This document shows positions 1-64,000 of a stretch of 64,000 nt of DNA, piece by piece. Below the pieces are notes generated by a model that saw only the letters and a program-made list of their open reading frames with translations, made no database searches and was not told where the DNA came from. Numbering within the stretch: position 1 is the stretch's first letter; every line of letters starts with the position of its first letter. Source of the stretch: an uncultured Eubacterium sp. (lineage in GTDB: Bacteria; Bacillota; Clostridia; Peptostreptococcales; Anaerovoracaceae); contig UQRM01000006.1 in the NCBI GenBank assembly GCA_900543485.1, positions 1-64,000 on the forward strand, written 5' to 3'. Made by a program: the position numbers and the translations under genes.

Positions 1-725
<725 letters not shown>

Positions 726-1018
726 TGGTATCTAAACTCTCTCGAGCTTAAATCAAGTTTGAAGTCTAACTCGTCTACGCTTAGCGTCTTACTCGCTAAT
801 TCTTTATCCGAATTATCTCTTTTAAGAAATTGTCGGAAACTTTACATTCACCTTTCAGGTTTGTGTACAGTTTTCCTTCAAATCAATCGTCTCTTTCAAG
901 ACCGGATCTTTAAGATCCTTTTTATTGACTCAAATTTCTACACTATGAAGTTTTCAATGTTCTCGGCCGCTTTCGCCCTCAGGCTTCCCGGCCTCGCCCG
1001 CTCTTGGCGAGCTTTTTT

Positions 1019-1047
1019 AGTATATCGCATGTCACAGCTTTTGTCAA
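1019..1047 (-). promoter_or_regulatory. rRNA promoter P2 (proximal)
   Basis: On the minus strand the -35 is TTGACA at 1042-1047 and the -10 is TATACT at 1019-1024, again with exactly 17 bp between them. It lies 88 bp downstream of P1, and transcription would enter the 16S leader. Confidence 0.85.
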
Positions 1048-1106
1048 CATCTTTTTTCGACTTTTTTTCGTCCTTTCTCAGAACGTTCTGCCGTGACAGC
1101 TCGTTT

Positions 1107-1135
1107 ATATTACCAAATTTAACTTGCCTTGTCAA
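1107..1135 (-). promoter_or_regulatory. rRNA promoter P1 (distal)
   Basis: On the minus strand there is a consensus -35 TTGACA at 1130-1135, a 17-bp spacer and a -10 TAATAT at 1107-1112, directed at the 16S gene. Together with P2 it forms the tandem promoter arrangement usual for Firmicutes rRNA operons. Confidence 0.85.
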
Positions 1136-1262
1136 TGATTTTACCGAACTTTTACATGTTTTTCTTTGTATTTAATTTTAACGCTTGCAAATACAGCCTT
1201 TCACGCATATCTGAAGGAGGACATGTCCATAATAAACATAGGATCATAGGGAGGTGTGCACA

Positions 1263-1967
1263 TTGACTATCGTACTTATCAGAACAGTCATCTTGTATCT
1301 TATCGTCCTGTTCGTCATCCGCATCATGGGGAAAGCAGAGCTTTCCAAAATGTCGCCGTTCCAGCTTATCGTAGTCTTCATGATAGCTGAACTGGCATCT
1401 ATCCCCATAGAATCGCCGGACGTATCCATGATAACAGGAGTGGCGGCTATTTTCACATTGATGTTCCTGCAAGTACTCATATCCTTCATTTCACTCAGAA
1501 GCGAAAAATTCAAGAAAATCTTCAGCGGCAGACCCAGCGTGCTCATAGATAAGGGAGAAATCAATGTAAAGGAAATGCGGGCTTTGAGGATAACTATCAA
1601 CGATCTGATGGAACAGCTCCGCATAGGCGGCGCTCCTTCCATAAATGACGTGGATTTCGCCGTAATGGAATCCAACGGGGAGCTTTCCATAATACAAAAA
1701 GCTGAGAAAAGGCCTCTGACCGCTGAAGATGCATCGATAGCTGCTGACAGCGAGGTGATGCCCTCTGTCTTCATTTCGGACGGTATCATATATTATGAAA
1801 ACATACGGAATTCCGGATGGACGGCGGAACGCATGTTGATGAAGCTGGCCAGCCTGGGAATAGATGATACGAGCAGTGTCTTTCTCGTCTTCTGTGATGG
1901 GAAAGGAAAGCTCCACGTCTATATGCCGGACTCAAAGAGAAGAACAGCTTCGGAGGTGGGACAATGA
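1263..1967 (+). CDS. DUF421 (YetF-like) membrane protein
   Basis: This is a membrane protein of the DUF421/YetF family, whose biochemical role is unknown. The N-terminal part has two or three hydrophobic segments in about the first 85 residues, including the family-typical 'RIMGKAELSKMSPFQLI' stretch, followed by the soluble YetF-type C-terminal domain. I place the start at the TTG at 1263 because GGGAGG at 1249-1254 sits about 8 bases before it; an in-frame GTG at 1254 overlaps the ribosome site. The stop overlaps the next start by four bases, so the two genes are translationally coupled. DUF421/DUF4363 pairs are common in Clostridia and are often discussed with spore or envelope functions; that role is inference here. 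Confidence 0.85.
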   Translation: MTIVLIRTVILYLIVLFVIRIMGKAELSKMSPFQLIVVFMIAELASIPIESPDVSMITGVAAIFTLMFLQVLISFISLRSEKFKKIFSGRPSVLIDKGEINVKEMRALRITINDLMEQLRIGGAPSINDVDFAVMESNGELSIIQKAEKRPLTAEDASIAADSEVMPSVFISDGIIYYENIRNSGWTAERMLMKLASLGIDDTSSVFLVFCDGKGKLHVYMPDSKRRTASEVGQ

Positions 1968-2347
1968 GAGATCTTATCATTTCCATAGCCTGTATGCTGG
2001 TGCTGATAGTGCCCTGGAGCCTCTACGATATTTACTCGACCAGAACAGTCGATAACTACAGAGATATCCTGGAAAAGCAGGTGATCCCGGCAGTGGAAAG
2101 CGGCGATTGGAAGACTGCTGAAGAAAGCTTCGGTTTCATCGCCAGAGACTGGGATGACTATAAAAAGGTATCAGCCTTCTTCATCGATACTCAGTCTGTC
2201 AATGAAGTGGACAGTTATGTTTCCAAAGCATACTACTATATAAAGCTGCAGGATCCGGCCAATTCAGCCGCCGAATCAGCTTTTCTTCTGTATCGTTTCA
2301 ACTTTCTTCACGAAAACGAACTGCCCGATATGGGGAACCTGTTCTGA
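1964..2347 (+). CDS. DUF4363 family protein
   Basis: This 127-residue protein starts with one hydrophobic segment (about residues 4-22), which could be a signal anchor. A mostly alpha-helical extracytoplasmic domain follows, and it matches DUF4363 in length and architecture. It overlaps the DUF421 gene by ATGA, which is the usual pairing of these families. The function is unknown. The pair probably works together at the membrane; this is inferred only from the coupling. Confidence 0.75.
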   Translation: MRDLIISIACMLVLIVPWSLYDIYSTRTVDNYRDILEKQVIPAVESGDWKTAEESFGFIARDWDDYKKVSAFFIDTQSVNEVDSYVSKAYYYIKLQDPANSAAESAFLLYRFNFLHENELPDMGNLF

Positions 2348-2415
2348 GCAGCTGTGAGCCGATGTTTTCGATCCGGCATACGCACCGGTATTTTCAAAAT
2401 TTTTAGGCCGCAGCG

Positions 2416-2444
2416 TTGTACACCTCGCGCCTATATGATATAAT
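2416..2444 (+). promoter_or_regulatory. promoter of the folT transcript
   Basis: A -35 TTGTAC at 2416-2421, a 17-bp spacer and a -10 TATAAT at 2439-2444 stand just before the THF riboswitch, so transcription would begin at about 2450 at the aptamer's 5' end. Confidence 0.75.
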
Positions 2445-2449
2445 AAAAT

Positions 2450-2545
2450 TGCGTAGAGTAGATATTGTGCGTAAAGTGTCATAAGATGGGATGTTGCTTA
2501 TGAACGAAAGCTATGCTGCGGTGCAATATCGCGTCCGCTACTACA
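2450..2545 (+). promoter_or_regulatory. tetrahydrofolate (THF) riboswitch
   Basis: The RNA between the promoter and folT follows the THF riboswitch consensus closely. Conserved blocks are GAGTAGAT (about 2455-2462), GCGTAAAGTG (2469-2478), ATGGGATG, ACGAAAGC and CGCGTCCGCTAC towards the 3' end. The element is known in Firmicutes upstream of folate transport and synthesis genes, and binds reduced folates to lower expression. Here it precedes folT by about 75 bases. Downstream, CTACAC and GTGTAG segments (about 2540 and 2579) could form an alternative hairpin near the ribosome site. No clear U-tract terminator is visible, so control may be translational (inference). Confidence 0.9.
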
Positions 2546-2621
2546 CCAAGGAATCAAGTGAAAACTTCTGTAACTCTTTAGTGTAGTTAATCTACGACTA
2601 TTGAGGAAAGGAGTTTTTTTA

Positions 2622-3146
2622 ATGGCTAACAAATCTAACACTACCAGACTTGTCATCATGGCATTTCTCATCGCGCTGGAAATAATCCTGACCAGATTTT
2701 GTTCCATCAATACGCCTATCTTGAGAATAGGCTTTGGATTTCTTCCTGTAGCGATGGCTGGGATAATGTTCGGACCGTGGTGGGCTGCTGTCGGCTACAC
2801 CATAGGAGACCTTCTGGGGATGATGATCTTCCCTACAGGGGCGTATTTCCCGGGCTTCACACTGACCGCGTTCATCACCGGTTTCGTCTTCGGGTTTTTC
2901 CTTCATGGTAAGGATATCACCTGGAAACGAGTGCTGCCCGCCAGCCTTATCATCGTTCTCGGTCTGAACCTGGTCCTCGATACGGTATGGCTTTCCATAC
3001 TTATGGGCGACGGTTTTATCGCGTTGCTGCCTACCAGGATACTGAAATGTGTTGTGATGCTCCCGATACACCTGCTGCTGATACCGCTGGTATGGAATCG
3101 CATCATTTCGAAGCTGCCTTATATAAAAGACAGGGCTGCATGGTGA
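2622..3146 (+). CDS. folT: folate ECF transporter S component FolT
   Basis: This is the substrate-binding membrane subunit of an energy-coupling-factor folate transporter; it needs the shared EcfA/A'/T module, which is not encoded here. The 174-residue protein has about five or six hydrophobic segments and the S-component N-terminal pattern, with 'LEIILTRFCSINTPILRIGFGFLPVA' type residues around 15-45. The start is the ATG at 2622, with AAAGGAG at 2607-2613 eight bases upstream; an earlier in-frame TTG overlaps the ribosome site. The upstream THF riboswitch independently supports folate as substrate. Confidence 0.92.
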   Translation: MANKSNTTRLVIMAFLIALEIILTRFCSINTPILRIGFGFLPVAMAGIMFGPWWAAVGYTIGDLLGMMIFPTGAYFPGFTLTAFITGFVFGFFLHGKDITWKRVLPASLIIVLGLNLVLDTVWLSILMGDGFIALLPTRILKCVVMLPIHLLLIPLVWNRIISKLPYIKDRAAW

Positions 3147-3178
3147 TGTCCTGACGGCGGAGAACAGGACGTGACATT

Positions 3179-3946
3179 ATGCTGAAGATCGCGCTGTGCG
3201 ATGACGAAATGGAACAACAAAATATGATGGCGCTGCTTACAGCGGAATATTTCAACGGTAACGCAAACCTGAAAATGTACTCCGACGGCCAAAAGCTGTT
3301 GGATATAGTGGACTGGAACGGCCCCGATGTTTTCGACCTGTATATTCTGGACATCATCATGCCGGAGATGTCCGGCATCCAGCTGGGAAACGCTCTGAGA
3401 GACCGTGGAGTCTCGGCTCCCATAGTCTACATCACCACATCGAAAGACTTCGCAGTGGATTCTTACAGCGTCCAGGCTTTTCACTATCTCGTCAAGCCTG
3501 TAGACAGAGAACAGCTCTTCACTGTTCTTGCCCGCGCTGAAAAGATCATAGAAAAAAACAAGGCCGATACGATCACCGTAAATACCGCCAGCGGGACTGT
3601 CATCATCAGCGTCTCGGATATCCTGTACGCTGAACTGTACTCCCGTGCAGCCAGATATCGGCTTTTCGATGGGACTATCATCGACAGCCTGAAGCTCCAC
3701 ACATCTTTCAGAAACGCGGTGGCGCAGCTTCTGTCTTCAATCAGCTTTAAGATGCTGGGCTCCAGCTTCGCGGTCAACCTGCATCATATAAAGGAGATCC
3801 AAAAGAAGGAGCTGATCTTCGTCAACGGAGCGACCCTGCCCATCCCAAAAGGCGCTAAAAACAACATCCTGCGCGCCTGGATGGACTACTGGATGGAGAG
3901 GAACGCGCACCGTCAGACGGACAACAACGAAGGGCTGCCTCATTGA
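3179..3946 (+). CDS. LytTR-family response regulator
   Basis: This is a two-component transcription regulator. The receiver domain covers residues 1 to about 120, with the acidic pair D8/D9, phosphoacceptor D58 in the LYILDIIMPEMSG segment, a T/S switch near residue 86 and K106. A LytTR DNA-binding domain covers about residues 140-240. It starts 32 bases after folT and ends inside a strong terminator, so it may be co-transcribed with folT. No histidine kinase is adjacent. The AgrC-like GHKL kinase at 9764-11080 is the closest candidate partner, since LytTR regulators usually pair with that kinase class (inference). Confidence 0.9.
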   Translation: MLKIALCDDEMEQQNMMALLTAEYFNGNANLKMYSDGQKLLDIVDWNGPDVFDLYILDIIMPEMSGIQLGNALRDRGVSAPIVYITTSKDFAVDSYSVQAFHYLVKPVDREQLFTVLARAEKIIEKNKADTITVNTASGTVIISVSDILYAELYSRAARYRLFDGTIIDSLKLHTSFRNAVAQLLSSISFKMLGSSFAVNLHHIKEIQKKELIFVNGATLPIPKGAKNNILRAWMDYWMERNAHRQTDNNEGLPH

Positions 3947-3976
3947 CATAAAAACGTCAATGGGCAGCCCTTTTTT
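3932..3976 (+). terminator. rho-independent terminator after the LytTR gene
   Basis: A long stem pairs GGGCTGCC...CATTGAC (3932 onward) with GTCAATGGGCAGCCC (to 3970), followed by TTTTTT at 3971-3976. The stop codon of the regulator lies inside the stem. Confidence 0.92.
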
Positions 3977-3999
3977 CATACTAAGCATATCTTCCGCTT

Positions 4000-5667
4000 T
4001 TATTCTACTGTTATCCTTCCGTCCGGAGAGGAATACTGTTCTCCTATACTCCCGCCCAGATAGTCGCTGATATAAGTGATCAGTATCTGATAATCCACCA
4101 TACCCTCTTCTACCACCATCTCGTTGCCCGCGAACATGGTAAAGCCGTCGCCGCTCTGACGAAGCATGTAATCATGGGAAGCCAGCGTATATGTCTCATC
4201 CACATCGATAGGCTCATAGCTGCCGTCATCCTGCAGCACTTCCACGTTCTTGACTCTGCGCTGCTGTCCGCACGACACAAACATCCCGTCTTTATCGACT
4301 TTCACTGTAGAATCCACCGATGTATCTATCGTATATCTGAGCCCCGACACCTGAAGGAAGCCTCCGCTCTCCCCCGCTGCCTTCTCACCGTCTCCCGTTT
4401 CCGCCATGGTCGAACGGCTTCCCATCTCCAGCGCGTCCAGTATCTCCTGTCCCGTAGCTTCCACTACACAGAGATGATTGCCGTATGGATGTACCGCCAG
4501 TATATCTTCATACGTTATATCACCTTCGGGCAGATCCGCCCTGATGCCTCCGCCGTTGACGAAGGCGATGTCAGCTCCCGCTATCTGACGGTAGGCGTCG
4601 GCGCAGAAATCTCCCAGATTCGTCTCCCTGTTCCTTATGAGACGCACGCCGTCCTCCGACTCCGTCGTAAGCTCCACATCGCTGCCTGCTATGACCTGCT
4701 GGAGCTCTTCCTCGTATTCGCTCTGTATGTCAGCTATGAAGCTCTCCATATCGCTGTCCTTTTCCTCGAAATCAGATATCAGCCGGGTAGTGATATCGCC
4801 CTCCGGCGTTATGGTAAGCTGCCCTATGTTCTCCAGACCTGTCCCTGAGGAGGAAAGAGGGATCTCCCTTCCCTCTTCATTTTCCACCATATCGCTGTCT
4901 ATCGCGCTGTGAGAATCGCTGTCCAGCACAGCATCTATGCCGCTGGTCCCCGCTATCAGATCTGTCGAACGGAACGGCGCCGAGGATTCGTCATCTCCCA
5001 GATGGGTAAGGGCGATGACATAATCGGCACCTTCCTCCCTGCAACTGTCCACCGTTTCCTGGACTCTGGAATACAACGCTTCTCCGCTGTCCGAGCAGAA
5101 GCTGTAGACGATGTCTCCGTTCTCATCCATGAAGTAGGCCGGTGTCGATTGGCTTATACTCTCGGGAGCCGATATCCCGATGAAGGCCACCTTCGTATCT
5201 CCGTAGTCGACTATTTCATACTGCTGCAGCGCCGACAGCGCGTTCTCGCCGCTGCCTGTATAGTCCACGTTACAGCCCAGATAGGCAGCATCCGACATTT
5301 CCATCAGCTCCGCCAACCGTTCCATCCCATAATCGAACTCGTGATTTCCCAGTACGGCAAAATCATAGCCCACCTTGTTCATGATATCCACAAGATACTC
5401 TCCCTGGGAAATCGTTCCTATGGCGTCACCCTGCAGCGCATCTCCGCAGTCCACCAGCGCAACGTAAGGAGTCTCCTCCTCCACCTGCTTCTTATAGGCC
5501 GCCAGTCCGGCATAGCCGATATTCTCATCTACAGCACAGTACACGTCACCTGTGTAAAGAACGACGATGTCCTGCTGTCCATCGTCGCTTCCGCAGCCTC
5601 CCATAAGTCCGATAAGGAGCGCCAGCAGCAGCGACAGGGTCAATACTTTTACTTTCTTCAGCTTCAT
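4000..5667 (-). CDS. 5'-nucleotidase/UshA-like metallophosphatase lipoprotein, altered metal site
   Basis: This 555-residue exported lipoprotein belongs to the bifunctional UshA/5'-nucleotidase family, which dephosphorylates extracellular nucleotides. The signal peptide ends in a lipobox with Cys25. The N-terminal metallophosphatase domain retains D41, D76 (GDALQG), N108/H109 (GNHEFD) and H222 (THLGD). However, the usual DxH motif reads DVY (Tyr43), and the usual GHSH motif reads S-D-S-H, with Asp251 where a histidine ligand is expected. The C-terminal domain is intact, including TNLGDF at about 350 and the NGGGIR block. The start follows AGGAG that overlaps the upstream stop, three bases away. 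It may be catalytically changed or inactive. It is the last gene of a purine-salvage-like operon. Confidence 0.85.
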   Translation of the reverse strand: MKLKKVKVLTLSLLLALLIGLMGGCGSDDGQQDIVVLYTGDVYCAVDENIGYAGLAAYKKQVEEETPYVALVDCGDALQGDAIGTISQGEYLVDIMNKVGYDFAVLGNHEFDYGMERLAELMEMSDAAYLGCNVDYTGSGENALSALQQYEIVDYGDTKVAFIGISAPESISQSTPAYFMDENGDIVYSFCSDSGEALYSRVQETVDSCREEGADYVIALTHLGDDESSAPFRSTDLIAGTSGIDAVLDSDSHSAIDSDMVENEEGREIPLSSSGTGLENIGQLTITPEGDITTRLISDFEEKDSDMESFIADIQSEYEEELQQVIAGSDVELTTESEDGVRLIRNRETNLGDFCADAYRQIAGADIAFVNGGGIRADLPEGDITYEDILAVHPYGNHLCVVEATGQEILDALEMGSRSTMAETGDGEKAAGESGGFLQVSGLRYTIDTSVDSTVKVDKDGMFVSCGQQRRVKNVEVLQDDGSYEPIDVDETYTLASHDYMLRQSGDGFTMFAGNEMVVEEGMVDYQILITYISDYLGGSIGEQYSSPDGRITVE

Positions 5668-5670
5668 GTT

Positions 5671-6813
5671 TTAATCTCCTAAAAATTCTTTCATCCAGTC
5701 GGCCGCCGGCATCCACGAGCGGTCACTGTACTCATCTCCCGCCACCCTCTCCAGGCTGTCGATATCGATATCCTTTTCCGATATCATCTCCTGAGTGATG
5801 ACGCTTACGGGTATCTCCAGCCAGTCGCTCGCTTCGCCTGTAGACGGGTCAACGATATCTCCATAGTCTCCGGTCATTTCCAGAGCCAGCACCCGCATGC
5901 CGAATTCTCCGTTATTATGCCAATTTGTAGTAGCACACGCCTTCCATGATGAATTTTCTGCTGTCATCATTTCCATATCGCGGCCACTGATATCTACACT
6001 GACCATAGGAATATCGCGGCCCGCTTCCGTCAGAGCCTCGTATACTCCTTGTGCATACAAGTCGTAGCAGCACCAGATGGCGTCTATCTCATCATCCTGA
6101 TAGTTTTCGAGAGTCCCGGCCATCACTTCCTTCATGGATCTCTCCGCGTCCCCGAAATCGGAAGGCCCTATGGTTTCCACCGTATCGATAAGGCCTTCTT
6201 CCTCGTATCGTGCGTAACCGGCTTCACGCCTGTCGAATGCAGCCAGGTAGTCCGGCCCCACCCATACTTTCAGGATGTTCACAGGCTCTCCGGCTTCCAC
6301 TTTCTCTCCATAAAGATCATTGCAGATGTAATCCAACAAATCTTCCGCCATCCGGGAATCCTGCTGGAAAAACTGGGTCACGCCGTCTATCTTCACGCTG
6401 TTCCCCTCGTCATCCTCGAAAAAAGTGTCGAAGGTAGCTATCTTCAAATTCGGATACTGTTCCATAAGTCCCGTGAGGAATCCATACGAATATTCCTCGC
6501 CGCCGTGGCTCAGAAGCAGCCCATCATAGCCCTCCCCGGCACACTGCTCCACCGTCTCCATCCACTGCTCATCGGAACCATTGCAGAAAAAGGCTTCGTA
6601 CTCCATTCCCAGCCTGTTGGCCGTTTCCTCCGCGGAGGCCGACCACATCTGGAATATCTCCGACGGCGCCATCTGCATGACATAGGCCACCTTTTTCCCG
6701 TACAGCGGAGAGGTCTCCGTATCCGCATTCTTCTTATCTTCCACCTCATTGCCGCAGCCCGTCAACGACAATACTGTCGCTAACACCAAAAACAGTATCA
6801 CTATCTTTTTCAT
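5671..6813 (-). CDS. sugar-binding-type (PBP1 fold) substrate-binding lipoprotein
   Basis: This is a lipoprotein with a hydrophobic leader and a lipobox ending SLTGC (Cys about 20). A type-1 periplasmic binding fold similar to RbsB/BMP-type proteins follows. The ligand cannot be read from the sequence. I chose the ATG at 6813 because AAAGGTG precedes it; an upstream GTG-like extension lacks a site. No ABC ATPase or permease genes are nearby, so it may work with a distant transporter or as a sensor. It lies between a lipoprotein and a nucleotidase-like gene in an operon that begins with a purine permease, which suggests a nucleoside or purine ligand (inference). Confidence 0.75.
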   Translation of the reverse strand: MKKIVILFLVLATVLSLTGCGNEVEDKKNADTETSPLYGKKVAYVMQMAPSEIFQMWSASAEETANRLGMEYEAFFCNGSDEQWMETVEQCAGEGYDGLLLSHGGEEYSYGFLTGLMEQYPNLKIATFDTFFEDDEGNSVKIDGVTQFFQQDSRMAEDLLDYICNDLYGEKVEAGEPVNILKVWVGPDYLAAFDRREAGYARYEEEGLIDTVETIGPSDFGDAERSMKEVMAGTLENYQDDEIDAIWCCYDLYAQGVYEALTEAGRDIPMVSVDISGRDMEMMTAENSSWKACATTNWHNNGEFGMRVLALEMTGDYGDIVDPSTGEASDWLEIPVSVITQEMISEKDIDIDSLERVAGDEYSDRSWMPAADWMKEFLGD

Positions 6814-6843
6814 ATCTTCACCTTTCCATATCCACATGCATCA

Positions 6844-7605
6844 TCATTCCGACCGGCCGATCGTTCCATCAGAGGCTCCGGAACCAGTCCGTCCCTCTAA
6901 TCGATTTACAAGCTCCTCAGTCGTACATGTGAAAGCTATCTCCGCTTTACTTCCGTCGGATACGAGAAATTCCGTAAGACCATACTCCGATTCACCGCCG
7001 CTCCAATCGTAAGTATAGCCTAGCCTGGTCCACGGATAATCGCTCTCGAAATACGACCATATGATATTGTCGTCAAACCACTCCTTATACTGTCCATCTC
7101 CAACCCTTCCGTAATCGTTTTTCATCTGAGCCGTCACATCAGTCACATAAGCGGGACGTATCACGTCTTCCGGCGATATCCAGAACGCCGTGAACCGTGT
7201 GTATCCTTCGTCCTTATGGACCCCCAATAGCTGAGCGAACCTGAGATCCCAATCCTCTACACCATCGCCGTTTTCTTCGTACCATTCTTTCATCTCACCA
7301 AAAGAAGTCGCCCATATATCGCCGAAGGCTTCAGTATCTATGTCGTTTCCCGGAACGCATTCATCATCGTAATCATGCCACGTCAGCAGCAGCACCCGTT
7401 CTCCCTCATCATCCCATATCACACGGTCATCATCCGCTGTCAACGTGACCAGCTCCATCACTTCATCGTCATCACTGATGACAGCGTCTTCCACCGCGGT
7501 CTGCCACAACTCCGCGTCGGACATTTTCTCTTCCACTCCGCATCCCGATATACATGCCATGACCACCAGAACAGCGATGACAGAAACAGTTTTTCTGAAA
7601 CTCAT
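6844..7605 (-). CDS. hypothetical acidic lipoprotein
   Basis: I do not recognise this 253-residue protein. It has a hydrophobic signal with a lipobox (ACISGC, Cys22). The mature part is very rich in Asp/Glu and aromatic residues, with several Trp-Asp and Trp-Tyr pairs. GAGGTG stands 6-8 bases before the ATG. It is the third gene of the operon headed by the NCS2 permease and ends 30 bases before the next gene. An extracellular accessory role in that system is inferred only from position. Confidence 0.55.
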   Translation of the reverse strand: MSFRKTVSVIAVLVVMACISGCGVEEKMSDAELWQTAVEDAVISDDDEVMELVTLTADDDRVIWDDEGERVLLLTWHDYDDECVPGNDIDTEAFGDIWATSFGEMKEWYEENGDGVEDWDLRFAQLLGVHKDEGYTRFTAFWISPEDVIRPAYVTDVTAQMKNDYGRVGDGQYKEWFDDNIIWSYFESDYPWTRLGYTYDWSGGESEYGLTEFLVSDGSKAEIAFTCTTEELVNRLEGRTGSGASDGTIGRSE

Positions 7606-7650
7606 GCGTTCACCTCACTTCCATCTTGATCTAATGCTGCAGATCTCGCC

Positions 7651-8214
7651 CTATTCCCGGACAGGCTCTCCCTGCCCGTCGAATACCGGCAGCGTTTCGA
7701 GACAGATTATATCCTCACGGCCGATAGCATCGCCTTCAGCCAGCACCGCCATCCTTCCCGCGATCTCTCCTCCCGCAGTGCGTATGAGCTTTTCCATAGC
7801 CGCCAGCGTCTCTCCGGTGGAGATCACATCGTCTACCAGCAAGACTCTCTTACCTCTCACGGCCTCGACATCGTCTCCTCCCATGCACAGGGTCTGCCTG
7901 TGATCTGTCGTGATAGAATCCACCTCCGTCGTCAGCACGTCGTTCATGTAAAGTTTGGCCTCTTTGCGCATTACCACGTAATAATTATGTCCTGACTGCT
8001 TAGCCATCTCATAAAGCAGCATTATACCCTTCGATTCTGCTGTGACCAGCACATCGAACTGCGGCGCCTTTTCCAGAAGTGCGGCAGCGCACCGCTCTGT
8101 CAATTCCACATCACCGAACATGACAAAAGCGGCTATATTCAGATCTTCGTTGACCCGGCAGAGAGGCAACCGCCTGGTCAGCCCCGCCACCTGCATTTCA
8201 TAAAATTTTTTCAT
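7651..8214 (-). CDS. adenine/xanthine-type phosphoribosyltransferase
   Basis: This cytoplasmic type I phosphoribosyltransferase would convert a purine base plus PRPP to a nucleotide. The PRPP-binding motif VLLVDDVISTGETL is at about residues 122-135, and an N-terminal segment resembles adenine phosphoribosyltransferase. The length (187 residues) fits the apt/xpt class, but the base specificity cannot be fixed by reading. The start is the ATG at 8214, with AAAGGAAAG upstream. It sits 52 bases after a purine permease gene, so uptake and salvage would be coupled. Confidence 0.85.
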   Translation of the reverse strand: MKKFYEMQVAGLTRRLPLCRVNEDLNIAAFVMFGDVELTERCAAALLEKAPQFDVLVTAESKGIMLLYEMAKQSGHNYYVVMRKEAKLYMNDVLTTEVDSITTDHRQTLCMGGDDVEAVRGKRVLLVDDVISTGETLAAMEKLIRTAGGEIAGRMAVLAEGDAIGREDIICLETLPVFDGQGEPVRE

Positions 8215-8266
8215 GTCATCTTTCCTTTCACTTATCATTCGTTCCGATATCGATCCACTGCCTTTT

Positions 8267-9625
8267 TCATATCACCAGCGTGATTATCCGCAACGCGAAC
8301 ACCCCGAATGATACCCACATCACAGGGTGTATCTCTCTGGCTTTCCCTGTCAGCACCTTCAGTATCACCCACGTGATGATGCCGAACATGATGCCATTGG
8401 CGATGGAATAGGTGAAAGGCATCATGACTATGGCCATGAACCCGCCTGTCACATCGGCAATGTCTCCTTCAAAGGTCATCTCTTTCACAGAACCCATCAT
8501 CAGCCATCCTACGAAGATGAGGGCCGGCGTCGTGGCAAACCCCGGAATTGCCAGGAATATCGGCGAAAAGAACAAGGCCAGCAAAAACAACGCCGCAGCA
8601 AATACGGCCGTAAGGCCTGTCCTTCCTCCCTGTGCCACACCGGCGCTGCTTTCCACATAACTGGTGACTGTCGAGGTACCCAGGCACGCTCCTGCCACCG
8701 TTCCTACCGCATCAGCCATCAAAGCCCGGCCTGCACGCGGCAGGTTCCCGTTTTCATCCAGCAGATTTCCTTTTTTTGCCACGCCTATCAGCGTCCCCAC
8801 CGTATCGAACAGATCCATGAAAAGGAACGAGAACACGATGACTGCGAATTCCGTCACATGACTGGCCACATAGGAAAAATCAAAGCTGAACAAAGCCGGA
8901 GCATCCGGCAGGAAATGATAGCCGGAAAAATCAGGAAACAGCGAAGGCGAACCTGCCGCCGGATCCACATGATACCATCCAATCAGCTGAGCAACGATCC
9001 CCAGCCCCCAAGTGAAAATTATGCCCCACAGGAGAAAGCCCGGGACATTGTAATGGTGAAGGATACCTATAAATATCAGGCCCAGCATGGCCAGCGCAAA
9101 CTGCGGCGTGGCCACATCACCCAGGGCGACGAGAGTGGAAGCGTCTCCAATGACGACACCTGCGCTTTTCAGCCCGACAAGGGTGATGAAAAGTCCTATC
9201 CCCACCGTGATACCCAGCTTCAGGTTCATCGGCACCTTATTGACCAGCGTCTCACGGAATTTGAACAGGGACAGTATGATGAAAATAATGCCTTCTACCA
9301 GCACCGCCGTCAGCGCTATAGTCCACGGATCCTCTATCCCTGCCTCCGCCATCGGCACGCAGACCGAATAAGCGAAGTAGGCGTTCAGCCCCATCCCGGA
9401 GGCCAACGCCACAGGATAATTGGCGAAAAACGCCATACACAGCGTGGCCAGCGCTGCCGAAATGGCCGTAGCGGTGAATACGGCCCCGGCATCCATCCCC
9501 GCTGCAGCCAGCATCCCGGGATTAACAGCCAGGATGTACACTACCGACAGGAATGTAGTGAGACCTGCGGCAGCTTCAGTTCGTACCGTAGTACCGTTCT
9601 CCTTGAGTTTAAACAACTTTTCCAT
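8267..9625 (-). CDS. NCS2 purine permease (AzgA/PbuG type)
   Basis: This 452-residue polytopic membrane transporter is of the NCS2 AzgA-like branch, which imports adenine, guanine or hypoxanthine. Typical features are the N-terminal block with TTFLSVVYILAVNP (about residue 22), the NPGMLAAAGMD segment, GMGLNAYFAY near residue 76, and DLFDTVGTLIGVA in the second half. The start is the ATG at 9625, with GAGAGGAA upstream; the longer frame has no site. It heads the five-gene purine-salvage-like operon. Its promoter region carries an extended -10 and direct repeats, described separately. Confidence 0.9.
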   Translation of the reverse strand: MEKLFKLKENGTTVRTEAAAGLTTFLSVVYILAVNPGMLAAAGMDAGAVFTATAISAALATLCMAFFANYPVALASGMGLNAYFAYSVCVPMAEAGIEDPWTIALTAVLVEGIIFIILSLFKFRETLVNKVPMNLKLGITVGIGLFITLVGLKSAGVVIGDASTLVALGDVATPQFALAMLGLIFIGILHHYNVPGFLLWGIIFTWGLGIVAQLIGWYHVDPAAGSPSLFPDFSGYHFLPDAPALFSFDFSYVASHVTEFAVIVFSFLFMDLFDTVGTLIGVAKKGNLLDENGNLPRAGRALMADAVGTVAGACLGTSTVTSYVESSAGVAQGGRTGLTAVFAAALFLLALFFSPIFLAIPGFATTPALIFVGWLMMGSVKEMTFEGDIADVTGGFMAIVMMPFTYSIANGIMFGIITWVILKVLTGKAREIHPVMWVSFGVFALRIITLVI

Positions 9626-9690
9626 TTTTCCTCTCCACGATTGAGGTGCCGCGCTCTTTTCCGCGCAGCACATACGACGATAACTTTAAG

Positions 9691-9749
9691 ATTATATCAC
9701 ACAGGCCGTCGGCCATATGTTTCTGTGACAAATAGGGATTCTCTGTGAC
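9691..9749 (-). promoter_or_regulatory. azgA-operon promoter with upstream direct repeats
   Basis: On the minus strand an extended -10 (TGATATAAT, 9691-9699) has no recognisable -35. Two direct copies of TCTGTGAC (plus-strand 9722-9729 and 9742-9749) lie 20 bp apart and would cover the -35 region and the area just above it. A GGCCGTCGGCC palindrome at about 9704-9714 lies between the -10 and the repeats. The layout resembles an activator-dependent promoter; two-turn direct repeats are typical of LytTR regulators (inference). I see no purine riboswitch fold. Confidence 0.45.
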
Positions 9750-9763
9750 GATTTGATTTGCCC

Positions 9764-11080
9764 TCAGGATGAATTCTTCGGTGGAAAATCCTTCTGCGAG
9801 GACACCTTTGGCATGGATATCCTGAGGCGGAACCAACCGTCTTCTACCTGATAATCGTACATCGCCCCGTACTTCTTGCAAAAAACAGCGATGGAACGCG
9901 AGCCTATGCCATGTCCCTCCCCGGAGGACACCGGCAGCCCTTCGCTATCAACCTCTATGTACCCGGAGCATGTGTTCTCTATCTTTATCATAAGATTAGG
10001 GTAGCGGATACTGCGACACATGATCTTCCTCTTCCCTTCCGGCACATCCTTACATGCCCGTATGGCGTTTTCCAGAGCGTTGGCAAAGACCATGGAAAGC
10101 TCTACGGCTCCGACAGGTAATTTCTCCGGAAAGTCTATCTCAATCTTCATGTCTATGCCGCCCCTTTCAGCCTGTTCGAAATAATATGCAAACATGGCGT
10201 TCAGCACATCATTTTCACACCATCGATGAGTCCGGCTGTCCTCCAGGTGCTCCCTGGCCGTCCCGATGAGTCCCAGCGCCGCCTCTTTATTTCCACTTTC
10301 CACCAGCTCCGAAATCGCTGCCCATTGATGACGCATATCGTGGCGCTGGACTTTCATGGCTTCCTCTGCATTGCTCATAGCCTTCATCTGCCTCTCCAGC
10401 AAGTGTATCTGCACGTCCATCAGTTGTCGGCTGTTCTTCAGCTCATGCTCATGGAGCTCTTTCGTAAACAGCTGGAATATCAGCACATAAGCACCGGCGC
10501 ATATGGCCGTCACACATATGAGGGCGATCGCCACAGGCAACGGATCTTTCGGCAGCAGCTCGTTGTTGAGGTAGAGTATTGTGAAGGATGTCACCATCGG
10601 AGGTATGCACAATATCCCCCATCCGTGCTCCAGTATACGCAGCATGCGGCGGTAATACGGTCTGAAAGTCCTCAGGAGAAAGTAAAGAAGCGTGAACCCT
10701 ATCACACGGACAACGAGACGCACCCACTCGTGTCCCGGAAAAAGCGACTGCGCCAATATACCTGCGGTATCTGCGGTACAGCCCATCCACAGACATGTAC
10801 ACACATTGAAAACGATCTTGAATCCCCTGTATCTGGAGCACCATAAGATAAGAAGGGTATAGGGAAGAGTCAGCAGGAACACCGCTACATATTGATAATT
10901 ATCCCCTCCGAAAGCCGCCCGAAAAAAAGCATTGACGATTATCAGTCCCCCGGTTATCACCACGCACCTTCTCATCCACACCTTCTCGGGCGAGCGAAAC
11001 TCCACCAACAGCGTGGCGTAGGCCGCAATGAACACGTTGGAGAGCATCATTAAAAAATTGACAGTTTCGCTGTATTGCAT
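9764..11080 (-). CDS. GHKL sensor histidine kinase (AgrC-like)
   Basis: This 438-residue membrane kinase has about six or seven hydrophobic segments in the first 230 residues. A linker helix, a phosphoacceptor region RHDMRHQWAAI, and a GHKL ATPase domain with ENAIRAC (N box) and GHGIGSRSI (G box) follow. The start is the ATG at 11080, with AAAGGA nine bases upstream; longer frames have no site. This architecture is that of kinases paired with LytTR regulators such as AgrC. No response regulator is adjacent; the LytTR protein at 3179-3946 is the nearest candidate. The signal is unknown. Confidence 0.85.
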   Translation of the reverse strand: MQYSETVNFLMMLSNVFIAAYATLLVEFRSPEKVWMRRCVVITGGLIIVNAFFRAAFGGDNYQYVAVFLLTLPYTLLILWCSRYRGFKIVFNVCTCLWMGCTADTAGILAQSLFPGHEWVRLVVRVIGFTLLYFLLRTFRPYYRRMLRILEHGWGILCIPPMVTSFTILYLNNELLPKDPLPVAIALICVTAICAGAYVLIFQLFTKELHEHELKNSRQLMDVQIHLLERQMKAMSNAEEAMKVQRHDMRHQWAAISELVESGNKEAALGLIGTAREHLEDSRTHRWCENDVLNAMFAYYFEQAERGGIDMKIEIDFPEKLPVGAVELSMVFANALENAIRACKDVPEGKRKIMCRSIRYPNLMIKIENTCSGYIEVDSEGLPVSSGEGHGIGSRSIAVFCKKYGAMYDYQVEDGWFRLRISMPKVSSQKDFPPKNSS

Positions 11081-11313
11081 GTCCGATGTTCCTTTGCTCT
11101 GAAGTAGATTAATTATATCATGACGCCTGCTCCGGTTCAATCTTCTCCTCGCGTCAGTCAGCATCAAGTTGTTGCAGAGCTTTTGACCGGCGGGAAAATA
11201 CAGATATTTTTCTTCAAAAACGAAAAATGTCTGTAAAACCAGCGTCATCGCTGTTTCCTGAACTGATCGAAATGGTGTATACTGTGATCATACTGATACA
11301 GGAAGTGATGACG

Positions 11314-12213
11314 ATGATACTGAGCGTGAGCCGCAGGACGGACATTCCCCGTTATTACTCGGAATGGTTCTACAACAGGATAAAAAAAGGATTCTGCTTC
11401 GTAAAGAACCCCATGAACCCCCGCCAGATAAGCAGGATAGATCTTTCGCCGGATGCGGTGGACTGCCTGGTATTCTGGAGCAGAGACCCCGGCCCCATGC
11501 TGGAAAGACTGGACGAGCTCTCATCCTACTCCTACTATTTCCAGTTCACGATGACAGGTTACGGGAAAGATGTGGAACCCGGGGCGCCTCCTGCGAATGA
11601 AGCTCTTACCACTTTCAAAAAATTGTCGATGCGGACAGGACCCCACAGGGTGATATGGCGATACGATCCCATCATGTTCACGGAGCGCTATACCCCGGAG
11701 TATCATCTGCACGCATTCAGCCGCCTGGCAGCCGGGCTGTCCGGCTATACAAAACGGTGCGTCATCAGCTTCGTCGATGAATACGCGAAAAACAAAAAAG
11801 CCCTGAAAGCAATATCGTCTTATCTTCCCGGCCAATCACAGCTGATGGAGTTTGCAAAAAAGATAAGCTCTGCGGCTGAAAAATCCGGTATAACAGTCAA
11901 CAGCTGCGCAGAAGCGATAGACCTGTCATCATGCGGCATAGAACACGGCAGCTGCATAGACCGCCATCTGACGGAAACCATCATCGGTCATCCTCTGGAT
12001 TTAAAAAAAGATACGCGACAGAGAGCTTACTGCGGCTGCATGGAAAGCATCGACATCGGTACTTACGACACATGTCCCTGCGGCTGCGTCTACTGCTATG
12101 CCAGCGGCACCGCCGGAAAAGTCGCCGCAAAGCTCCGCATCTACGATGCTTCTTCACCGCTGCTCTGCGGTGAACTGGGCCCCGAAGATAAGATCCGTGA
12201 CAGGCGGCAATAA
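11314..12213 (+). CDS. DUF1848 protein with Cys-rich C-terminus
   Basis: This 299-residue cytoplasmic protein has the DUF1848 start pattern (ILSVSRRTDIPRYYSEW) and a C-terminal cysteine cluster: C240, C242, C254, C256, C258 and C261, the last group reading CPCGCVYC. Such a cluster suggests an iron-sulfur or zinc site, and some describe the family as radical-SAM-like; the function is unknown. The start is the ATG at 11314, with AGGAAG eight bases upstream; the earlier ATG at 11308 is too close to that site. It is transcribed divergently from the sensor kinase. Confidence 0.8.
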   Translation: MILSVSRRTDIPRYYSEWFYNRIKKGFCFVKNPMNPRQISRIDLSPDAVDCLVFWSRDPGPMLERLDELSSYSYYFQFTMTGYGKDVEPGAPPANEALTTFKKLSMRTGPHRVIWRYDPIMFTERYTPEYHLHAFSRLAAGLSGYTKRCVISFVDEYAKNKKALKAISSYLPGQSQLMEFAKKISSAAEKSGITVNSCAEAIDLSSCGIEHGSCIDRHLTETIIGHPLDLKKDTRQRAYCGCMESIDIGTYDTCPCGCVYCYASGTAGKVAAKLRIYDASSPLLCGELGPEDKIRDRRQ

Positions 12214-12403
12214 GGCGGCAGCAACTCCTGCAGTAAATAATATACTGAGCGCCTGGCACTATCGGTGTCAGCTCCTTCCGTACGATCCTCTCTGTCGTCA
12301 TTATTTATCATTTTCCGCTCAATAAATCTTTTCCTCATCACTTTTTTCATAAAAACAGTGGAATTTTTCGGCGAAGTGATGTATTATATAAATCAGTCGG
12401 TTT

Positions 12404-12480
12404 CGGGATGTGGCTCAGTTTGGTAGAGCGTTGCGTTCGGGACGCAAAGGCCGCAGGTTCGAATCCTGTCATCCCGACCA
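12404..12480 (+). tRNA. tRNA-Pro (anticodon CGG)
   Basis: This is a complete 77-nt cloverleaf. Acceptor CGGGATG pairs with CATCCCG, the D arm is GCTC...GAGC, the anticodon stem TTGCG/CGCAA encloses loop TTCGGGA (anticodon CGG), the T arm has loop TTCGAAT, and CCA is encoded. It reads proline CCG codons. Confidence 0.96.
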
Positions 12481-12486
12481 AATCAA

Positions 12487-12511
12487 CCTTTCCAGCGTGG
12501 AAGGGTTTTTT
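12487..12511 (+). terminator. terminator of tRNA-Pro
   Basis: The stem CCTTTCCA/TGGAAGGG has a GCG loop and is followed by TTTTTT at 12506-12511, six bases after the tRNA. Confidence 0.9.
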
Positions 12512-12898
12512 ATTTTCTCGATCTTATAACTTTTTTACAACCATATATAATTAAAAAAAACGGCATTCCGCCGGGGACTGTACTACATTCCCACCTGATC
12601 AAATACAAAACCTGTTCGGCGTGTTCTTTTTGTACGTGCACCATCTGCTCAACAGATACAGCAGATGAATCAATGTTCTGCAATTTGTACTGAATCCAGC
12701 TTTCCCGACATTTTTCAGTATAATAATTTATCTTCCATTCTCTTAAAACACTGTTGTTTTTATACGGTTTTCTTCATCCTCAGATTAAACAAGTATAGAA
12801 ATCACGAAAAAACCAGCTCTCCATTATACGGGAAATGGGCAAAATTGATCAAAAGTATATAAGGAGTCATGCCAATTTATGGTTTTTCTGCTTTTCTA
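12512..12898. other. AT-rich intergenic region, no gene recognised
   Basis: This stretch separates tRNA-Pro from the ribF terminator. A perfect 8-bp hairpin (CATCTGCT/AGCAGATG with a 10-nt loop) lies at 12642-12667. A TATAAT without a good -35 is near 12720. An AAGGAG followed by a 10-codon frame starts near 12870. None of these makes a convincing gene. Confidence 0.5.
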
Positions 12899-12941
12899 TA
12901 AAAAAACACCAATGAACTGCAATATATCATGGTCATTGGTG
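12899..12941 (-). terminator. terminator of the rimP-ribF operon
   Basis: On the minus strand CACCAATGA (12933-12941) pairs with TCATTGGTG (12907-12915) across a 17-nt loop and is followed by a T run (12899-12906). It lies 35 bases after ribF. Confidence 0.8.
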
Positions 12942-12975
12942 TACCTGTTTCTGTTGTTATCTGCCGAGGGCTCGC

Positions 12976-13911
12976 TTAAAGCGAACCCTTTTCCCTGTGA
13001 TATGCTTTTGCCATTATGCAATCGCTCTCTATCTGTCTGCTGAGAGCTTCGATACTGTCAAACTTTTTTTCCTCACGCGTCCTTTTTATGAACTCTACTT
13101 TTATCTTCTTTCCGTAGAGTTCTCTGTCGAAATTGAAGATATGAGTCTCGATATTTTTGGCATATGTCCCTACTGTAGGCTTCACTCCCACATTGGTAAC
13201 GCTCGGGTATTTCACACCGTTGTAGGTACAGTATGTGATATACACCCCATTAGGCGGTGTGGCCATAGACTCGTCTATCATGATATTTGAAGTGGGGAAC
13301 CCAATAGTTCGTCCCAGCTTATTACCGACCACCACCTCGCCTCCTATGGAATACATACGCCCCATAAATCGAGTGCACTTTTCCATATCTCCTTCAGCTA
13401 TCAACTTCCTTATATATGTGCTGCTCACTACTACGCCATCTATCTCGTACGGCTCCTGGACATGGATACCGAAACCGTGTTTGATACCTTCATGCATCAA
13501 CACCTCCGGCGTTCCCTCAGCCTTGTATCCGAAGCTGTAGTTGAAGCCGCAGTAAGCTTCCCTTATCATAAACTTATCGACCAGGATATCTTTGACGAAC
13601 CGCGCCGGCGGCATGGTCAGGATCTCCTCTGTGAATGGTATGTTGAAAAGGTAATCTATCCCCATGTCTTCTATTATCCTTGCCTTTTCCTCCGGATACA
13701 ATATGTTTTTCACATCCGGAAGCTTCTTGATGAGGGTACTGGTGTGATTGGAAAACGTAAAAACTGCGCTCCTCAGCCTCATGGCGTCGGCACTCCTGAC
13801 AGTCCTCTCTATTATCTGCTGATGTCCTCTGTGCACCCCGTCAAAATTCCCCAGGGCTACTACAGTCGGCTCTATATCTCTTATCTCTTCCAGTGAATTG
13901 AAAATTTCCAT
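12976..13911 (-). CDS. ribF: bifunctional riboflavin kinase/FAD synthetase RibF
   Basis: This enzyme makes FMN from riboflavin and FAD from FMN. The N-terminal nucleotidyltransferase domain has ALGNFDGVHRGHQ (residues 19-31) and the C-terminal flavokinase domain has GRTIGFPTSNI (about 204-214). The 311-residue length is normal. It is the last gene of the operon that starts with rimP, follows truB as in many Firmicutes, and ends before a terminator. Confidence 0.95.
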   Translation of the reverse strand: MEIFNSLEEIRDIEPTVVALGNFDGVHRGHQQIIERTVRSADAMRLRSAVFTFSNHTSTLIKKLPDVKNILYPEEKARIIEDMGIDYLFNIPFTEEILTMPPARFVKDILVDKFMIREAYCGFNYSFGYKAEGTPEVLMHEGIKHGFGIHVQEPYEIDGVVVSSTYIRKLIAEGDMEKCTRFMGRMYSIGGEVVVGNKLGRTIGFPTSNIMIDESMATPPNGVYITYCTYNGVKYPSVTNVGVKPTVGTYAKNIETHIFNFDRELYGKKIKVEFIKRTREEKKFDSIEALSRQIESDCIMAKAYHREKGSL

Positions 13912-13944
13912 CCTCTATGCCTTTCAAAGTCTTTTCCAGTCAAA

Positions 13945-14895
13945 TCACACAGCGGTCAGTATCTTATCTGCCTTCAATACATTTTTCTCCTGATCCCGGT
14001 ATCCTATGCCGAGGAACCTTCCGCTTTCCGACTCATACACCGTATATATGTCGCTGTAACGTCTCCCTCTGCTATTGTACTTATCGCAGTTCTTCTCATC
14101 AGGTTCCCGACGCACCTTTATCTGATGCCACCTTATACCGTTGCCGCTGCAGAAATATTTCGCTCTGTCCCTACTCATCTCCGCCTTCCCCAAATGTCTC
14201 AAAGGCAGATCCATATCCAAAAGTCTCTTTTCGATCTCATCAGGTCCCATGGTCTTCAGCTCTTGCGGTGATACTGCGTTCTCCAGAGTGAAAACTCCAC
14301 TGGCCGTTCGTCTGAGCGCCTCCATGGAGCCCCCGCATCCCAGCGCTTCTCCCAGATCATGGCATATGCTTCTCACATATGTCCCTTTAGAGCATGTGAC
14401 ATCAAAAGTCACAGTATATGCCTCCATATCGATGTCCTTTATTTCCAGCCTGCTGACCCGAACCCTGCGCGGCTTTATCTCCACATCCTGACCATCGCGG
14501 GCATATTCGTAGAGACGCTTCCCCTTAACTCGCACAGCAGAATATTTGGGAGGCAACTGTGATATCTCTCCACGAAACAGCTCCATCTTCTCGCGTATAT
14601 CCTCCTCGGTGATTCCTTCCGTGCTCCTCTGCTCCACGACCGTCCCCCACACATCCATGGTATCAGTCGTGATGCCCAGCTTCGCCCTGCATCTATACGT
14701 CTTATAGTCCAGATCCAGATATTCCATGATCTTTGTCGCCCGGCCTATGAAGACAGGCAGCAGTCCCTCCGCCATAGGATCCAGCGTGCCTCCGTGCCCT
14801 GTCTTTTTTACACCGGAAGCCCTCCTGCACACCGCGACACAGTCATGAGAAGTCCAGTTCTGCGGTTTATCTATTATAAGTATGCCATCCTTCAT
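13945..14895 (-). CDS. truB: tRNA pseudouridine55 synthase TruB
   Basis: TruB makes pseudouridine 55 in the T loop of tRNAs. The catalytic block GHGGTLDPMAEGLLPV (about residues 33-48) contains the active Asp, followed by KTYRCRAKLGITTDT. The 316-residue length is usual. The start ATG comes directly after the nrnA stop, so translation is coupled. Confidence 0.95.
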   Translation of the reverse strand: MKDGILIIDKPQNWTSHDCVAVCRRASGVKKTGHGGTLDPMAEGLLPVFIGRATKIMEYLDLDYKTYRCRAKLGITTDTMDVWGTVVEQRSTEGITEEDIREKMELFRGEISQLPPKYSAVRVKGKRLYEYARDGQDVEIKPRRVRVSRLEIKDIDMEAYTVTFDVTCSKGTYVRSICHDLGEALGCGGSMEALRRTASGVFTLENAVSPQELKTMGPDEIEKRLLDMDLPLRHLGKAEMSRDRAKYFCSGNGIRWHQIKVRREPDEKNCDKYNSRGRRYSDIYTVYESESGRFLGIGYRDQEKNVLKADKILTAV

Positions 14896-15864
14896 CTATC
14901 TCTCCCAGTAATCGCAAAGCTCCTTCTTCATGACCTCCATGGCCTCATCCATGGACATATCCAGCGTACACCCGGCCGCCTTCACATGACCTCCTCCTCC
15001 GAACTTCACAGCTATCTCATCTACATTGCCGTAAGACTTGGCTCTGAGACTGACTTTCACCGCGCCGCTCTTTTCCTTTAGGAAGGCTGCCAGTTCCACG
15101 CCGCGTATATCTCTCAGCGCATCCACGACGCCTTCACAGTCTTCCAGAGTAGCGTTTTCCGCTGCCAGCATTTCCTCCGTTACACAGGAAATAGCTGCCT
15201 TGCCCTCTGCCAGCAGCTCCATCCGGCTCAATATCTCGCTCTCCATTCTTACGCGTTTGTAACTGACGCTGTTATACAGATTTACGATGATGCGCGTATG
15301 GTCTATACCTTTTTTGAACAGCTGAGCCGCTATGAGATGGGATTCGGCAGTTGTGTTGGAGTGACGGAAGCTGCCGGTATCAGTGCTTATCCCTATATAG
15401 AGAGATTCTGCTGTCGTCTTCCCTATCTCCAGGCCCATTTCTACAAGAAGTCTGTATACTATCTGAGCCGTAGCCGCTTCATCACCATCTACATAGTAAT
15501 AGTCTCCGAAGCTTCCCGATGTCACATGGTGATCCAGACACAGCTTTATCCTGCCTTCCCTGTATTTTGCAGCTCTGTCCGGAAACCGGCTCTCTTCGCT
15601 GCAGTCTATGCATACACATACGTCAGGCTTTCCTATGATGTCCTTATCTTCCGTGCAGAATTCCGTATCCATGAAAGCCAGATAGCCGGTGACCGGCTCA
15701 TCCAGCAATATCCACGCAGTCTTCCCCGCTTCCCTCAGAGCCCGGCACAAAGCCGCGCATGAGCCTATAGCATCTCCGTCAGGGCTGGTATGTGGGAAAA
15801 GCAAGATAGTTTCAGCCTCCATAAGCATCCTGCCTATATCCTTCAGAGAAGAATTGCTTATCAT
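14896..15864 (-). CDS. nrnA: DHH-family oligoribonuclease/pAp phosphatase NrnA
   Basis: This is a cytoplasmic DHH/DHHA1 phosphoesterase that degrades very short RNAs and 3'-phosphoadenosine 5'-phosphate. Visible motifs are HTSPDGDAIGS (about 25-35), the DCSEE acidic motif, LDHHVTSG (the DHH motif) and GGGGHVKAAG in the DHHA1 domain. It sits between rbfA (4-base overlap) and truB, its standard place in clostridial infB operons. Confidence 0.93.
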   Translation of the reverse strand: MISNSSLKDIGRMLMEAETILLFPHTSPDGDAIGSCAALCRALREAGKTAWILLDEPVTGYLAFMDTEFCTEDKDIIGKPDVCVCIDCSEESRFPDRAAKYREGRIKLCLDHHVTSGSFGDYYYVDGDEAATAQIVYRLLVEMGLEIGKTTAESLYIGISTDTGSFRHSNTTAESHLIAAQLFKKGIDHTRIIVNLYNSVSYKRVRMESEILSRMELLAEGKAAISCVTEEMLAAENATLEDCEGVVDALRDIRGVELAAFLKEKSGAVKVSLRAKSYGNVDEIAVKFGGGGHVKAAGCTLDMSMDEAMEVMKKELCDYWER

Positions 15865-16262
15865 CTGTCTTCTCCCTCATCATCGTTACTGTGGTCTATC
15901 TCCAGCTGATCTATTATATTCGATATGTGCCGCCCATACTCCATGGATTTATCTATCTTGAAAATCAGCTCCGGCACATGTCTCATCTTTATCTGATGAC
16001 TTATCTCACTCCTTATGAAGCCTTTGGCCCTGTTGAGAGCCGCAATAGTCTCCTTCTGCTGTTCTTCAGCCGTCTCCTGACCGGGATCAGCGCCCAGGAC
16101 AGACAGATATACGGTAGCATAGCTTCCGTCGCTGGTCACCTCCACTGCCGTTATGCTTATCATCGCTGACAAACGCGGATCCTTGATGTCCCTGATAAGC
16201 ATCTCGCTTATTATCCTTCTTATCTCCTCTCCCAGTCTGCCTTGTCTATATCCTCTCGCCAT
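15861..16262 (-). CDS. rbfA: ribosome-binding factor A
   Basis: This small KH-like protein needed for 30S maturation is 133 residues long. It has the family opening RQGRLGEEIRRIISEML and the block IKDPRLSAMISITAVEVTSD. It overlaps nrnA by ATGA and follows infB. Confidence 0.94.
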   Translation of the reverse strand: MARGYRQGRLGEEIRRIISEMLIRDIKDPRLSAMISITAVEVTSDGSYATVYLSVLGADPGQETAEEQQKETIAALNRAKGFIRSEISHQIKMRHVPELIFKIDKSMEYGRHISNIIDQLEIDHSNDDEGEDR

Positions 16263-16284
16263 TTAAATCTCCTGTCTGATGTGC

Positions 16285-19170
16285 TCAGCTTCTCTCCACC
16301 TCTTCCATAGTGAAGCATTCGATCACATCGCCTTCCTTGATATCATTGTAATTCTCTATCCCGATACCGCACTCGTAGCCCTGAGCCACTTCTCTGACAT
16401 CATCTTTGAATCTCTTGAGAGACGATATCTTCCCTTCATGGATTACTATACCATCCCTCACGAGACGTATCTGTTCGTTTCTCACTATCTTTCCATCGGT
16501 GACATATCCACCGCCTACTATGCCTACGCCCGGTACCTTGAAGGTATCTCTTATCTCTACTGTTCCCAGTATCACTTCTTTGAATTCAGGATCAAGCATG
16601 CCCTTCATGGCATTTTCCACATCATCGATTATATCGTAGATGACTCTGTATGTCCTTATCTGTACGCCTTCACGCTCCGCTATAGTGCTGACGGCAGAGC
16701 TTGGTCTCACGTTGAATCCGATTATTATCGAATCTGATGTCCCAGCCAGCATTATATCCGATTCGTTGACTGCACCTACTCCCGTATGGACTATGTTCAC
16801 CCTCACCTGATCATTGGAAAGCTTCTCCAGCGACGAAACGATAGCGCCTACCGAACCCTGCACGTCTCCCTTGACGATGAGGTTCAGTTCTTTTACTTCG
16901 CCTTCCTGAATCTGACTGAACAGCTCTTCAAGTGTAGTGCTGGAATTTCTGGCCAGTACTTCTTCTCTGAGTTTCAGTTGCCTGTTCTCAGCGATCTCTC
17001 TGGCCAGTCTGTCATCCTTGACAGCATTGAACACGTCGCCTGCGTGAGGCACCTCTGTAAGTCCCAGCACCTCGACAGCCGTCGCGGGGCCGGCCTGTTT
17101 CAATGTCTCGCCCTTGGAATTGGTCATCCTCCTTATTTTACCGGAGCACGTTCCCGCGACGATACTCATCCCTGCCTTCAAAGTCCCGTTGAGCACCAGC
17201 AGACTGGCGATAGGGCCTTTGGCCTTATCGAGACGAGCCTCCAGTACTGTTCCCAGAGCCAGTCTGTTAGGATTTGCCTTCAGCTCAAGCACTTCTGCCT
17301 GCAGCAGTATCATTTCCAAAAGGTTTACGATACCTTCGCCTGTCTTAGCCGATACGGGAACGCTTATCACGTCTCCTCCCCAGTCTTCTACCAGTACGCC
17401 ATTATTTGCCAGATCGGATTTTACCACATCCGGATTAGCTCCCGGTTTATCGATCTTGTTTATAGCCACTATCATAGGGACTCCGGCCGCCTTGGCATGG
17501 CTGATGGACTCCAGAGTCTGCGGCTTCACACTGTCATCGGCAGCTACGACCAGTACAGCGATATCCGTCGCATGAGCTCCTCTGGCTCTCATGGCAGTGA
17601 ACGCCTCATGTCCCGGTGTATCGAGGAAAACTATCTTCTGTCCGTTTATCTCTACTTCCGACGCACCTATATGCTGAGTGATGCCGCCTGACTCTTGTGC
17701 CGTGACATTGGTCTTCCTGATGGCGTCCAGCAACGACGTCTTTCCGTGATCGACGTGACCCATTACTGTGATGATAGGTGCTCTAGGTCTGAGATCTTCC
17801 TCCTTATCCTCGAAGTTTTCTATGCCTTCTTCCTCGACCTCTTCTTTCACGTTTCCTATGGCGACCTGTATCCCCATCTCATCAGCCAGCAGTACTACCG
17901 TATCCTCGTCCAGATTCTGATTTATATTGGCCATGACGCCCATCTTCATCAGTGTCATGATGATCTGCGATACCGTCGTCTTTGTCTGTTCAGCGAATCC
18001 CGCTACTGTAATAGGGACGTTGATGAGGACCGTTCCTACCGGCAGTGGAGCAGCTTCGATCTCAGGTTCCGGAGCCGGTTTCGGCTTGTTGTGTTTCTTG
18101 TTTCGCACTTGCTTTTCCAAAGACCTGGCCGGTTTCATCTTCTTTCCGCCGCCTCTTTCCAGCTTGGAGAATTTATCATGCTCCTTATCCCTGTCCCTGT
18201 TCTTCTTATCAGATCTGTGGGAACCAGGTTTCTGAGCCATGACTTCAGATGCTCCGCTGTCCTTCCTTGCTGCCGGACGCTGCGATCTCTCCTGGCGCTC
18301 GTTCCTGTCACCTCTGTCGTTTCTTCTGTCCTGCGGCCTTCCGCCATGCTTTCTGTCACTGTTTCTCCTGTCACCGCGTCTCTTTCCGTCATCACCTTTC
18401 TGGGAAGCCCTCTGTTCTTCCTTCTTCTTTTCAGCTTCCCGTCTGGCTGCCTCTCGTCTGGCGGCGGCTTCCTCTTCCTCGCGCTTCACATCTTCCGCCT
18501 TCTTGATGACCTTGAGCCTGCTCTGTCTTCTCGGCGCTTCCGTCCTCTTCGGCTCTGCTTTTTCCGCAGCCGGTTTAGCGGTCGGTTTTGCTGCCGATCC
18601 GGCCTCCGCGACTTTTGTCTCCGCCGCTTTTTTCTCCACAGGTTTCTCCTGCGCCGGTGCCGGTTTCCTTTCGCCGACCGGCTTTTTCTCTTCCGGTTTG
18701 ACGGCGGCCTTCTTTTCAGCTTGCTTCTTTTCAGCCTGCTCCTTAGCAAGGCGCTCCTCCAGCATCGCTTTCGATACGACCGGCTTTCCTTCAGGCGGTT
18801 TCATCCTGCTCTCTACTTCCTTTGATACGATCGGCTTGCCTACAGGCGGTTTTGCCGTCGATTTCTTCGTGGAGGATTTTGCTGCTGCCTTGGCTGATTT
18901 CTTCACCTCGGGAAGCTTGATATTGGCGGCCTTTACAGTCACTTTCGGTTCTCCGTCCTTCTTATCGCTCTCGGATTTCTTATTCCTCACTCTCACTACC
19001 TTGGTTTCCGCGTGGGCGCCGCTTTTCGTGATCGTATTCTTCACTGCTGTCGCATCGATGTCCGACAGCTCGTCGTTCTCATTGGTCACTGCGATACCCA
19101 TAGATTTGGCTTTTTCAAGAACTTCCCCGCCGGTAAGACTCAACTCGGTCGCCAATTCCTTTATCTTCAT
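16285..19170 (-). CDS. infB: translation initiation factor IF-2
   Basis: IF-2 is the GTPase that brings initiator tRNA to the 30S subunit. The 961-residue protein has an N-terminal IF2-N helix domain, then about 300 residues of Lys/Ala/Glu- and Arg-rich low-complexity linker. The G domain follows, with GHVDHGKTSLLDAIR, DTPGHEAF and NKID, and then domains II-IV. The start is the ATG at 19170, eight bases after AGGAGG; a GTG six bases earlier is less well placed. It lies between ylxQ and rbfA. Confidence 0.97.
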   Translation of the reverse strand: MKIKELATELSLTGGEVLEKAKSMGIAVTNENDELSDIDATAVKNTITKSGAHAETKVVRVRNKKSESDKKDGEPKVTVKAANIKLPEVKKSAKAAAKSSTKKSTAKPPVGKPIVSKEVESRMKPPEGKPVVSKAMLEERLAKEQAEKKQAEKKAAVKPEEKKPVGERKPAPAQEKPVEKKAAETKVAEAGSAAKPTAKPAAEKAEPKRTEAPRRQSRLKVIKKAEDVKREEEEAAARREAARREAEKKKEEQRASQKGDDGKRRGDRRNSDRKHGGRPQDRRNDRGDRNERQERSQRPAARKDSGASEVMAQKPGSHRSDKKNRDRDKEHDKFSKLERGGGKKMKPARSLEKQVRNKKHNKPKPAPEPEIEAAPLPVGTVLINVPITVAGFAEQTKTTVSQIIMTLMKMGVMANINQNLDEDTVVLLADEMGIQVAIGNVKEEVEEEGIENFEDKEEDLRPRAPIITVMGHVDHGKTSLLDAIRKTNVTAQESGGITQHIGASEVEINGQKIVFLDTPGHEAFTAMRARGAHATDIAVLVVAADDSVKPQTLESISHAKAAGVPMIVAINKIDKPGANPDVVKSDLANNGVLVEDWGGDVISVPVSAKTGEGIVNLLEMILLQAEVLELKANPNRLALGTVLEARLDKAKGPIASLLVLNGTLKAGMSIVAGTCSGKIRRMTNSKGETLKQAGPATAVEVLGLTEVPHAGDVFNAVKDDRLAREIAENRQLKLREEVLARNSSTTLEELFSQIQEGEVKELNLIVKGDVQGSVGAIVSSLEKLSNDQVRVNIVHTGVGAVNESDIMLAGTSDSIIIGFNVRPSSAVSTIAEREGVQIRTYRVIYDIIDDVENAMKGMLDPEFKEVILGTVEIRDTFKVPGVGIVGGGYVTDGKIVRNEQIRLVRDGIVIHEGKISSLKRFKDDVREVAQGYECGIGIENYNDIKEGDVIECFTMEEVERS

Positions 19171-19185
19171 AAGCACTTCCTCCTT

Positions 19186-19497
19186 TTATTCTGTCTCTCC
19201 CTTTATCTCATCCAAAATAACTTTCGCAAAATTATCGTCACATATGGCAAATACGCTTCTGCCCGACTCTCCCACGATATGTGAAAGCTCTTCGCCTCTA
19301 CCGTATTTCACATGTTTTACACCGTGTTTCCTGATTTCCTTCATCATCTTCTTTTCGCTGTTTTCGGAGATATCCTCCGCCAGGATGACCAGTTTCACCT
19401 TTCCTCTGCTGAGCCCAAATGAGCAGGTATTTATCCCCGACATCAGATTCCCCGACTTCTTGGCGAAACCAAGATAACTATCTATTTTCTTTTTCAT
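19186..19497 (-). CDS. ylxQ: L7Ae-like RNA-binding protein YlxQ
   Basis: This 103-residue protein of the ribosomal L7Ae/L30e fold has LGFAKKSGNLMSG near the N-terminus and VILAEDISENSEKK in the middle. The family binds kink-turn RNA. The start ATG at 19497 follows GGAGG closely and lies inside the end of ylxR (20-bp overlap). The gene order nusA-ylxR-ylxQ-infB is conserved in Firmicutes. Confidence 0.88.
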   Translation of the reverse strand: MKKKIDSYLGFAKKSGNLMSGINTCSFGLSRGKVKLVILAEDISENSEKKMMKEIRKHGVKHVKYGRGEELSHIVGESGRSVFAICDDNFAKVILDEIKGETE

Positions 19498-19762
19498 AGC
19501 CCTCCAGTTCTCCGAACAGCGCATCCAGTCTTTCTTCGCTTATGGCAATGCCGAAATTTCTCTGAAGAGCTCTCTTCTTCCTGGCCTTCTCCATACATTC
19601 TCTATCAGGACACATATAAACGCCCCGTCCTTTCGCCTTGCCTGCGGGATCGATGGATATCTCCCCTTCGTAGCAGGCTATCCTTATCATGCTGTTCTTC
19701 GGCTTGGACTCCATACAGCCTACGCATCTTCTCATGGGGATCTTCTTATTCTTCAAGTTCAT
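19478..19762 (-). CDS. ylxR: YlxR (DUF448) RNA-binding protein
   Basis: YlxR is a small basic protein reported in some bacteria to act as a nucleoid-associated or RNase P-linked regulator. The signature RRCVGCMESKPK (about 10-21) and the GRGVYMCPDRECMEKA block identify the family. The start is uncertain: I use the ATG at 19762, which overlaps the end of nusA; a GTG at 19777 is also possible. Confidence 0.9.
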   Translation of the reverse strand: MNLKNKKIPMRRCVGCMESKPKNSMIRIACYEGEISIDPAGKAKGRGVYMCPDRECMEKARKKRALQRNFGIAISEERLDALFGELEGYEKENR

Positions 19763-20999
19763 CGCCCCTGTCTTCACTCATATCTTCATCGTCTGATACT
19801 TCTTCGTCAGTCTCGGCATCGACGTCCTCTGCTGCCTCCTCTTCGCCCTCTTCACCGGCGTCATCAGCATACTCATCATCAACATATTCTATGCCATATT
19901 CGTCGGCATCATCATCTACATATTCTATACCGTCTTCGATATATTCCTCCTCATTCTCCGGAGCATCGAAGTACTGACTGTGACTTTTTATATCTATCTT
20001 CCAGCCGCACAGCCTGGCTGCCAGCCTTACATTCTGTCCGGACTTTCCAATGGCCAACGAAAGCTGATAGTCCGGCACCACAACCGTAGCCGCCTTTTCC
20101 TCCTCATCTACCATGACTTCTTCCACCTTGGCAGGACTGAGGACGTTCTTTATGAGGACTTTCGGATCATCGTCCCACGTGGTTATATCTATCTTTTCCC
20201 CGAAAAGCTCGTCGACGATATTCTTTACACGGGATCCTCCCGTCCCGACACACGCTCCTACAGGATCCACATTCTCATCCTCCGTATAAACAGCTATCTT
20301 CGTCCTGGATCCGGCCTCTCTGGCTATGCTCTTTATCACCACAGTCCCATCCTCTATCTCCGGCACCTCCAGCTCAAAAAGCTTCTCTACGAAACCCGGG
20401 TGGGTCCTCGAAAGGAATATCTGCGGTCCTTTAGTACTTTTTCGCACATCCATGATATATGCCTTTATCCTGTCGTTGACCTTGTATCTTTCCCCTGACG
20501 CCCTCTCGCCGGCCACCAGGATGCCTTCCGTATTGCCCATATTTACAAAGATGGTCTCGTTGCTTATCCGCTGTACCACGCCTGTGATCAACTCACCCTG
20601 CCTGTCGATATAATTGTCGAATACGATCCCTCTCTCCGCTTCTCTTATCCGCTGCACCACCACCTGTTTGGCAGTCTGCGCCGCTATCCGTCCAAAATCT
20701 TTCGGTGTGACACGATACTCGACCACATCTCCCACCTGATATCTTGGATCTATTTCCAGAGCCTCGTCGATGGAGATCTGAGTGAATTCGTCCTCCACCT
20801 CTTCCACCACGTCTCTCCTCATCAGCACATCCACGTCGCCTTCCTCTCTGTCGATGTTCACCCTGACGTTCTGCGCCGTGCCGTAGTTCTTCTTATATGC
20901 TGAAACGAGCGCCGATTCTATGGCCTCTATGAGGACATCCTTGGATATCCCCTTTTCTCTTACCAGATCGTCGATAGCGTTTATAAACTCCTTGTTCAT
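19746..20999 (-). CDS. nusA: transcription factor NusA with a long acidic tail
   Basis: NusA modulates pausing, termination and antitermination. The N-terminal RNA-polymerase-binding domain, S1 domain and two KH domains (DPVGACVGTGGSRVKNIV and LAIGKSGQNVRLAARL) are present. After about residue 350 comes an unusual acidic tail of roughly 65 residues containing a repeated GIEYVDD motif. Start choice: ATG at 20999 with AGGAGG 11 bases upstream; a GTG at 21008 is closer to that site. It is the second gene of the rimP operon. Confidence 0.95.
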   Translation of the reverse strand: MNKEFINAIDDLVREKGISKDVLIEAIESALVSAYKKNYGTAQNVRVNIDREEGDVDVLMRRDVVEEVEDEFTQISIDEALEIDPRYQVGDVVEYRVTPKDFGRIAAQTAKQVVVQRIREAERGIVFDNYIDRQGELITGVVQRISNETIFVNMGNTEGILVAGERASGERYKVNDRIKAYIMDVRKSTKGPQIFLSRTHPGFVEKLFELEVPEIEDGTVVIKSIAREAGSRTKIAVYTEDENVDPVGACVGTGGSRVKNIVDELFGEKIDITTWDDDPKVLIKNVLSPAKVEEVMVDEEEKAATVVVPDYQLSLAIGKSGQNVRLAARLCGWKIDIKSHSQYFDAPENEEEYIEDGIEYVDDDADEYGIEYVDDEYADDAGEEGEEEAAEDVDAETDEEVSDDEDMSEDRGDELEE

Positions 21000-21020
21000 T
21001 TTTCTCACATCCTCCTAAAT

Positions 21021-21497
21021 CTATATCAAAACAACCAAGTTGGCTTTTGCGATCTCATCCAGCGGCAGCTTCCATTCCCTGCCATCGTGGTCTGTGACCG
21101 ATACGATGCCGTTGTCGTCTATGCCTCCCAGCACGCCCTGTATCCTCTTCTTTCCGTCTTTACCCTTGTAGAGCCTGATCTCAACTTCGCTTCCCGCATA
21201 CCTTTCATAATGCTCCGGTCTGAGCAGCTTTCTGTCCATCCCCGGTGAGGACACTTCCAAATAGTAATTCTGCTGTATCAAGTCCTCCTCATCCAGCCTG
21301 TCGCTCAGAAATCTGCTGACCTTTTCGCAATCCTCTGTTCCTATATATTCGTCCTTCGCAGGTCTGTCAACGTACACCCTCAGGAACCAGTCCCTGCCTT
21401 CCTTGATGAATTCACAGTTATAGAGCTCGTAGCCTTCCTGATCCATGAATTCCGCCAGCAGTTCCTCCACCGCATCGGTTATCTTTTTCTTCGACAT
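21021..21497 (-). CDS. rimP: ribosome maturation factor RimP
   Basis: RimP assists 30S assembly. The protein (158 residues) has the family blocks YELYNCEFIKEGRDWFLRVYVD and DCEKVSRFLSDRLDEEDLI with LEVSSPGMDRKL. The start ATG at 21497 has a purine-rich AAAGAGAG ahead. It heads the nusA-infB operon, behind a promoter at 21607-21635 and a stem-loop in its leader. Confidence 0.93.
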   Translation of the reverse strand: MSKKKITDAVEELLAEFMDQEGYELYNCEFIKEGRDWFLRVYVDRPAKDEYIGTEDCEKVSRFLSDRLDEEDLIQQNYYLEVSSPGMDRKLLRPEHYERYAGSEVEIRLYKGKDGKKRIQGVLGGIDDNGIVSVTDHDGREWKLPLDEIAKANLVVLI

Positions 21498-21555
21498 AAA
21501 AATCTCTCTTTCGCTCTCCATCGGGCAATCGCTTTCCTGCCCGTTCACAAAAGTA

Positions 21556-21579
21556 AAGAGTGGGTGAACACCCACTCTT
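21556..21579 (-). promoter_or_regulatory. stem-loop in the rimP leader
   Basis: A perfect 11-bp stem AAGAGTGGGTG/CACCCACTCTT with a two-base centre lies in the rimP leader, about 60 bases before the start codon. Only a weak T-rich tail follows, so it could be an attenuator, a protein site or a stability element. NusA-infB leaders are often regulated; the mechanism here is unknown. Confidence 0.6.
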
Positions 21580-21606
21580 ACTAAAGCCATTAGTCATATC
21601 ATTGTT

Positions 21607-21635
21607 ATATTATCATACTATCATTGAAATTTCAA
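21607..21635 (-). promoter_or_regulatory. promoter of the rimP-nusA-infB operon
   Basis: On the minus strand the -35 is TTGAAA (21630-21635), the spacer is 17 bp and the -10 is TAATAT (21607-21612). Confidence 0.75.
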
Positions 21636-21644
21636 GGGTTTTTA

Positions 21645-22112
21645 TCATATTATTTTACAGACATCCACCCATTTCTCATACCCTGTCGTCTTTTCCAGCT
21701 CCTCAAGACTCATTCCGATAGCGCTGTTGGAGCTTCCACATGCGGGATATACTTTTTCCAGCCGTTTAAGCGACTCGTCCAGATATACGATAACTCCATC
21801 ATTTATTCCAAATGGACATACACCGCCTACGGCATGTCCTATAAGCCCTTCCACTTTATCGAAAGGAAGCATCTTGGCCTTTGTAGCGAATTCCGCCTTG
21901 TACTTCCTGTTATCCACTTTGCAGTCGCCTGCCGCCACTATGAGCGCAGGGGTCTCCCCCACCATGAAAGACAGCGTCTTCGCTATTTCACACTCCTGAC
22001 AATCCAACGCTTTTGCTGCCTCCGCCACCGTAGCTGACGAAACATCGAATTCCATTATCCTGTCGTCAAGACCGAAGCCTTTCAGATATTCTTTTGCCTT
22101 TTCCAATGACAT
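21645..22112 (-). CDS. YbaK/EbsC-family aminoacyl-tRNA deacylase-like protein
   Basis: This 155-residue protein belongs to the YbaK/ProX superfamily, which hydrolyses mischarged tRNAs (for example Cys-tRNA-Pro). Visible features are a conserved Lys in AKTLSF, the AGDCKVD segment and GHAVGGVCPFG. The start ATG at 22112 follows GAAGGAG and stands one base after the SdpI-like stop. The specific substrate is not readable. Confidence 0.85.
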   Translation of the reverse strand: MSLEKAKEYLKGFGLDDRIMEFDVSSATVAEAAKALDCQECEIAKTLSFMVGETPALIVAAGDCKVDNRKYKAEFATKAKMLPFDKVEGLIGHAVGGVCPFGINDGVIVYLDESLKRLEKVYPACGSSNSAIGMSLEELEKTTGYEKWVDVCKII

Positions 22113-22113
22113 A

Positions 22114-22506
22114 TCAGTTCTCCTTCCCGTTTCCATTTGTGTCAAATTTCTTTCTAAGAGCCTTCTCCGTCGGTACGATAGGTGCCAATAACGGTATCAT
22201 CTGCAAAAACAGGACTGTCAGCCCTATGTTTTCCATCCTGTCGCCATCCAGACCCGATACTGCCATCCAGCTCAATACCACACCGGTCAGGATCAGTACA
22301 GGTATCCCGATCAGTAGCCACAGTCTTCCAAAATACTGATGAGCGAAACGCCACGTTTTCTCGTTCTTCATGGACATCCTGGTCCTGTATCCGAAAGCGC
22401 CGTTTATGATCCTCGGCGGTCGCTTGACGAAAAGCAGCCCGATACCAACCATTATCACCGGTATCAGCATGTCCGACACCATCATGAGCACTGTATCCCA
22501 CGACAT
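22114..22506 (-). CDS. SdpI-family membrane protein
   Basis: This 130-residue protein has three hydrophobic segments. The family signature GYRTRMSMKNEKTWRFAHQYFG (about residues 39-60) matches SdpI/YhfL, whose founding member gives immunity to the B. subtilis SdpC toxin. No sdpC-like toxin or ArsR-type regulator is visible nearby, so an immunity role is not supported here. It appears to be co-transcribed with the ybaK-like gene. Confidence 0.8.
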   Translation of the reverse strand: MSWDTVLMMVSDMLIPVIMVGIGLLFVKRPPRIINGAFGYRTRMSMKNEKTWRFAHQYFGRLWLLIGIPVLILTGVVLSWMAVSGLDGDRMENIGLTVLFLQMIPLLAPIVPTEKALRKKFDTNGNGKEN

Positions 22507-22660
22507 TTCCCTTACCTCACTTTCATCCCGCTTCCCTTCGGCCTGCTCCTATTATACCATCTGCTCCGGCAGAAATAAACGGGAAAAGGCAGTGAACCTT
22601 CCAGGGCCTCCTCTGACAGCGTTTCCCGCCCTTACCGCAATCGAATTTCAGGGGTGGATG

Positions 22661-23035
22661 TGCCGAAAGTGGCGTCGCGAGAACGCTTTTTCGGCATTCT
22701 CTCATGACCAGCCTTGCAAAATCCGTGGTGAATCAAATGATGGTTGCCGAATATCGTTATCCTCTTGAAAATCCGGCACGCCCGACATGATGGCTTGCCG
22801 GATTTTTAAATCTGACCCGGAATCCGGCACGCTTGACACGGCCTCTTGCCGAATTTTTTGTATAAGTTGATTATCCGGCAACCATTTATAAATATATTCC
22901 ATATATAACATTCCATCTCTGCTGCAACTGCAGTTCGTTACTGTTTCGGCTGCCGGATTTCTTCTTTATAGCGTATATCCGGCACGAAGTTGCGTCAGCG
23001 CTGCCGAATTTATGACTTTTTCTTAAAATGCGGCA
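22661..23035. repeat. 51-bp-period array of alternating inverted 8-bp motifs
   Basis: Forward motifs TGCCGRAT start at 22745, 22796, 22847, 22951 and 23002. Their inverse ATCCGGCA starts at 22771, 22822, 22873 and 22977, with the variant ATGCGGCA at 23028. Within runs the same-orientation spacing is exactly 51 bp, and every forward-to-inverse step is 26 bp. One interval is 104 bp, as if two sites were lost. Looser copies lie at 22661 (TGCCGAA) and 22690 (TTCGGCA). Each ATCCGGCA-17 nt-TGCCGRAT pair is a 33-nt hairpin separated from the next by 18 bp of unlike sequence. On the minus strand the 51-bp units are 17 codons long. This is not a CRISPR array, because only 8-bp blocks are conserved. 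Confidence 0.85.
22702..22911 (-). other. open frame of 17-residue repeats inside the array, probably a remnant
   Basis: Minus-strand translation over part of the array gives a 69-codon frame with three 17-residue units of the form [LV]PD-x(6-7)-IRQ-x(5-6). The PD and IRQ residues are encoded by the two 8-bp motifs. Further units upstream (about 22940-23035) keep the PD/IRQ pattern but contain in-frame stops and are shifted by the 104-bp interval. No good ribosome site is visible. It is either a decayed repeat protein or a coincidence of a 51-bp DNA period. Confidence 0.35.
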
Positions 23036-23327
23036 AATTTAGCTGTAAATCGCAAGAGAAGGTGATTGTCTATTGTACAAACTACATATGTTCCATCCTG
23101 CCTCCTGTATGCATAGTCACCCACACGATAAGAGCCATTAAAAAAGAGGGCGGCTTCATTTTATCATATCAAATTTATTTCTTAGAATAGAAATTCCTTT
23201 TTCGGTGATTTGGCAATTATTTTTTCGGCATTTTGGCATGGTACTGATGTGAACACTTATGGCTTGCTGAAACTTTCACAACCGCTGTCCTTCCTGTCGC
23301 TCCGCCCGAAGAAAGAATATGGCCGCC

Positions 23328-23356
23328 TTGTACTTTCCCGGCGGCTCAACTATAAT
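23328..23356 (+). promoter_or_regulatory. nitroreductase promoter
   Basis: The -35 TTGTAC (23328-23333), 17-bp spacer and -10 TATAAT (23351-23356) leave a leader of roughly 20 bases that holds AGAAGGAGG. Both hexamers are identical to those of the folT promoter. Confidence 0.8.
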
Positions 23357-23380
23357 AAATATATAGAAGGAGGTAGAAAA

Positions 23381-23899
23381 ATGAACGATATCATAAACGC
23401 AATGGAGACAAGGCGAAGTGTCAGAAACTACAAACCTGACATGATACCTGAAGAAACCATAAGGAAAATATGCGAAGCAGGGACTTACGCGGCGTCGGGA
23501 AAGGGCAACCAATCTCCCATAATCATCGCCGTAACCGACAAGGCGCTCCGGGACAAACTTTCCAGAATGAACGCGAAAATAATGGGGACCGATATCGACC
23601 CATTCTACGGCGCGCCGGTAGTGCTGGTAGTACTGGCTGACAGAAAATTCCCGACATACATCTACGATGGCAGTCTGGTCATCGGCAATCTGATGCTGGC
23701 TGCTCACAGCGAGGGCATCGGCAGCTGCTGGATACACCGGGCCAAGGAAGAATTCCAGTCGGAGGAAGGAAAAGAGATACTGAAATCCCTGGGTATAGAA
23801 GGCGACTACGAAGGTATCGGTCACTGCGTGCTGGGATATGTCGACTGTCCACAGCCTGAGGCCGCACCCAGAAAGGAAAACTACGTTTACTACGTGTAA
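23381..23899 (+). CDS. nitroreductase-family flavoprotein
   Basis: This 172-residue FMN-dependent oxidoreductase has the opening METRRSVRNYKPDMIPEETIRKICEAGTYAASGKGNQSP, typical of the family, with phosphate-binding Arg residues at about 11-15. The C-terminal part includes EGIGSCWIHRA and the GYVD segment. The start is the ATG at 23381, directly after GAAGGAGG; the longer frame lacks a site. It is a single-gene unit on the plus strand between two minus-strand operons. The physiological substrate is unknown. Confidence 0.9.
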   Translation: MNDIINAMETRRSVRNYKPDMIPEETIRKICEAGTYAASGKGNQSPIIIAVTDKALRDKLSRMNAKIMGTDIDPFYGAPVVLVVLADRKFPTYIYDGSLVIGNLMLAAHSEGIGSCWIHRAKEEFQSEEGKEILKSLGIEGDYEGIGHCVLGYVDCPQPEAAPRKENYVYYV

Positions 23900-23924
23900 C
23901 TTCCGCTTTCCATATATAAAGCAG

Positions 23925-23952
23925 CAGCCGCGTCAGACTCCTGACGCGGCTG
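23925..23952. terminator. GC-rich stem-loop between convergent nitroreductase and polC
   Basis: A perfect 12-bp stem CAGCCGCGTCAG/CTGACGCGGCTG has a 4-nt loop. It lacks a real T run on either strand but lies between two convergent genes, so it probably ends transcripts from both sides. Confidence 0.6.
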
Positions 23953-24000
23953 TGATCGTATAAACAGACGAAAGCCTCATGACCATTCATGCTTCTCATC

Positions 24001-27000
24001 TTATCCAAACAGGCTTATCTGCGCCGTCTCCGGCAATCCATCCAAAACTCCGTGCTGCCTCATCTCATCCAGCGCGGTCCTGTTTATCTTGCCACGCTCA
24101 CTGACATCTTCCACAGTCTCATAAGGCCGTTTCCTGTACTCTTCTTCGAAGTAAGTCGCCGCCCCCTCGCCAACGCCTGTGATAGCGACGAATGGCAGCA
24201 GCACCTTCCCCTCATATGACAGGAACCTGAGGCTGTCGGATATCCCCAGCCTGGCCGGAGCGAACTCATAACCTCTGGAACACATCTCATAGGCTACTTC
24301 CAGGACAGGCAATTCGTCCTCTTCCTTCTTGGAAGCATCCTGCCCCTTCCTGATTATCTCGTCCATCCTGGATTCTATAGCTTCTATTCCCCGCAATATT
24401 ACTTTTTCGTCGAAATAAGCCACCTTAGCCGTGAAATACACGGCGTAGAATTCCACAGGATGATATACTTTGTAATAAGCGATCCTGTTGGACATCATCA
24501 CATAGGCGACGGCATGAGCCCTCGGGAACATGTATTTAATCTTCTTGCAGGACTCTATGTACCAGTCAGGGACATCGTTGGCCCGCATCAGTTCCTCCTG
24601 CTCCGGCGTAAGGCCCTTGCCCTTACGTACCTTCTCCATTATAGTGAACGCATCCTTGTTTGGAACCCCTTTGAGCCGCAAGTAATTCATGATATCGTCT
24701 CTGGTAGAAATGGCGTCCTTCATGGTAGCTGTCCCGTTGGTTATCAGTTCCTGAGCGTTACCCAGCCACACGTCGGTGCCATGGGAAAACCCGGATATCC
24801 TGACCAGATCGGCAAAGGCTTCCGGTTTCGTATCGTCCAGCATCTGGCGGACAAACTTTGTGCCGAATTCCGGTATGCCGTAGCTTCCATGCGTGAATCT
24901 GTAATCAGGGTTCTTTATGTCCAGACCTTCTATGCCGTTGAAGATGGTCATCACTTTATCGTCCTTTATAGGCACCTTGGTCGGATCCACTCCGGTCATG
25001 TCCTGCAGCTGCCTTATCATTGACGGGGCATCATGACCCAGTATATCCAGTTTCAGCAGGTTCTGGTCTATGGAGTGATAGTCGAAATGAGTGGTTATTA
25101 TATCTGACTTTACATCATTAGCCGGATGCTGGACAGGACAAAACTCATATATCTCGTGGCCCTCCGGTACGATGATGATGCCGCCGGGATGCTGCCCTGA
25201 CGTTTTCCTGACTCCTTCGCAGCAGGATGTGAGCCGATCCATTTCGAATCTGTTGACATTGATCCCTCTTTCTTCGAAGTACTTAGCCACATATCCAAAG
25301 GCCGTCTTGTCCTTGATGGTACCGATGGTCCCGGCTTTAAAGACGTTCCTCTCTCCGAATATCTCCTCCACGTATTTCTGCGCAGTCCCCTGATATTCTC
25401 CGGCAAAGTTAAGGTCTATGTCCGGTTCCTTGTTGGCCTCGAAGCCCAGAAAAGTCTCGAATGGTATGGTGAAGCCTTCCTTGTTATAAGGAGTGCCGCA
25501 CTCCGGGCACACCTTATCCGGCATATCCACACCGCAATCGTACTTCTCGTTGTCTCCCCACTCCAGATGTTTGCAGTTAGGACAGAGATAATGAGGCGGC
25601 AGCGGGTTCACCTCGGTGATCCCCGACATTGTGGCTGCGAAAGAAGACCCTACTGAACCTCGCGAACCTACCAGATATCCGTCAGCCAGCGATTTTTTCA
25701 CCAGCATCTCAGCCGATCTGTACATCACCGCGTAGCCATTATCTATGATAGAGTTAAGTTCCTTGTCCAGCCGCGCCCTTATCTCCTCCGGCAGCGGCGA
25801 GCCATACATGGCGGCGGCCCTCTCTTCGCATGCCCTTCTCAGATCTTCCTCCGCGCCCGCTATCTTCGGCGGGAACTTTCCTTCGGGTACAGGCATCATA
25901 GGCTCTATCATGTCGGCTATCCTGTTGGTGTTCTCAACGACCACCTCGTATGCCTTTTCCTCGCCCAGGTACATGAATTCCTCCATCATCTCCTGAGTCG
26001 TCCTGAAATAGAGGCCTTTGTCACCTTCCACGTCCTTAAATCCCTGACCTGCCATCAGTATCCTTCTGTACAAAGCCTCCTCTTCGTCGAAGTAATGGGC
26101 GTCACAGGTGGCCACTACCGGTTTGCCGTAACGCTCACCCAACGCTATTATCTTCCTATTGTTCTCCTTCAGCTCCTCTTCATTTTTTACAAGGCCATTT
26201 TCGATGAGGAACTTGTTATTGATGAGCGGCTGTATCTCCAGATAATCATAGAAATCGACAAGGCGCTTCAGCTCATCCTCGCTTTCCCCGTTGAGTATGG
26301 CTCTGTATATCTCACCGGCCTCGCAGGCGGAGCCTATGATAAGACCTTCCCTGTGCTGCTGCAGGACCGACTTTGGTATCCTCGGCTTTTTATAGAAATA
26401 TTCCAGATGTGATATGGAAACCAGCTTGTACAGGTTCTTCAGTCCTTCCCTGTTCCTGGCGAATATTATCACATGATTGGTCCCCCTCCCCTTGTAATCT
26501 ATCGTGCCATCTTCCCTTATCAGATCCTTGTCTTCAAGCAGATAACCCTCGCAGCCGTACAGTATCTTGATATCCTTTGCCGCGTGTGAGGCATCAGGAA
26601 ATGCCTGGACGACACCGTGATCCGTGATGGCAACAGCCCTGTGGCCCCACTTTTCAGCAGTCTTTATCATATGCTTTATATCGTTGAGACCATCCATAGC
26701 GCTCATTTTCGTATGGGCATGAAGTTCCACACGTTTCTCAGGATATGTGTCCACCCGTTCATTTTTCTCAGTTTTCTCTATACTATCGGCCATTATTGTA
26801 ACGCAGTTATCGTACCTGTCCCACTGAGCCATTCCCTGTATCCGGATCCCGTCTCCTTTTGACAGATGTGTGTCTATATCCTCCCACTTCTCATTGAGTA
26901 CGAATGCCTTGACACATATACTTGTCAGCTTATCGGTAATATAAAGACTTACCAGCTTGCTGTCGCTTCTGGTCGTCCTGCTATCCTTTCTGAACAGCTC

Positions 27001-27804
27001 TCCCTCTATTCTCACGATACCGCTCTCCGAAGTCACCTCTCCGATAGACGTAAGTACCCCCGAGATCGGGTTTCCCATTATAAGATTTCCCTTAACAGGT
27101 GTGTACGCTTTCTTTCGTCTGCCTTTGAACCCTTTGCCTCCACTGCCTCCAGCGGACTGCGACGGAAACGACCTGGAATTCTCGACTGATGGAGATGCTC
27201 CCGGAGTGGCAGCGTGATCCTGTCTGTCGCTCCGCATCACAGCCGCACGTTCCTGATGCTCCTCGAACACTGAACGTTCTTTCTCTTCCATCTTTCTTCC
27301 CAAATCCCTGTACTCCTGGCTGTCGTTCTCGAACCTTACGCTGATATCCTCCTTCAGATCCCGCTTCAACAGCATCTGGAATTTCCCGGCGACATCCCTG
27401 TTGAGGATCTCCACCGACAGCTCACCCAGAGCATATATCACCAGCTGATTTTCCTCCAGACGCCACTTGTCTCTGTATATGGTCTTGGTCACATGAGCGT
27501 ACCGCCCGTTGACCAGCGCTATCATATGCTCTATGTAAGCGCCGATGGCTTCGTCCCTGCTCTGTATCAATCCGTCATAGGACAGCCTGATCGATATATC
27601 CTTTATTTCCGGAAGCCGTCCTTGAAGAGTCCGCTTGAATCTGTCTATGGTCTCATATGGCAACACGAAATTGAGCTCTGCCTCCAGCTCCAATACTCCC
27701 GTTTCCCTGGACAGCACAGCTCTCTTCATCTCAAACTTTATATCATCCTTCGAATACCCTTCCAGTTTCGAAAAATCAATGGAATTTTCCAGTATCTCTC
27801 TCAT
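24001..27804 (-). CDS. polC: DNA polymerase III alpha subunit, PolC type, without exonuclease domain
   Basis: This is the replicative polymerase of low-GC Gram-positives. It has 1267 residues where about 1400-1450 is usual. Order seen: N-terminal domains and low-complexity linker (1-240), OB fold (about 240-345), first half of the PHP domain with HAHTKMSAMDG (362-372) and ITDHG. The second PHP half follows from about 443 (VIIFARNREGLKNLYKL). Next are the zinc site C741/C744 and C766/C769, and the polymerase acids D795/D797 in PDIDLNF. Only about 20 residues separate the PHP halves, where PolC normally carries the DEDD proofreading domain, and no DxETTG motif exists in the protein. The start ATG follows GGAGG and overlaps ispG by 29 bp. 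Confidence 0.93.
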   Translation of the reverse strand: MREILENSIDFSKLEGYSKDDIKFEMKRAVLSRETGVLELEAELNFVLPYETIDRFKRTLQGRLPEIKDISIRLSYDGLIQSRDEAIGAYIEHMIALVNGRYAHVTKTIYRDKWRLEENQLVIYALGELSVEILNRDVAGKFQMLLKRDLKEDISVRFENDSQEYRDLGRKMEEKERSVFEEHQERAAVMRSDRQDHAATPGASPSVENSRSFPSQSAGGSGGKGFKGRRKKAYTPVKGNLIMGNPISGVLTSIGEVTSESGIVRIEGELFRKDSRTTRSDSKLVSLYITDKLTSICVKAFVLNEKWEDIDTHLSKGDGIRIQGMAQWDRYDNCVTIMADSIEKTEKNERVDTYPEKRVELHAHTKMSAMDGLNDIKHMIKTAEKWGHRAVAITDHGVVQAFPDASHAAKDIKILYGCEGYLLEDKDLIREDGTIDYKGRGTNHVIIFARNREGLKNLYKLVSISHLEYFYKKPRIPKSVLQQHREGLIIGSACEAGEIYRAILNGESEDELKRLVDFYDYLEIQPLINNKFLIENGLVKNEEELKENNRKIIALGERYGKPVVATCDAHYFDEEEALYRRILMAGQGFKDVEGDKGLYFRTTQEMMEEFMYLGEEKAYEVVVENTNRIADMIEPMMPVPEGKFPPKIAGAEEDLRRACEERAAAMYGSPLPEEIRARLDKELNSIIDNGYAVMYRSAEMLVKKSLADGYLVGSRGSVGSSFAATMSGITEVNPLPPHYLCPNCKHLEWGDNEKYDCGVDMPDKVCPECGTPYNKEGFTIPFETFLGFEANKEPDIDLNFAGEYQGTAQKYVEEIFGERNVFKAGTIGTIKDKTAFGYVAKYFEERGINVNRFEMDRLTSCCEGVRKTSGQHPGGIIIVPEGHEIYEFCPVQHPANDVKSDIITTHFDYHSIDQNLLKLDILGHDAPSMIRQLQDMTGVDPTKVPIKDDKVMTIFNGIEGLDIKNPDYRFTHGSYGIPEFGTKFVRQMLDDTKPEAFADLVRISGFSHGTDVWLGNAQELITNGTATMKDAISTRDDIMNYLRLKGVPNKDAFTIMEKVRKGKGLTPEQEELMRANDVPDWYIESCKKIKYMFPRAHAVAYVMMSNRIAYYKVYHPVEFYAVYFTAKVAYFDEKVILRGIEAIESRMDEIIRKGQDASKKEEDELPVLEVAYEMCSRGYEFAPARLGISDSLRFLSYEGKVLLPFVAITGVGEGAATYFEEEYRKRPYETVEDVSERGKINRTALDEMRQHGVLDGLPETAQISLFG

Positions 27805-28849
27805 ATGCCTCCGCCATCTTCACTATCTCATCCGCGATGTCTTCTTCCTTCACCGTCTTCACTATCTGTCCTCCTGTAAAGAGGACTCCTTTTCCCTTGC
27901 CGCAGGCCACCCCTATATCTGAACCTTTGGCCTCTCCGGGACCATTGACCACGCAGCCCATCACAGCGATCCTCAGATGCCTGCTTATCCTGTCTCTCAG
28001 CACCTCGGTCCGCCGCTCTATCTCATCGGCTATGGCCTGCAGATCCACCTCGGTCCTTCCGCAGGTAGGGCAGGATATGATCTCTATTTTTTCCCGCCGC
28101 ATCCCCACAGCCGCCAGTATCTTCTTGGCCAGCAGCACCTCTTCCACCGGATCTGCCGTCAAGGATACTCTCATAGTGTTCCCTATCCCTGAAAGCAGCA
28201 GCGCCCCGATACCCGCTGCCGATTTTACCTTGCCCATTTCCAGTGTTCCTGCCTCTGTCACTCCTATATGGAGAGGATAATCGGATCTTTCGTCTACCAG
28301 CCTGTAAGCATCGAAGTTCATCTTCACGTCAGATGATTTCAGGGAGATGACTATGTCATCGAAGTCATACTTTTCCAGCAGCGCCACATTCCTCAATGCG
28401 CTTTCCGCCAGTCCTTCGGCTGTCACACGCCCGTACTTTTCCAGGATATCCTTTTCCAGAGAGCCTGAATTGACGCCGACCCTTATAGGAACACCGCACC
28501 TCCTGGCCAACTTCACAATCTGGCGTACACCTTCTTCCGAGCCAATGTTGCCGGGATTTATCCTTATCTTGTCGGCACCCGACTCCATGGCCGCCAGAGC
28601 CAGACTGTAATCGAAATGTATATCTGCCACCACCGGTATACGCGCCTTGTTCTTTATCTCCTTCAACGCCTCCGCCGCGTCCATATCCGGCACAGCCACC
28701 CGGACTATCTGACAACCCGCTTCCTCCAGCGATCTTATCTGCTCTACGGTGGCCACGATATCGGATGTTTTCGTATTTGTCATGGACTGTATGGAAACAG
28801 GGCTTTCTCCGCCTATTTTCACATCACCGCATAAAACGCTCTTTTTCAT
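27776..28849 (-). CDS. ispG: 4-hydroxy-3-methylbut-2-enyl-diphosphate synthase IspG (GcpE)
   Basis: This [4Fe-4S] enzyme of the MEP isoprenoid pathway has 357 residues. It opens with GGESPVSIQSMTNTKT, and the cluster cysteines lie in SCPTCGRTEVD and CVVNGPGEA in the C-terminal half. It belongs to the uppS-cdsA-dxr-rseP-ispG-polC operon, so two MEP enzymes (Dxr, IspG) are made with the undecaprenyl synthase. Confidence 0.95.
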   Translation of the reverse strand: MKKSVLCGDVKIGGESPVSIQSMTNTKTSDIVATVEQIRSLEEAGCQIVRVAVPDMDAAEALKEIKNKARIPVVADIHFDYSLALAAMESGADKIRINPGNIGSEEGVRQIVKLARRCGVPIRVGVNSGSLEKDILEKYGRVTAEGLAESALRNVALLEKYDFDDIVISLKSSDVKMNFDAYRLVDERSDYPLHIGVTEAGTLEMGKVKSAAGIGALLLSGIGNTMRVSLTADPVEEVLLAKKILAAVGMRREKIEIISCPTCGRTEVDLQAIADEIERRTEVLRDRISRHLRIAVMGCVVNGPGEAKGSDIGVACGKGKGVLFTGGQIVKTVKEEDIADEIVKMAEAYERDTGKFH

Positions 28850-28895
28850 GATAATATCACGTCTTCCTTTCCCCGATGATCGGCGCCCTGCACTC

Positions 28896-29909
28896 CTATG
28901 AGAACAACGGGACGATGAATCTCACGATATCGTTCCACGTGACGTAGACCATCAGCGCCATCAGCAACACGATGCCGATGAAGTGTATCTTTCCCTCCAT
29001 CTCATCAGTGACCTTCTTTCCCGTTATCTTCCTTATCAGCAGGAACAACAGCCTTCCTCCGTCGAGGGCCGGGAACGGCAACATGTTCATCACCGCCAGG
29101 TTAAGGCTCAGCAGCGCCGACAGATATACGACATATATCACTCCGGCTCTCGCCGTGTCGTTGACCATGTATACTATACCTACAGGGCCGCTCAATTCCT
29201 GGGTAGACACCTGCCCGGTGATGAGCTGCTTGATGATGTCATACATCATCACCGTCATCTCACCGGTGTTCTTCACGCCATCGCCTATGGCCGTGAACAG
29301 ATTGTGACTCACTCTGGCGCTTATCCCGACCATAGCTCTGCCTGCCTCTTCATTGTATTCAGGCTGAGTCGAAAACGTCGCTTCCCGTCCATCCCGCATG
29401 ACTGTTATATCGGTTTCCGCGCCTTCTCCGGCTCCTATCAGCGATAATATCTCTTCCCAGTCGTCGATCTTCTCTCCATTGACAGCTACGATCTCATCTC
29501 CTGCCTGAAGTCCTGCTTCATATGCCGGAGAATCGGTCTGGACTTCATCTATCACTGTAGTAGCCTGGCCTGACCAGAAAGCGATGATTATCATCAGTAT
29601 CACTGCCGTCAGCAGGTTCATGAAAGCCCCTGCCGCCAGCACGATAGCCCTCTGCCATGCCGGCTTGTTATTGAATGCCCGCTCGTCCTCCGAATCCTCG
29701 TCTTCTCCTTCCATGGCACAGAATCCGCCTATAGGAAGTATCCTCAGTGAATAGAGCGTCTCACCTCTCTGCCGTTTGAAAAAGGCCGGCCCCATCCCTA
29801 TTGAAAATTCGTTGACCTTGACACCGCAGGCTTTAGCTGCGATGAAATGTCCGAACTCGTGAACGAATATCAGCACACAGAATATCAAAATGGCGTATAT
29901 TATCGTCAT
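28896..29909 (-). CDS. rseP: RseP/RasP site-2 metalloprotease
   Basis: This intramembrane zinc protease cleaves membrane anchors, for example anti-sigma factors and signal-peptide remnants. Zinc ligands lie in HEFGH (about residues 18-22) in the first membrane helix and in LDGGR near residue 290. A PDZ domain occupies about residues 115-190. It is 337 residues with four hydrophobic segments, between dxr and ispG as in many Firmicutes. Confidence 0.94.
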   Translation of the reverse strand: MTIIYAILIFCVLIFVHEFGHFIAAKACGVKVNEFSIGMGPAFFKRQRGETLYSLRILPIGGFCAMEGEDEDSEDERAFNNKPAWQRAIVLAAGAFMNLLTAVILMIIIAFWSGQATTVIDEVQTDSPAYEAGLQAGDEIVAVNGEKIDDWEEILSLIGAGEGAETDITVMRDGREATFSTQPEYNEEAGRAMVGISARVSHNLFTAIGDGVKNTGEMTVMMYDIIKQLITGQVSTQELSGPVGIVYMVNDTARAGVIYVVYLSALLSLNLAVMNMLPFPALDGGRLLFLLIRKITGKKVTDEMEGKIHFIGIVLLMALMVYVTWNDIVRFIVPLFS

Positions 29910-29922
29910 CAGTCTCCTCCAC

Positions 29923-31071
29923 TCAGATCATTTTCCTCATTTTATCTCTTATCTTCATATCTTCTTCCAATATCCCCTCTATATCCATATGGTATTTAGG
30001 CACATGCTCCTCCATGACCCTCACCAGCATATCTTGTATGTCTACGAACCTTATCTTTCCCGACAGAAACATTTCCACAAGGATCTCGTTGGCTCCATTG
30101 AGCGCCACAGGACAGCTTCCACCTCTGCGGCATGCCTCATAAGCCAGATCCACCGTCCTGAACACGTCCCTGTCAAGCTTATAGAACGTCATCCCTTCAC
30201 CTAACGCTGTCAGATCCAGCCCCGGCTCTTCCTTCGGGGCTTCCAGTCTGTCAGGATATGAAAGCGCATATGCGATAGGCACCCTCATGTCCGGGTCTCC
30301 CATCTGTCCTATGACGCTGCCATCTCTGTACTCTACCGCCGAATGAAGGATGCTCTGAGGATGGACCACTACTTCTATCTTCTCCACAGGGATGTCAAAA
30401 AGCCATCTGGCCTCTATCACTTCCAGCCCCTTATTCATCATCGTCGCCGAATCTATCGTTATCTTTTTTCCCATGGACCAGTTAGGGTGAGCCAGCGCCT
30501 GCTCCAGCGTGACATGTTCCAGCTGACTGCGGCTGCAGCCTCTGAAAGGCCCGCCTGATGCTGTCAATATCACTCTCTTCACTTTCCTGACATCATTGCC
30601 CTGCAGGCATTGAAAAATAGCGCTATGCTCGCTGTCCACCGGCAAAAAAGCCACACCTCTGCGCTTCACGGCTTCCATCACCAGCTGACCGCCTACCACC
30701 AGCGTCTCCTTATTGGCGAAAGCTATATCCTTACCGGCTTCTATCGCTGCCATGGTAGGCTCCAGCCCCTTCATGCCCATCAGAGAATTGATGACCATAT
30801 CGCACCCTTCCATAGATGCGATGGCTTTCAGGCCCTCGTCGCCACAGAAGACCTCCACCTTCGGGAATTCTCCCGCCAGTTCTGACGCGTCTCTCTCGCA
30901 GGCCACGCACACTGCTTCCGGTCTGAAATCAGCTATCTGCTGCCTCAGCAGCCCTACGTTCTTTTCACAGGAAAGAGCCGCCACAGAAAATGCGGCTCTG
31001 TTTCTCGATATCACATCGAGAGCCTGAGTCCCTATCGATCCCGTACTCCCCAAAATCGAAATCCTTTTCAT
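29923..31071 (-). CDS. dxr: 1-deoxy-D-xylulose 5-phosphate reductoisomerase
   Basis: This enzyme makes MEP, the first committed step of the pathway, using NADPH. The Rossmann motif ILGSTGSIGTQALDVI is at residues 5-20. The metal and substrate region reads PVDSEHSAIFQCL, then GPFRG and LEVIEARWLF. At 382 residues it has normal length. It is 14 bases upstream of rseP. Confidence 0.96.
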   Translation of the reverse strand: MKRISILGSTGSIGTQALDVISRNRAAFSVAALSCEKNVGLLRQQIADFRPEAVCVACERDASELAGEFPKVEVFCGDEGLKAIASMEGCDMVINSLMGMKGLEPTMAAIEAGKDIAFANKETLVVGGQLVMEAVKRRGVAFLPVDSEHSAIFQCLQGNDVRKVKRVILTASGGPFRGCSRSQLEHVTLEQALAHPNWSMGKKITIDSATMMNKGLEVIEARWLFDIPVEKIEVVVHPQSILHSAVEYRDGSVIGQMGDPDMRVPIAYALSYPDRLEAPKEEPGLDLTALGEGMTFYKLDRDVFRTVDLAYEACRRGGSCPVALNGANEILVEMFLSGKIRFVDIQDMLVRVMEEHVPKYHMDIEGILEEDMKIRDKMRKMI

Positions 31072-31098
31072 AAATATAAGCCTCTTGAATCAATACAG

Positions 31099-31890
31099 CT
31101 ATGCCAGATATCCCATCACCAAAACTATATAATAGTATACCATCGGCCCCGTAAACAATACGCTGTCGAACCTGTCCAGTATACCCCCGTGACCCGGTAT
31201 CAGATTGCCGTAATCCTTTATTCCCATCTTCCTCTTGAATACCGACGCAGTCAGGTCCCCGAACTGGGAAATGATCCCTCCAAGGACGCCTATTATCATG
31301 CAGTGGACGAGAACGTCATCCATGAAGAAATATCCGAACAGTCCGCTGAGCACCACGCTTCCGATAACACCTCCGACAGATCCCTCTATGGTCTTCTTAG
31401 GGCTTATATGAGGACACAACTTGTGTTTTCCCAGCAAGTACCCGCTGAAATACGCCATTATATCAGTCCCGAATGCTGTGATGACGATGAGCCATACCAT
31501 CAAGCCATACTGAGTCTGCTCCACCAGTGTCACATGGAATGAAAAAAACACCACATAGAATATGCCGGTAATGGTCGCCATGGCGTCCTCCAGCTTTCTA
31601 TGTTCTATGTCGAACAGATACAGAAGACTGGCCACTACTACCGCGAAGGACCACAGCATATACCACTCAACGCGTCCATCGCCAAAAAGCTCCACCGCAT
31701 ACAACACTACAGCCGCCGCTACGGCAATGGTGAAGCTGGGCTTCACTCCCATCGCTCTGAATCCATTGTAAAATTCCCTCACGCCCATTATTCCTATGAG
31801 AAGGCAGGCTGCAAAAAGTACATATCCTCCCAGCAGCAGGATCACCAATAGCGGGAGCATGATAAGTCCCGAAAGAACTCTTGTCTTCAT
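31099..31890 (-). CDS. cdsA: phosphatidate cytidylyltransferase CdsA
   Basis: This polytopic membrane enzyme makes CDP-diacylglycerol for phospholipid synthesis. The signature KDYGNLIPGHGGILDRFDSV is near residues 225-245, with several hydrophobic segments before it. It begins four bases after the uppS stop. Confidence 0.94.
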   Translation of the reverse strand: MKTRVLSGLIMLPLLVILLLGGYVLFAACLLIGIMGVREFYNGFRAMGVKPSFTIAVAAAVVLYAVELFGDGRVEWYMLWSFAVVVASLLYLFDIEHRKLEDAMATITGIFYVVFFSFHVTLVEQTQYGLMVWLIVITAFGTDIMAYFSGYLLGKHKLCPHISPKKTIEGSVGGVIGSVVLSGLFGYFFMDDVLVHCMIIGVLGGIISQFGDLTASVFKRKMGIKDYGNLIPGHGGILDRFDSVLFTGPMVYYYIVLVMGYLA

Positions 31891-31893
31891 CTG

Positions 31894-32616
31894 TCATCTA
31901 CCTCCGAATCTTCTGTCTCTGCTCTGATACTCAGCGATGGCTTTTTCGTATTCCTCGGGAGTGAAATCAGGCCACAGCACATCGGAAAAGACCAGTTCGC
32001 TGTAGGCACTCTGCCACAGGAGGAAATTGGAAAGGCGCAGCTCTCCGCTGGTCCTTATTATCAATTCCGGATCAGGTACATCGGCATGGAGCCGTCCTGT
32101 TGACAATTCATCCGATATCATCTCCTCAGTGATGTCTCCCGGCTGCAGCTGGCCCGCCGCCACCTTTTCGCCCAGCGCTCTGACAGCCTCTTTTATCTCG
32201 CCGCGTCCTCCGTAATTGAGGGCTATATTGAACTGCAGACCTGTATTGTCAGCAGTATCCGCCAGCGTCTTTTCCAGGCTTTTCACCGCATCCTTAGGCA
32301 GCTCGCTGTAATTACCCAGCACCTTCACCTTCACATTATTTTCCACCAGCTCCTGAAGATCGCTGTTGACATACGTCACCAGCAGCTTGAATATACCGGT
32401 GACCTCAGTAATAGAGCGCTTCCAGTTTTCGGTAGAAAAGGCGTACACCGTAAGATATTTTATCCCCAGCTTATCGGAATGATCCACGATCTTTTTCATG
32501 GCCTTCATCCCGGCGTTATGACCTGCCAGCCGCGGCAGGCCCTTGCTTTTGGCCCATCTCCCATTGCCATCCATTATGACAGCTACGTGGACGGGCATCC
32601 TCTCTTTATCGATCAT
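31894..32616 (-). CDS. uppS: undecaprenyl diphosphate synthase
   Basis: This cis-prenyltransferase makes the C55 lipid carrier for cell-wall synthesis. The active-site block VAVIMDGNGRWAKSKGLPRLAGH starts at about residue 11, and RTSGELRLSNFLLWQSAYSE lies towards the C-terminus. The start is the ATG at 32616, with a weak AGG site; the longer frame runs through a leader hairpin. Confidence 0.94.
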   Translation of the reverse strand: MIDKERMPVHVAVIMDGNGRWAKSKGLPRLAGHNAGMKAMKKIVDHSDKLGIKYLTVYAFSTENWKRSITEVTGIFKLLVTYVNSDLQELVENNVKVKVLGNYSELPKDAVKSLEKTLADTADNTGLQFNIALNYGGRGEIKEAVRALGEKVAAGQLQPGDITEEMISDELSTGRLHADVPDPELIIRTSGELRLSNFLLWQSAYSELVFSDVLWPDFTPEEYEKAIAEYQSRDRRFGGR

Positions 32617-32637
32617 ATTAAAACCTGTATCTCGCAA

Positions 32638-32665
32638 ATAGATGTGACCACCGGGCCACATCTAT
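32638..32665 (-). promoter_or_regulatory. stem-loop between frr and uppS
   Basis: The 9-bp stem ATAGATGTG/CACATCTAT with a 10-nt loop sits in the gap between frr and uppS, just ahead of a weak uppS ribosome site. There is no T run, so it is more likely a processing or translation-control hairpin than a terminator. Confidence 0.45.
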
Positions 32666-32692
32666 CTGTCATCTCACATATTTATCAACTGA

Positions 32693-33250
32693 TTAAACTT
32701 CCATTATCTCCTTTTCCTTGTCGGCCACGATCTTGTCGATATCCTTGATAGCTTTATCCACAGCCTTCTGGATATCGTCCATGGTGTCCTTCGCGTCATC
32801 TTCGGTGAAATCACCGTTCTTTTCCATCTTCTTGACCTTGTCGTTGGCGTCTCTTCTCAGGTTCCTGATAGCCACCTTCGTGTCCTCGCCCATTTTCTTT
32901 ACTGTCTTGTTCAGCTCTTTTCTTCGCTCTTCTGTCACCTGAGGTATCTGGAGCCTGATCACCTTTCCGTCGTTGACAGGATTGATGCCGATGTTGGCCG
33001 CATTGATAGCTTTCTCTATCTCAGGGATACTCTTGGGATCGAATGGAGATATCATCAATGTCCTGGGTTCCGGCACCGATATGTTAGCCAGCGCCTTCAG
33101 CGGCGTCGGCGTACCGTAATACTCCACTGTAACCTTGTCGACGAGGGCCGCGTTGGCTCGTCCCGCTCTCACCGTTCCCAGTTCTTCCTTCAATACGTGC
33201 AGACTTTTTTCCACCTTTTCTTCCATGGTTTTGATATCAAAATCACTCAT
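32693..33250 (-). CDS. frr: ribosome recycling factor
   Basis: This factor splits post-termination ribosomes with EF-G. The protein (185 residues) shows LGTVRAGRANAALVDKVTVEYYGTPTPL and the IRNLRRDANDKVKK block. The start is the ATG at 33250, after GGAGG with a 7-base gap. Confidence 0.96.
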   Translation of the reverse strand: MSDFDIKTMEEKVEKSLHVLKEELGTVRAGRANAALVDKVTVEYYGTPTPLKALANISVPEPRTLMISPFDPKSIPEIEKAINAANIGINPVNDGKVIRLQIPQVTEERRKELNKTVKKMGEDTKVAIRNLRRDANDKVKKMEKNGDFTEDDAKDTMDDIQKAVDKAIKDIDKIVADKEKEIMEV

Positions 33251-33274
33251 CTTGTTTCCTCCAAATATCATTTA

Positions 33275-33979
33275 TCATTTAATGATGGTTCCGATCTTCT
33301 CTCCGCAGACGGCTTTCATCACATTGCCTTCTTCCGCCAGAGCGAATACATGTATAGCGATATTGTTGTCCCTGCATAAGGACGCTGCCGTCGAATCCAT
33401 TACTTTCAAATCCTTCTCCAGTACCTCTCTGTGGGTAAGAGACTCGTACCTGATAGCGTCCGGATTCTTCTCCGGATCGTCCGAATACACAGCGTCGACC
33501 TTCTTGGCCAGCAGAATCACTTCCGCGTCTATCTCCGCAGCTCTCAGCGCAGCTGTCGTATCGGTAGAGAAGAAAGGGTTCCCCGTTCCGGCACCGAATA
33601 TGACTACTTTCCCGTGTTCCAGATGGCTCATGGCTTTTCGCCTTACATAAGGCTCCGCGACCTCCCGCATCTCAATAGCTGACTGGACTCTCGTAGGGAT
33701 ACCTTCCGCTTCGAACGAATCCTGAAGAGCCATGGCGTTTATCACTGTCGCCAGCATCCCCATATAGTCCGCTGTCGCCCTGTCCATGCTCTTGCCGGTA
33801 CGCCCTCTCCAGAAGTTTCCGCCGCCTACTACCACGGCCACTTCGACACCCATCTGGGTGATTTCCTTTATCTGGAGCGCCACTTTCTTCAGCATTTCCT
33901 CGCTGATGCCAAAGTGATCCTCTCCCGCAAGTGCTTCTCCGCTGATCTTCAGCAGTACTCGCTTGTATTTTGCCTCCAT
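33275..33979 (-). CDS. pyrH: uridylate kinase PyrH
   Basis: PyrH phosphorylates UMP to UDP. The 234-residue protein has [13 protein letters not shown] at the start, [14 protein letters not shown] at about 50-60 and [11 protein letters not shown] near the end. AAGGAG precedes the ATG. It heads the frr-uppS-cdsA-dxr-rseP-ispG-polC operon. The usual upstream rpsB-tsf genes are absent; a hybrid kinase and his operon take that place. Confidence 0.95.
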
Positions 33980-34018
33980 AACTGACTCCTTAACGTGGAT
34001 TTTATCATTGGTGGGATT

Positions 34019-34027
34019 ATTATATCA
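34019..34027 (-). promoter_or_regulatory. extended -10 promoter of pyrH operon
   Basis: TGATATAAT on the minus strand, about 40 bases before pyrH, has no clear -35. It is the same extended -10 nonamer as that before the purine permease. Confidence 0.5.
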
Positions 34028-34055
34028 TAAATCAGTTCCATACGCTACCACGCTT

Positions 34056-35225
34056 TTAATCTATCCACACTTTCAACATGTTTCTGAGTTCTTCCATCTT
34101 GAGAGGCTTCGTCAGATATCCGTCCATCCCAACTTTCTCCGCCCTCGCCCTGTCGTCCTTGAAGGCGTTGGCCGTCATGGCAATTATAGGGATATCCTTG
34201 TCTGATCGGTTGAGCCCTCTTATCATCAGTGTCGCCTGATACCCATTCATGACTGGCATCTCTATATCCATCAACACCGCTTTATAGAACCCTTCCTCCG
34301 ATTCCATGAACAGGTCCACCGCTATCTCGCCATTAGCCGCTGTTTCGGATTCATAGCCCAGATCTTCCAGATATGTGACCAGCACCTCTTTATTGTCGAC
34401 GATATCCTCCGCCACCAGTACTATCTTCCTTTCCTTCAGCCTGATCTGCTCCTGCCGTTTGAAATCCTCGATATCACTTATCTTTGTCACCCCGTCGGCT
34501 ATTCTGAAATCCAGATCCACAGTAACTCTGGTTCCTCTGCCTTCGGCGCTCTCTATGGATATCTCACCCTGGAGGGCGTCCACGATCTTCCTGACGATGG
34601 ACATTCCCAAACCCGAACCGCTCACTTCGCTTACCCTGGCGTCATCATTCCTGACAAAGGGCTCGAATATCCTGTCCAGAAAATTCTCCGGCATCCCGAT
34701 CCCGTTATCCTGACATGTGAATCTGTATGTAACCATATCGTTGTCCGGATTTTCCAGCTCCGTGACCTTTATTTCGACGAACCCACCCTGAGGAGTATAC
34801 TTTATAGCGTTTGTCCCGAGATTTATCATCACCTGCATGACATGGCTGTAATCTCCGGTGACATGACCGTTGGTGACATCCCTGTCAGAAATGCGAAGTA
34901 CGGTGCTCCTCTGCGACGCCAGCGGTTCGAGCATATTCTTCAGCTCGCCCATGAACTCAGCTATACCGAAATCCTGCTCCTTTATCAGCGTTTTCCCCTG
35001 CTCTATCCTGGTGATGTCGAGAACGCTGTTGACAAGCTGCGTTATATGGTCTCCCGCTTTGCTTATCTTGCAAAGACATGCTTCCACCTTTTCCCTGTCG
35101 TCGATGTGATTTCTGGCGATATCGCACATACCGATTATCACATTCAACGGAGTCCTTATCTCATGGGACATATTGGACAAAAACTCCGTCTTGGCTCTGT
35201 TGGCCCTTTCTGCTTCACTCTTCAT
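34056..35225 (-). CDS. hybrid histidine kinase-response regulator, no sensor domain
   Basis: This 389-residue protein starts directly with a short coiled segment and a HisKA domain (H21 in FLSNMSHEIRTPLNV). A HATPase domain follows, with an N box around NLGTNAIKYTPQGG and G boxes DNGIGMP and GSGLGMSIV. The C-terminal receiver has its phosphoacceptor in VLMDIEMPVMNGYQ. There is no membrane segment or sensory domain. GGGAG precedes the ATG and a promoter lies 130 bases upstream, so I take the start as real; truncation of a longer ancestor is possible. No partner is encoded next to it. Confidence 0.85.
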   Translation of the reverse strand: MKSEAERANRAKTEFLSNMSHEIRTPLNVIIGMCDIARNHIDDREKVEACLCKISKAGDHITQLVNSVLDITRIEQGKTLIKEQDFGIAEFMGELKNMLEPLASQRSTVLRISDRDVTNGHVTGDYSHVMQVMINLGTNAIKYTPQGGFVEIKVTELENPDNDMVTYRFTCQDNGIGMPENFLDRIFEPFVRNDDARVSEVSGSGLGMSIVRKIVDALQGEISIESAEGRGTRVTVDLDFRIADGVTKISDIEDFKRQEQIRLKERKIVLVAEDIVDNKEVLVTYLEDLGYESETAANGEIAVDLFMESEEGFYKAVLMDIEMPVMNGYQATLMIRGLNRSDKDIPIIAMTANAFKDDRARAEKVGMDGYLTKPLKMEELRNMLKVWID

Positions 35226-35355
35226 TTCGTTCTCCCTGTGGCGGCTCCTTCGACATGATCGACAAGAGCCGCAGATATTTACAACACATATTTTATCTGG
35301 TGTGCTAAAATTTCTACAGGGTATTTAATCGACATACTATATCATATTATTATAT

Positions 35356-35385
35356 ATTATACTCTATTCAGACATTTTTCGACAA
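35356..35385 (-). promoter_or_regulatory. probable promoter of the hybrid kinase
   Basis: On the minus strand the -35 TTGTCG (35380-35385), 18-bp spacer and -10 TATAAT (35356-35361) lie in the AT-rich gap after the his operon. Confidence 0.55.
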
Positions 35386-35400
35386 ATTATTCAATTGACG

Positions 35401-36045
35401 CTACTTCATCCGCTCCTGTTTCACCTTGTGATCTATCACATGGCGTTTTGCCAATTCCGCCGTCACGTCCGAAAGCTCGATACCTTGTTCTACCATCATC
35501 ACCATGATGTGATATGCCAAATCGGCTATCTCATATATAGTCTCTTCTTTATCGCCCTTGGCTCCGGCTATGATGACCTCCGTCGATTCTTCTCCGACCT
35601 TTTTCAATATCTTATCCATCCCTTTATCGAAGAGATATGTAGTATAGCTGCCTTCCTTAGGCTCCGTCTTCCTTCCTTCTATCATCTCATAGAGGCCTTT
35701 GTAGGAAAACGGTGTCTCATCCTCCGCCACATACTCCGTATTGAAGAAACAGCTCTCTGCTCCTGTATGGCAAGCTGGCCCCTTCTTTATCACTTCCACT
35801 ACCAGAGCGTCCCTGTCGCAGTCGGAAGTTATGGAGACCACCTTCTGGGTATTGCCGCTGGTCTCTCCCTTTCTCCACAGCTGCTGTCTGCTTCTGCTGT
35901 AAAAACACGTCTTCCCTTCCCTGATCGTTGTCTCCAGAGCTTCCCTGTTCATGTACGCTACCGTCAGCACCTGCTTGCTGTAGTAATCCTGCACTATCGC
36001 CGGTATCAGTCCCTTTTCGTCGAACTTAAGCTTATCCATATCCAT
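35401..36045 (-). CDS. hisIE: bifunctional HisI/HisE (PR-AMP cyclohydrolase/PR-ATP pyrophosphatase)
   Basis: This fusion catalyses steps 2 and 3 of histidine synthesis. The N-terminal cyclohydrolase domain contains [16 protein letters not shown] and the CDRDAL/GPACHTG metal region. The C-terminal pyrophosphatase has [13 protein letters not shown] and [10 protein letters not shown]. It begins on the base after the hisF stop and is the last gene of the operon. Confidence 0.95.
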
Positions 36046-36801
36046 TTACAGTCTTACCTCCACTCCCTGTTTTCTCAGATATTCCTTGAGATCAGCTATC
36101 CTTATCTCCTTATAGTGAAAAATACTGGCAGCCAGTCCCGCGTCGATGCCCTCATGTTTGAAAAGCTCCGAAAAATCCTCCATCTTTCCGGCACCACCCG
36201 AGGCTATTATCGGGACATTGACCCTGGCTGCTATCTCGTCCAGCATCTCCAGGTCGAAGCCGCCCTTGACTCCATCGGTATCGATACTGTTGACTACCAG
36301 CTCTCCGGCGCCGCTGTTGACTCCGTCTACCGCCCACTGAAGAGCGTCGATGCCCGTATCTTCCCGGCCGCCCTTTGAAAACAACCGGAAGCTGCCCTCT
36401 ACCCTCTTGATGTCCATGCTGAGAACGACGCACTGATCTCCGTACTTCTTGGCCGCCTTTTCGATGATATCCGGGTTCCTTATGGCTCCGCTGTTGACAC
36501 TGACCTTATCGGCGCCGCACTTGAGCACCCTGTCGAAATCGTCCAGTGTATTTATCCCGCCTCCTACGGTCAGAGGGATGAATATCTCCGAAGCGACTTT
36601 CTTCAATATATCCGTAAAGAGACTTCTTTCCTCGACACTGGCGGTGATATCGTAGAAAACCAGCTCGTCGGCGCCTTCCTCGTTATAAAACCTCGCCATC
36701 TCAACAGGATCCGAAACATCTCTTATCCCTTCAAAGTTTTTGCCTTTTACGACTCTTCCGTTCCTCACATCCAGACACGGTATTATCCTCTTGGTAATCA
36801 C
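36046..36801 (-). CDS. hisF: imidazole glycerol phosphate synthase, cyclase subunit HisF
   Basis: HisF joins with HisH to make imidazole glycerol phosphate and AICAR. The 251-residue TIM barrel has the catalytic Asp in IIPCLDVRNGRVVKG (D11) and a second in VNSIDTDGVKGGFD (about D131). The start is GTG, overlapping the hisA stop by four bases. Confidence 0.96.
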   Translation of the reverse strand: MITKRIIPCLDVRNGRVVKGKNFEGIRDVSDPVEMARFYNEEGADELVFYDITASVEERSLFTDILKKVASEIFIPLTVGGGINTLDDFDRVLKCGADKVSVNSGAIRNPDIIEKAAKKYGDQCVVLSMDIKRVEGSFRLFSKGGREDTGIDALQWAVDGVNSGAGELVVNSIDTDGVKGGFDLEMLDEIAARVNVPIIASGGAGKMEDFSELFKHEGIDAGLAASIFHYKEIRIADLKEYLRKQGVEVRL

Positions 36802-37526
36802 GCTCTTTCCTCCTTCTGCCGGGCCAGCTCCACAGCCTTCTCCAGGTCAAGCTTTCCGCTGTATATGGCCTTCCCCAGGATAGCCGCCGATACGATATCC
36901 TTAAGCTCTGTTATCTCCTCTTCAAAACTGATCCCTCCCGACGCTACCACTTCCAGACCTTCTATATCTTTCAATTTTCTATACGCGTCCATGTTAGTGC
37001 CTTCAAGACCTCCATCTTTCGAAATATCAGTATATATTACCGTCTTCACACCGATACTCGAAAGATGACGGCAGAAATCGAAGCTTTTCCTGTCGGTGAT
37101 CTCCTTCCATCCATTGACTGCCACATAGCCATCCCTGGCATCGACACCCACGGCGATCTTCTCTCCGTATTTTTTCACCATCTCTTCCAGGAATCCCGGA
37201 TCCCTGACGGCTACAGTCCCCAGTATCACCCGGCCCACGCCTATGTCAAGGTACTGTCTGATTCGCTCCTCGTCTCTTATTCCTCCGCCTACTTCCACGA
37301 ACATATCGACACCCTGAACGATCTCTTTTATCGTCTCGTAATTGACCAGCTTCCCGTCCTTGGCTCCGTCCAGGTCGACCACATGGAGGCAGTCAGCGCC
37401 TTTCGCTTTGAAAGCCCTCGCCACATCCGCCGGATCATCGCTGTAGACTGTCATCTTATCGTAGTCTCCCTGAAAAAGTCTTACGGCCTTTCCATCTCTC
37501 AAATCTATTGCGGGAAAAATCTTCAT
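36798..37526 (-). CDS. hisA: ProFAR isomerase HisA
   Basis: This phosphoribosyl isomerase is a 242-residue TIM barrel homologous to HisF. It starts IFPAIDLRDGKAVRLFQGD, with the catalytic Asp at about residue 8 and its partner in YTDISKDG (about 128-135). GGAGG within the end of hisH serves its start. Confidence 0.95.
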   Translation of the reverse strand: MKIFPAIDLRDGKAVRLFQGDYDKMTVYSDDPADVARAFKAKGADCLHVVDLDGAKDGKLVNYETIKEIVQGVDMFVEVGGGIRDEERIRQYLDIGVGRVILGTVAVRDPGFLEEMVKKYGEKIAVGVDARDGYVAVNGWKEITDRKSFDFCRHLSSIGVKTVIYTDISKDGGLEGTNMDAYRKLKDIEGLEVVASGGISFEEEITELKDIVSAAILGKAIYSGKLDLEKAVELARQKEERA

Positions 37527-37533
37527 AAGTACA

Positions 37534-38154
37534 TTATACCTCCATAAATGCTCTCAATATATTCAGTCCCACATCTCCGCTCTTTTCCGGATGGAACTGG
37601 GTCCCGTAGATCCTGCCGTTCCTCACGGCGCCTGTTATCTTTATTCCATACATGGAGTCAGCGATAACACTGTCGGCGCAGTCCTTCCCATAGTAGCTGT
37701 GGACGTAATATACACAGTCTCCCTGCTTTATGTACTTGAACAGAGGCTCCTCCTGCGCGAATCTCAGCGCGTTCCATCCTATGTGGGGTACCTTGAGACC
37801 CTCTATCCCTTCTTTCTTCAGATCTTCATCTATGGACGCGATGACTCCGTCTATAAGTCCCAGACCCTGATGGATACCGTACTCATGGCTTTCTCTGAAC
37901 AACAGCTGCATGCCAAGACATATCCCGAGCAATGGTTTTCCCCGGGCCGTCTCATCCATTATCGTATCTACCAGACCTGTGGCCCTGAGCTTGGCGATGG
38001 CGTCCTCAAAGGCGCCTACCCCCGGCAATATTATCCTGTCAGCAGCCTCTATATCTTTCTTTTTACCAGTGACCCTGGTCTCAGCCCCCAGGTACCGCAG
38101 CGAGGCTGTCAGTGAGAACAAGTTTCCCACACCGTAATCTATTATAGCTATCAT
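37534..38154 (-). CDS. hisH: imidazole glycerol phosphate synthase, glutaminase subunit HisH
   Basis: This class I glutamine amidotransferase feeds ammonia to HisF. The nucleophile is in LLGICLGMQLLF and the His/Glu pair in GTQFHPEKSG. The start is the ATG at 38154 with AAAGGAG seven bases upstream; it overlaps the hisB stop by one base. Confidence 0.95.
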   Translation of the reverse strand: MIAIIDYGVGNLFSLTASLRYLGAETRVTGKKKDIEAADRIILPGVGAFEDAIAKLRATGLVDTIMDETARGKPLLGICLGMQLLFRESHEYGIHQGLGLIDGVIASIDEDLKKEGIEGLKVPHIGWNALRFAQEEPLFKYIKQGDCVYYVHSYYGKDCADSVIADSMYGIKITGAVRNGRIYGTQFHPEKSGDVGLNILRAFMEV

Positions 38155-38741
38155 CACAAAACTCCTTTTGTCGACGGTATCTCGTCGGCGTATTCCTTCT
38201 CGATTGCACAGGCCTGTCTCAGCGCCCGGCCCATTCCCTTGAAAACAGCTTCTATGATATGATGGGAGTTCTCGCCTGCCAGCATCCTGAGATGTATCGT
38301 CAATCCCATCTCCCTGGCCATGGCCTCCACAAATTCCTTCACCAGCTCAGTATCGAAATCACCCACTTTCTGGGTCGGTATATCCACATCGAAGATCACG
38401 CAGCTTCGTCCGCTTATATCCAGAGAACACAACACCAGCGCCTCGTCCATCGGCAGCAGCATACTGCCGTACCTGTATATCCCTCTTTTGTCCCCGAGCG
38501 CTTCCCTGAAAGCGCTCCCCATTGCTATCCCTATATCTTCAACCGTATGATGGTAATCCACCTTTGTATCGCCTTCGCACTCCACGGCTATGTCGAATCT
38601 TCCGTGACGGGTAAACAGCTCCAGCATGTGATCGAGGAAACCACATCCCGAATCTATCTCATAAGCGCCTGTCCCGTCTATTTCGAGGGCCAGAGCTATT
38701 TTAGTCTCCTTTGTGTCTCTGACTATCTTTTTCCTTCTCAT
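38154..38741 (-). CDS. hisB: imidazoleglycerol-phosphate dehydratase HisB
   Basis: This monofunctional dehydratase (195 residues) has the metal motifs DHMLELFTRHGRFD and DYHHTVEDIGIAMG, and a second set in GENSHHIIEAVFK. There is no histidinol phosphatase domain. AAAGGAG precedes the ATG. It is separated from hisC by 69 bases that show no gene. Confidence 0.95.
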   Translation of the reverse strand: MRRKKIVRDTKETKIALALEIDGTGAYEIDSGCGFLDHMLELFTRHGRFDIAVECEGDTKVDYHHTVEDIGIAMGSAFREALGDKRGIYRYGSMLLPMDEALVLCSLDISGRSCVIFDVDIPTQKVGDFDTELVKEFVEAMAREMGLTIHLRMLAGENSHHIIEAVFKGMGRALRQACAIEKEYADEIPSTKGVL

Positions 38742-38810
38742 CGGTAATCTCCTTTACGTGTTTTTACGCACTCTCCCGGCCTTCATGCCCAGCGACCCCT
38801 TTCTGTCTCC

Positions 38811-39878
38811 CTATATACTTTCCAGTATCTTCCGGGTCGCTGATATCAGCAGTTCCATTTCTTCCGGAGTGCCTATGGTTATTCTAACATAATCGGCTAT
38901 CTTTTCATCCTTAAAATGTCTCACGATTATATCATATTTCCTCAGCTCGTTGAAAAACCTTTCGCCTCTCATCCTGTCGCTGGCAGCGAACACGAAATTG
39001 GCTTTTGACGGGAGGACCCTGAACCCCAATCCTTTCAATTCCTCCACGAAGTGTTCTCTTGTATCGATGATCTTTTTTCTGGTCGTCTCAAAGTATCCCC
39101 TGTCCTTCATGGCCTCAGCTCCGGCCAGGATGGACAAACGGTTCAGATTGTACGGATTGAAGCTGAACTTTATCCTGTTCAGATCCTCGATGAGCTCCTC
39201 GCTTCCCATAGCGAATCCTACTCTGGCTCCTGCCAGGCTCCTTGATTTTGAAAGGGTCTGTACCACCAGCAGGTTATCGTATCTGTCTATCAGTCCCACG
39301 GCGCTGTCGGCTCCGAAATCCACATAAGCCTCATCTATTACGACCAGGTTGTCTCTGTTGTTCTCCAGTATATCCTCTATCTGAGAAAGCTCCAGAGCCA
39401 TTCCCGTCGGCGCGTTAGGGTTGGTTATGACTATCGTACCATCGGCACCATAGTAATCTTCCGGTCTCACGGAAAAATCATCGCCTAACGGGACCTTCAC
39501 ACCTTCCGCGCCGAAGATATCGCAATAGACAGGGTAAAAGCTGTAGCTTATCTCCGGATACCACACTTTGCCTGTCTTGCCTCGAAAAGCCATGAAAATA
39601 AAAGCCAGGATCTCATCCGAACCGTTCCCGGCGATGACCTGCTCCTGTCTTATCCCGTAAAAATCAGCGATGGCTTCTGTCAGCAGCGATGCCGCCGGCT
39701 CCGAATACAGCCTGAGTTTCTTTGCCTCATCGCTGTTTATGACATCCACTGCTCCCGGTGCCGGCTCATAAGGGTTCTCGTTGGTATTGAGTTTTATCAA
39801 TCTTCCCAGCGTCTTCGGCTGTTCCCCCGGAGTATATGGCTCCAATGTCTGAAATCTGTCTCTCAAAAATCTGCTCAT
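38811..39878 (-). CDS. hisC: histidinol-phosphate aminotransferase HisC
   Basis: This PLP enzyme of fold type I has 355 residues. Features are KLNTNENPYEPAP, the NPNAPTG motif, the VIDEAYVDF Asp/Tyr and the PLP lysine in TLSKSRSLAGARVGFA. It overlaps hisG by ATGA. In many Clostridia hisD lies between hisG and hisC, but the overlap excludes that here. Confidence 0.95.
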   Translation of the reverse strand: MSRFLRDRFQTLEPYTPGEQPKTLGRLIKLNTNENPYEPAPGAVDVINSDEAKKLRLYSEPAASLLTEAIADFYGIRQEQVIAGNGSDEILAFIFMAFRGKTGKVWYPEISYSFYPVYCDIFGAEGVKVPLGDDFSVRPEDYYGADGTIVITNPNAPTGMALELSQIEDILENNRDNLVVIDEAYVDFGADSAVGLIDRYDNLLVVQTLSKSRSLAGARVGFAMGSEELIEDLNRIKFSFNPYNLNRLSILAGAEAMKDRGYFETTRKKIIDTREHFVEELKGLGFRVLPSKANFVFAASDRMRGERFFNELRKYDIIVRHFKDEKIADYVRITIGTPEEMELLISATRKILESI

Positions 39879-40495
39879 TTTACCTTCTCCCCCAGTTTCC
39901 TAAGCATATCGCTTATCATCTCGTTTTCGAATTTAAAACTGGTCTTGTTGGCAATGAATCTGGCGCTGATATCCCGGAACTCCTCTATCACTTTCAGATG
40001 ATTCTCCTTCAGCGTATTCCCCGTCTCCACTATATCAACTATCACATCCGAAAGGCCCAATATAGGCGCCAATTCTATGCTCCCGTTGAGTTTTATTATC
40101 TCTATGTCTCTGTTCCTGCTTCCATAGAAGTCTTTAGCTATATTTACGTATTTGGTAGCTACCCGCAATGTCCTGTCTGGATCCTCCACATATCCTTCCG
40201 GAGCGGCGACAGCCATCCTGCACTTTCCTATCTTCAGATCCAGCAATTCATATACATCGGATTTATTTTCCAGCAATATGTCTTTTCCGACTATACCCAC
40301 ATCAGCTGCCCGGTGCTCCACATATATCGCCACATCGCTGGGCTTTACCAGCAAATATCTAACATTTTTCTCCGGACTTTCAAACACCAGCTTTCTGTTC
40401 TGCTCATAATATCCAGGACAATCATATCCTATTGACGCCAGCATATCGTATACCTGGTCGCCCAGCCTTCCTTTAGGCAGCGCTATATTCAACAT
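39875..40495 (-). CDS. hisG: ATP phosphoribosyltransferase, short form HisG
   Basis: HisG is the first enzyme of the pathway. The 206-residue short form lacks the C-terminal regulatory domain and works as a hetero-octamer with HisZ, encoded just upstream. It opens with IALPKGRLGDQVYDML and contains IVDIVETGNTLKENHL. The start follows the hisZ stop directly. Confidence 0.96.
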   Translation of the reverse strand: MLNIALPKGRLGDQVYDMLASIGYDCPGYYEQNRKLVFESPEKNVRYLLVKPSDVAIYVEHRAADVGIVGKDILLENKSDVYELLDLKIGKCRMAVAAPEGYVEDPDRTLRVATKYVNIAKDFYGSRNRDIEIIKLNGSIELAPILGLSDVIVDIVETGNTLKENHLKVIEEFRDISARFIANKTSFKFENEMISDMLRKLGEKVK

Positions 40496-41608
40496 TTATT
40501 CGTCCTCCTTTACCGTCATCCCATCTCTGAGCCTGTACTTATACCTGTACCTGAGACACGCGGGCGCTTCAGTCTCAGCCCTTACCGACATACCTTCCTT
40601 CTGCAGCCCCTGGACAGCCTTGAGCACCGCCGCTATCGGCTCTCCTTCATCATACAGCAACAGAGAGTCCACATCGTATCGGGATACTTCCGCCTCTCCT
40701 TTTGTCAGCTCATCCAGATATATGGCGAAGCCTACAGCTCCGGCGTCTTTGCCAAAGAGGCCCATCGCTTTGTCGTACTGACCGCCCGCAAGCACACATC
40801 CCGGCAGATTCCTTATATATCCGCGGAAAATTATGCCGTTGTAGTAATCGATATCGTTGACCATGGACAGATCGAGCTGGATGTTCCTGGAATACCCCAG
40901 GCTTCTGAGAGCGTCACAATACTCTCCCAGCTCTTCCAGATCAGCCAACATCTTATCGTTGACGGCCATGGCCCTTGCTTTTTTGATAGTCTCCCTCATC
41001 GGTCCATACAAGAATGGTATCTGCCTCAGCACCGAGGCTCTTTCCTCATCCAGCCCGGCTGCGGCAGCTATCCGCTCTATCCCTGTCATGTTTTTCTGCC
41101 TTATGTTGTTGAGAAGCTCTCCGTACAGACCTTCCTCCAGCCCCAGCTGATCCAGGAAGTCGACGGTATAATGCATGTGAGAGATCTCCAACAGATAATC
41201 AGGGTCTATGGTCTTGAGAGATTTGGCGGCCAGCGTCATGACTTCCAGGATGCTGTACTTATCTATCCTGCCCATGTACTCCAGCCCCATCTGGTTTATC
41301 TCCTTGAAGCAGTGGCTTTCCCTGTTCTCCCTGTATACGTTCTCTATGTAATAGAGCTTTTCGCTCTTATCCCTTGTGGCGCCGGTATTGTTGATGACGC
41401 TCAGCGTAACGTCCGGCTTCATTGCCAGCAGCCTGCCGTCCAGGTCGGTGAAAGTCAGCACCTTATCGCCTGTAAAAAAGTCCCTGTTAGTGGCATAGAG
41501 GGAATACTCCTCGAATTTGCTTATCTTGTATTTCTTATAGCCGTACTTCTCATAAAGGCCTCTCAGCTCCAGAGTAGCCCTCTCGTCCGGCTTCAGATTG
41601 TACTTCAT
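40496..41608 (-). CDS. hisZ: ATP phosphoribosyltransferase regulatory subunit HisZ
   Basis: This HisRS-like paralogue activates short HisG and carries histidine feedback. It is 370 residues with class II synthetase-like blocks (KPDVTLSVI, YYIENVYRENRESHCFKEINQMGLEYMG). The start is the ATG at 41608 after GAAGGAG; an earlier in-frame ATG has no site. It is the first gene of the operon, with a promoter and a leader palindrome upstream. Confidence 0.93.
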   Translation of the reverse strand: MKYNLKPDERATLELRGLYEKYGYKKYKISKFEEYSLYATNRDFFTGDKVLTFTDLDGRLLAMKPDVTLSVINNTGATRDKSEKLYYIENVYRENRESHCFKEINQMGLEYMGRIDKYSILEVMTLAAKSLKTIDPDYLLEISHMHYTVDFLDQLGLEEGLYGELLNNIRQKNMTGIERIAAAAGLDEERASVLRQIPFLYGPMRETIKKARAMAVNDKMLADLEELGEYCDALRSLGYSRNIQLDLSMVNDIDYYNGIIFRGYIRNLPGCVLAGGQYDKAMGLFGKDAGAVGFAIYLDELTKGEAEVSRYDVDSLLLYDEGEPIAAVLKAVQGLQKEGMSVRAETEAPACLRYRYKYRLRDGMTVKEDE

Positions 41609-41663
41609 ATCTATTCTCCTTCCGGCTTCTGCCTCATTCGCATTTAAGCTTTGTTTCACAGCC

Positions 41664-41734
41664 AACGCTTTATTGTATTAAAGCATTACTTCGTTACTGT
41701 TGTATAGTATACACCAACGTATCACCTTTGTCCA
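41664..41734 (-). promoter_or_regulatory. his operon promoter and leader palindrome
   Basis: On the minus strand the -35 is TGGACA (41729-41734), the spacer is 17 bp and the -10 is TATACT (41706-41711). Just after the predicted transcription start lies an inverted repeat AACGCTTTA/TAAAGCATT (41664-41687, 6-base centre), which could be a repressor operator or an RNA hairpin. There is no T-box and no His-codon leader peptide. Confidence 0.65.
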
Positions 41735-41750
41735 GCCCTGTAAGCACAAA

Positions 41751-41783
41751 AAACTAAAAAGGCCCCGTCTTTTCCGGAGCCTT
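41751..41783 (-). terminator. terminator of the larB transcript
   Basis: On the minus strand AAGGCTCCG pairs with CGGGGCCTT around a 7-base loop and is followed by TTTTTAGTTT. Confidence 0.85.
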
Positions 41784-41789
41784 GATCCT

Positions 41790-42548
41790 TCACCGTTTCC
41801 TGTTTATGACTGATGCCAGATACGCCGCTCCGAATCCATTGTCGATATTGACTATCCCCACACCGTTGGCGCAGCTGTTGAGCATGGAAAGGAGCGCTGA
41901 CAGACCTCCCAGATTAGATCCATAACCTATGCTGGTGGGAACAGCTATCACCGGAGTATCCACCAATCCTCCAACTACACTGGCCAGAGCACCTTCCATT
42001 CCCGCGACCACGATCACCACGTCAGCGGCTCTTATCCTGTCCAGTTTGGCGAAGAGTCTATGTATCCCTGCTACTCCCACATCGTATATCCTGTCCACAT
42101 CGTTGCCCAGGATATCCGCTGTGACAGCCGCCTCTTCGGCCACCGGTATGTCGGCGGTACCCGCCGTCACTACGGCGACTTTTTTCCGTTCTCTGTTATC
42201 ATTGCCGTCATCATCCCCTAACGCAGCTATTATCCGTGCCGTCTCAAAATACACAGCATCCGGCAGGATTTCCCTGACCACATCGAAATCCCTGCGGCTG
42301 GCTCTCGTCCCCATGATGCTGCCACCGCCTCCAGCCAGCTGAGCCATGATGTCACGGATCTGCTCCGACGTCTTCCCCTGACAAAAGACTACTTCGGGAA
42401 AGCCTGTTCTCAGCGCTCTGTGATTGTCGACGCTGGCAAATCCCATATCCTTGAACGGCAAATCCTTCAACTCCTCACAGGCTTCCTCCACATCTACTTC
42501 TCCGCTCTTCACCTGCTCCAGCAGTTTTCTCAAATGCTTATCATCCAT
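41790..42548 (-). CDS. larB: LarB, pyridinium-3,5-biscarboxylic acid mononucleotide synthase
   Basis: LarB makes the first intermediate of the nickel-pincer nucleotide cofactor by carboxylating and hydrolysing nicotinic acid adenine dinucleotide. The 252-residue protein has a helical N-terminus, then a PurE-like core with VVTAGTADIPVAEEAA and VAGMEGALASVVGGLVDTPVIAVPTSIGYG. larA, larC and larE are not in the window. It follows the 5-formyl-THF cyclo-ligase gene by 18 bases. Confidence 0.92.
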   Translation of the reverse strand: MDDKHLRKLLEQVKSGEVDVEEACEELKDLPFKDMGFASVDNHRALRTGFPEVVFCQGKTSEQIRDIMAQLAGGGGSIMGTRASRRDFDVVREILPDAVYFETARIIAALGDDDGNDNRERKKVAVVTAGTADIPVAEEAAVTADILGNDVDRIYDVGVAGIHRLFAKLDRIRAADVVIVVAGMEGALASVVGGLVDTPVIAVPTSIGYGSNLGGLSALLSMLNSCANGVGIVNIDNGFGAAYLASVINRKR

Positions 42549-42566
42549 ATCTCTAACCTTTCCTTT

Positions 42567-43133
42567 TTATTTTATCATCCGCTTCTCGCTCACGATCATA
42601 TCAGGTCTGACATCGTGTACCTCCGCAGGCAGCTCCTTCACGATCTGAAAATCATAACACACCGCTATAGTCCTGTCATTTTTACGTCCGGTGAGGAACC
42701 TATCGTAATATCCCCCGCCATAACCTATCCTGTCGCGTCTTTCAGAGAATACCGTCCCCGGCATTATCACCAAGACCGGCGTTTGCTCCGTCAACGCTGT
42801 CAACGGCTGCGCCGCCGATCCGCCCGGTTCTCTTATGCCAAAGGACCCCGTCGTCATCTCCATATCCTCATCCCATCGATAAAAGGTGAGGATCTCTCCT
42901 TCCACCTTCGGTATCCAAAGCGTCTTTCCGTCCTTCCTCGCCTGTTTCTCCATGAGAGTCACCTCCACCTCATTTCTTACAGGCATATAAAGACATATAT
43001 TTCCCGCCTTCTCATAGGCTTCCGTTTCGGCGATGACGGCGCATATCCTTTCCGAGCAGCGCCGCACTTCCTCCTGCGTAAGGCAGTCTCTTGCCTTCAG
43101 CATTTCCTTTCGCATTTCCTTTTTGCTTTTCAT
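42567..43133 (-). CDS. 5-formyltetrahydrofolate cyclo-ligase
   Basis: This ATP-dependent enzyme (MTHFS family) converts 5-formyl-THF to 5,10-methenyl-THF. It has KKEMRKEMLKARDCL at the start and the C-terminal signature RIGYGGGYYDRFL at about 140-152. The start is uncertain. The predicted -10 ends only one base before the ATG at 43139, so the transcript would begin at or near the in-frame ATG at 43133, which I use. This would be a leaderless mRNA; no Shine-Dalgarno site is visible for either start. Confidence 0.88.
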   Translation of the reverse strand: MKSKKEMRKEMLKARDCLTQEEVRRCSERICAVIAETEAYEKAGNICLYMPVRNEVEVTLMEKQARKDGKTLWIPKVEGEILTFYRWDEDMEMTTGSFGIREPGGSAAQPLTALTEQTPVLVIMPGTVFSERRDRIGYGGGYYDRFLTGRKNDRTIAVCYDFQIVKELPAEVHDVRPDMIVSEKRMIK

Positions 43134-43139
43134 ATCCAT

Positions 43140-43190
43140 ATATTATCAAACTTTCCCGCGCTTTACAATCTATAAGAAATATGGTATCAT
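43140..43190. promoter_or_regulatory. divergent promoters sharing a -35 element
   Basis: On the plus strand TTTACA (43162-43167), 17 bp, then TATCAT (43185-43190) drives the SCIFF gene. On the minus strand TTGTAA (43163-43168), 17 bp, then TAATAT (43140-43145) drives the cyclo-ligase-larB unit. The two -35 hexamers overlap by five bases, so polymerase probably cannot occupy both at once. Confidence 0.7.
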
Positions 43191-43236
43191 TTAATGCGGT
43201 AATATTACAATCAAGAACAGAAAGGTGGGACCACAA

Positions 43237-43383
43237 GTGAAGAGGATAAAAACTTTAGTATCGCGCGATCTGGAAAAATCCGCTAAGACAGGCGGCTGCG
43301 GTGAATGCCAGACTTCATGTCAGTCGGCCAGCAAGACTTCCTGCAGCGTTGCAAATCAGCAGTGCGAGAAGTGCAAGAACTAG
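43237..43383 (+). CDS. SCIFF ranthipeptide precursor (variant cysteine pattern)
   Basis: This 48-residue peptide starts at GTG with AAAGGTGGG upstream. It has the SCIFF N-terminal leader (MKRIKTL) and the core pattern C21-x2-C24-x3-C28, QSASKTSC36, VANQ and C43, plus an extra C46. The family (six cysteines in forty-five residues) is nearly universal in Clostridia and is matured by the radical-SAM enzyme encoded next. In the characterised member CteA the thioether joins Cys32 to Thr37; here those positions are Ser32 and Ser37. The peptide still has six cysteines because of C46. Its biological role is unknown. Confidence 0.93.
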   Translation: MKRIKTLVSRDLEKSAKTGGCGECQTSCQSASKTSCSVANQQCEKCKN

Positions 43384-43427
43384 CGGAATCGTTTCAAACG
43401 ATATCTGACACGACCAAGATAACGACT

Positions 43428-43458
43428 GCTGCATCTTTCTGAGAGATGCAGCTGTTTT
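43428..43458 (+). terminator. hairpin between SCIFF peptide and maturase, likely partial terminator
   Basis: A perfect 9-bp stem GCTGCATCT/AGATGCAGC with a 7-nt loop is followed by TGTTTT. In the gap between precursor and maturase it would let most transcripts stop after the peptide gene. Confidence 0.65.
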
Positions 43459-43487
43459 CATGTATATGACATTTTTCGGAGGAATAA

Positions 43488-44864
43488 ATGGTACACCAAT
43501 ATAAGATGAATGGATATAACATCGTTCTCGATTCCGAGAGCGGGTGCATACATACTGTGGATGACGCGGCGTACGACGCGATAGAGCTGTACGGGAAGAA
43601 GAAACCTGCAGATGAGATAATCTCCACGATCTCCTCCCGTTACAGCATCAGCACAGCTGAGGTGGAGGAGATACTGGATGATATCGAGGCCCTGAAGAAA
43701 GAGCGCAAGCTGTTCACCGAGGATCTGTTCTCAGGCAGCGCGGAGCTGTTCAAGGAAAGGCAGTCTGTGGTGAAAGCCATCTGTCTCCACGTAGCCCACG
43801 CTTGCAACATGACATGCGAATACTGCTTCGCCGGCGATGGCGAATACAGCGGCCAGCGCGCTATCATGAGCTACGAGACCGGCAAACGGGCCCTTGATTG
43901 GCTCATCGAGAATTCCGGCACAAGAAAGAATCTGGAAGTGGACTTCTTCGGGGGCGAACCGCTGCTGGACTTCGACGTGGTCAAGAAGCTGGTAGCCTAC
44001 GGCCGGATCCGCGAGAAGGAAAGCGGCAAGAACTTTCGCTTTACCCTGACTACCAACGGTATGCTTCTGAGTGACGAGGTCATCGACTTCCTCAATGAGG
44101 AAATGAGCAACGTGGTCATCAGTCTGGACGGACGTAAAGACGTCAACGACAATATGCGCAGGACCCACAGCGGTGAAGGCACTTATGACATCATACTCCC
44201 CGCGTTCAAAAAACTGGCCCAGTCCAGGGGGCAGCGCGATTACTATGTCCGCGGCACTTATACTCACTACAACACCGATTTTGCCAGCGACGTCCTCCAT
44301 ATGGCAGATCTGGGATTCAAAGAGCTTTCCATCGAACCGGTCGTTGCTCCCGCAGATGCTCCATACGCGCTCCGGGAATCGGACATCCCCAAGATGCTGT
44401 CGGAATATGAGCGACTGGCCTGCGAGATGCTGGAAAGGAAACGGGAGGGTAAAGGACGTGATTTCACATTCTATCACTACATGATAGACCTGACAGGCGG
44501 CCCCTGTATCGTCAAGCGAGTATCCGGCTGCGGCGTAGGTACTGAATATGTGGCTGTTACGCCTGCAGGTGACCTCTATCCTTGTCACCAGTTCGTAGGT
44601 GACGAAAAATTCCTGCTGGGCAATATCTACGACGGCATCACCAACAGTCAGGTGTGCGACGAGTTTAAGAGCTGTAACGTCTATTCCCACGAAGAATGCT
44701 CCGACTGCTTTGCCAAATTGTACTGCAGCGGAGGCTGTGCCGCCAACGCCTATCACACTACCGGCTCCATCACCGGCGTATACGATCTGGGATGCCAGCT
44801 TCACAAAAAGCGTATAGAGTGCGCTATAATGCTGAAGGTAGCCGAAATGGAAGAGGACCTGTAA
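43488..44864 (+). CDS. radical-SAM SCIFF peptide maturase (SPASM domain)
   Basis: This 458-residue radical S-adenosylmethionine enzyme forms thioether bonds in the SCIFF peptide (CteB-type). The N-terminal RiPP-recognition region covers about 1-90 (MVHQYKMNGYNIVLDSESG). The radical-SAM cluster is C106/C110/C113 (CNMTCEYC), with GGEP near 155. A SPASM/twitch C-terminus holds many cysteines (SGCGVGTEY, CNVYSHEECSDCF, YCSGGC) for two auxiliary clusters. TCGGAGG precedes the ATG. It lies 104 bases after its precursor. Confidence 0.95.
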   Translation: MVHQYKMNGYNIVLDSESGCIHTVDDAAYDAIELYGKKKPADEIISTISSRYSISTAEVEEILDDIEALKKERKLFTEDLFSGSAELFKERQSVVKAICLHVAHACNMTCEYCFAGDGEYSGQRAIMSYETGKRALDWLIENSGTRKNLEVDFFGGEPLLDFDVVKKLVAYGRIREKESGKNFRFTLTTNGMLLSDEVIDFLNEEMSNVVISLDGRKDVNDNMRRTHSGEGTYDIILPAFKKLAQSRGQRDYYVRGTYTHYNTDFASDVLHMADLGFKELSIEPVVAPADAPYALRESDIPKMLSEYERLACEMLERKREGKGRDFTFYHYMIDLTGGPCIVKRVSGCGVGTEYVAVTPAGDLYPCHQFVGDEKFLLGNIYDGITNSQVCDEFKSCNVYSHEECSDCFAKLYCSGGCAANAYHTTGSITGVYDLGCQLHKKRIECAIMLKVAEMEEDL

Positions 44865-44907
44865 CGATCCATTTCAACAAAAATGGCATACCTCTGCACA
44901 TTGCAAA

Positions 44908-44946
44908 ATTGCCCGCCGCGAACGGATCTCATTCACGGCGGGCAAT
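44908..44946. terminator. bidirectional terminator between maturase and rubrerythrin
   Basis: The 11-bp stem ATTGCCCGCCG/CGGCGGGCAAT lies between two convergent genes, with ATTATT after it on the plus strand and TTTT on the minus strand. Confidence 0.8.
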
Positions 44947-44993
44947 TATTCATCCTTCACTACAGGTCGGGGCATCCCCCGCCCGGATTAGCT

Positions 44994-45530
44994 TTAATAG
45001 TTCTCTGCGTGGATCTCAAAATAGCTCTGAGGATGCTTACATGTAGGGCATACTTCCGGAGCCTTCGTTCCTACGATGATATGTCCGCAATTCCTGCATT
45101 CCCAAACCTTCACATCGCTCTTTTCGAATACCGCCGCAGTCTCAACATTGTTGAGGAGCGCTCTGTATCTCTCTTCGTGATGTTTTTCGATAGCCGCTAC
45201 AAGTCTGAACTTAGCTGCCAGTTCCGGGAATCCTTCTTCGTCAGCGGTCTTTGCAAACCCGTCATACATATCTGTCCACTCATAGTTCTCACCTTCCGCA
45301 GCAGCCTTCAGGTTAGCAGCCGTATCACCGATTCCTTCCATTTCCTTGAACCACATCTTTGCGTGTTCCTTCTCATTATCGGCCGTCTTCTGGAATAACG
45401 CGGCGATCTGCTCATAACCTTCCTTTTTCGCGACAGACGCGAAATACGTGTACTTGTTTCTTGCCTGTGATTCTCCGGCAAACGCTTCCATCAAATTCTT
45501 TTCCGTCTGTGTTCCTGCATACTTGCTCAT
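44994..45530 (-). CDS. rubrerythrin
   Basis: This non-haem di-iron peroxidase protects anaerobes from hydrogen peroxide. The 178-residue protein has an N-terminal ferritin-like four-helix domain with Glu ligands in [13 protein letters not shown] and [15 protein letters not shown] segments. A C-terminal rubredoxin-like domain has CRNCGH and CPTCKH. The start is the ATG at 45530 after AGAGGTT. It lies just downstream of perR, its usual regulator. Confidence 0.94.
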
Positions 45531-45631
45531 TTTAAACCTCTTTTCTGCGCTGCGGCTGTTACCCCACACGGCGCGCGTATCGCAGCACTGATTTTGCGCG
45601 CGTCGTGATATCGATCACTTTTCGAAGACGT

Positions 45632-46000
45632 CTACGATGACATTTCCTTCCTGCACTTGTCGCACAGATAATGGATGTTGAGATCATACGACTCGATAGC
45701 GAGTCCCGTCTCCCTTTCCAGCTTTTCCGACAGATCCTCAAGATGTACATCGGTCAGCCTGCCACACCTGTCACATACCAGATGGTCATGTCGAGTGTTC
45801 CTGTCATAGCGATCAGGACTTCCATCCAGCTTTACACGCCGCACCATCCCTTCCGCCACCAGAGCGTTCAGATTATTGTAAATGGTAGCCAAAACTATCC
45901 TTGGCGCCTGTTCCTTCGCTCTTAAGAAAATCTGCTCGGCGGTCAAATGTTCTTCAGACGCGTAAATGATCTCCATTATCATTTTTCCGTTTTTCGTCAT
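45632..46000 (-). CDS. perR: PerR-type Fur-family peroxide repressor
   Basis: This 122-residue metal-dependent repressor has an N-terminal winged helix (EHLTAEQIFLRAKEQAPRIVLATIYNNLNALVAEG) and a C-terminal zinc site with CDRCG and CDKCR. The HDH motif in RHDHLVCD fits PerR/Fur regulatory metal binding. Its promoter carries a near-perfect PerR-type palindrome, so it is likely autoregulated together with rubrerythrin. Fur or Zur identity cannot be excluded by reading, but the neighbour favours PerR. Confidence 0.87.
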   Translation of the reverse strand: MTKNGKMIMEIIYASEEHLTAEQIFLRAKEQAPRIVLATIYNNLNALVAEGMVRRVKLDGSPDRYDRNTRHDHLVCDRCGRLTDVHLEDLSEKLERETGLAIESYDLNIHYLCDKCRKEMSS

Positions 46001-46020
46001 GAAATCGCCTTCTTTTGATT

Positions 46021-46067
46021 TAGAATTATTCTATTTTTAATTATACGCTCTTTCAGATCAAAGTCAA
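46021..46067 (-). promoter_or_regulatory. perR promoter with Per box
   Basis: On the minus strand the -35 is TTGACT (46062-46067), the spacer is 16 bp and the -10 is TATAAT (46040-46045). The perfect palindrome TAGAATTATTCTA (46021-46033) overlaps the transcription start and matches the 7-1-7 Per box pattern, allowing autorepression. Confidence 0.8.
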
Positions 46068-46091
46068 GAGGTTTTTATGAACTTTTACGTC

Positions 46092-47324
46092 CTACCTTCC
46101 AGCCTTTCCAAACAGCCTCCTTGCCATGATACCCTGTTTAACGATGACTATCCACAGAACCACTGCGACGACGACACATCCGACACATATGACAGAAAGT
46201 CCTGTCAGATAACTGTTCCAGCTCAGTGTAGCCAATGACGCGCCGACAGTCCCCACTATATTCAGTATGAAATTCACCATTGCACTGGCGGCTCCCGCCA
46301 CACGTGAATACTGCTCTAAAAGCACTACCATTCCCAGTGCTCTTATCATGCCCTCCGCAATTATAAAAGGTATCGTCGACAGCAGGAACATCACCGGCGC
46401 CATCCCTCCTACAGTCGGCAGCATGATACCCGACAACAGGATGAGTCCGAAGCACACTTCACATGCCCTGCCGGTGGACGATATCTTCGTTATCACCATG
46501 TACAGGAACGGAGCCACACAGGAAACGGCTGCTCCCAATGCGTAAAATACACTGTACTCAAGGTTGGACACACCGAAATCGTTAAAATATATATAAGAGC
46601 ACACGGAGATGTACGCCCACATCGGTATCGTAAGCACAGCCATCATCCCTGCAAATACAGCGAAAGGCTTGTCCTTTGCCGTATTTAGCGTATCCTTTAT
46701 TGCCATGACTGTACTTTCAGATGTCCTCACCTCCTTCGGCCACGTTTCCCTGGCCGCCACGATAAACAGCGACGGGATCACCGACAGGCCCGCGATAAAA
46801 ATGAACAGCCAGTGCCAGCTGAAATGGCTGATGATAAAAGATCCCAGAGATGGAGCTATCATCGGTCCCGCTATAGCAGCCGACTGCAACACCGTCATGA
46901 TATTCTTGAACTTTATCCCCGAAAACGAATCCTTTATCATGGCTGTCGTCACCGTCAGTATTATCCCGTTCCCCAATCCGGCAACACCCCTCACCACAAT
47001 GAGGAATTCGACACCTCCCGCAAAAGTACACAAAAAAGTAAACAGGACGCTCAGCAGCGCTCCCAGCATAAATACCGGCTTTCTTCCGTACTTGTCGCTG
47101 AAAGGCCCTCCTACCAGCGTTCCCACAGCCGTCGTCACGATCCCCACCGTAAGAGTCAGATTCAGATAACTTGCTGACACACTGAACTCTTCCTGCAATA
47201 CGGGCAGCGCCGGCAGATATATGTCCAACGACATCCATACCACCGCTGTCAGCACCATGATCGCAATCGAAAACAGCGCCGAACCCTCGCGCTGTTCATT
47301 CATCATATCCTTTCCCTTTTCCAT
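46092..47324 (-). CDS. MFS drug efflux transporter, Bcr/CflA type
   Basis: This 410-residue transporter has 12 predicted membrane helices. The MFS motif A is GGPFSDKYGRKPVFMLGA (about 73-90), and a motif-C-like segment QSAAIAGPMIAPSLG (about 146-160) is typical of drug/H+ antiporters. GAGGATTT precedes the first ATG at 47324; the ATG seven codons in is an alternative. A good promoter lies 45 bases upstream. The substrate cannot be read from the sequence. Confidence 0.88.
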   Translation of the reverse strand: MEKGKDMMNEQREGSALFSIAIMVLTAVVWMSLDIYLPALPVLQEEFSVSASYLNLTLTVGIVTTAVGTLVGGPFSDKYGRKPVFMLGALLSVLFTFLCTFAGGVEFLIVVRGVAGLGNGIILTVTTAMIKDSFSGIKFKNIMTVLQSAAIAGPMIAPSLGSFIISHFSWHWLFIFIAGLSVIPSLFIVAARETWPKEVRTSESTVMAIKDTLNTAKDKPFAVFAGMMAVLTIPMWAYISVCSYIYFNDFGVSNLEYSVFYALGAAVSCVAPFLYMVITKISSTGRACEVCFGLILLSGIMLPTVGGMAPVMFLLSTIPFIIAEGMIRALGMVVLLEQYSRVAGAASAMVNFILNIVGTVGASLATLSWNSYLTGLSVICVGCVVVAVVLWIVIVKQGIMARRLFGKAGR

Positions 47325-47367
47325 AAATCCTCACAATCCTGCATCTATATCTGTATTTATCTTCTTA

Positions 47368-47396
47368 ATTATACAGGAGCCGTTGCCCGAAGACAA
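47368..47396 (-). promoter_or_regulatory. promoter of the MFS gene
   Basis: On the minus strand the -35 is TTGTCT (47391-47396), the spacer is 17 bp and the -10 is TATAAT (47368-47373). Confidence 0.7.
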
Positions 47397-47445
47397 TCCC
47401 CAACAGTCTACTCCCTCGCGCCGTCGCCCTTCTCGCCTGCTTTTT

Positions 47446-47627
47446 ACCTACATTTTTGATTTCCAAATAAATGTAGGTAAAATCCAATGGGTTTGAGTAA
47501 TCTGGACTTTTTTTGTAAAGGGTTGAGAAGGTGCTTTTTCAGCTTTAATGGACTCATCATGGTCGTAAAGGCCCGCAAACGTTAAAAAAAAAATACCTAC
47601 ATTTCGTCAAAACTCAATAATGTAGGT
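47446..47627. repeat. 182-bp MITE-like element bounded by 33-bp palindromes
   Basis: Two 33-bp palindromes, 47446-47478 and 47595-47627, begin ACCTACATT and end AATGTAGGT. Compared in inverted orientation they agree at about 25 of 33 positions, so they look like terminal inverted repeats around a 116-bp non-coding centre. In the left copy the arms extend to 14 bp (TTTTACCTACATTT). No target-site duplication and no transposase are visible. Alternatives are a pair of binding sites or RNA hairpins. Confidence 0.6.
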
Positions 47628-47731
47628 AACATCTGCCCGAATATTGACAAAAGCGCCATACGATCATTTATCGCAGCCCCTGTATGCCTTTATGCAAAGA
47701 ACTGTTTTTATACAGTGCTATCTTTGCCTCC

Positions 47732-47783
47732 AAAAAAGGAGCCCCGCACTAACGGTCGTTTTTCGTTAATGCGAGAGCCCCCT
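47732..47783 (-). terminator. terminator of ppdK
   Basis: On the minus strand a 17-bp stem with one or two G-U pairs (GGGGCTCTCGCATTAACG with CGTTAGTGCGGGGCTCC) is followed by TTTTTT. It starts about 30 bases after the ppdK stop. Confidence 0.9.
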
Positions 47784-47814
47784 CTATGCTTTTAATTAAC
47801 AGCGTGTCACACGC

Positions 47815-50442
47815 CTATGCGTTCTTCTGAGTTATAGCTGCCTGCGCTGCCGCGAGCCTTGCGATAGGCACTCTGAACGGCGAGCAGGATACGTAGTGGA
47901 GTCCGATCTCATTGCAGAAAGCGATAGACTTCGGATCTCCGCCGTGTTCTCCGCAGATACCCAGCTTGATGTTAGGCCTTGTCTGTTTTCCGAGCTCTAC
48001 AGCCATCTTGACCAGCTTTCCTACGCCTACCTGATCTATACTCTGGAACGGATCGTCGTCGAAAATACCCTTATCGAGGTATTCCTTGATGATCTTTCCG
48101 GTATCGTCTCTGGAGAAGCCAAATGTCATCTGAGTGAGGTCGTTCGTTCCGAAGGAGAAGAACTCGGCTTCCTTGGCGATCTCATCAGCCGTAAGTGCAG
48201 CTCTAGGGATCTCTATCATCGTTCCTACCATGTAGTCGAACTTGACACCCTCAGCTTCCATTACGGATTCCACCGTCTTCACAACGGTAGCCTTTACGTC
48301 TGCCAGCTCCTTTTCTATCCCAACCAATGGGATCATGATCTCAGGAACGATATCGAGACCTTTTTCCTTCCTGACTTCGATAGCAGCCCTGATGATGGCT
48401 TCCGCCTGCATCTCGGCGATCTCAGGATAAGTTACAGCCAGTCTGCAGCCTCTGTGTCCCAGCATAGGGTTGAACTCGTGGAGTTCTTCAGCCTTCTTGG
48501 CCAGCTTCTCGTATGGTACGTTTATCTGTTCCGACAGCTCGTGAAGCTCCTCATCGGTATGCGGGATAAACTCGTGGAGAGGTGGATCCAGCAGTCTGAT
48601 GGTAACAGGTCTGTCTCCCATCACCTCGTAGATACCCTTGAAGTCACCCTTCTGGTAAGGCAGCAGGAATTTGAGAGCTTCTCTTCTCTCTTCTTCCGTA
48701 TCAGCCATGATCATCCTTCTGATGGCCGGGATCCTCTCCTCTTCAAAGAACATGTGCTCTGTCCTGCAGAGACCTATTCCCTCAGCGCCGAATTCAACGG
48801 CCTGCTTGGCGTCTCTAGGGTTGTCGGCATTCGTCCTTATCTTGAGGGTCCTGATCTCGTCAGCCCACGACATGATCTTAGCGAAGTCGCCCGACAGTTC
48901 AGGAGGAACAGTCTTCACCTGACCGTTGAGCACATCGCCTGTACTTCCGTTCAGAGAAATATAGTCTCCCTCTACCATCTTGTACTGACCGACTTCGAGA
49001 GTCTTATTGTCTTCGTCCACCTTTATTTCGGCACAGCCCGATACGCAGCATTTACCCATGCCTCTGGCAACTACAGCAGCATGAGACGTCATGCCGCCTC
49101 TGGCTGTAAGTATACCTTCAGCCGCTACCATTCCCGCCAGGTCCTCAGGCGATGTTTCCAGTCTTACCAGTACTACCTTCTCTCCGTTTGCCGCAGCGGC
49201 TTCCGCGTCGGCGGCGTTGAAGTAGATCTTTCCTGTCGCGGCTCCCGGCGAAGCAGGCAGACCCTTCGTCAGCTTTTCCGCCTTAGCCAGTTCATCAGCG
49301 TCGAACATCGGGTGGAGCAGCTGATCTATCTGCGACGGTTCTATCCTCATCACAGCAGTCTCTTTATCTATGAGTCCTTCAGCTTCCATGTCGACAGCGA
49401 TCTTAACAGCTGCCGGAGCCGTTCTTTTTCCGTTTCTTGTCTGGAGCATATAGAGCTTTTCTCTCTCAACAGTAAACTCCATATCCTGCATATCTCTGTA
49501 ATGGTTTTCCAGAAGCTCGGCTATCCTTACAAACTCTTTATATACATCCGGGAAAGCCTGCGCCATCTCTGCGATAGGCTGAGGCGTCCTGATACCTGCG
49601 ACCACGTCTTCGCCCTGAGCATTCACCAGGAATTCACCGAACAGCGCCTTTTCTCCCGTAGCGGCGTTTCTCGTAAAGGCAACGCCTGTACCTGAAGTAT
49701 TTCCCATGTTTCCGAAAACCATCGACTGCACATTTACCGCGGTCCCGATGCTGTCAGGGATATCATTGAGCTTTCTGTAAAGGATGGCTCTGTCGTTGTT
49801 CCAGGATCTGAATACAGCCATTATCGCTTCCATCAGCTGATCCTTAGGCTCCTGCGGGAATTCTCTCCCCATCTCTTCCTTTACGAGGGCTTTATATCCT
49901 ACGATGATCTCCTTCAGATCGTCAGTAGTGAGATCAACGTCCGATGTACAGCCCTTCTCATCTTTCTTTCCGTCAAATATGGCGTCGAATTTTCTCTTGT
50001 CGATCTCCATCACGACGTCACCGAACATCTGGATGAATCTTCTGTAGCTGTCATAAGCAAATCGAGGATTTTCAGTAAGAGCCGACAGACCTTCTACTGT
50101 TTCATCATTTAATCCCAGATTCAAAATGGTGTCCATCATTCCCGGCATCGAGATCTTCGCCCCTGAACGAACAGAAACCAGAAGAGGATTTTCCACATCG
50201 CCGAACTTCTTTCCGGAAACATTCTCAAGTTCTTCCATCTTCTCGAAAATAGCCGCAACGATATCATCGCCGATAGTTTTTCCTTCTTCATAATATCTGT
50301 TGCAAGCTTCCGTAGTTACCGTGAATCCGAAAGGCACCGGCAGTCCGATCTTGGTCATCTCCGCCAGGTTGGCGCCCTTTCCGCCCAGAAGATCTCTCAT
50401 ATCCTTCGAGCCTTCATTAAATGAATAAACAAACTTTTTCAT
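47815..50442 (-). CDS. ppdK: pyruvate, phosphate dikinase
   Basis: PpdK interconverts pyruvate+ATP+Pi and PEP+AMP+PPi; in anaerobes it often serves glycolysis or gluconeogenesis with pyrophosphate. The 875-residue protein has the ATP-grasp N-domain with GGKGANLAEM. The phosphohistidine swivel domain has GGMTSHAAVVARGMGKCCVSG (about 450-470), and the PEP-binding barrel ends with GICGEHGGDP. It lies 29 bases downstream of glyRS and ends at a strong terminator. Confidence 0.97.
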   Translation of the reverse strand: MKKFVYSFNEGSKDMRDLLGGKGANLAEMTKIGLPVPFGFTVTTEACNRYYEEGKTIGDDIVAAIFEKMEELENVSGKKFGDVENPLLVSVRSGAKISMPGMMDTILNLGLNDETVEGLSALTENPRFAYDSYRRFIQMFGDVVMEIDKRKFDAIFDGKKDEKGCTSDVDLTTDDLKEIIVGYKALVKEEMGREFPQEPKDQLMEAIMAVFRSWNNDRAILYRKLNDIPDSIGTAVNVQSMVFGNMGNTSGTGVAFTRNAATGEKALFGEFLVNAQGEDVVAGIRTPQPIAEMAQAFPDVYKEFVRIAELLENHYRDMQDMEFTVEREKLYMLQTRNGKRTAPAAVKIAVDMEAEGLIDKETAVMRIEPSQIDQLLHPMFDADELAKAEKLTKGLPASPGAATGKIYFNAADAEAAAANGEKVVLVRLETSPEDLAGMVAAEGILTARGGMTSHAAVVARGMGKCCVSGCAEIKVDEDNKTLEVGQYKMVEGDYISLNGSTGDVLNGQVKTVPPELSGDFAKIMSWADEIRTLKIRTNADNPRDAKQAVEFGAEGIGLCRTEHMFFEEERIPAIRRMIMADTEEERREALKFLLPYQKGDFKGIYEVMGDRPVTIRLLDPPLHEFIPHTDEELHELSEQINVPYEKLAKKAEELHEFNPMLGHRGCRLAVTYPEIAEMQAEAIIRAAIEVRKEKGLDIVPEIMIPLVGIEKELADVKATVVKTVESVMEAEGVKFDYMVGTMIEIPRAALTADEIAKEAEFFSFGTNDLTQMTFGFSRDDTGKIIKEYLDKGIFDDDPFQSIDQVGVGKLVKMAVELGKQTRPNIKLGICGEHGGDPKSIAFCNEIGLHYVSCSPFRVPIARLAAAQAAITQKNA

Positions 50443-50471
50443 ATTACCTTATACTCTCCTCGCTTTAATCA

Positions 50472-51875
50472 TTAAAAGATTAACCTTTGTTCTATATATT
50501 CTCTGACCTGATCTACAGGTATTCGAATCTGTTCCATCGTATCTCTGTCCCTTATAGTCACGCATCCGTCGTTTTCCGTATCAAAGTCCACGCAGATGGA
50601 GAACGGCGTACCGATCTCGTCTTCCCGCCTGTATCTCTTCCCTATGGATCCCGTCACATCGTAATCCACAGAAAAATATTTTGCCAGTTCCTCGTAGATC
50701 GGCTCAGCTACAGGTGCCAGCTTCTTCGCCAGCGGCAGCACGGCCGCCTTGAACGGAGCCAGCGCCGGATGAAGTCTCAGCACAGTCCTGACATCTTCCT
50801 TTCCCTTGCTGTCCGTCAGCACTTCCTCGTCGTAGGCGTCCGTCAGGAAGGCCAGCGCCACACGGTCCGCCCCGAGAGACGGCTCTATGCAGTAAGGGAT
50901 ATACTTTTCGTTGGTCTCAGGATCCATATATCTCATATCCTGTCCTGAATGCTCCATGTGCTGCTTCAGGTCAAAGTCCGTCCTGTCGGCGATGCCCCAC
51001 AGCTCGCCCCAGCCAAACGGGAATCTGTATTCGATATCAGTAGTAGCGTTGCTGTAATGGGAAAGCTCCTCCTGATCGTGATCTCTCAGCTTTATGTTCT
51101 CTTCCTTCATTCCCAGCGACTTGAGGAAATTCACGCAGTACTCCTTCCAGTAGGCGAACCACTCCAGATCAGTCCCCGGCGCGCAGAAGAACTCCAGCTC
51201 CATCTGCTCGAACTCCCTCGTCCTGAAGATGAAATTGCCCGGCGTTATCTCGTTTCGGAAGGATTTACCCACCTGAGCGATACCGAAGGGGATCTTTTTC
51301 CTGGAAGTACGCTGCACGTTTTTAAAATTCACGAATATGCCCTGAGCAGTTTCCGGTCTCAGGAAAATCTCCGCCTTGGAATCCTCGGTAACGCCCTGGA
51401 ACGTCTTGAACATCAGATTGAACTGCCTGATTCCCGTGAAATCGCTCTTGCCGCATTCAGGGCATTTTATCCCCTTCTCTTCTATGAAGGACTGCAGCTT
51501 TTCATTGGACCAGCCGTCTACGGTGACATCGTCCATCCCGTTTTCCTTGAGCCAGCCTTCGATGAGCTGGTCGGCTCTGAATCTGGCCTTACAGCTCTTA
51601 CAGTCTATCAAAGGGTCTGCAAAGCCTCCCACGTGCCCTGAAGCCACCCAGGTCTGCGGGTTCATCAGTATCGCCGCGTCGAGACCTACGTTGTACTTGG
51701 ATTCCTGCACGAATTTTCTCCACCAGGCCTTCTTGATGTTGTTCTTGAACTCCACTCCGAGGGGACCGTAATCCCATGTGTTGGCAAGCCCTCCGTAGAT
51801 CTCCGAACCGGGATATATGAATCCCCTGTTCTTGGCGAGGGCTGTCAGCTTTTCCATTGTCACTTCTCTGCTCAT
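50472..51875 (-). CDS. glyQS: glycyl-tRNA synthetase (single-chain type)
   Basis: This class II dimeric enzyme, of the eukaryote/archaeal-like type found in many Firmicutes, has 467 residues. Motifs are [20 protein letters not shown] (about 19-38), the motif 2 region [20 protein letters not shown], the CKSCK and CPECGK zinc-like cysteine pairs, and an anticodon-binding C-terminus. No glyQ/glyS heterotetramer genes are present here. Confidence 0.96.
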
Positions 51876-51899
51876 GTTTTCTTTCTTCCTTTATGCTGT

Positions 51900-52613
51900 T
51901 TATTTTTCTTCTTTTTCCGCGGCGTCTTCCTTTTCTTCTCCAGCCTCCGCCGCGGCTTCTTCAGCTACCATATCGGCTGCCTCAGCTATATCGTCCACTT
52001 CGATAGAAGTCTCGTCTTCAGCCTCTATGCCTGCATCTGTATCATCCTCGTCGAAGCACTCGGAAAAATCTATTTCTTCAGAGTCCTTCCTTATCTTGTT
52101 GACAGCTTCTTCTGCCTTTTCCTTCCCCTTCTGATACATCTGGTTGCCTTTTTCCTTGACCTCATCCATGACAGTGCTGCTCTTTTCCACCACCGTTCCC
52201 ATGGCGTCCGTCACCGCGTCACTGACATCGATGATAGTTCCGTCATTTTTGATCACTTCTATGGTACACTTGAATCCGAAAGCCGCTACTACCGCGACTA
52301 CAGAAGCGAGAGGCGCTATGACCACTCCCACGATGCCAGCGTTGACAGGCACATTGAGGACCATCTCATCATCCTTCTTCACCTGTATCCTGGCCACGTT
52401 GCCTTTCTGTACCAGCTCCTTGATGCTCTCGAAAAGGGCTTCTCCTTTCTTACCGAATCCTCTCTTCCTGTCTCCTGCGTTTATGGTCTCTTCTATTGCT
52501 ATTATCGCGTCAACTACGCTGCCGTCGGCTTCTTCCAGCGCGGCTTTGGCTTCAGCATAGGTAACACCTGTTCTGTCTTTCACCAGTTCGATCTTTTCCA
52601 ATGTGATTTCCAT
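51900..52613 (-). CDS. DUF4342 protein with UBA-like N-terminus and acidic tail
   Basis: This 237-residue protein has residues 1-45 resembling the UBA/TS-N fold of EF-Ts (VKDRTGVTYAEAKAALEEADGSVVDAI). A DUF4342 core with a hydrophobic stretch (VNAGIVGVVIAPLASVVAVVAAFGF, about 112-136), a helical segment and an Asp/Glu/Ala-rich C-terminal tail of about 55 residues follow. The function is unknown. It lies between recO and glyRS. Confidence 0.8.
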   Translation of the reverse strand: MEITLEKIELVKDRTGVTYAEAKAALEEADGSVVDAIIAIEETINAGDRKRGFGKKGEALFESIKELVQKGNVARIQVKKDDEMVLNVPVNAGIVGVVIAPLASVVAVVAAFGFKCTIEVIKNDGTIIDVSDAVTDAMGTVVEKSSTVMDEVKEKGNQMYQKGKEKAEEAVNKIRKDSEEIDFSECFDEDDTDAGIEAEDETSIEVDDIAEAADMVAEEAAAEAGEEKEDAAEKEEK

Positions 52614-52639
52614 ACTCTACCTCCTGTTAATCTTTAGAT

Positions 52640-53395
52640 TTATATAAGCTTTTCGCTTTTAAGATCAGAAACGTCCAGGTAATAAGCCGCATACTCCCTT
52701 ATTATCTCCTGCAGCAGCTTCCCGGCATCCTCTTTCAGCGCGATATTTTCCAGTTTCTTCAGTGGATTCACTGTAAAATACTTTAATATATCTAATATAC
52801 CAAATTTTATGTCATAAATCAACGCATGGGGTCCTAAATTTTCCATGGCCTGAAAACAGTCCCGGCAGATAACTCCCCCCTCCTCGACGCTGAATTTGAA
52901 CGCCGGCTTCTCCTCTCCGCAGATTGCACAGCGTTCCAGCTGTGGCATCACTCCCGTGTATCTGAACACCTTGGTCTGGTACGCTAATACCAGAGTGCCG
53001 ATACCTTTGTCTCTGTTTTCCAGCAGATCGAAGAAATCTATCAGCAGGCTGAATATACCTGGAGACGGGACTTCCTCCGCCAGCACCCGCTCGGTGAATT
53101 CCAGCACGTACGCCCCGTTCATGTACTTGTCCACATCTTCTCCTATACCATAGTAGCTCTTCAATACTTCGGCTCCGTTGATATTGTAGCTATCCCTGTT
53201 CTTGAAGAGTTCGTATCTGCCATAGGTGAATGGTCTGAGAGCCAGGGAACTCTTTCCCTTTCCCCTTTCGTTCAGCCCCGTGCCCGCGCTTATCTTTCCG
53301 TATTTCTTGGAAAAGAGCAGTATCATCCGCCTGCCATATGAAGTTTTCACCTGTCTCAGCACGATCCCTTCTGTATCGGTCAGCAAATCTCCCAC
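52640..53395 (-). CDS. recO: DNA repair protein RecO
   Basis: RecO loads RecA with RecR in gap repair. The 251-residue protein has the OB-fold N-terminus (DTEGIVLRQVKTSYGRRMILLFSKKYGKISA) and a C-terminal zinc site with CAICG and CRDCF. The start is GTG, immediately after the era stop, so translation is coupled. Confidence 0.94.
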   Translation of the reverse strand: MGDLLTDTEGIVLRQVKTSYGRRMILLFSKKYGKISAGTGLNERGKGKSSLALRPFTYGRYELFKNRDSYNINGAEVLKSYYGIGEDVDKYMNGAYVLEFTERVLAEEVPSPGIFSLLIDFFDLLENRDKGIGTLVLAYQTKVFRYTGVMPQLERCAICGEEKPAFKFSVEEGGVICRDCFQAMENLGPHALIYDIKFGILDILKYFTVNPLKKLENIALKEDAGKLLQEIIREYAAYYLDVSDLKSEKLI

Positions 53396-54295
53396 CTAGT
53401 CCTTATATCCGAAATCGGAGAGAGCCACATCACTGTCTCTCCAGTTTTCCTTCACTTTCACCCACAGCTCCAGGAATACCTTCGTTCCCAGCAAAGCCTC
53501 TATCTCTTTCCTGGCGCTCTTTCCTATCCCCTTCAGCTTCCTTCCGCCTTTTCCTATTATCATCCCCTTATGGGATCTCTTCTCGCAATAGATGACGGCG
53601 CTTATCCTGGTCATATCCTTTTCTTCTCTGAACAGCTCGATATTGACAGCCACTCCGTGAGGGATCTCGTCCTGCATATACATCAATATCTTCTCTCTTA
53701 TTATCTCACTGACGACGAATCTCTCAGGATTTTCCGTCACCATATCATCAGGGAAATACATAGGCCCTTCATCCATGAAGCCCACGACAGACTTTATCAG
53801 AACGTCGATATTCTTTCCCTCTTTGGCCGAGACACCAATGATATCCTCAAAGATCCCCACTGCTTCGTATTCTTTGTATATCTTCTCGAATACGTCCGGC
53901 GGCATTTTATCTATCTTGTTTATCACCAGTAATTTAGGCGTCGTCACGTCATCCAGCAGCTCAACTATATACTTGTCCCCCGGTCCTTTTGAAAGCTCCT
54001 CGTCCACCATCAGCACAACAGCATCCACTTCCCTCAAAGTACCGGTAGCCGCGTCAGTCATATACTCTCCCAGCTTCGTCCGCGGCCTGTGGATGCCCGG
54101 TGTATCTATGAAAACTATCTGTACATCTTCATCCAGCTCACCGTCAGCATAATGGGTATAGATGCCCCGGATGGTATTCCTCGTAGTCTGAGGCTTATCG
54201 GTGGTTATGGCGATCTTTTCACCCAATATCCCGTTGAGCAACGTCGATTTCCCTACGTTAGGTCTTCCTATGATGCTGACAAAACCTGTCTTCAT
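53396..54295 (-). CDS. era: GTPase Era
   Basis: Era is a ribosome-assembly GTPase that binds the 3' end of 16S rRNA. The 299-residue protein has GRPNVGKST (G1), DTPGIHRPR (G3) and NKID (G4), with a C-terminal KH domain including GMIIGKGGRKLK. The start is the ATG at 54295 after AAAGGAGG. Confidence 0.97.
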   Translation of the reverse strand: MKTGFVSIIGRPNVGKSTLLNGILGEKIAITTDKPQTTRNTIRGIYTHYADGELDEDVQIVFIDTPGIHRPRTKLGEYMTDAATGTLREVDAVVLMVDEELSKGPGDKYIVELLDDVTTPKLLVINKIDKMPPDVFEKIYKEYEAVGIFEDIIGVSAKEGKNIDVLIKSVVGFMDEGPMYFPDDMVTENPERFVVSEIIREKILMYMQDEIPHGVAVNIELFREEKDMTRISAVIYCEKRSHKGMIIGKGGRKLKGIGKSARKEIEALLGTKVFLELWVKVKENWRDSDVALSDFGYKD

Positions 54296-54337
54296 GGTTT
54301 TCCTCCTTTCCCCTGCTCCGCCGCGCGGCACGCGATA

Positions 54338-54787
54338 TCACCTTCCTGCCGCGTCCAGCGCAAATCCCAGCGGCAGCAGCTCTTTCAGGCTCCGCACGTT
54401 GAGCCGTTCACGATCTGTACCGGTGATGATGTATATTTCCGGTGAAAACTCGTACATGAACTGCCTGCATATACCACAGGGCAATGATTCCACCGGTCCG
54501 TCCGCCACTGCTGCTATGGCGATGGCGGTGAATCTTCTTTCCCCTTCTGAAACAGCCTTCACTAAAGCTGTCCGTTCAGCGCATATGGATGCTCCATAGG
54601 ACGAATTTTCTACGTTCACTCCCGTGTACACCTTGCCGCTGTCAGCCAACAGCGCCGCTCCGACCCGAAAACCGGAAAACGGAGCATAAGCGTTGATCGT
54701 CGCAGCCGCGGCCATATCGTACAGTTCCTTCATCATTTCCTCGTAGCCACTTTCCATGGCCTTACTGTCCGTTCCGCCCATCTTCAT
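54338..54787 (-). CDS. cdd: cytidine deaminase
   Basis: This zinc enzyme deaminates (deoxy)cytidine. The 149-residue protein has the catalytic CAERTA and PCGICRQ motifs, and [11 protein letters not shown] for substrate contact. It overlaps ybeY by four bases. In many Firmicutes it stands between dgkA and era; dgkA is missing here. Confidence 0.95.
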
Positions 54788-55239
54788 TCCCTTTCCAGGC
54801 CCAGCTGAGCCATGACTTCCTCCTCACGGTCCCGCATCTCCTGCTTTTCCTCCTGCTCCATGTGGTCGTATCCCAGCAAGTGAAGCACGCTGTGGACAAA
54901 CAGATATACCACTTCCCGTTCCTCCGAGTGACCGTATTCCTTAGCCTGCTCTCTGGCCTGCTCCCTGCATATCACCACATCACCGAGGAGCATTTCTTCA
55001 TCATCGTTCACCTCGTTAAAGTCCTCTATAAGAGGAAAGGACAACACATCCGTATGTCTGTCCACATTCCTGTACATCCTGTTGAGTCTGTGTATCTCTT
55101 CCTTTGAAACAAAGGAAAGGCTTATCTCAGCTCTTTGAGGGTCTAATCCCTCCTTCTCCAGACACAGACACGCGGCCTCTTCAAAGGTTTTCATCAGCTG
55201 ATTTTCGACAGCTTTCTCGCTGCTGCACAATATCCTCAT
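54784..55239 (-). CDS. ybeY: endoribonuclease YbeY
   Basis: YbeY is a zinc RNase for 16S 3'-end maturation and ribosome quality control. The metal motif is [11 protein letters not shown], about residues 116-126 of 151. It follows phoH by eight bases, as is common. Confidence 0.95.
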
Positions 55240-55246
55240 AGGCTGT

Positions 55247-56239
55247 CTACTCTTCCTCCTTCGGAGGATGGGCTTTGTAATACACGTCGTAAGCGTTGAT
55301 TATCTTCTTCACCAACCTGTGACGGACTACATCCACATCCTTCATATAACAGAAACTTATCTCTTTTACGTTTTTAAGTGCCTTCGACGCCTCAATAAGG
55401 CCCGACTTCTTTCCTCTCGGCAGATCTATCTGAGTCACATCGCCGGTCACTACCACTTTGGAGCCGAATCCCATCCTGGTAAGGAACATCTTCATCTGCT
55501 CCGGAGTCGTGTTCTGAGCTTCATCCAGGATTATGAAGGAGTTGTCCAACGTACGGCCTCTCATATAGGCCAGCGGTACGACCTCTATTATCTCCTTCTC
55601 CTTGAGACGCAGCGCGCTCTCCCTTCCCAGCACATCATAGAGAGCATCGTAAAGCGGTCTCAGATACGGATCCACCTTCTCCTGCAGATCTCCCGGAAGA
55701 AATCCAAGCCGCTCACCGGCTTCTACTGCCGGTCTGGCCAGGATTATCTTCTGGATTTCCTTGTTCTTGAAAGCGTTGACGGCCATAGCCACCGCGATGT
55801 ACGTCTTTCCCGTTCCTGCCGGACCGATACCGAAAACCACGTCCTTCTTCCTGATACAGTCAACGTATACCTTCTGTCCTATAGTTTTCGGCCTCAGCGG
55901 TTTTCCTTCATGGGTGAAGCATATTATGTCGCTGCCCACCTTTTCGTTTCCGTATGACATTCCCTTATCGCTGAGATCAGCGATGTAGCTTATCTTCTGT
56001 TCGTCCAATTTTTCTCCTTTTTCCAGCACACCCATCATTTCCTTTATTATCTTCTCTGCCTGGGACGTGCGGTCTCCCTTGAGTATCAGCTGATTGTCCC
56101 GCTGTATTATATCAACGTTGAAATTATCCTCTATGAGCTTCAGGTTCTTGTCCAGCCCTCCGAACAACTCCCCTCTGTCTATGGTATCACTTATATCGAC
56201 GTTGATCATGTTCATCTTTCCGTTTTTTTGATTTTCCAA
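55247..56239 (-). CDS. PhoH-like ATPase/RNA helicase (PhoL)
   Basis: This cytoplasmic P-loop protein usually sits next to ybeY and is implicated in RNA metabolism. It has an N-terminal KH-like segment, Walker A GPAGTGKT, and Walker B with [20 protein letters not shown] set the start at the TTG at 56239 because GAAGGAG lies seven bases upstream; in-frame ATGs at 56215 and 56209 are alternatives. Confidence 0.9.
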
Positions 56240-56325
56240 ATACTCTCTCCTTCGCCACGTCGGCCTTTTTCTGTCTTCTATTATTATATTTTCTTCAGCA
56301 TAAAAATTCAAACTATTTATTGCGT

Positions 56326-57570
56326 TTATCGCTGCTCCGTTTCCTCCCGGACGGTTTTTTCCCCTTTTCCGTCATCCTCAACGGCTATTTCCCTCTCCAT
56401 CCCGATTTCCTCCAGCACTTCCAGAAGCACTTCCGCTCTGATGACGCCTGCACTTTCCCGATAATCCACAGTTTTCCCGAGTATCTCTTCCTCCCCGCTC
56501 AGCTCTTCTCTGGCGTACTGCCTCACAGCTGCCTCAACCACAGCCTTCACTTTCTCCATATCACGATGCCTTTGGCTGACCGTCACTTCCTCTATCTTCA
56601 CCAGGTTCAGCCTTATGGGAACAGGCTTCGCAGTATTTAGAAGCGTCTTCTCACTGCGGCGCGAGGTCACATATTCGTTGAAGCTTGCCGCCGTGTCAAT
56701 TTCCACATCACCTATCCTGAGGTATATTCCGCGGATCGCCCTTCCTGTCCCCTCCATAGTCCTGATGTTTTTTTCCACATAATATGTAAGCCTGCGGGGC
56801 GTCTTGGCCAATACCTGGCCCGACGCGTGACTGTACATGGTGAACACGTCGTCGCCCCGGCTGTAATCACTGCTCTGATATTCATAAGCTCCACTTATGA
56901 GGATGTCACCCTCGTTGACATAATCACCCTTCTGGACTACGGCGTTACCTTTGAGCGGAAGTATCCGCTCCACCATAGCCGATCTTTTCGCCACTATATC
57001 CACAGGTGTCTCGTCGTTCTCTTCGGCTTCCTGATTTCCGGACGCTTCGGCTATGGAAACTCTGACCAGTCTGCCTTCTTCCGATATCCCCACCCACGTT
57101 ATATCTTCAAATTCATCATAAAGCGCGGACTTCACCGTTTCATAGCTTTCCTGCCGCCTGGCCCCTTCATAAAGACCGGTTTCCGCGATAACATCCCTGA
57201 TGCGTTCCTCGCTGATACTTTTATATCCGTCGATCCTTACCTCAGCGATGAACAAGCTCTGATAAAAAAGAAAAGCACCCAGTAAAAAGGCGCCTGCTAC
57301 TGTCAGGACATTTGCTCTCAAGCTCCTGAAAAATGGGATGACTCCCCCTTCCTTCAGGACCGTGACCTTGTACGAATGTCCCGCTGCGGCTTTTAGGCCG
57401 TCAAAATCATCCTCTTCCACCTCCGCAGTGGACTCCAGCATGTTCTTCCATTTGAGATTTCTCAGCCGTATCTCCCTGCTGATGCACTTGTTGATGATAT
57501 CGCTGAGATTTATCCCCTCTATCTTTACCTTCATGTGATGGCGAAAAAAACCGAATCTCCTCCACTTCAC
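56326..57570 (-). CDS. yqfD: sporulation protein YqfD
   Basis: This 414-residue membrane protein of the YqfD family is sporulation-associated in Bacillus (SpoIV-type). One clear membrane segment is at about 90-107, after an N-terminal cytoplasmic domain, followed by a long extracytoplasmic part. The GTG at 57570 gives an N-terminus that fits the family, but it has no good ribosome site and lies 164 bp inside the yqfC frame. See the overlap finding. Confidence 0.85.
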   Translation of the reverse strand: MKWRRFGFFRHHMKVKIEGINLSDIINKCISREIRLRNLKWKNMLESTAEVEEDDFDGLKAAAGHSYKVTVLKEGGVIPFFRSLRANVLTVAGAFLLGAFLFYQSLFIAEVRIDGYKSISEERIRDVIAETGLYEGARRQESYETVKSALYDEFEDITWVGISEEGRLVRVSIAEASGNQEAEENDETPVDIVAKRSAMVERILPLKGNAVVQKGDYVNEGDILISGAYEYQSSDYSRGDDVFTMYSHASGQVLAKTPRRLTYYVEKNIRTMEGTGRAIRGIYLRIGDVEIDTAASFNEYVTSRRSEKTLLNTAKPVPIRLNLVKIEEVTVSQRHRDMEKVKAVVEAAVRQYAREELSGEEEILGKTVDYRESAGVIRAEVLLEVLEEIGMEREIAVEDDGKGEKTVREETEQR

Positions 57571-57781
57571 CAGAAACCAGCATCCTTCCCTCTTTAAGCT
57601 CGGTCACAATAAACCCTTGTCCCTCGACGGAGGTATACTTCTGTCCGTTGTACACTACTATTTTGCTGTCAGTAAGCAGCATCACCTTCTTCACATTGTC
57701 CAGCACCGCAGTATTCCCTGTTACCAACATCCTGGGCATGTTCAGCGCAAAGTCGAAAAGCAGCTCTTCCTTGATGGACAT
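57407..57781 (-). CDS. yqfC: sporulation protein YqfC, extended into yqfD
   Basis: Residues 1-79 fit the short YqfC family (about 90 residues), which is usually paired with YqfD. GGAGG stands seven bases before the ATG. After the expected end (VEEIRFF) the frame continues for 45 more residues that overlap the beginning of yqfD and look unlike YqfC. The extension begins at a run of seven T (57544-57550); slipping by one base there would join the YqfC frame to YqfD. Confidence 0.75.
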   Translation of the reverse strand: MSIKEELLFDFALNMPRMLVTGNTAVLDNVKKVMLLTDSKIVVYNGQKYTSVEGQGFIVTELKEGRMLVSGEVEEIRFFSPSHEGKDRGDKSQRYHQQVHQQGDTAEKSQMEEHAGVHCGGGRG

Positions 57782-57841
57782 GATATCGCCTCCATCGGAT
57801 ATTTGCCGCTGTGACGCGGCATGGTAAATTATATTCGGTTT

Positions 57842-59383
57842 TCAGCGAAATATCACATGCAAAATTTTCTCGGCAGCCTTTATCCCATCCACTGCCGCCG
57901 ATACTATCCCGCCAGCATACCCTGGCCCTTCTCCTGCCGGATATATACCCCTGACGCTGGCCTGGCCTTCCCTGTCTCTCAGTATCCTCACCGGCGACGA
58001 GCTCCTCGTCTCCACCGCCGTCATGACAGCGTCGCCGCTGTCGAACCCGGCCACCTTCTTTCCCAGGAAAGGCATGGCCTCTATGATCGCTTGCGACGCA
58101 AACTCCGGTATGCTGCGCCTCACCTTGTCATCTCTGTCACTGAGAAAATCTCCATAACTGGTCCTTGGAAGGCGCCCCTTCCCATTTTCCCAGGCCATCC
58201 TCTCGTACCGTCTCTGGAACTCGACACCTGCCAGCGGATGGACAGACATGAAATCCTCGATCCTCACGTCCACCAGAAGCCCGCTGTTGGCATACTCTCC
58301 CTTTCTGTCGCTGTTGCTCATCCCGTTGGTAACCGCTGTATGGACTTCTGAAGACGCGTCTATAACGAATCCGCCCGGGCACATACAGAAGGTATACACA
58401 CCTCTGCCATTTTTACATTTGTGGCTCAGCTTGTAATCAGCCGCTCCCAGCAATCGAGCCATATCGGCTCTGCCGTACTGGGCCTTATCTATCATCTTTT
58501 GGGGATGTTCTATCCTGACTCCTATGGAAAAAGGCTTCTGCTCCATGCTGATACCTTCCTCCAGCAGCATATGGAACGTATCTCGCGCGCTATGTCCTAT
58601 AGCCAATACCAGGCTCTCTGTATCCAGTCTCCGTCTTTCACCGCTCCGGGCTACCGTTTCCACGCCCTTCAATTTCCTTCCATCCGCGCATTCTTCCGCA
58701 ACGATGGCTTCCATCTTCGTATCGAAGAGTATTTCGCCGCCAAGGCTCTCTATCTTTTTTCTTATATTTTTGACCACACTTCGCAGCTTATCCGTCCCGA
58801 TGTGAGGCTTTTGCCTGTATAATATCTCCGGACTGGCTCCCGCCTTTACAAATTCCCCCAGAACTTTCGATATCCTCACATCCTTTATGCCTGTCGTCAG
58901 TTTACCATCGGAAAACGTCCCCGCACCACCTTCACCAAACTGGACGTTAGACTCCTCATCCAGAATTCCCTCCCGCCAGAACCGCTCCACTGTCCTGACG
59001 CGTTCTTCTACAGGCTGACCTCTTTCTATGACGATAGGACGTCGGCCTGCTTCCGCCAGGATGATTGCCGCGAACATGCCGCAGGGTCCGAAACCGACTA
59101 CCACAGGTCTCTCCCGGCTGTCATCCTTCGGTATCTCTTTTTCCAGTCCGTCGTAATCCCTCTTTTCCGCCTTGTCCAGCCTCAGTTTCTGAGGGCATGA
59201 AAAATCCACCGTATATATCAGCTTTATATCCGGCTTTCGTCTGGCATCTACCGACTCCTTCACTATCTCCAGTTCACTTATGTCCAGGCTCGGCTTCTTC
59301 AGCTTCCGCCTGATAGCGTCGGCAAGAGCTTCATGGTCTTCACCGACATCGAGTTTCACCTGATTTATCCTGTATCTCGTCAT
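57842..59383 (-). CDS. FAD-dependent oxidoreductase (COG2509 type)
   Basis: This 513-residue protein has an N-terminal alpha/beta domain (about 1-90), then the FAD dinucleotide motif VVGFGPCGMFAAIILAEAGRRPIVIERG. FGEGGAGTFSDGKL follows, and a C-terminal GEGPGYAGGIVSAAVDG FAD-closing motif ends the protein. The family is widespread in Clostridia and its substrate is unknown. The start is the ATG at 59383 with GGAG upstream; it overlaps the preceding flavoprotein gene by four bases. Confidence 0.85.
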   Translation of the reverse strand: MTRYRINQVKLDVGEDHEALADAIRRKLKKPSLDISELEIVKESVDARRKPDIKLIYTVDFSCPQKLRLDKAEKRDYDGLEKEIPKDDSRERPVVVGFGPCGMFAAIILAEAGRRPIVIERGQPVEERVRTVERFWREGILDEESNVQFGEGGAGTFSDGKLTTGIKDVRISKVLGEFVKAGASPEILYRQKPHIGTDKLRSVVKNIRKKIESLGGEILFDTKMEAIVAEECADGRKLKGVETVARSGERRRLDTESLVLAIGHSARDTFHMLLEEGISMEQKPFSIGVRIEHPQKMIDKAQYGRADMARLLGAADYKLSHKCKNGRGVYTFCMCPGGFVIDASSEVHTAVTNGMSNSDRKGEYANSGLLVDVRIEDFMSVHPLAGVEFQRRYERMAWENGKGRLPRTSYGDFLSDRDDKVRRSIPEFASQAIIEAMPFLGKKVAGFDSGDAVMTAVETRSSSPVRILRDREGQASVRGIYPAGEGPGYAGGIVSAAVDGIKAAEKILHVIFR

Positions 59384-60513
59384 CTGTACTGTCTCCGTCT
59401 CTCTTCCCCATATCGCCGGTTCAGCGCGGAAGCCGCTTTTATTCCTGTCTCCCATGCGTTCTGCAGGTTATATCCTCCACACGGGCCCTGCACATTTATT
59501 ATCTCCCCTGAAAAATAAAGACCTTCTACCAATCTGGATTCCATGGTCTCCATATCTATTTCGTCCAGCGTCACACCGCCTGCGGTGCACTGAGCCTGTT
59601 TCCACCCCTTAACACCTTTCACCGGGAGCCTCCATCGCTTCAGCTCATCGATCCCCACCTTTTGCGCCAGCTTTTCCGAAAGTATCCCGAAAGTGCTTTC
59701 TCTGCGAAATATTTCCTCTTCATCAAAATCAGGTGCCAGATCTAATTCTACGGAAAAATGTCTCAGAGCCTGTATGAAAGATTCCCCTTCTTCTGCTCTT
59801 ATATGTGGCGTGATATCGAACACACATATCCCGGATATCCCATCAGCTGTGAACTGAACTTCACCCAGCTCCGAAATCAAAAGCGCTCTGTCTCTGTAAA
59901 GCGATATCCTACACTTGGCTCTCACCCCTTTTATGTCGCTGAGATCCCCGCACTCGATGGCCGTCAGGATAGGGTATACCCGCTCCACCCGATGGCCCAG
60001 GGCCCGGGCCATGCCGTATCCGTCACCTGTGGTCCCCAGCTGGGGCGCGGCCTTTCCACCTACGGCCAGCAATACGTTATCGGCTGCCACGCTCCCCTTC
60101 TTTCCTCCCCGTGCCGTATACTCTATCTGAAAGCGCTCGCCGTCTCCCGCCTTCTCATTCACCTGTCTGATATCGTTGGCCGCCGTTCCCGTAATGATAT
60201 CCACATCTTTTCCTTCCACAGCTCTCATCAGTATCCCCACTACATCAGGCGCGTGATTCGAGTATGGAAAGTACCGGCCTTCATCATCCTGATATGTCTC
60301 CAGTCCCAATGATTTAAAAAATTCCAGGGTAAGAGCCTTGTTGATACAGGCCGCGTTGGTGATATTACAACGTCCGCCGCCTGTAGCCATGACCTTTTTC
60401 CCCGGAATATCATTCTTTTCCATCAGACATATCTTTATTCCATCACTCATCGAAGCGGCAGCGGCCAAACCTGACGCTCCCGCTCCGATAATGCAAACAT
60501 CATACTTTTTCAT
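59380..60513 (-). CDS. HI0933/YhiN-family flavoprotein
   Basis: This NAD(P)/FAD-dependent oxidoreductase has 377 residues. The FAD motif CIIGAGASGLAAAASM is near the start, with ATGGGRCNITN (about 43-53). The closing C-terminal motif is GLYFSGEIINVQGPCGGYNLQNAWETG. The start is the ATG at 60513 with GGGAG upstream, overlapping the end of the DUF308 gene by 14 bp. The substrate is unknown for the family. Confidence 0.88.
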   Translation of the reverse strand: MKKYDVCIIGAGASGLAAAASMSDGIKICLMEKNDIPGKKVMATGGGRCNITNAACINKALTLEFFKSLGLETYQDDEGRYFPYSNHAPDVVGILMRAVEGKDVDIITGTAANDIRQVNEKAGDGERFQIEYTARGGKKGSVAADNVLLAVGGKAAPQLGTTGDGYGMARALGHRVERVYPILTAIECGDLSDIKGVRAKCRISLYRDRALLISELGEVQFTADGISGICVFDITPHIRAEEGESFIQALRHFSVELDLAPDFDEEEIFRRESTFGILSEKLAQKVGIDELKRWRLPVKGVKGWKQAQCTAGGVTLDEIDMETMESRLVEGLYFSGEIINVQGPCGGYNLQNAWETGIKAASALNRRYGEERRRQYR

Positions 60514-61186
60514 CGTTCTGGACTCCCGCAACGGACGGATCGATCCCCTTCTCCTCCGCCTCTTTCATCTTGAGGCGTTCCATCACCTTTTCCGGCGTCT
60601 CGTCTTCATCCGTTATCCTTACAGGTTCTCTCTTTCTCTTATATATCTTTACATAAGACTTTTTCTCATGTGGCATATGTATTCCCAGCTCTATGACATT
60701 GACGCCCTGCATGACCAGGAATATACCCAGCAATACAGCCGTCGTCATCCACTGAACCAGCGGATTTATGAATCCAAAGAGCCCTACCAGCACTGTCAGG
60801 ATACCAGTTATCATCGTCGTTCTGAAATTGGAACGTTTTCGTTCTTTGTCTATATGAGTGCTGGCCTCTATACGAAGTATACCCGCCACTAACATCCACA
60901 TGCCAAATACCAGCGGTATAGCGGTATCTGCCACCAGCTGATTACAGAGGATCAGGATCCCCAGTAAAAGTGTCAGCAACGCGTCAGTCAATATCCATCC
61001 GTTGTTATCGCCCCTGTTGTGGAGGCCTCGTCCTATAAAATACGCCAGAGCATGTATCAGCCCGTTCAATACCATTATCAGTCCCACCACAAAAGCAAGC
61101 GACAAAAAAGTCTGCCCCGGATTCATGAGACAGAAGGCTCCGGTCAAGACCATCAGGATGCCGCTTATTATCGTCAATATTCGCAT
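60500..61186 (-). CDS. DUF308 (HdeD-like) membrane protein
   Basis: This 228-residue protein has six hydrophobic helices in the first 170 residues arranged as repeated pairs, as in the HdeD/DUF308 family. A charged cytoplasmic tail of about 55 residues follows, rich in Lys/Glu. The role is unknown; E. coli HdeD is linked to acid tolerance. It follows a small membrane protein by 29 bases. Confidence 0.82.
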   Translation of the reverse strand: MRILTIISGILMVLTGAFCLMNPGQTFLSLAFVVGLIMVLNGLIHALAYFIGRGLHNRGDNNGWILTDALLTLLLGILILCNQLVADTAIPLVFGMWMLVAGILRIEASTHIDKERKRSNFRTTMITGILTVLVGLFGFINPLVQWMTTAVLLGIFLVMQGVNVIELGIHMPHEKKSYVKIYKRKREPVRITDEDETPEKVMERLKMKEAEEKGIDPSVAGVQNDEKV

Positions 61187-61215
61187 ATACCGTCTACTCC
61201 TTTACCAATTATGAT

Positions 61216-61368
61216 CTACCAAATGTCGTCGAAAACTTCCGACTGGGCGTTTTCGTCCTTACCGCTCTTCTTTCTTCCCTCTATCAGCGTGAAGATCACA
61301 GCTGCAGATCCTGCTATGATTATAACGGCCCTCATGACCCTGTTTATCTTCCTAAGCGCCTTAAGCAT
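61216..61368 (-). CDS. small membrane protein (50 residues)
   Basis: This short gene has GAGAGG eight bases before its ATG. The product has a basic N-terminus (MLKALRKINRVMR), one hydrophobic helix (about residues 13-31) and a charged C-terminal tail ending in FDDIW. I do not recognise the family. It lies 29 bases ahead of the DUF308 gene and behind two near-identical promoter-leader repeats, so it is probably the first gene of that operon. An in-frame ATG nine codons earlier lacks a ribosome site. Confidence 0.6.
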   Translation of the reverse strand: MLKALRKINRVMRAVIIIAGSAAVIFTLIEGRKKSGKDENAQSEVFDDIW

Positions 61369-61384
61369 AATTACTACCTCTCGA

Positions 61385-61510
61385 AAAAACTTCATCCCGG
61401 CAACGCCGTGTCCAACAATGTTTTATTATAACACGCAAGCTTGGCGAAGCGTGTTTCAATAAAAACTTCATCTCGGCAACGCCGTGTCCAACAATGTTTT
61501 TATTATAACA
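61385..61510 (-). repeat. tandem promoter-leader direct repeats
   Basis: Two copies (61385-61433 and 61461-61510) are almost identical: one C/T change and one T insertion in about 49 bases. On the minus strand each holds an extended -10 (TGTTATAAT) and a short CGGC-GTT-GCCG hairpin, pointing at the small membrane protein. Between them lies an ACACGC/GCGTGT stem. They look like a duplicated promoter and leader. Confidence 0.75.
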
Positions 61511-61542
61511 TAAATCTCCTTTTTGTAAAAAGGAGATTATGT
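61508..61542. terminator. long stem-loop after the alcohol dehydrogenase gene
   Basis: The stem TCTCCTTTTT/AAAAAGGAGA extends outward through a one-base bulge to about 16 bp, with a 2-nt centre. TTTT follows on the plus strand; the minus-strand tail is weaker. It probably ends the alcohol dehydrogenase transcript and abuts the distal promoter repeat. Confidence 0.65.
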
Positions 61543-61615
61543 GTTTTATTTATGCTGTCGATTTCCGTTATCGTATCGATCGCCAAAGCTGCCGATACCT
61601 CAGTGAATTTTTCTT

Positions 61616-62743
61616 CTATAAAGAAGCGATCTTGTTTATTATCTGTCTGATATCCTCCGGGGCAACGATCCTCGGATTGGTTTTCGTGCACACGTCGCCC
61701 ATGGCGGCCTCCACCATCTCTTCCCGGACTTTCAACACGTCATCGCCGCTTATATTTAGCTTCTTCAGGTTTTCCGGAATGCCGAAAAGCCTGTTCATCT
61801 CTCTTATCCGCCTTATCAGATTATTGACCGCCAGTGGGACGTTGCTGTACGGCAAGCCTATCAGCTTTGCCATCCTCTGGTATTTCCGGGCGCACACGGT
61901 CTCTTCCGTTCCGTCTAAGTGAGCGTTGAATTCCACTACATACGGAAGTATCATAGCGTTGCTCCTGCCATGAGGAACATGGAATTTCCCGCCTACCGTA
62001 TGAGCGATACTGTGGCAAATACCCAATCCCACTTTGTTAAAGGCCATTCCCGCCAGACACGCGGCGTTATGGACTTTTTCCCGGGCCTCCAGATCATCTC
62101 CATGGGCATAGGCGAAGGGAAGAAATTTCATCAAAAGCGTCACAGCTTTCTCAGCCAGTGCATCGGTAAAATCGTTGGAATCCGTCGAGACATAGGCTTC
62201 CAACGCATGAGTAAGAGCGTCCATACCCGTGTCGGCGGTGATACCGGGCGGCACGCTCCTCACCAGCTCCGGATCCAATATCGCCACCATCGGCAGCAGT
62301 GAATCATCCACCAGTGGATACTTCACCCCTTTTCGGGCATCGGTAATGACTGAGAATCTGGTCACCTCCGAGCCTGTACCGCTGGTTGTCGGTATAGCAT
62401 AGCACTCATTTACGGCAGCTATACCAAGGCGGCCCGCCAGTTCCCTTATGGCTTTGGCTGCGTCTATGGACGACCCTCCGCCGACGGCTATCATCACATC
62501 GGCACTGCATTCCGATAACTGTTTTATCCCTTCCGATACTATTTCGATTGGCGGATCCGGTACGACCCTGGAAAACACACTGACACGACACGCCTTGAGG
62601 TGTTCCTTGACTTTATCCAGGATCCCCGAAGCTTCCATGAATTCATCGCATACGATGAATACATTCCTGTCCTTTATATCCTCCAGGACGCCCAGAGAAT
62701 TCTCTCCAAAATATACATTGGTGCTTATGTTGAAATTTTTCAT
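61616..62743 (-). CDS. iron-containing alcohol dehydrogenase
   Basis: This group III NAD(P)-dependent alcohol dehydrogenase has 375 residues. The cofactor region is AVGGGSSIDAAKAI (about 82-95) and PTTSGTGSEVT. The metal ligands lie in DTGMDALTHALEAY and GICHSIAHTVGGKFHVPHG. It resembles propanediol/1-propanol and butanol-type enzymes; the substrate is not readable. It is 23 bases downstream of an [FeFe] hydrogenase gene, linking hydrogen and alcohol formation (inference). Confidence 0.92.
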   Translation of the reverse strand: MKNFNISTNVYFGENSLGVLEDIKDRNVFIVCDEFMEASGILDKVKEHLKACRVSVFSRVVPDPPIEIVSEGIKQLSECSADVMIAVGGGSSIDAAKAIRELAGRLGIAAVNECYAIPTTSGTGSEVTRFSVITDARKGVKYPLVDDSLLPMVAILDPELVRSVPPGITADTGMDALTHALEAYVSTDSNDFTDALAEKAVTLLMKFLPFAYAHGDDLEAREKVHNAACLAGMAFNKVGLGICHSIAHTVGGKFHVPHGRSNAMILPYVVEFNAHLDGTEETVCARKYQRMAKLIGLPYSNVPLAVNNLIRRIREMNRLFGIPENLKKLNISGDDVLKVREEMVEAAMGDVCTKTNPRIVAPEDIRQIINKIASL

Positions 62744-62766
62744 CGTCTATCAGCTCCCTGATTCCT

Positions 62767-64000
62767 CTATCTCTCTGTACTCCCTGCTTTTCTATCTGTG
62801 TACTCCGTGTGGAGCAGCTTTTCGGCCATTTCACTCAGTGGCCTTCCGTAGAACTCCGTATACACGCGGTTTACCTCCGGATTGTCGACGGAATTTCTCA
62901 ATGTCATAGACTCGTCCTCTTCATACATACTTTTCATCCTGCTGAGCCTTATATCATCGGTGACAGGTATCCTGTGCATCTGAGGCTGTCCCGCGCCGCT
63001 TATGCACCCGCCCGGACATGTCATCACTTCAATGAAGTGATAGCCGGAGATATCGCCGTCAAGAAACTCCGCCGCATTGGCCGTACCGTATATCACAGCT
63101 ATCCTGACAGCCGTGCCGTCTATATCTACCGTCGCTTCCTTCACGCCCCTCATACCACGCACCGGCTCCAGGTCAAATAAAGCCTCAGGAGGCTTTCGTC
63201 CCGTCAGGCTCCCGTAGGCCATCCTCAACGCAGCTTCCATCACTCCGCCCGTATTACCGAATATCACCCCGGCTCCGCTTCCCTTTCCCAGCATGGAATC
63301 AAAGCTGCCGTCAGGAAGACTGGCAAATTCTATACCTTCTTCTTCCATCCACTGAGCCAGTTCCTTGGTAGTGATGACATGATCGTTATCACGCATGTCA
63401 GGCCTCCCCAGCAGTTCACCTGCGTCGTTGAGCTCCGGCCGCCTTATCTCCGCCTTTTTCGCCGTACACGGTGTTACGTTGACCGTCACGATATCCAGCG
63501 GACTGAGTCCCATCTTCGCCGCGAAATACGTTTTTATAGTAGCCCCCTGCATACCGATAGGACTTTTTGCCGAGGAAAGATTAGGTATATACTGAGGATA
63601 ATATTCCTCCACATATCTCACCCAAGCCGGGCAACAGCTGGTAAACTGCGGCAGCGGACCGCTTCCCGCAAGCAGCCTGCTCAACAGCTCGCATCCTTCC
63701 TCGATGATAGTCAGATCAGCCGCAAAGGTCACGTCCAAAACATAATCGGCTCCCAGAGCTCTTATGGCTGACACCATTTTCCCTTCGGAATATGTTCCCG
63801 CCACATCGGTGAATGCGTCGCCTATGCCTACCCGGACCGATGGAGATGTGGAAAACACCACTATTTTTGAAGGATCATTCACAGCCTGTCTCACCATGTC
63901 TATCTCCGACCTGAGAGTTATGGCCTGCTCCGGGCATGCTGCGCTGCATTGACCGCAGCCTATACAGTTCACCTCAGCTTCAGCCCCCGGTACATCCCAT
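62767..64000 (-). CDS. [FeFe] hydrogenase (5' end outside window)
   Basis: The reading frame is open to the window edge, so the N-terminus is missing. The visible start is the last 4Fe-4S motif of a ferredoxin-like domain (CIGCGQCSAACP), so the GTG at 63972 is not a true start. H-cluster motifs follow: TSCCPAWVRYVEEYYP, VTPCTAKKAE, GNTGGVMEAALR and VMTCPGGCISGAGQP. The small C-terminal domain ends near TEFYGRPLSE. In the second motif Thr replaces the Met of classical MPCxxKxxE, as I recall for group B enzymes. It evolves or oxidises hydrogen with ferredoxin. Confidence 0.93.
   Translation of the reverse strand, partial: WDVPGAEAEVNCIGCGQCSAACPEQAITLRSEIDMVRQAVNDPSKIVVFSTSPSVRVGIGDAFTDVAGTYSEGKMVSAIRALGADYVLDVTFAADLTIIEEGCELLSRLLAGSGPLPQFTSCCPAWVRYVEEYYPQYIPNLSSAKSPIGMQGATIKTYFAAKMGLSPLDIVTVNVTPCTAKKAEIRRPELNDAGELLGRPDMRDNDHVITTKELAQWMEEEGIEFASLPDGSFDSMLGKGSGAGVIFGNTGGVMEAALRMAYGSLTGRKPPEALFDLEPVRGMRGVKEATVDIDGTAVRIAVIYGTANAAEFLDGDISGYHFIEVMTCPGGCISGAGQPQMHRIPVTDDIRLSRMKSMYEEDESMTLRNSVDNPEVNRVYTEFYGRPLSEMAEKLLHTEYTDRKAGSTER

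Follow-up and report, generated by a model that had tools for sequence, protein, structure and literature searches.

A SCIFF precursor with serine at the cross-link donor position belongs to a class of peptides that keep a conserved CteB-type maturase

Results

Precursor and maturase genes

The window (the whole stretch of 64,000 nucleotides analysed) carries on its + strand, in this order, a promoter-like site, the open reading frame (ORF) of a SCIFF precursor (ScfA), a terminator-like stem-loop, and the ORF of a SCIFF maturase (ScfB). ScfA (43237–43383) has 48 residues, with a leader (residues 1–20) and a Cys-rich region (residues 21–48). As the sequence-only reading of this DNA had described, it aligned to the SCIFF family without gaps, and its profile scores exceeded the cut-offs (TIGR03973, 78.1 bits vs. 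50; PF13165, 79.6 bits vs. 27). The ORF starts with GTG at 43237 and stops at 43381–43383. Another in-frame GTG lies at 43225, but in relatives the codon that corresponds to 43237 encodes Val or Met. The sequence suggests GAAAGGTGG (43220–43228, + strand), 8 bases 5′ of the GTG start, as the likely ribosome binding site.

ScfA presents five of the six canonical cysteines (21, 24, 28, 32, 36, and 43). At residue 32, the site of the characterised donor, the codon is AGC (43330–43332, + strand) and encodes Ser. Residue 37, the acceptor reported in vitro as Thr37, is also Ser (AGC, 43345–43347, + strand); the donor and acceptor of the CteA cross-link are both absent. An extra Cys46 (TGC, 43372–43374, + strand) brings the total to six cysteines, and all these residues agree with the sequence-only reading. 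Residue 34, the alternative acceptor reported for E. coli-made CteA, is Thr (ACT, 43336–43338, + strand). Residues 21–48 contain no Asp, and the residues four positions after Cys21, 24, 28, 36, and 43 are Gln, Cys, Ser, Asn, and Lys.

ScfB (43488–44864, + strand) is a CteB-type radical SAM/SPASM enzyme of 458 residues that scored 730.3 bits on TIGR03974 (cut-off 425). It shares 55.4% identity with CteB over 444 aligned residues, with a phmmer score of 577 bits to CteB 5wgg. The radical SAM CX3CX2C motif (Cys106, 110, and 113; 43803–43826, + strand) is present. The SPASM region (44505–44795, + strand) holds Cys340, 348, 366, 404, 407, 413, 417, and 436, and thus every counterpart of CteB Cys334, 342, 360, 398, 401, 407, 411, and 430 is Cys. 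The adjacent maturase is therefore complete, as had been claimed. At the N-terminus, where a leader-binding RRE domain would lie, the alignment to CteB starts at residue 1, and the PqqD Pfam match reached 20.4 bits, below its cut-off of 23.4. On the model of PapB (NF047865), the maturase of the ranthipeptide freyrasin, ScfB scored 269.9 bits, below the cut-off of 340.

The two genes are separated by 104 bases, counted from the stop of ScfA to the start of ScfB. A TIGR03974 maturase within 500 bases of a SCIFF precursor is the pairing described for this family (PMC5300114), and it is found here. By model score and maturase pairing, 43237–43383 encodes a true SCIFF precursor.

Locus layout

The promoter-like site (TTTACA-17-TATCAT, 43162–43190, + strand) has TG before the second hexamer and matched the consensus at 10 of 12 positions. 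The scan of the region gave four such sites, where shuffled sequence averaged 2.2, and the site is thus only suggestive. Between both genes, a terminator-like stem-loop with an 11-pair stem is followed by TGTTTT (43428–43452, + strand). The terminator scan retrieved two sites in the scanned region (shuffled mean, 1.9). The stem was present in both the minimum free energy and the centroid fold of the intergenic sequence (z −2.24), and 7 of 200 shuffles were equally stable. The stem-loop may reduce maturase expression relative to the precursor; a structure in this position would be in line with production of more peptide than maturase.

The flanking genes lie on the opposite strand, with LarB and 5-formyltetrahydrofolate cyclo-ligase at one end of the pair, and rubrerythrin and a Fur/PerR-like regulator (under the models' cut-offs) at the other. 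LarB and the cyclo-ligase also flank the pair at five other loci. In each of 80 loci chosen by maturase similarity, a precursor precedes the maturase and shares its strand. Among the 14 largest neighbour families listed for the 72 of these loci longer than 6 kb, we saw no tailoring enzyme beside Ser-type pairs (those with Ser32). Apart from the maturase and ORFs antisense to it, only one neighbour family occurred in more than 11 loci. It was found upstream of the pair in 51 of the 72 loci, of both classes (e.g., L080, 3006–4484), and we take it to be an Arg/Lys/Orn decarboxylase-like protein; the window pair has the cyclo-ligase and LarB in its place.

Residues 32 and 37 across SCIFF precursors

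The 80 loci chosen by maturase similarity, together with genome searches and 80 fetched regions, gave 284 loci including the window, which were reduced to 262 distinct precursor–maturase pairs after duplicate removal. The sample is biased towards the relatives of the window, and class counts are not frequencies. Residues 32/37 were Cys/Thr in 109 pairs, Cys/Gly in 105, Ser/Ser in 45, and Ser/Ala in 3, and no mixed class was seen. In other words, Ser32 came with Ser or Ala at residue 37 (48/262) and Cys32 with Thr or Gly (214/262); these are not independent observations. Thus, Ser32 is not an oddity of one genome, and the loss of Thr37, singled out by the sequence-only reading, is shared by the 105 Cys32/Gly37 pairs.

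Cys21, 24, 28, 36, and 43, Ser27, 30, and 35, Thr34, Asn40, and Gln41 were invariant in all 262 pairs, which argues that the core lacking Cys32 is equally constrained. Cys46 behaved differently. It was found in 17 of 45 Ser/Ser peptides, in none of the three Ser/Ala peptides, in 3 of 105 Cys/Gly peptides, and in 1 of 109 Cys/Thr peptides; the Cys32/Gly37 database proteins P0022 and P0047 have it as well. It is commoner in the Ser type, yet it is not conserved there and most members lack it, and 31 of 48 Ser-type peptides have five cysteines. Hence, of the proposed co-variation of Ser32, Ser37, and Cys46, the first two do move together in the 262 pairs and Cys46 does not; with 28 of 45 Ser/Ser and all three Ser/Ala peptides lacking it, a compensating role for Cys46 found no support. 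Public annotation names the Ser-type peptides six-cysteine ranthipeptide SCIFF.

Ser-type holders include Anaerovorax odorimutans, Clostridium aminobutyricum, Mogibacterium, and Alterileibacterium. One order was searched completely: 104 of its 147 genomes had a SCIFF, and five of them were of the Ser type. SCIFFs are widely retained in Clostridia: of 291 genomes drawn from one class, 245 had a SCIFF, and four (G011, G062, G083, and G169) presented two SCIFF matches each.

We also inspected database proteins, taking the best 120 matches each of 790, 519, and 1413 and removing repeats (290 domains in 287 proteins). Among the matches listed, residues 32/37 were Cys/Gly in 164 domains, Ser/Ser in 110, Ser/Ala in 4, and Cys/Thr in 3, so that Ser32 with Ser or Ala at residue 37 was found in 114 of 290, some being the same sequences as the loci. 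None of these listed domains combined Cys32 with Ser37 or Ala37. The exceptions were Arg32/Gly37 (3), Arg32/Ser37 (1), Ser32/Gly37 (1, with two further Cys-to-Ser changes), Ser32/Cys37 (1), residue 37 missing (1), and fragments (2), and another canonical cysteine was missing from a few of the 287 listed proteins. Taken as protein records, these exceptions argue against an absolute coupling of residues 32 and 37. Five rare metagenomic records (P0160, P0164, P0185, P0053, and P0098), four with Arg32 (Gly37 in three, Ser37 in one) and one with Ser32/Cys37, are, judging by their residues, possibly further losses of Cys32.

Conservation of the Ser-type maturases

The residue comparison with CteB that the sequence-only reading had proposed was run on the aligned maturases. 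The three radical SAM cysteines were kept in 48/48 Ser-type, 104/104 Cys/Gly, and 99/99 Cys/Thr maturases (the last set counts CteB), and all eight SPASM cysteines were kept in 48/48 Ser-type maturases. For eight Ser-type maturase pairs, dN/dS ranged from 0.013 to 0.050, and for the five measurable of six Cys-type pairs, from 0.023 to 0.076. These values are rough: several dS were near saturation, the sixth Cys-type pair was saturated, and three Ser-type pairs had sequences in common. On these estimates, the Ser-type maturases are under strong purifying selection, and the constraint on the enzyme appears equal whether or not its peptide has Cys32. The retained cluster cysteines and the low dN/dS together suggest that the Ser-type maturase is in use.

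No maturase residue strictly tracked Ser32 in the alignment of Ser-type and Cys-type enzymes. Val350 and Phe408 (both 48/48 Ser-type) and His439 (45/48) were candidate markers, and all three were also found in 14 of 104 Cys/Gly maturases. Likewise, His401 was present in 45 of 48 Ser-type maturases, yet also in six Cys/Gly maturases.

Origin of Ser32 and Ser37

Ser32 was encoded by AGY in 48/48 Ser-type peptides, whereas Ser27, Ser30, and Ser35 of the same peptides were encoded by TCN (144/144). An AGY codon is one base from Cys TGY, and no single step that preserves Ser leads from AGY to TCN. This difference from the other serines is most simply explained by an origin from a Cys codon, and thus Ser32 probably descends from Cys by a change of TGY to AGY. 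The serine codon class is an imperfect clock, and the invariant Ser35 was AGY in 26 of 105 Cys/Gly peptides. At residue 37, the Ser type presented Ser AGY (35), Ser TCN (10), and Ala GCT (3). A single base change separates AGY from Gly GGY (or Thr ACY), and likewise GCT from TCT. Ser37 probably arose from Gly.

We built a careful maturase tree of 128 rows including CteB, thinned from 251, in which the root was not inferred. The Ser type formed one side of a branch (support 81/71; 84% of 200 bootstrap trees), adjoining Cys/Gly maturases, and the Cys/Thr maturases formed one side of another (90/92; 90%). A third branch (83/66; 82%) held on one side the Ser-type maturases together with the Val350-bearing Cys/Gly maturases, of which the tree included 5 of 14. 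With this modest support, the Ser type is likely one lineage of single origin, and the order of change was likely from Cys/Thr to Cys/Gly to Ser/Ser. A repeated, independent change of both residues was considered and rejected: a quick tree of 132 maturases gave three changes at residue 32, and the careful tree gave one. The pairing of residues 32 and 37 may thus rest on one evolutionary event.

Discussion

What is new here is a peptide that is a SCIFF by score and pairing and that, by its sequence, lacks one canonical cysteine and both residues of the characterised bond. In the literature searched, which included few subscription papers, we found no mention of a Ser32 class of SCIFF.

The comparison with characterised systems is informative. 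CteA/CteB from Clostridium thermocellum (thermocellin) belongs to the same precursor family, and its maturase resembles ScfB in sequence and cluster cysteines; CteA, unlike the window peptide, has Cys32, Thr37, and a Cys32 thioether. Tte1186a/Tte1186 from Caldanaerobacter subterraneus is also a SCIFF precursor with its maturase, and its reported link joins two residues that the window peptide lacks. According to one review, Tte1186a and CteA each acquired one thioether in vitro, from Cys32 to Thr37, and CteA produced with CteB in E. coli was linked from Cys32 to the gamma carbon of Thr34 (PMC8326336). A second review gives the same two acceptor positions (PMC8172795). In these reviews, the donor is agreed and the acceptor is disputed. 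The sequence-only reading had taken the Cys32–Thr37 bond as settled, which these sources do not bear out. Its central point holds: since both reported bonds need Cys32 (PMC8326336) and residue 32 is Ser, neither can form here. As read from the sequences, the known cross-link is impossible in a lineage that maintains its maturase. Ser32 beside an intact and conserved enzyme supports the suggestion that a different topology or chemistry is likely.

Three options can be considered: another donor, another chemistry, or a bond that is no longer needed. We consider another donor the most economical, given that the cluster cysteines are kept, that Cys21 of CteA sits on a cluster of CteB, and that PapB tolerates different spacings. 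In the CteB crystal, core Cys3 (residue 21) occupied the open site of an auxiliary cluster (PMC6231123, PMC8326336), so a cysteine other than Cys32 can reach the cluster. PapB, a related ranthipeptide maturase, is described as accepting Cys-Xn-Asp with n from 0 to 6 (PMC9413430). Its substrate PapA has Cys-X3-Asp motifs (PMC9413430), unlike the window core.

Our best explanation, with a probability of about one half, is that Cys32 was lost in this lineage and that the peptide is still matured by its CteB-type enzyme through another invariant cysteine. The donor Cys32 would have been replaced, probably once, by Ser, and residue 37 would have become Ser, probably from Gly. The Ser-type pair would still be produced, and the enzyme would bind the leader and bond a remaining invariant cysteine, most plausibly Cys36 or Cys28. 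As acceptor, Thr34, Asn40, or Ser32 would serve, all of them invariant and close by. Cys36 lies two residues after Thr34 and four before Asn40, and Cys28 lies four before Ser32, which makes them the nearest candidates. The choice between Cys28 and Cys36 is a guess; the sequence singles out neither. The invariant residues would then hold the essential product, with the Cys32 link of CteA and Tte1186a as one topology of several, or an extra. We infer the continued modification of the Ser-type peptide from sequence. Against this explanation, CteA and Tte1186a acquired a single Cys32 thioether with five other cysteines present (PMC8326336), so the characterised enzymes spared those cysteines under the conditions reported; the same review leaves open whether other cysteines are engaged. 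Moreover, PapB is only a related family.

An unlikely alternative is that Ser32 itself is modified, by hydrogen abstraction followed by addition of Cys28 or Cys36, by conversion to formylglycine, or as an ether. Ser32 is kept in 48/48 loci with a fixed codon class while residue 37 varies, which would indicate selection rather than drift. This conservation is unremarkable where residues 19 to 36 are all invariant in the 48 loci, and one metagenomic peptide (P0053) has Arg32 with Ser37. The Cys28-X3-Ser32 stretch matches PapB sites in its CX3 spacing (PMC9413430), and for anSME, a related enzyme, the target is the beta carbon of Ser or Cys (PMC8326336); no Ser-modifying SCIFF enzyme is named in the literature searched. 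A reversal of roles, with Ser32 attacked by the radical and Cys28 or Cys36 as sulfur donor, would be a thioether topology new for SCIFF. We regard this idea as speculative, together with its broader form, in which SCIFFs may do without the Cys32 link and the invariant residues carry the essential product.

Equally doubtful is that no cross-link forms in this lineage, with the free cysteines acting in disulfides or metal binding and the maturase kept for binding, export, or another reaction. The absence of the Cys32 that both reported bonds need (PMC8326336) would fit. However, the radical SAM and SPASM cysteines are kept in 48/48 maturases under strong purifying selection, and mere binding would not require the three Fe-S clusters that CteB has (PMC6231123).

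A maturase working in trans on another peptide, with the Ser-type precursor as a relic, is much less probable. Genomes with two SCIFF matches do occur (4/291), and our search for a second SCIFF covered the window and the genomes of seven relatives. Within the window, no second SCIFF was found (next best match, E 0.91), and each of the genomes of seven relatives, six of them Ser-type, had exactly one, which leaves no other SCIFF as substrate in those six. The second canonical SCIFF that the sequence-only reading had named as a possible real substrate was thus not found in the window or in these seven genomes. Besides, the Ser-type core is invariant across the type, and the same-strand precursor lies upstream of the maturase in each of the 80 loci. 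Finally, a sequencing error –the misread Cys codon at residue 32 that had been raised earlier– or a pseudogene is excluded in practice, with nothing found in its favour and Ser32 with Ser or Ala at residue 37 recurring in 47 other distinct loci and many metagenomic clusters.

Returning to the preferred reading, another donor in a lineage that lost Cys32, the classes also bear on the disputed acceptor. Residue 37 varies with the loss of Cys32 and Thr34 stays, which leans towards residue 37 over residue 34 as the partner of Cys32, possibly on the strength of one event. Since Thr34 persists even in peptides without Cys32, its conservation alone is no mark of the Cys32 acceptor. Thr37 is not a general acceptor either, because Cys32/Gly37 peptides cannot form the Cys32–Thr37 bond. 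With three natural classes (Cys32/Thr37, Cys32/Gly37, and Ser32/Ser37) and intact maturases, the disputed bond is directly testable, and the product of the Ser type would reveal how the enzyme acts without its sole proven donor.

The Cys32/Gly37 SCIFFs (e.g., from Faecalibacterium) share the core otherwise, and 14 of their 104 maturases carry Val350, Phe408, and His439; Anaeromassilibacillus sp. An172 is among these 14, whose maturases sit nearest to the Ser type. Unlike the Ser type, they keep Cys32, and their Gly37 lacks both a beta and a gamma carbon. The literature searched reports no product for this class. In our sample, it is about as large as the CteA class (e.g., L053 and L056), and a bond to residue 37 would be at the alpha carbon. 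Three loci (L066 near 4669–4935, L150, and L276), all Cys32/Gly37, carry a tandem fusion of two SCIFF leader-plus-core units in one ORF.
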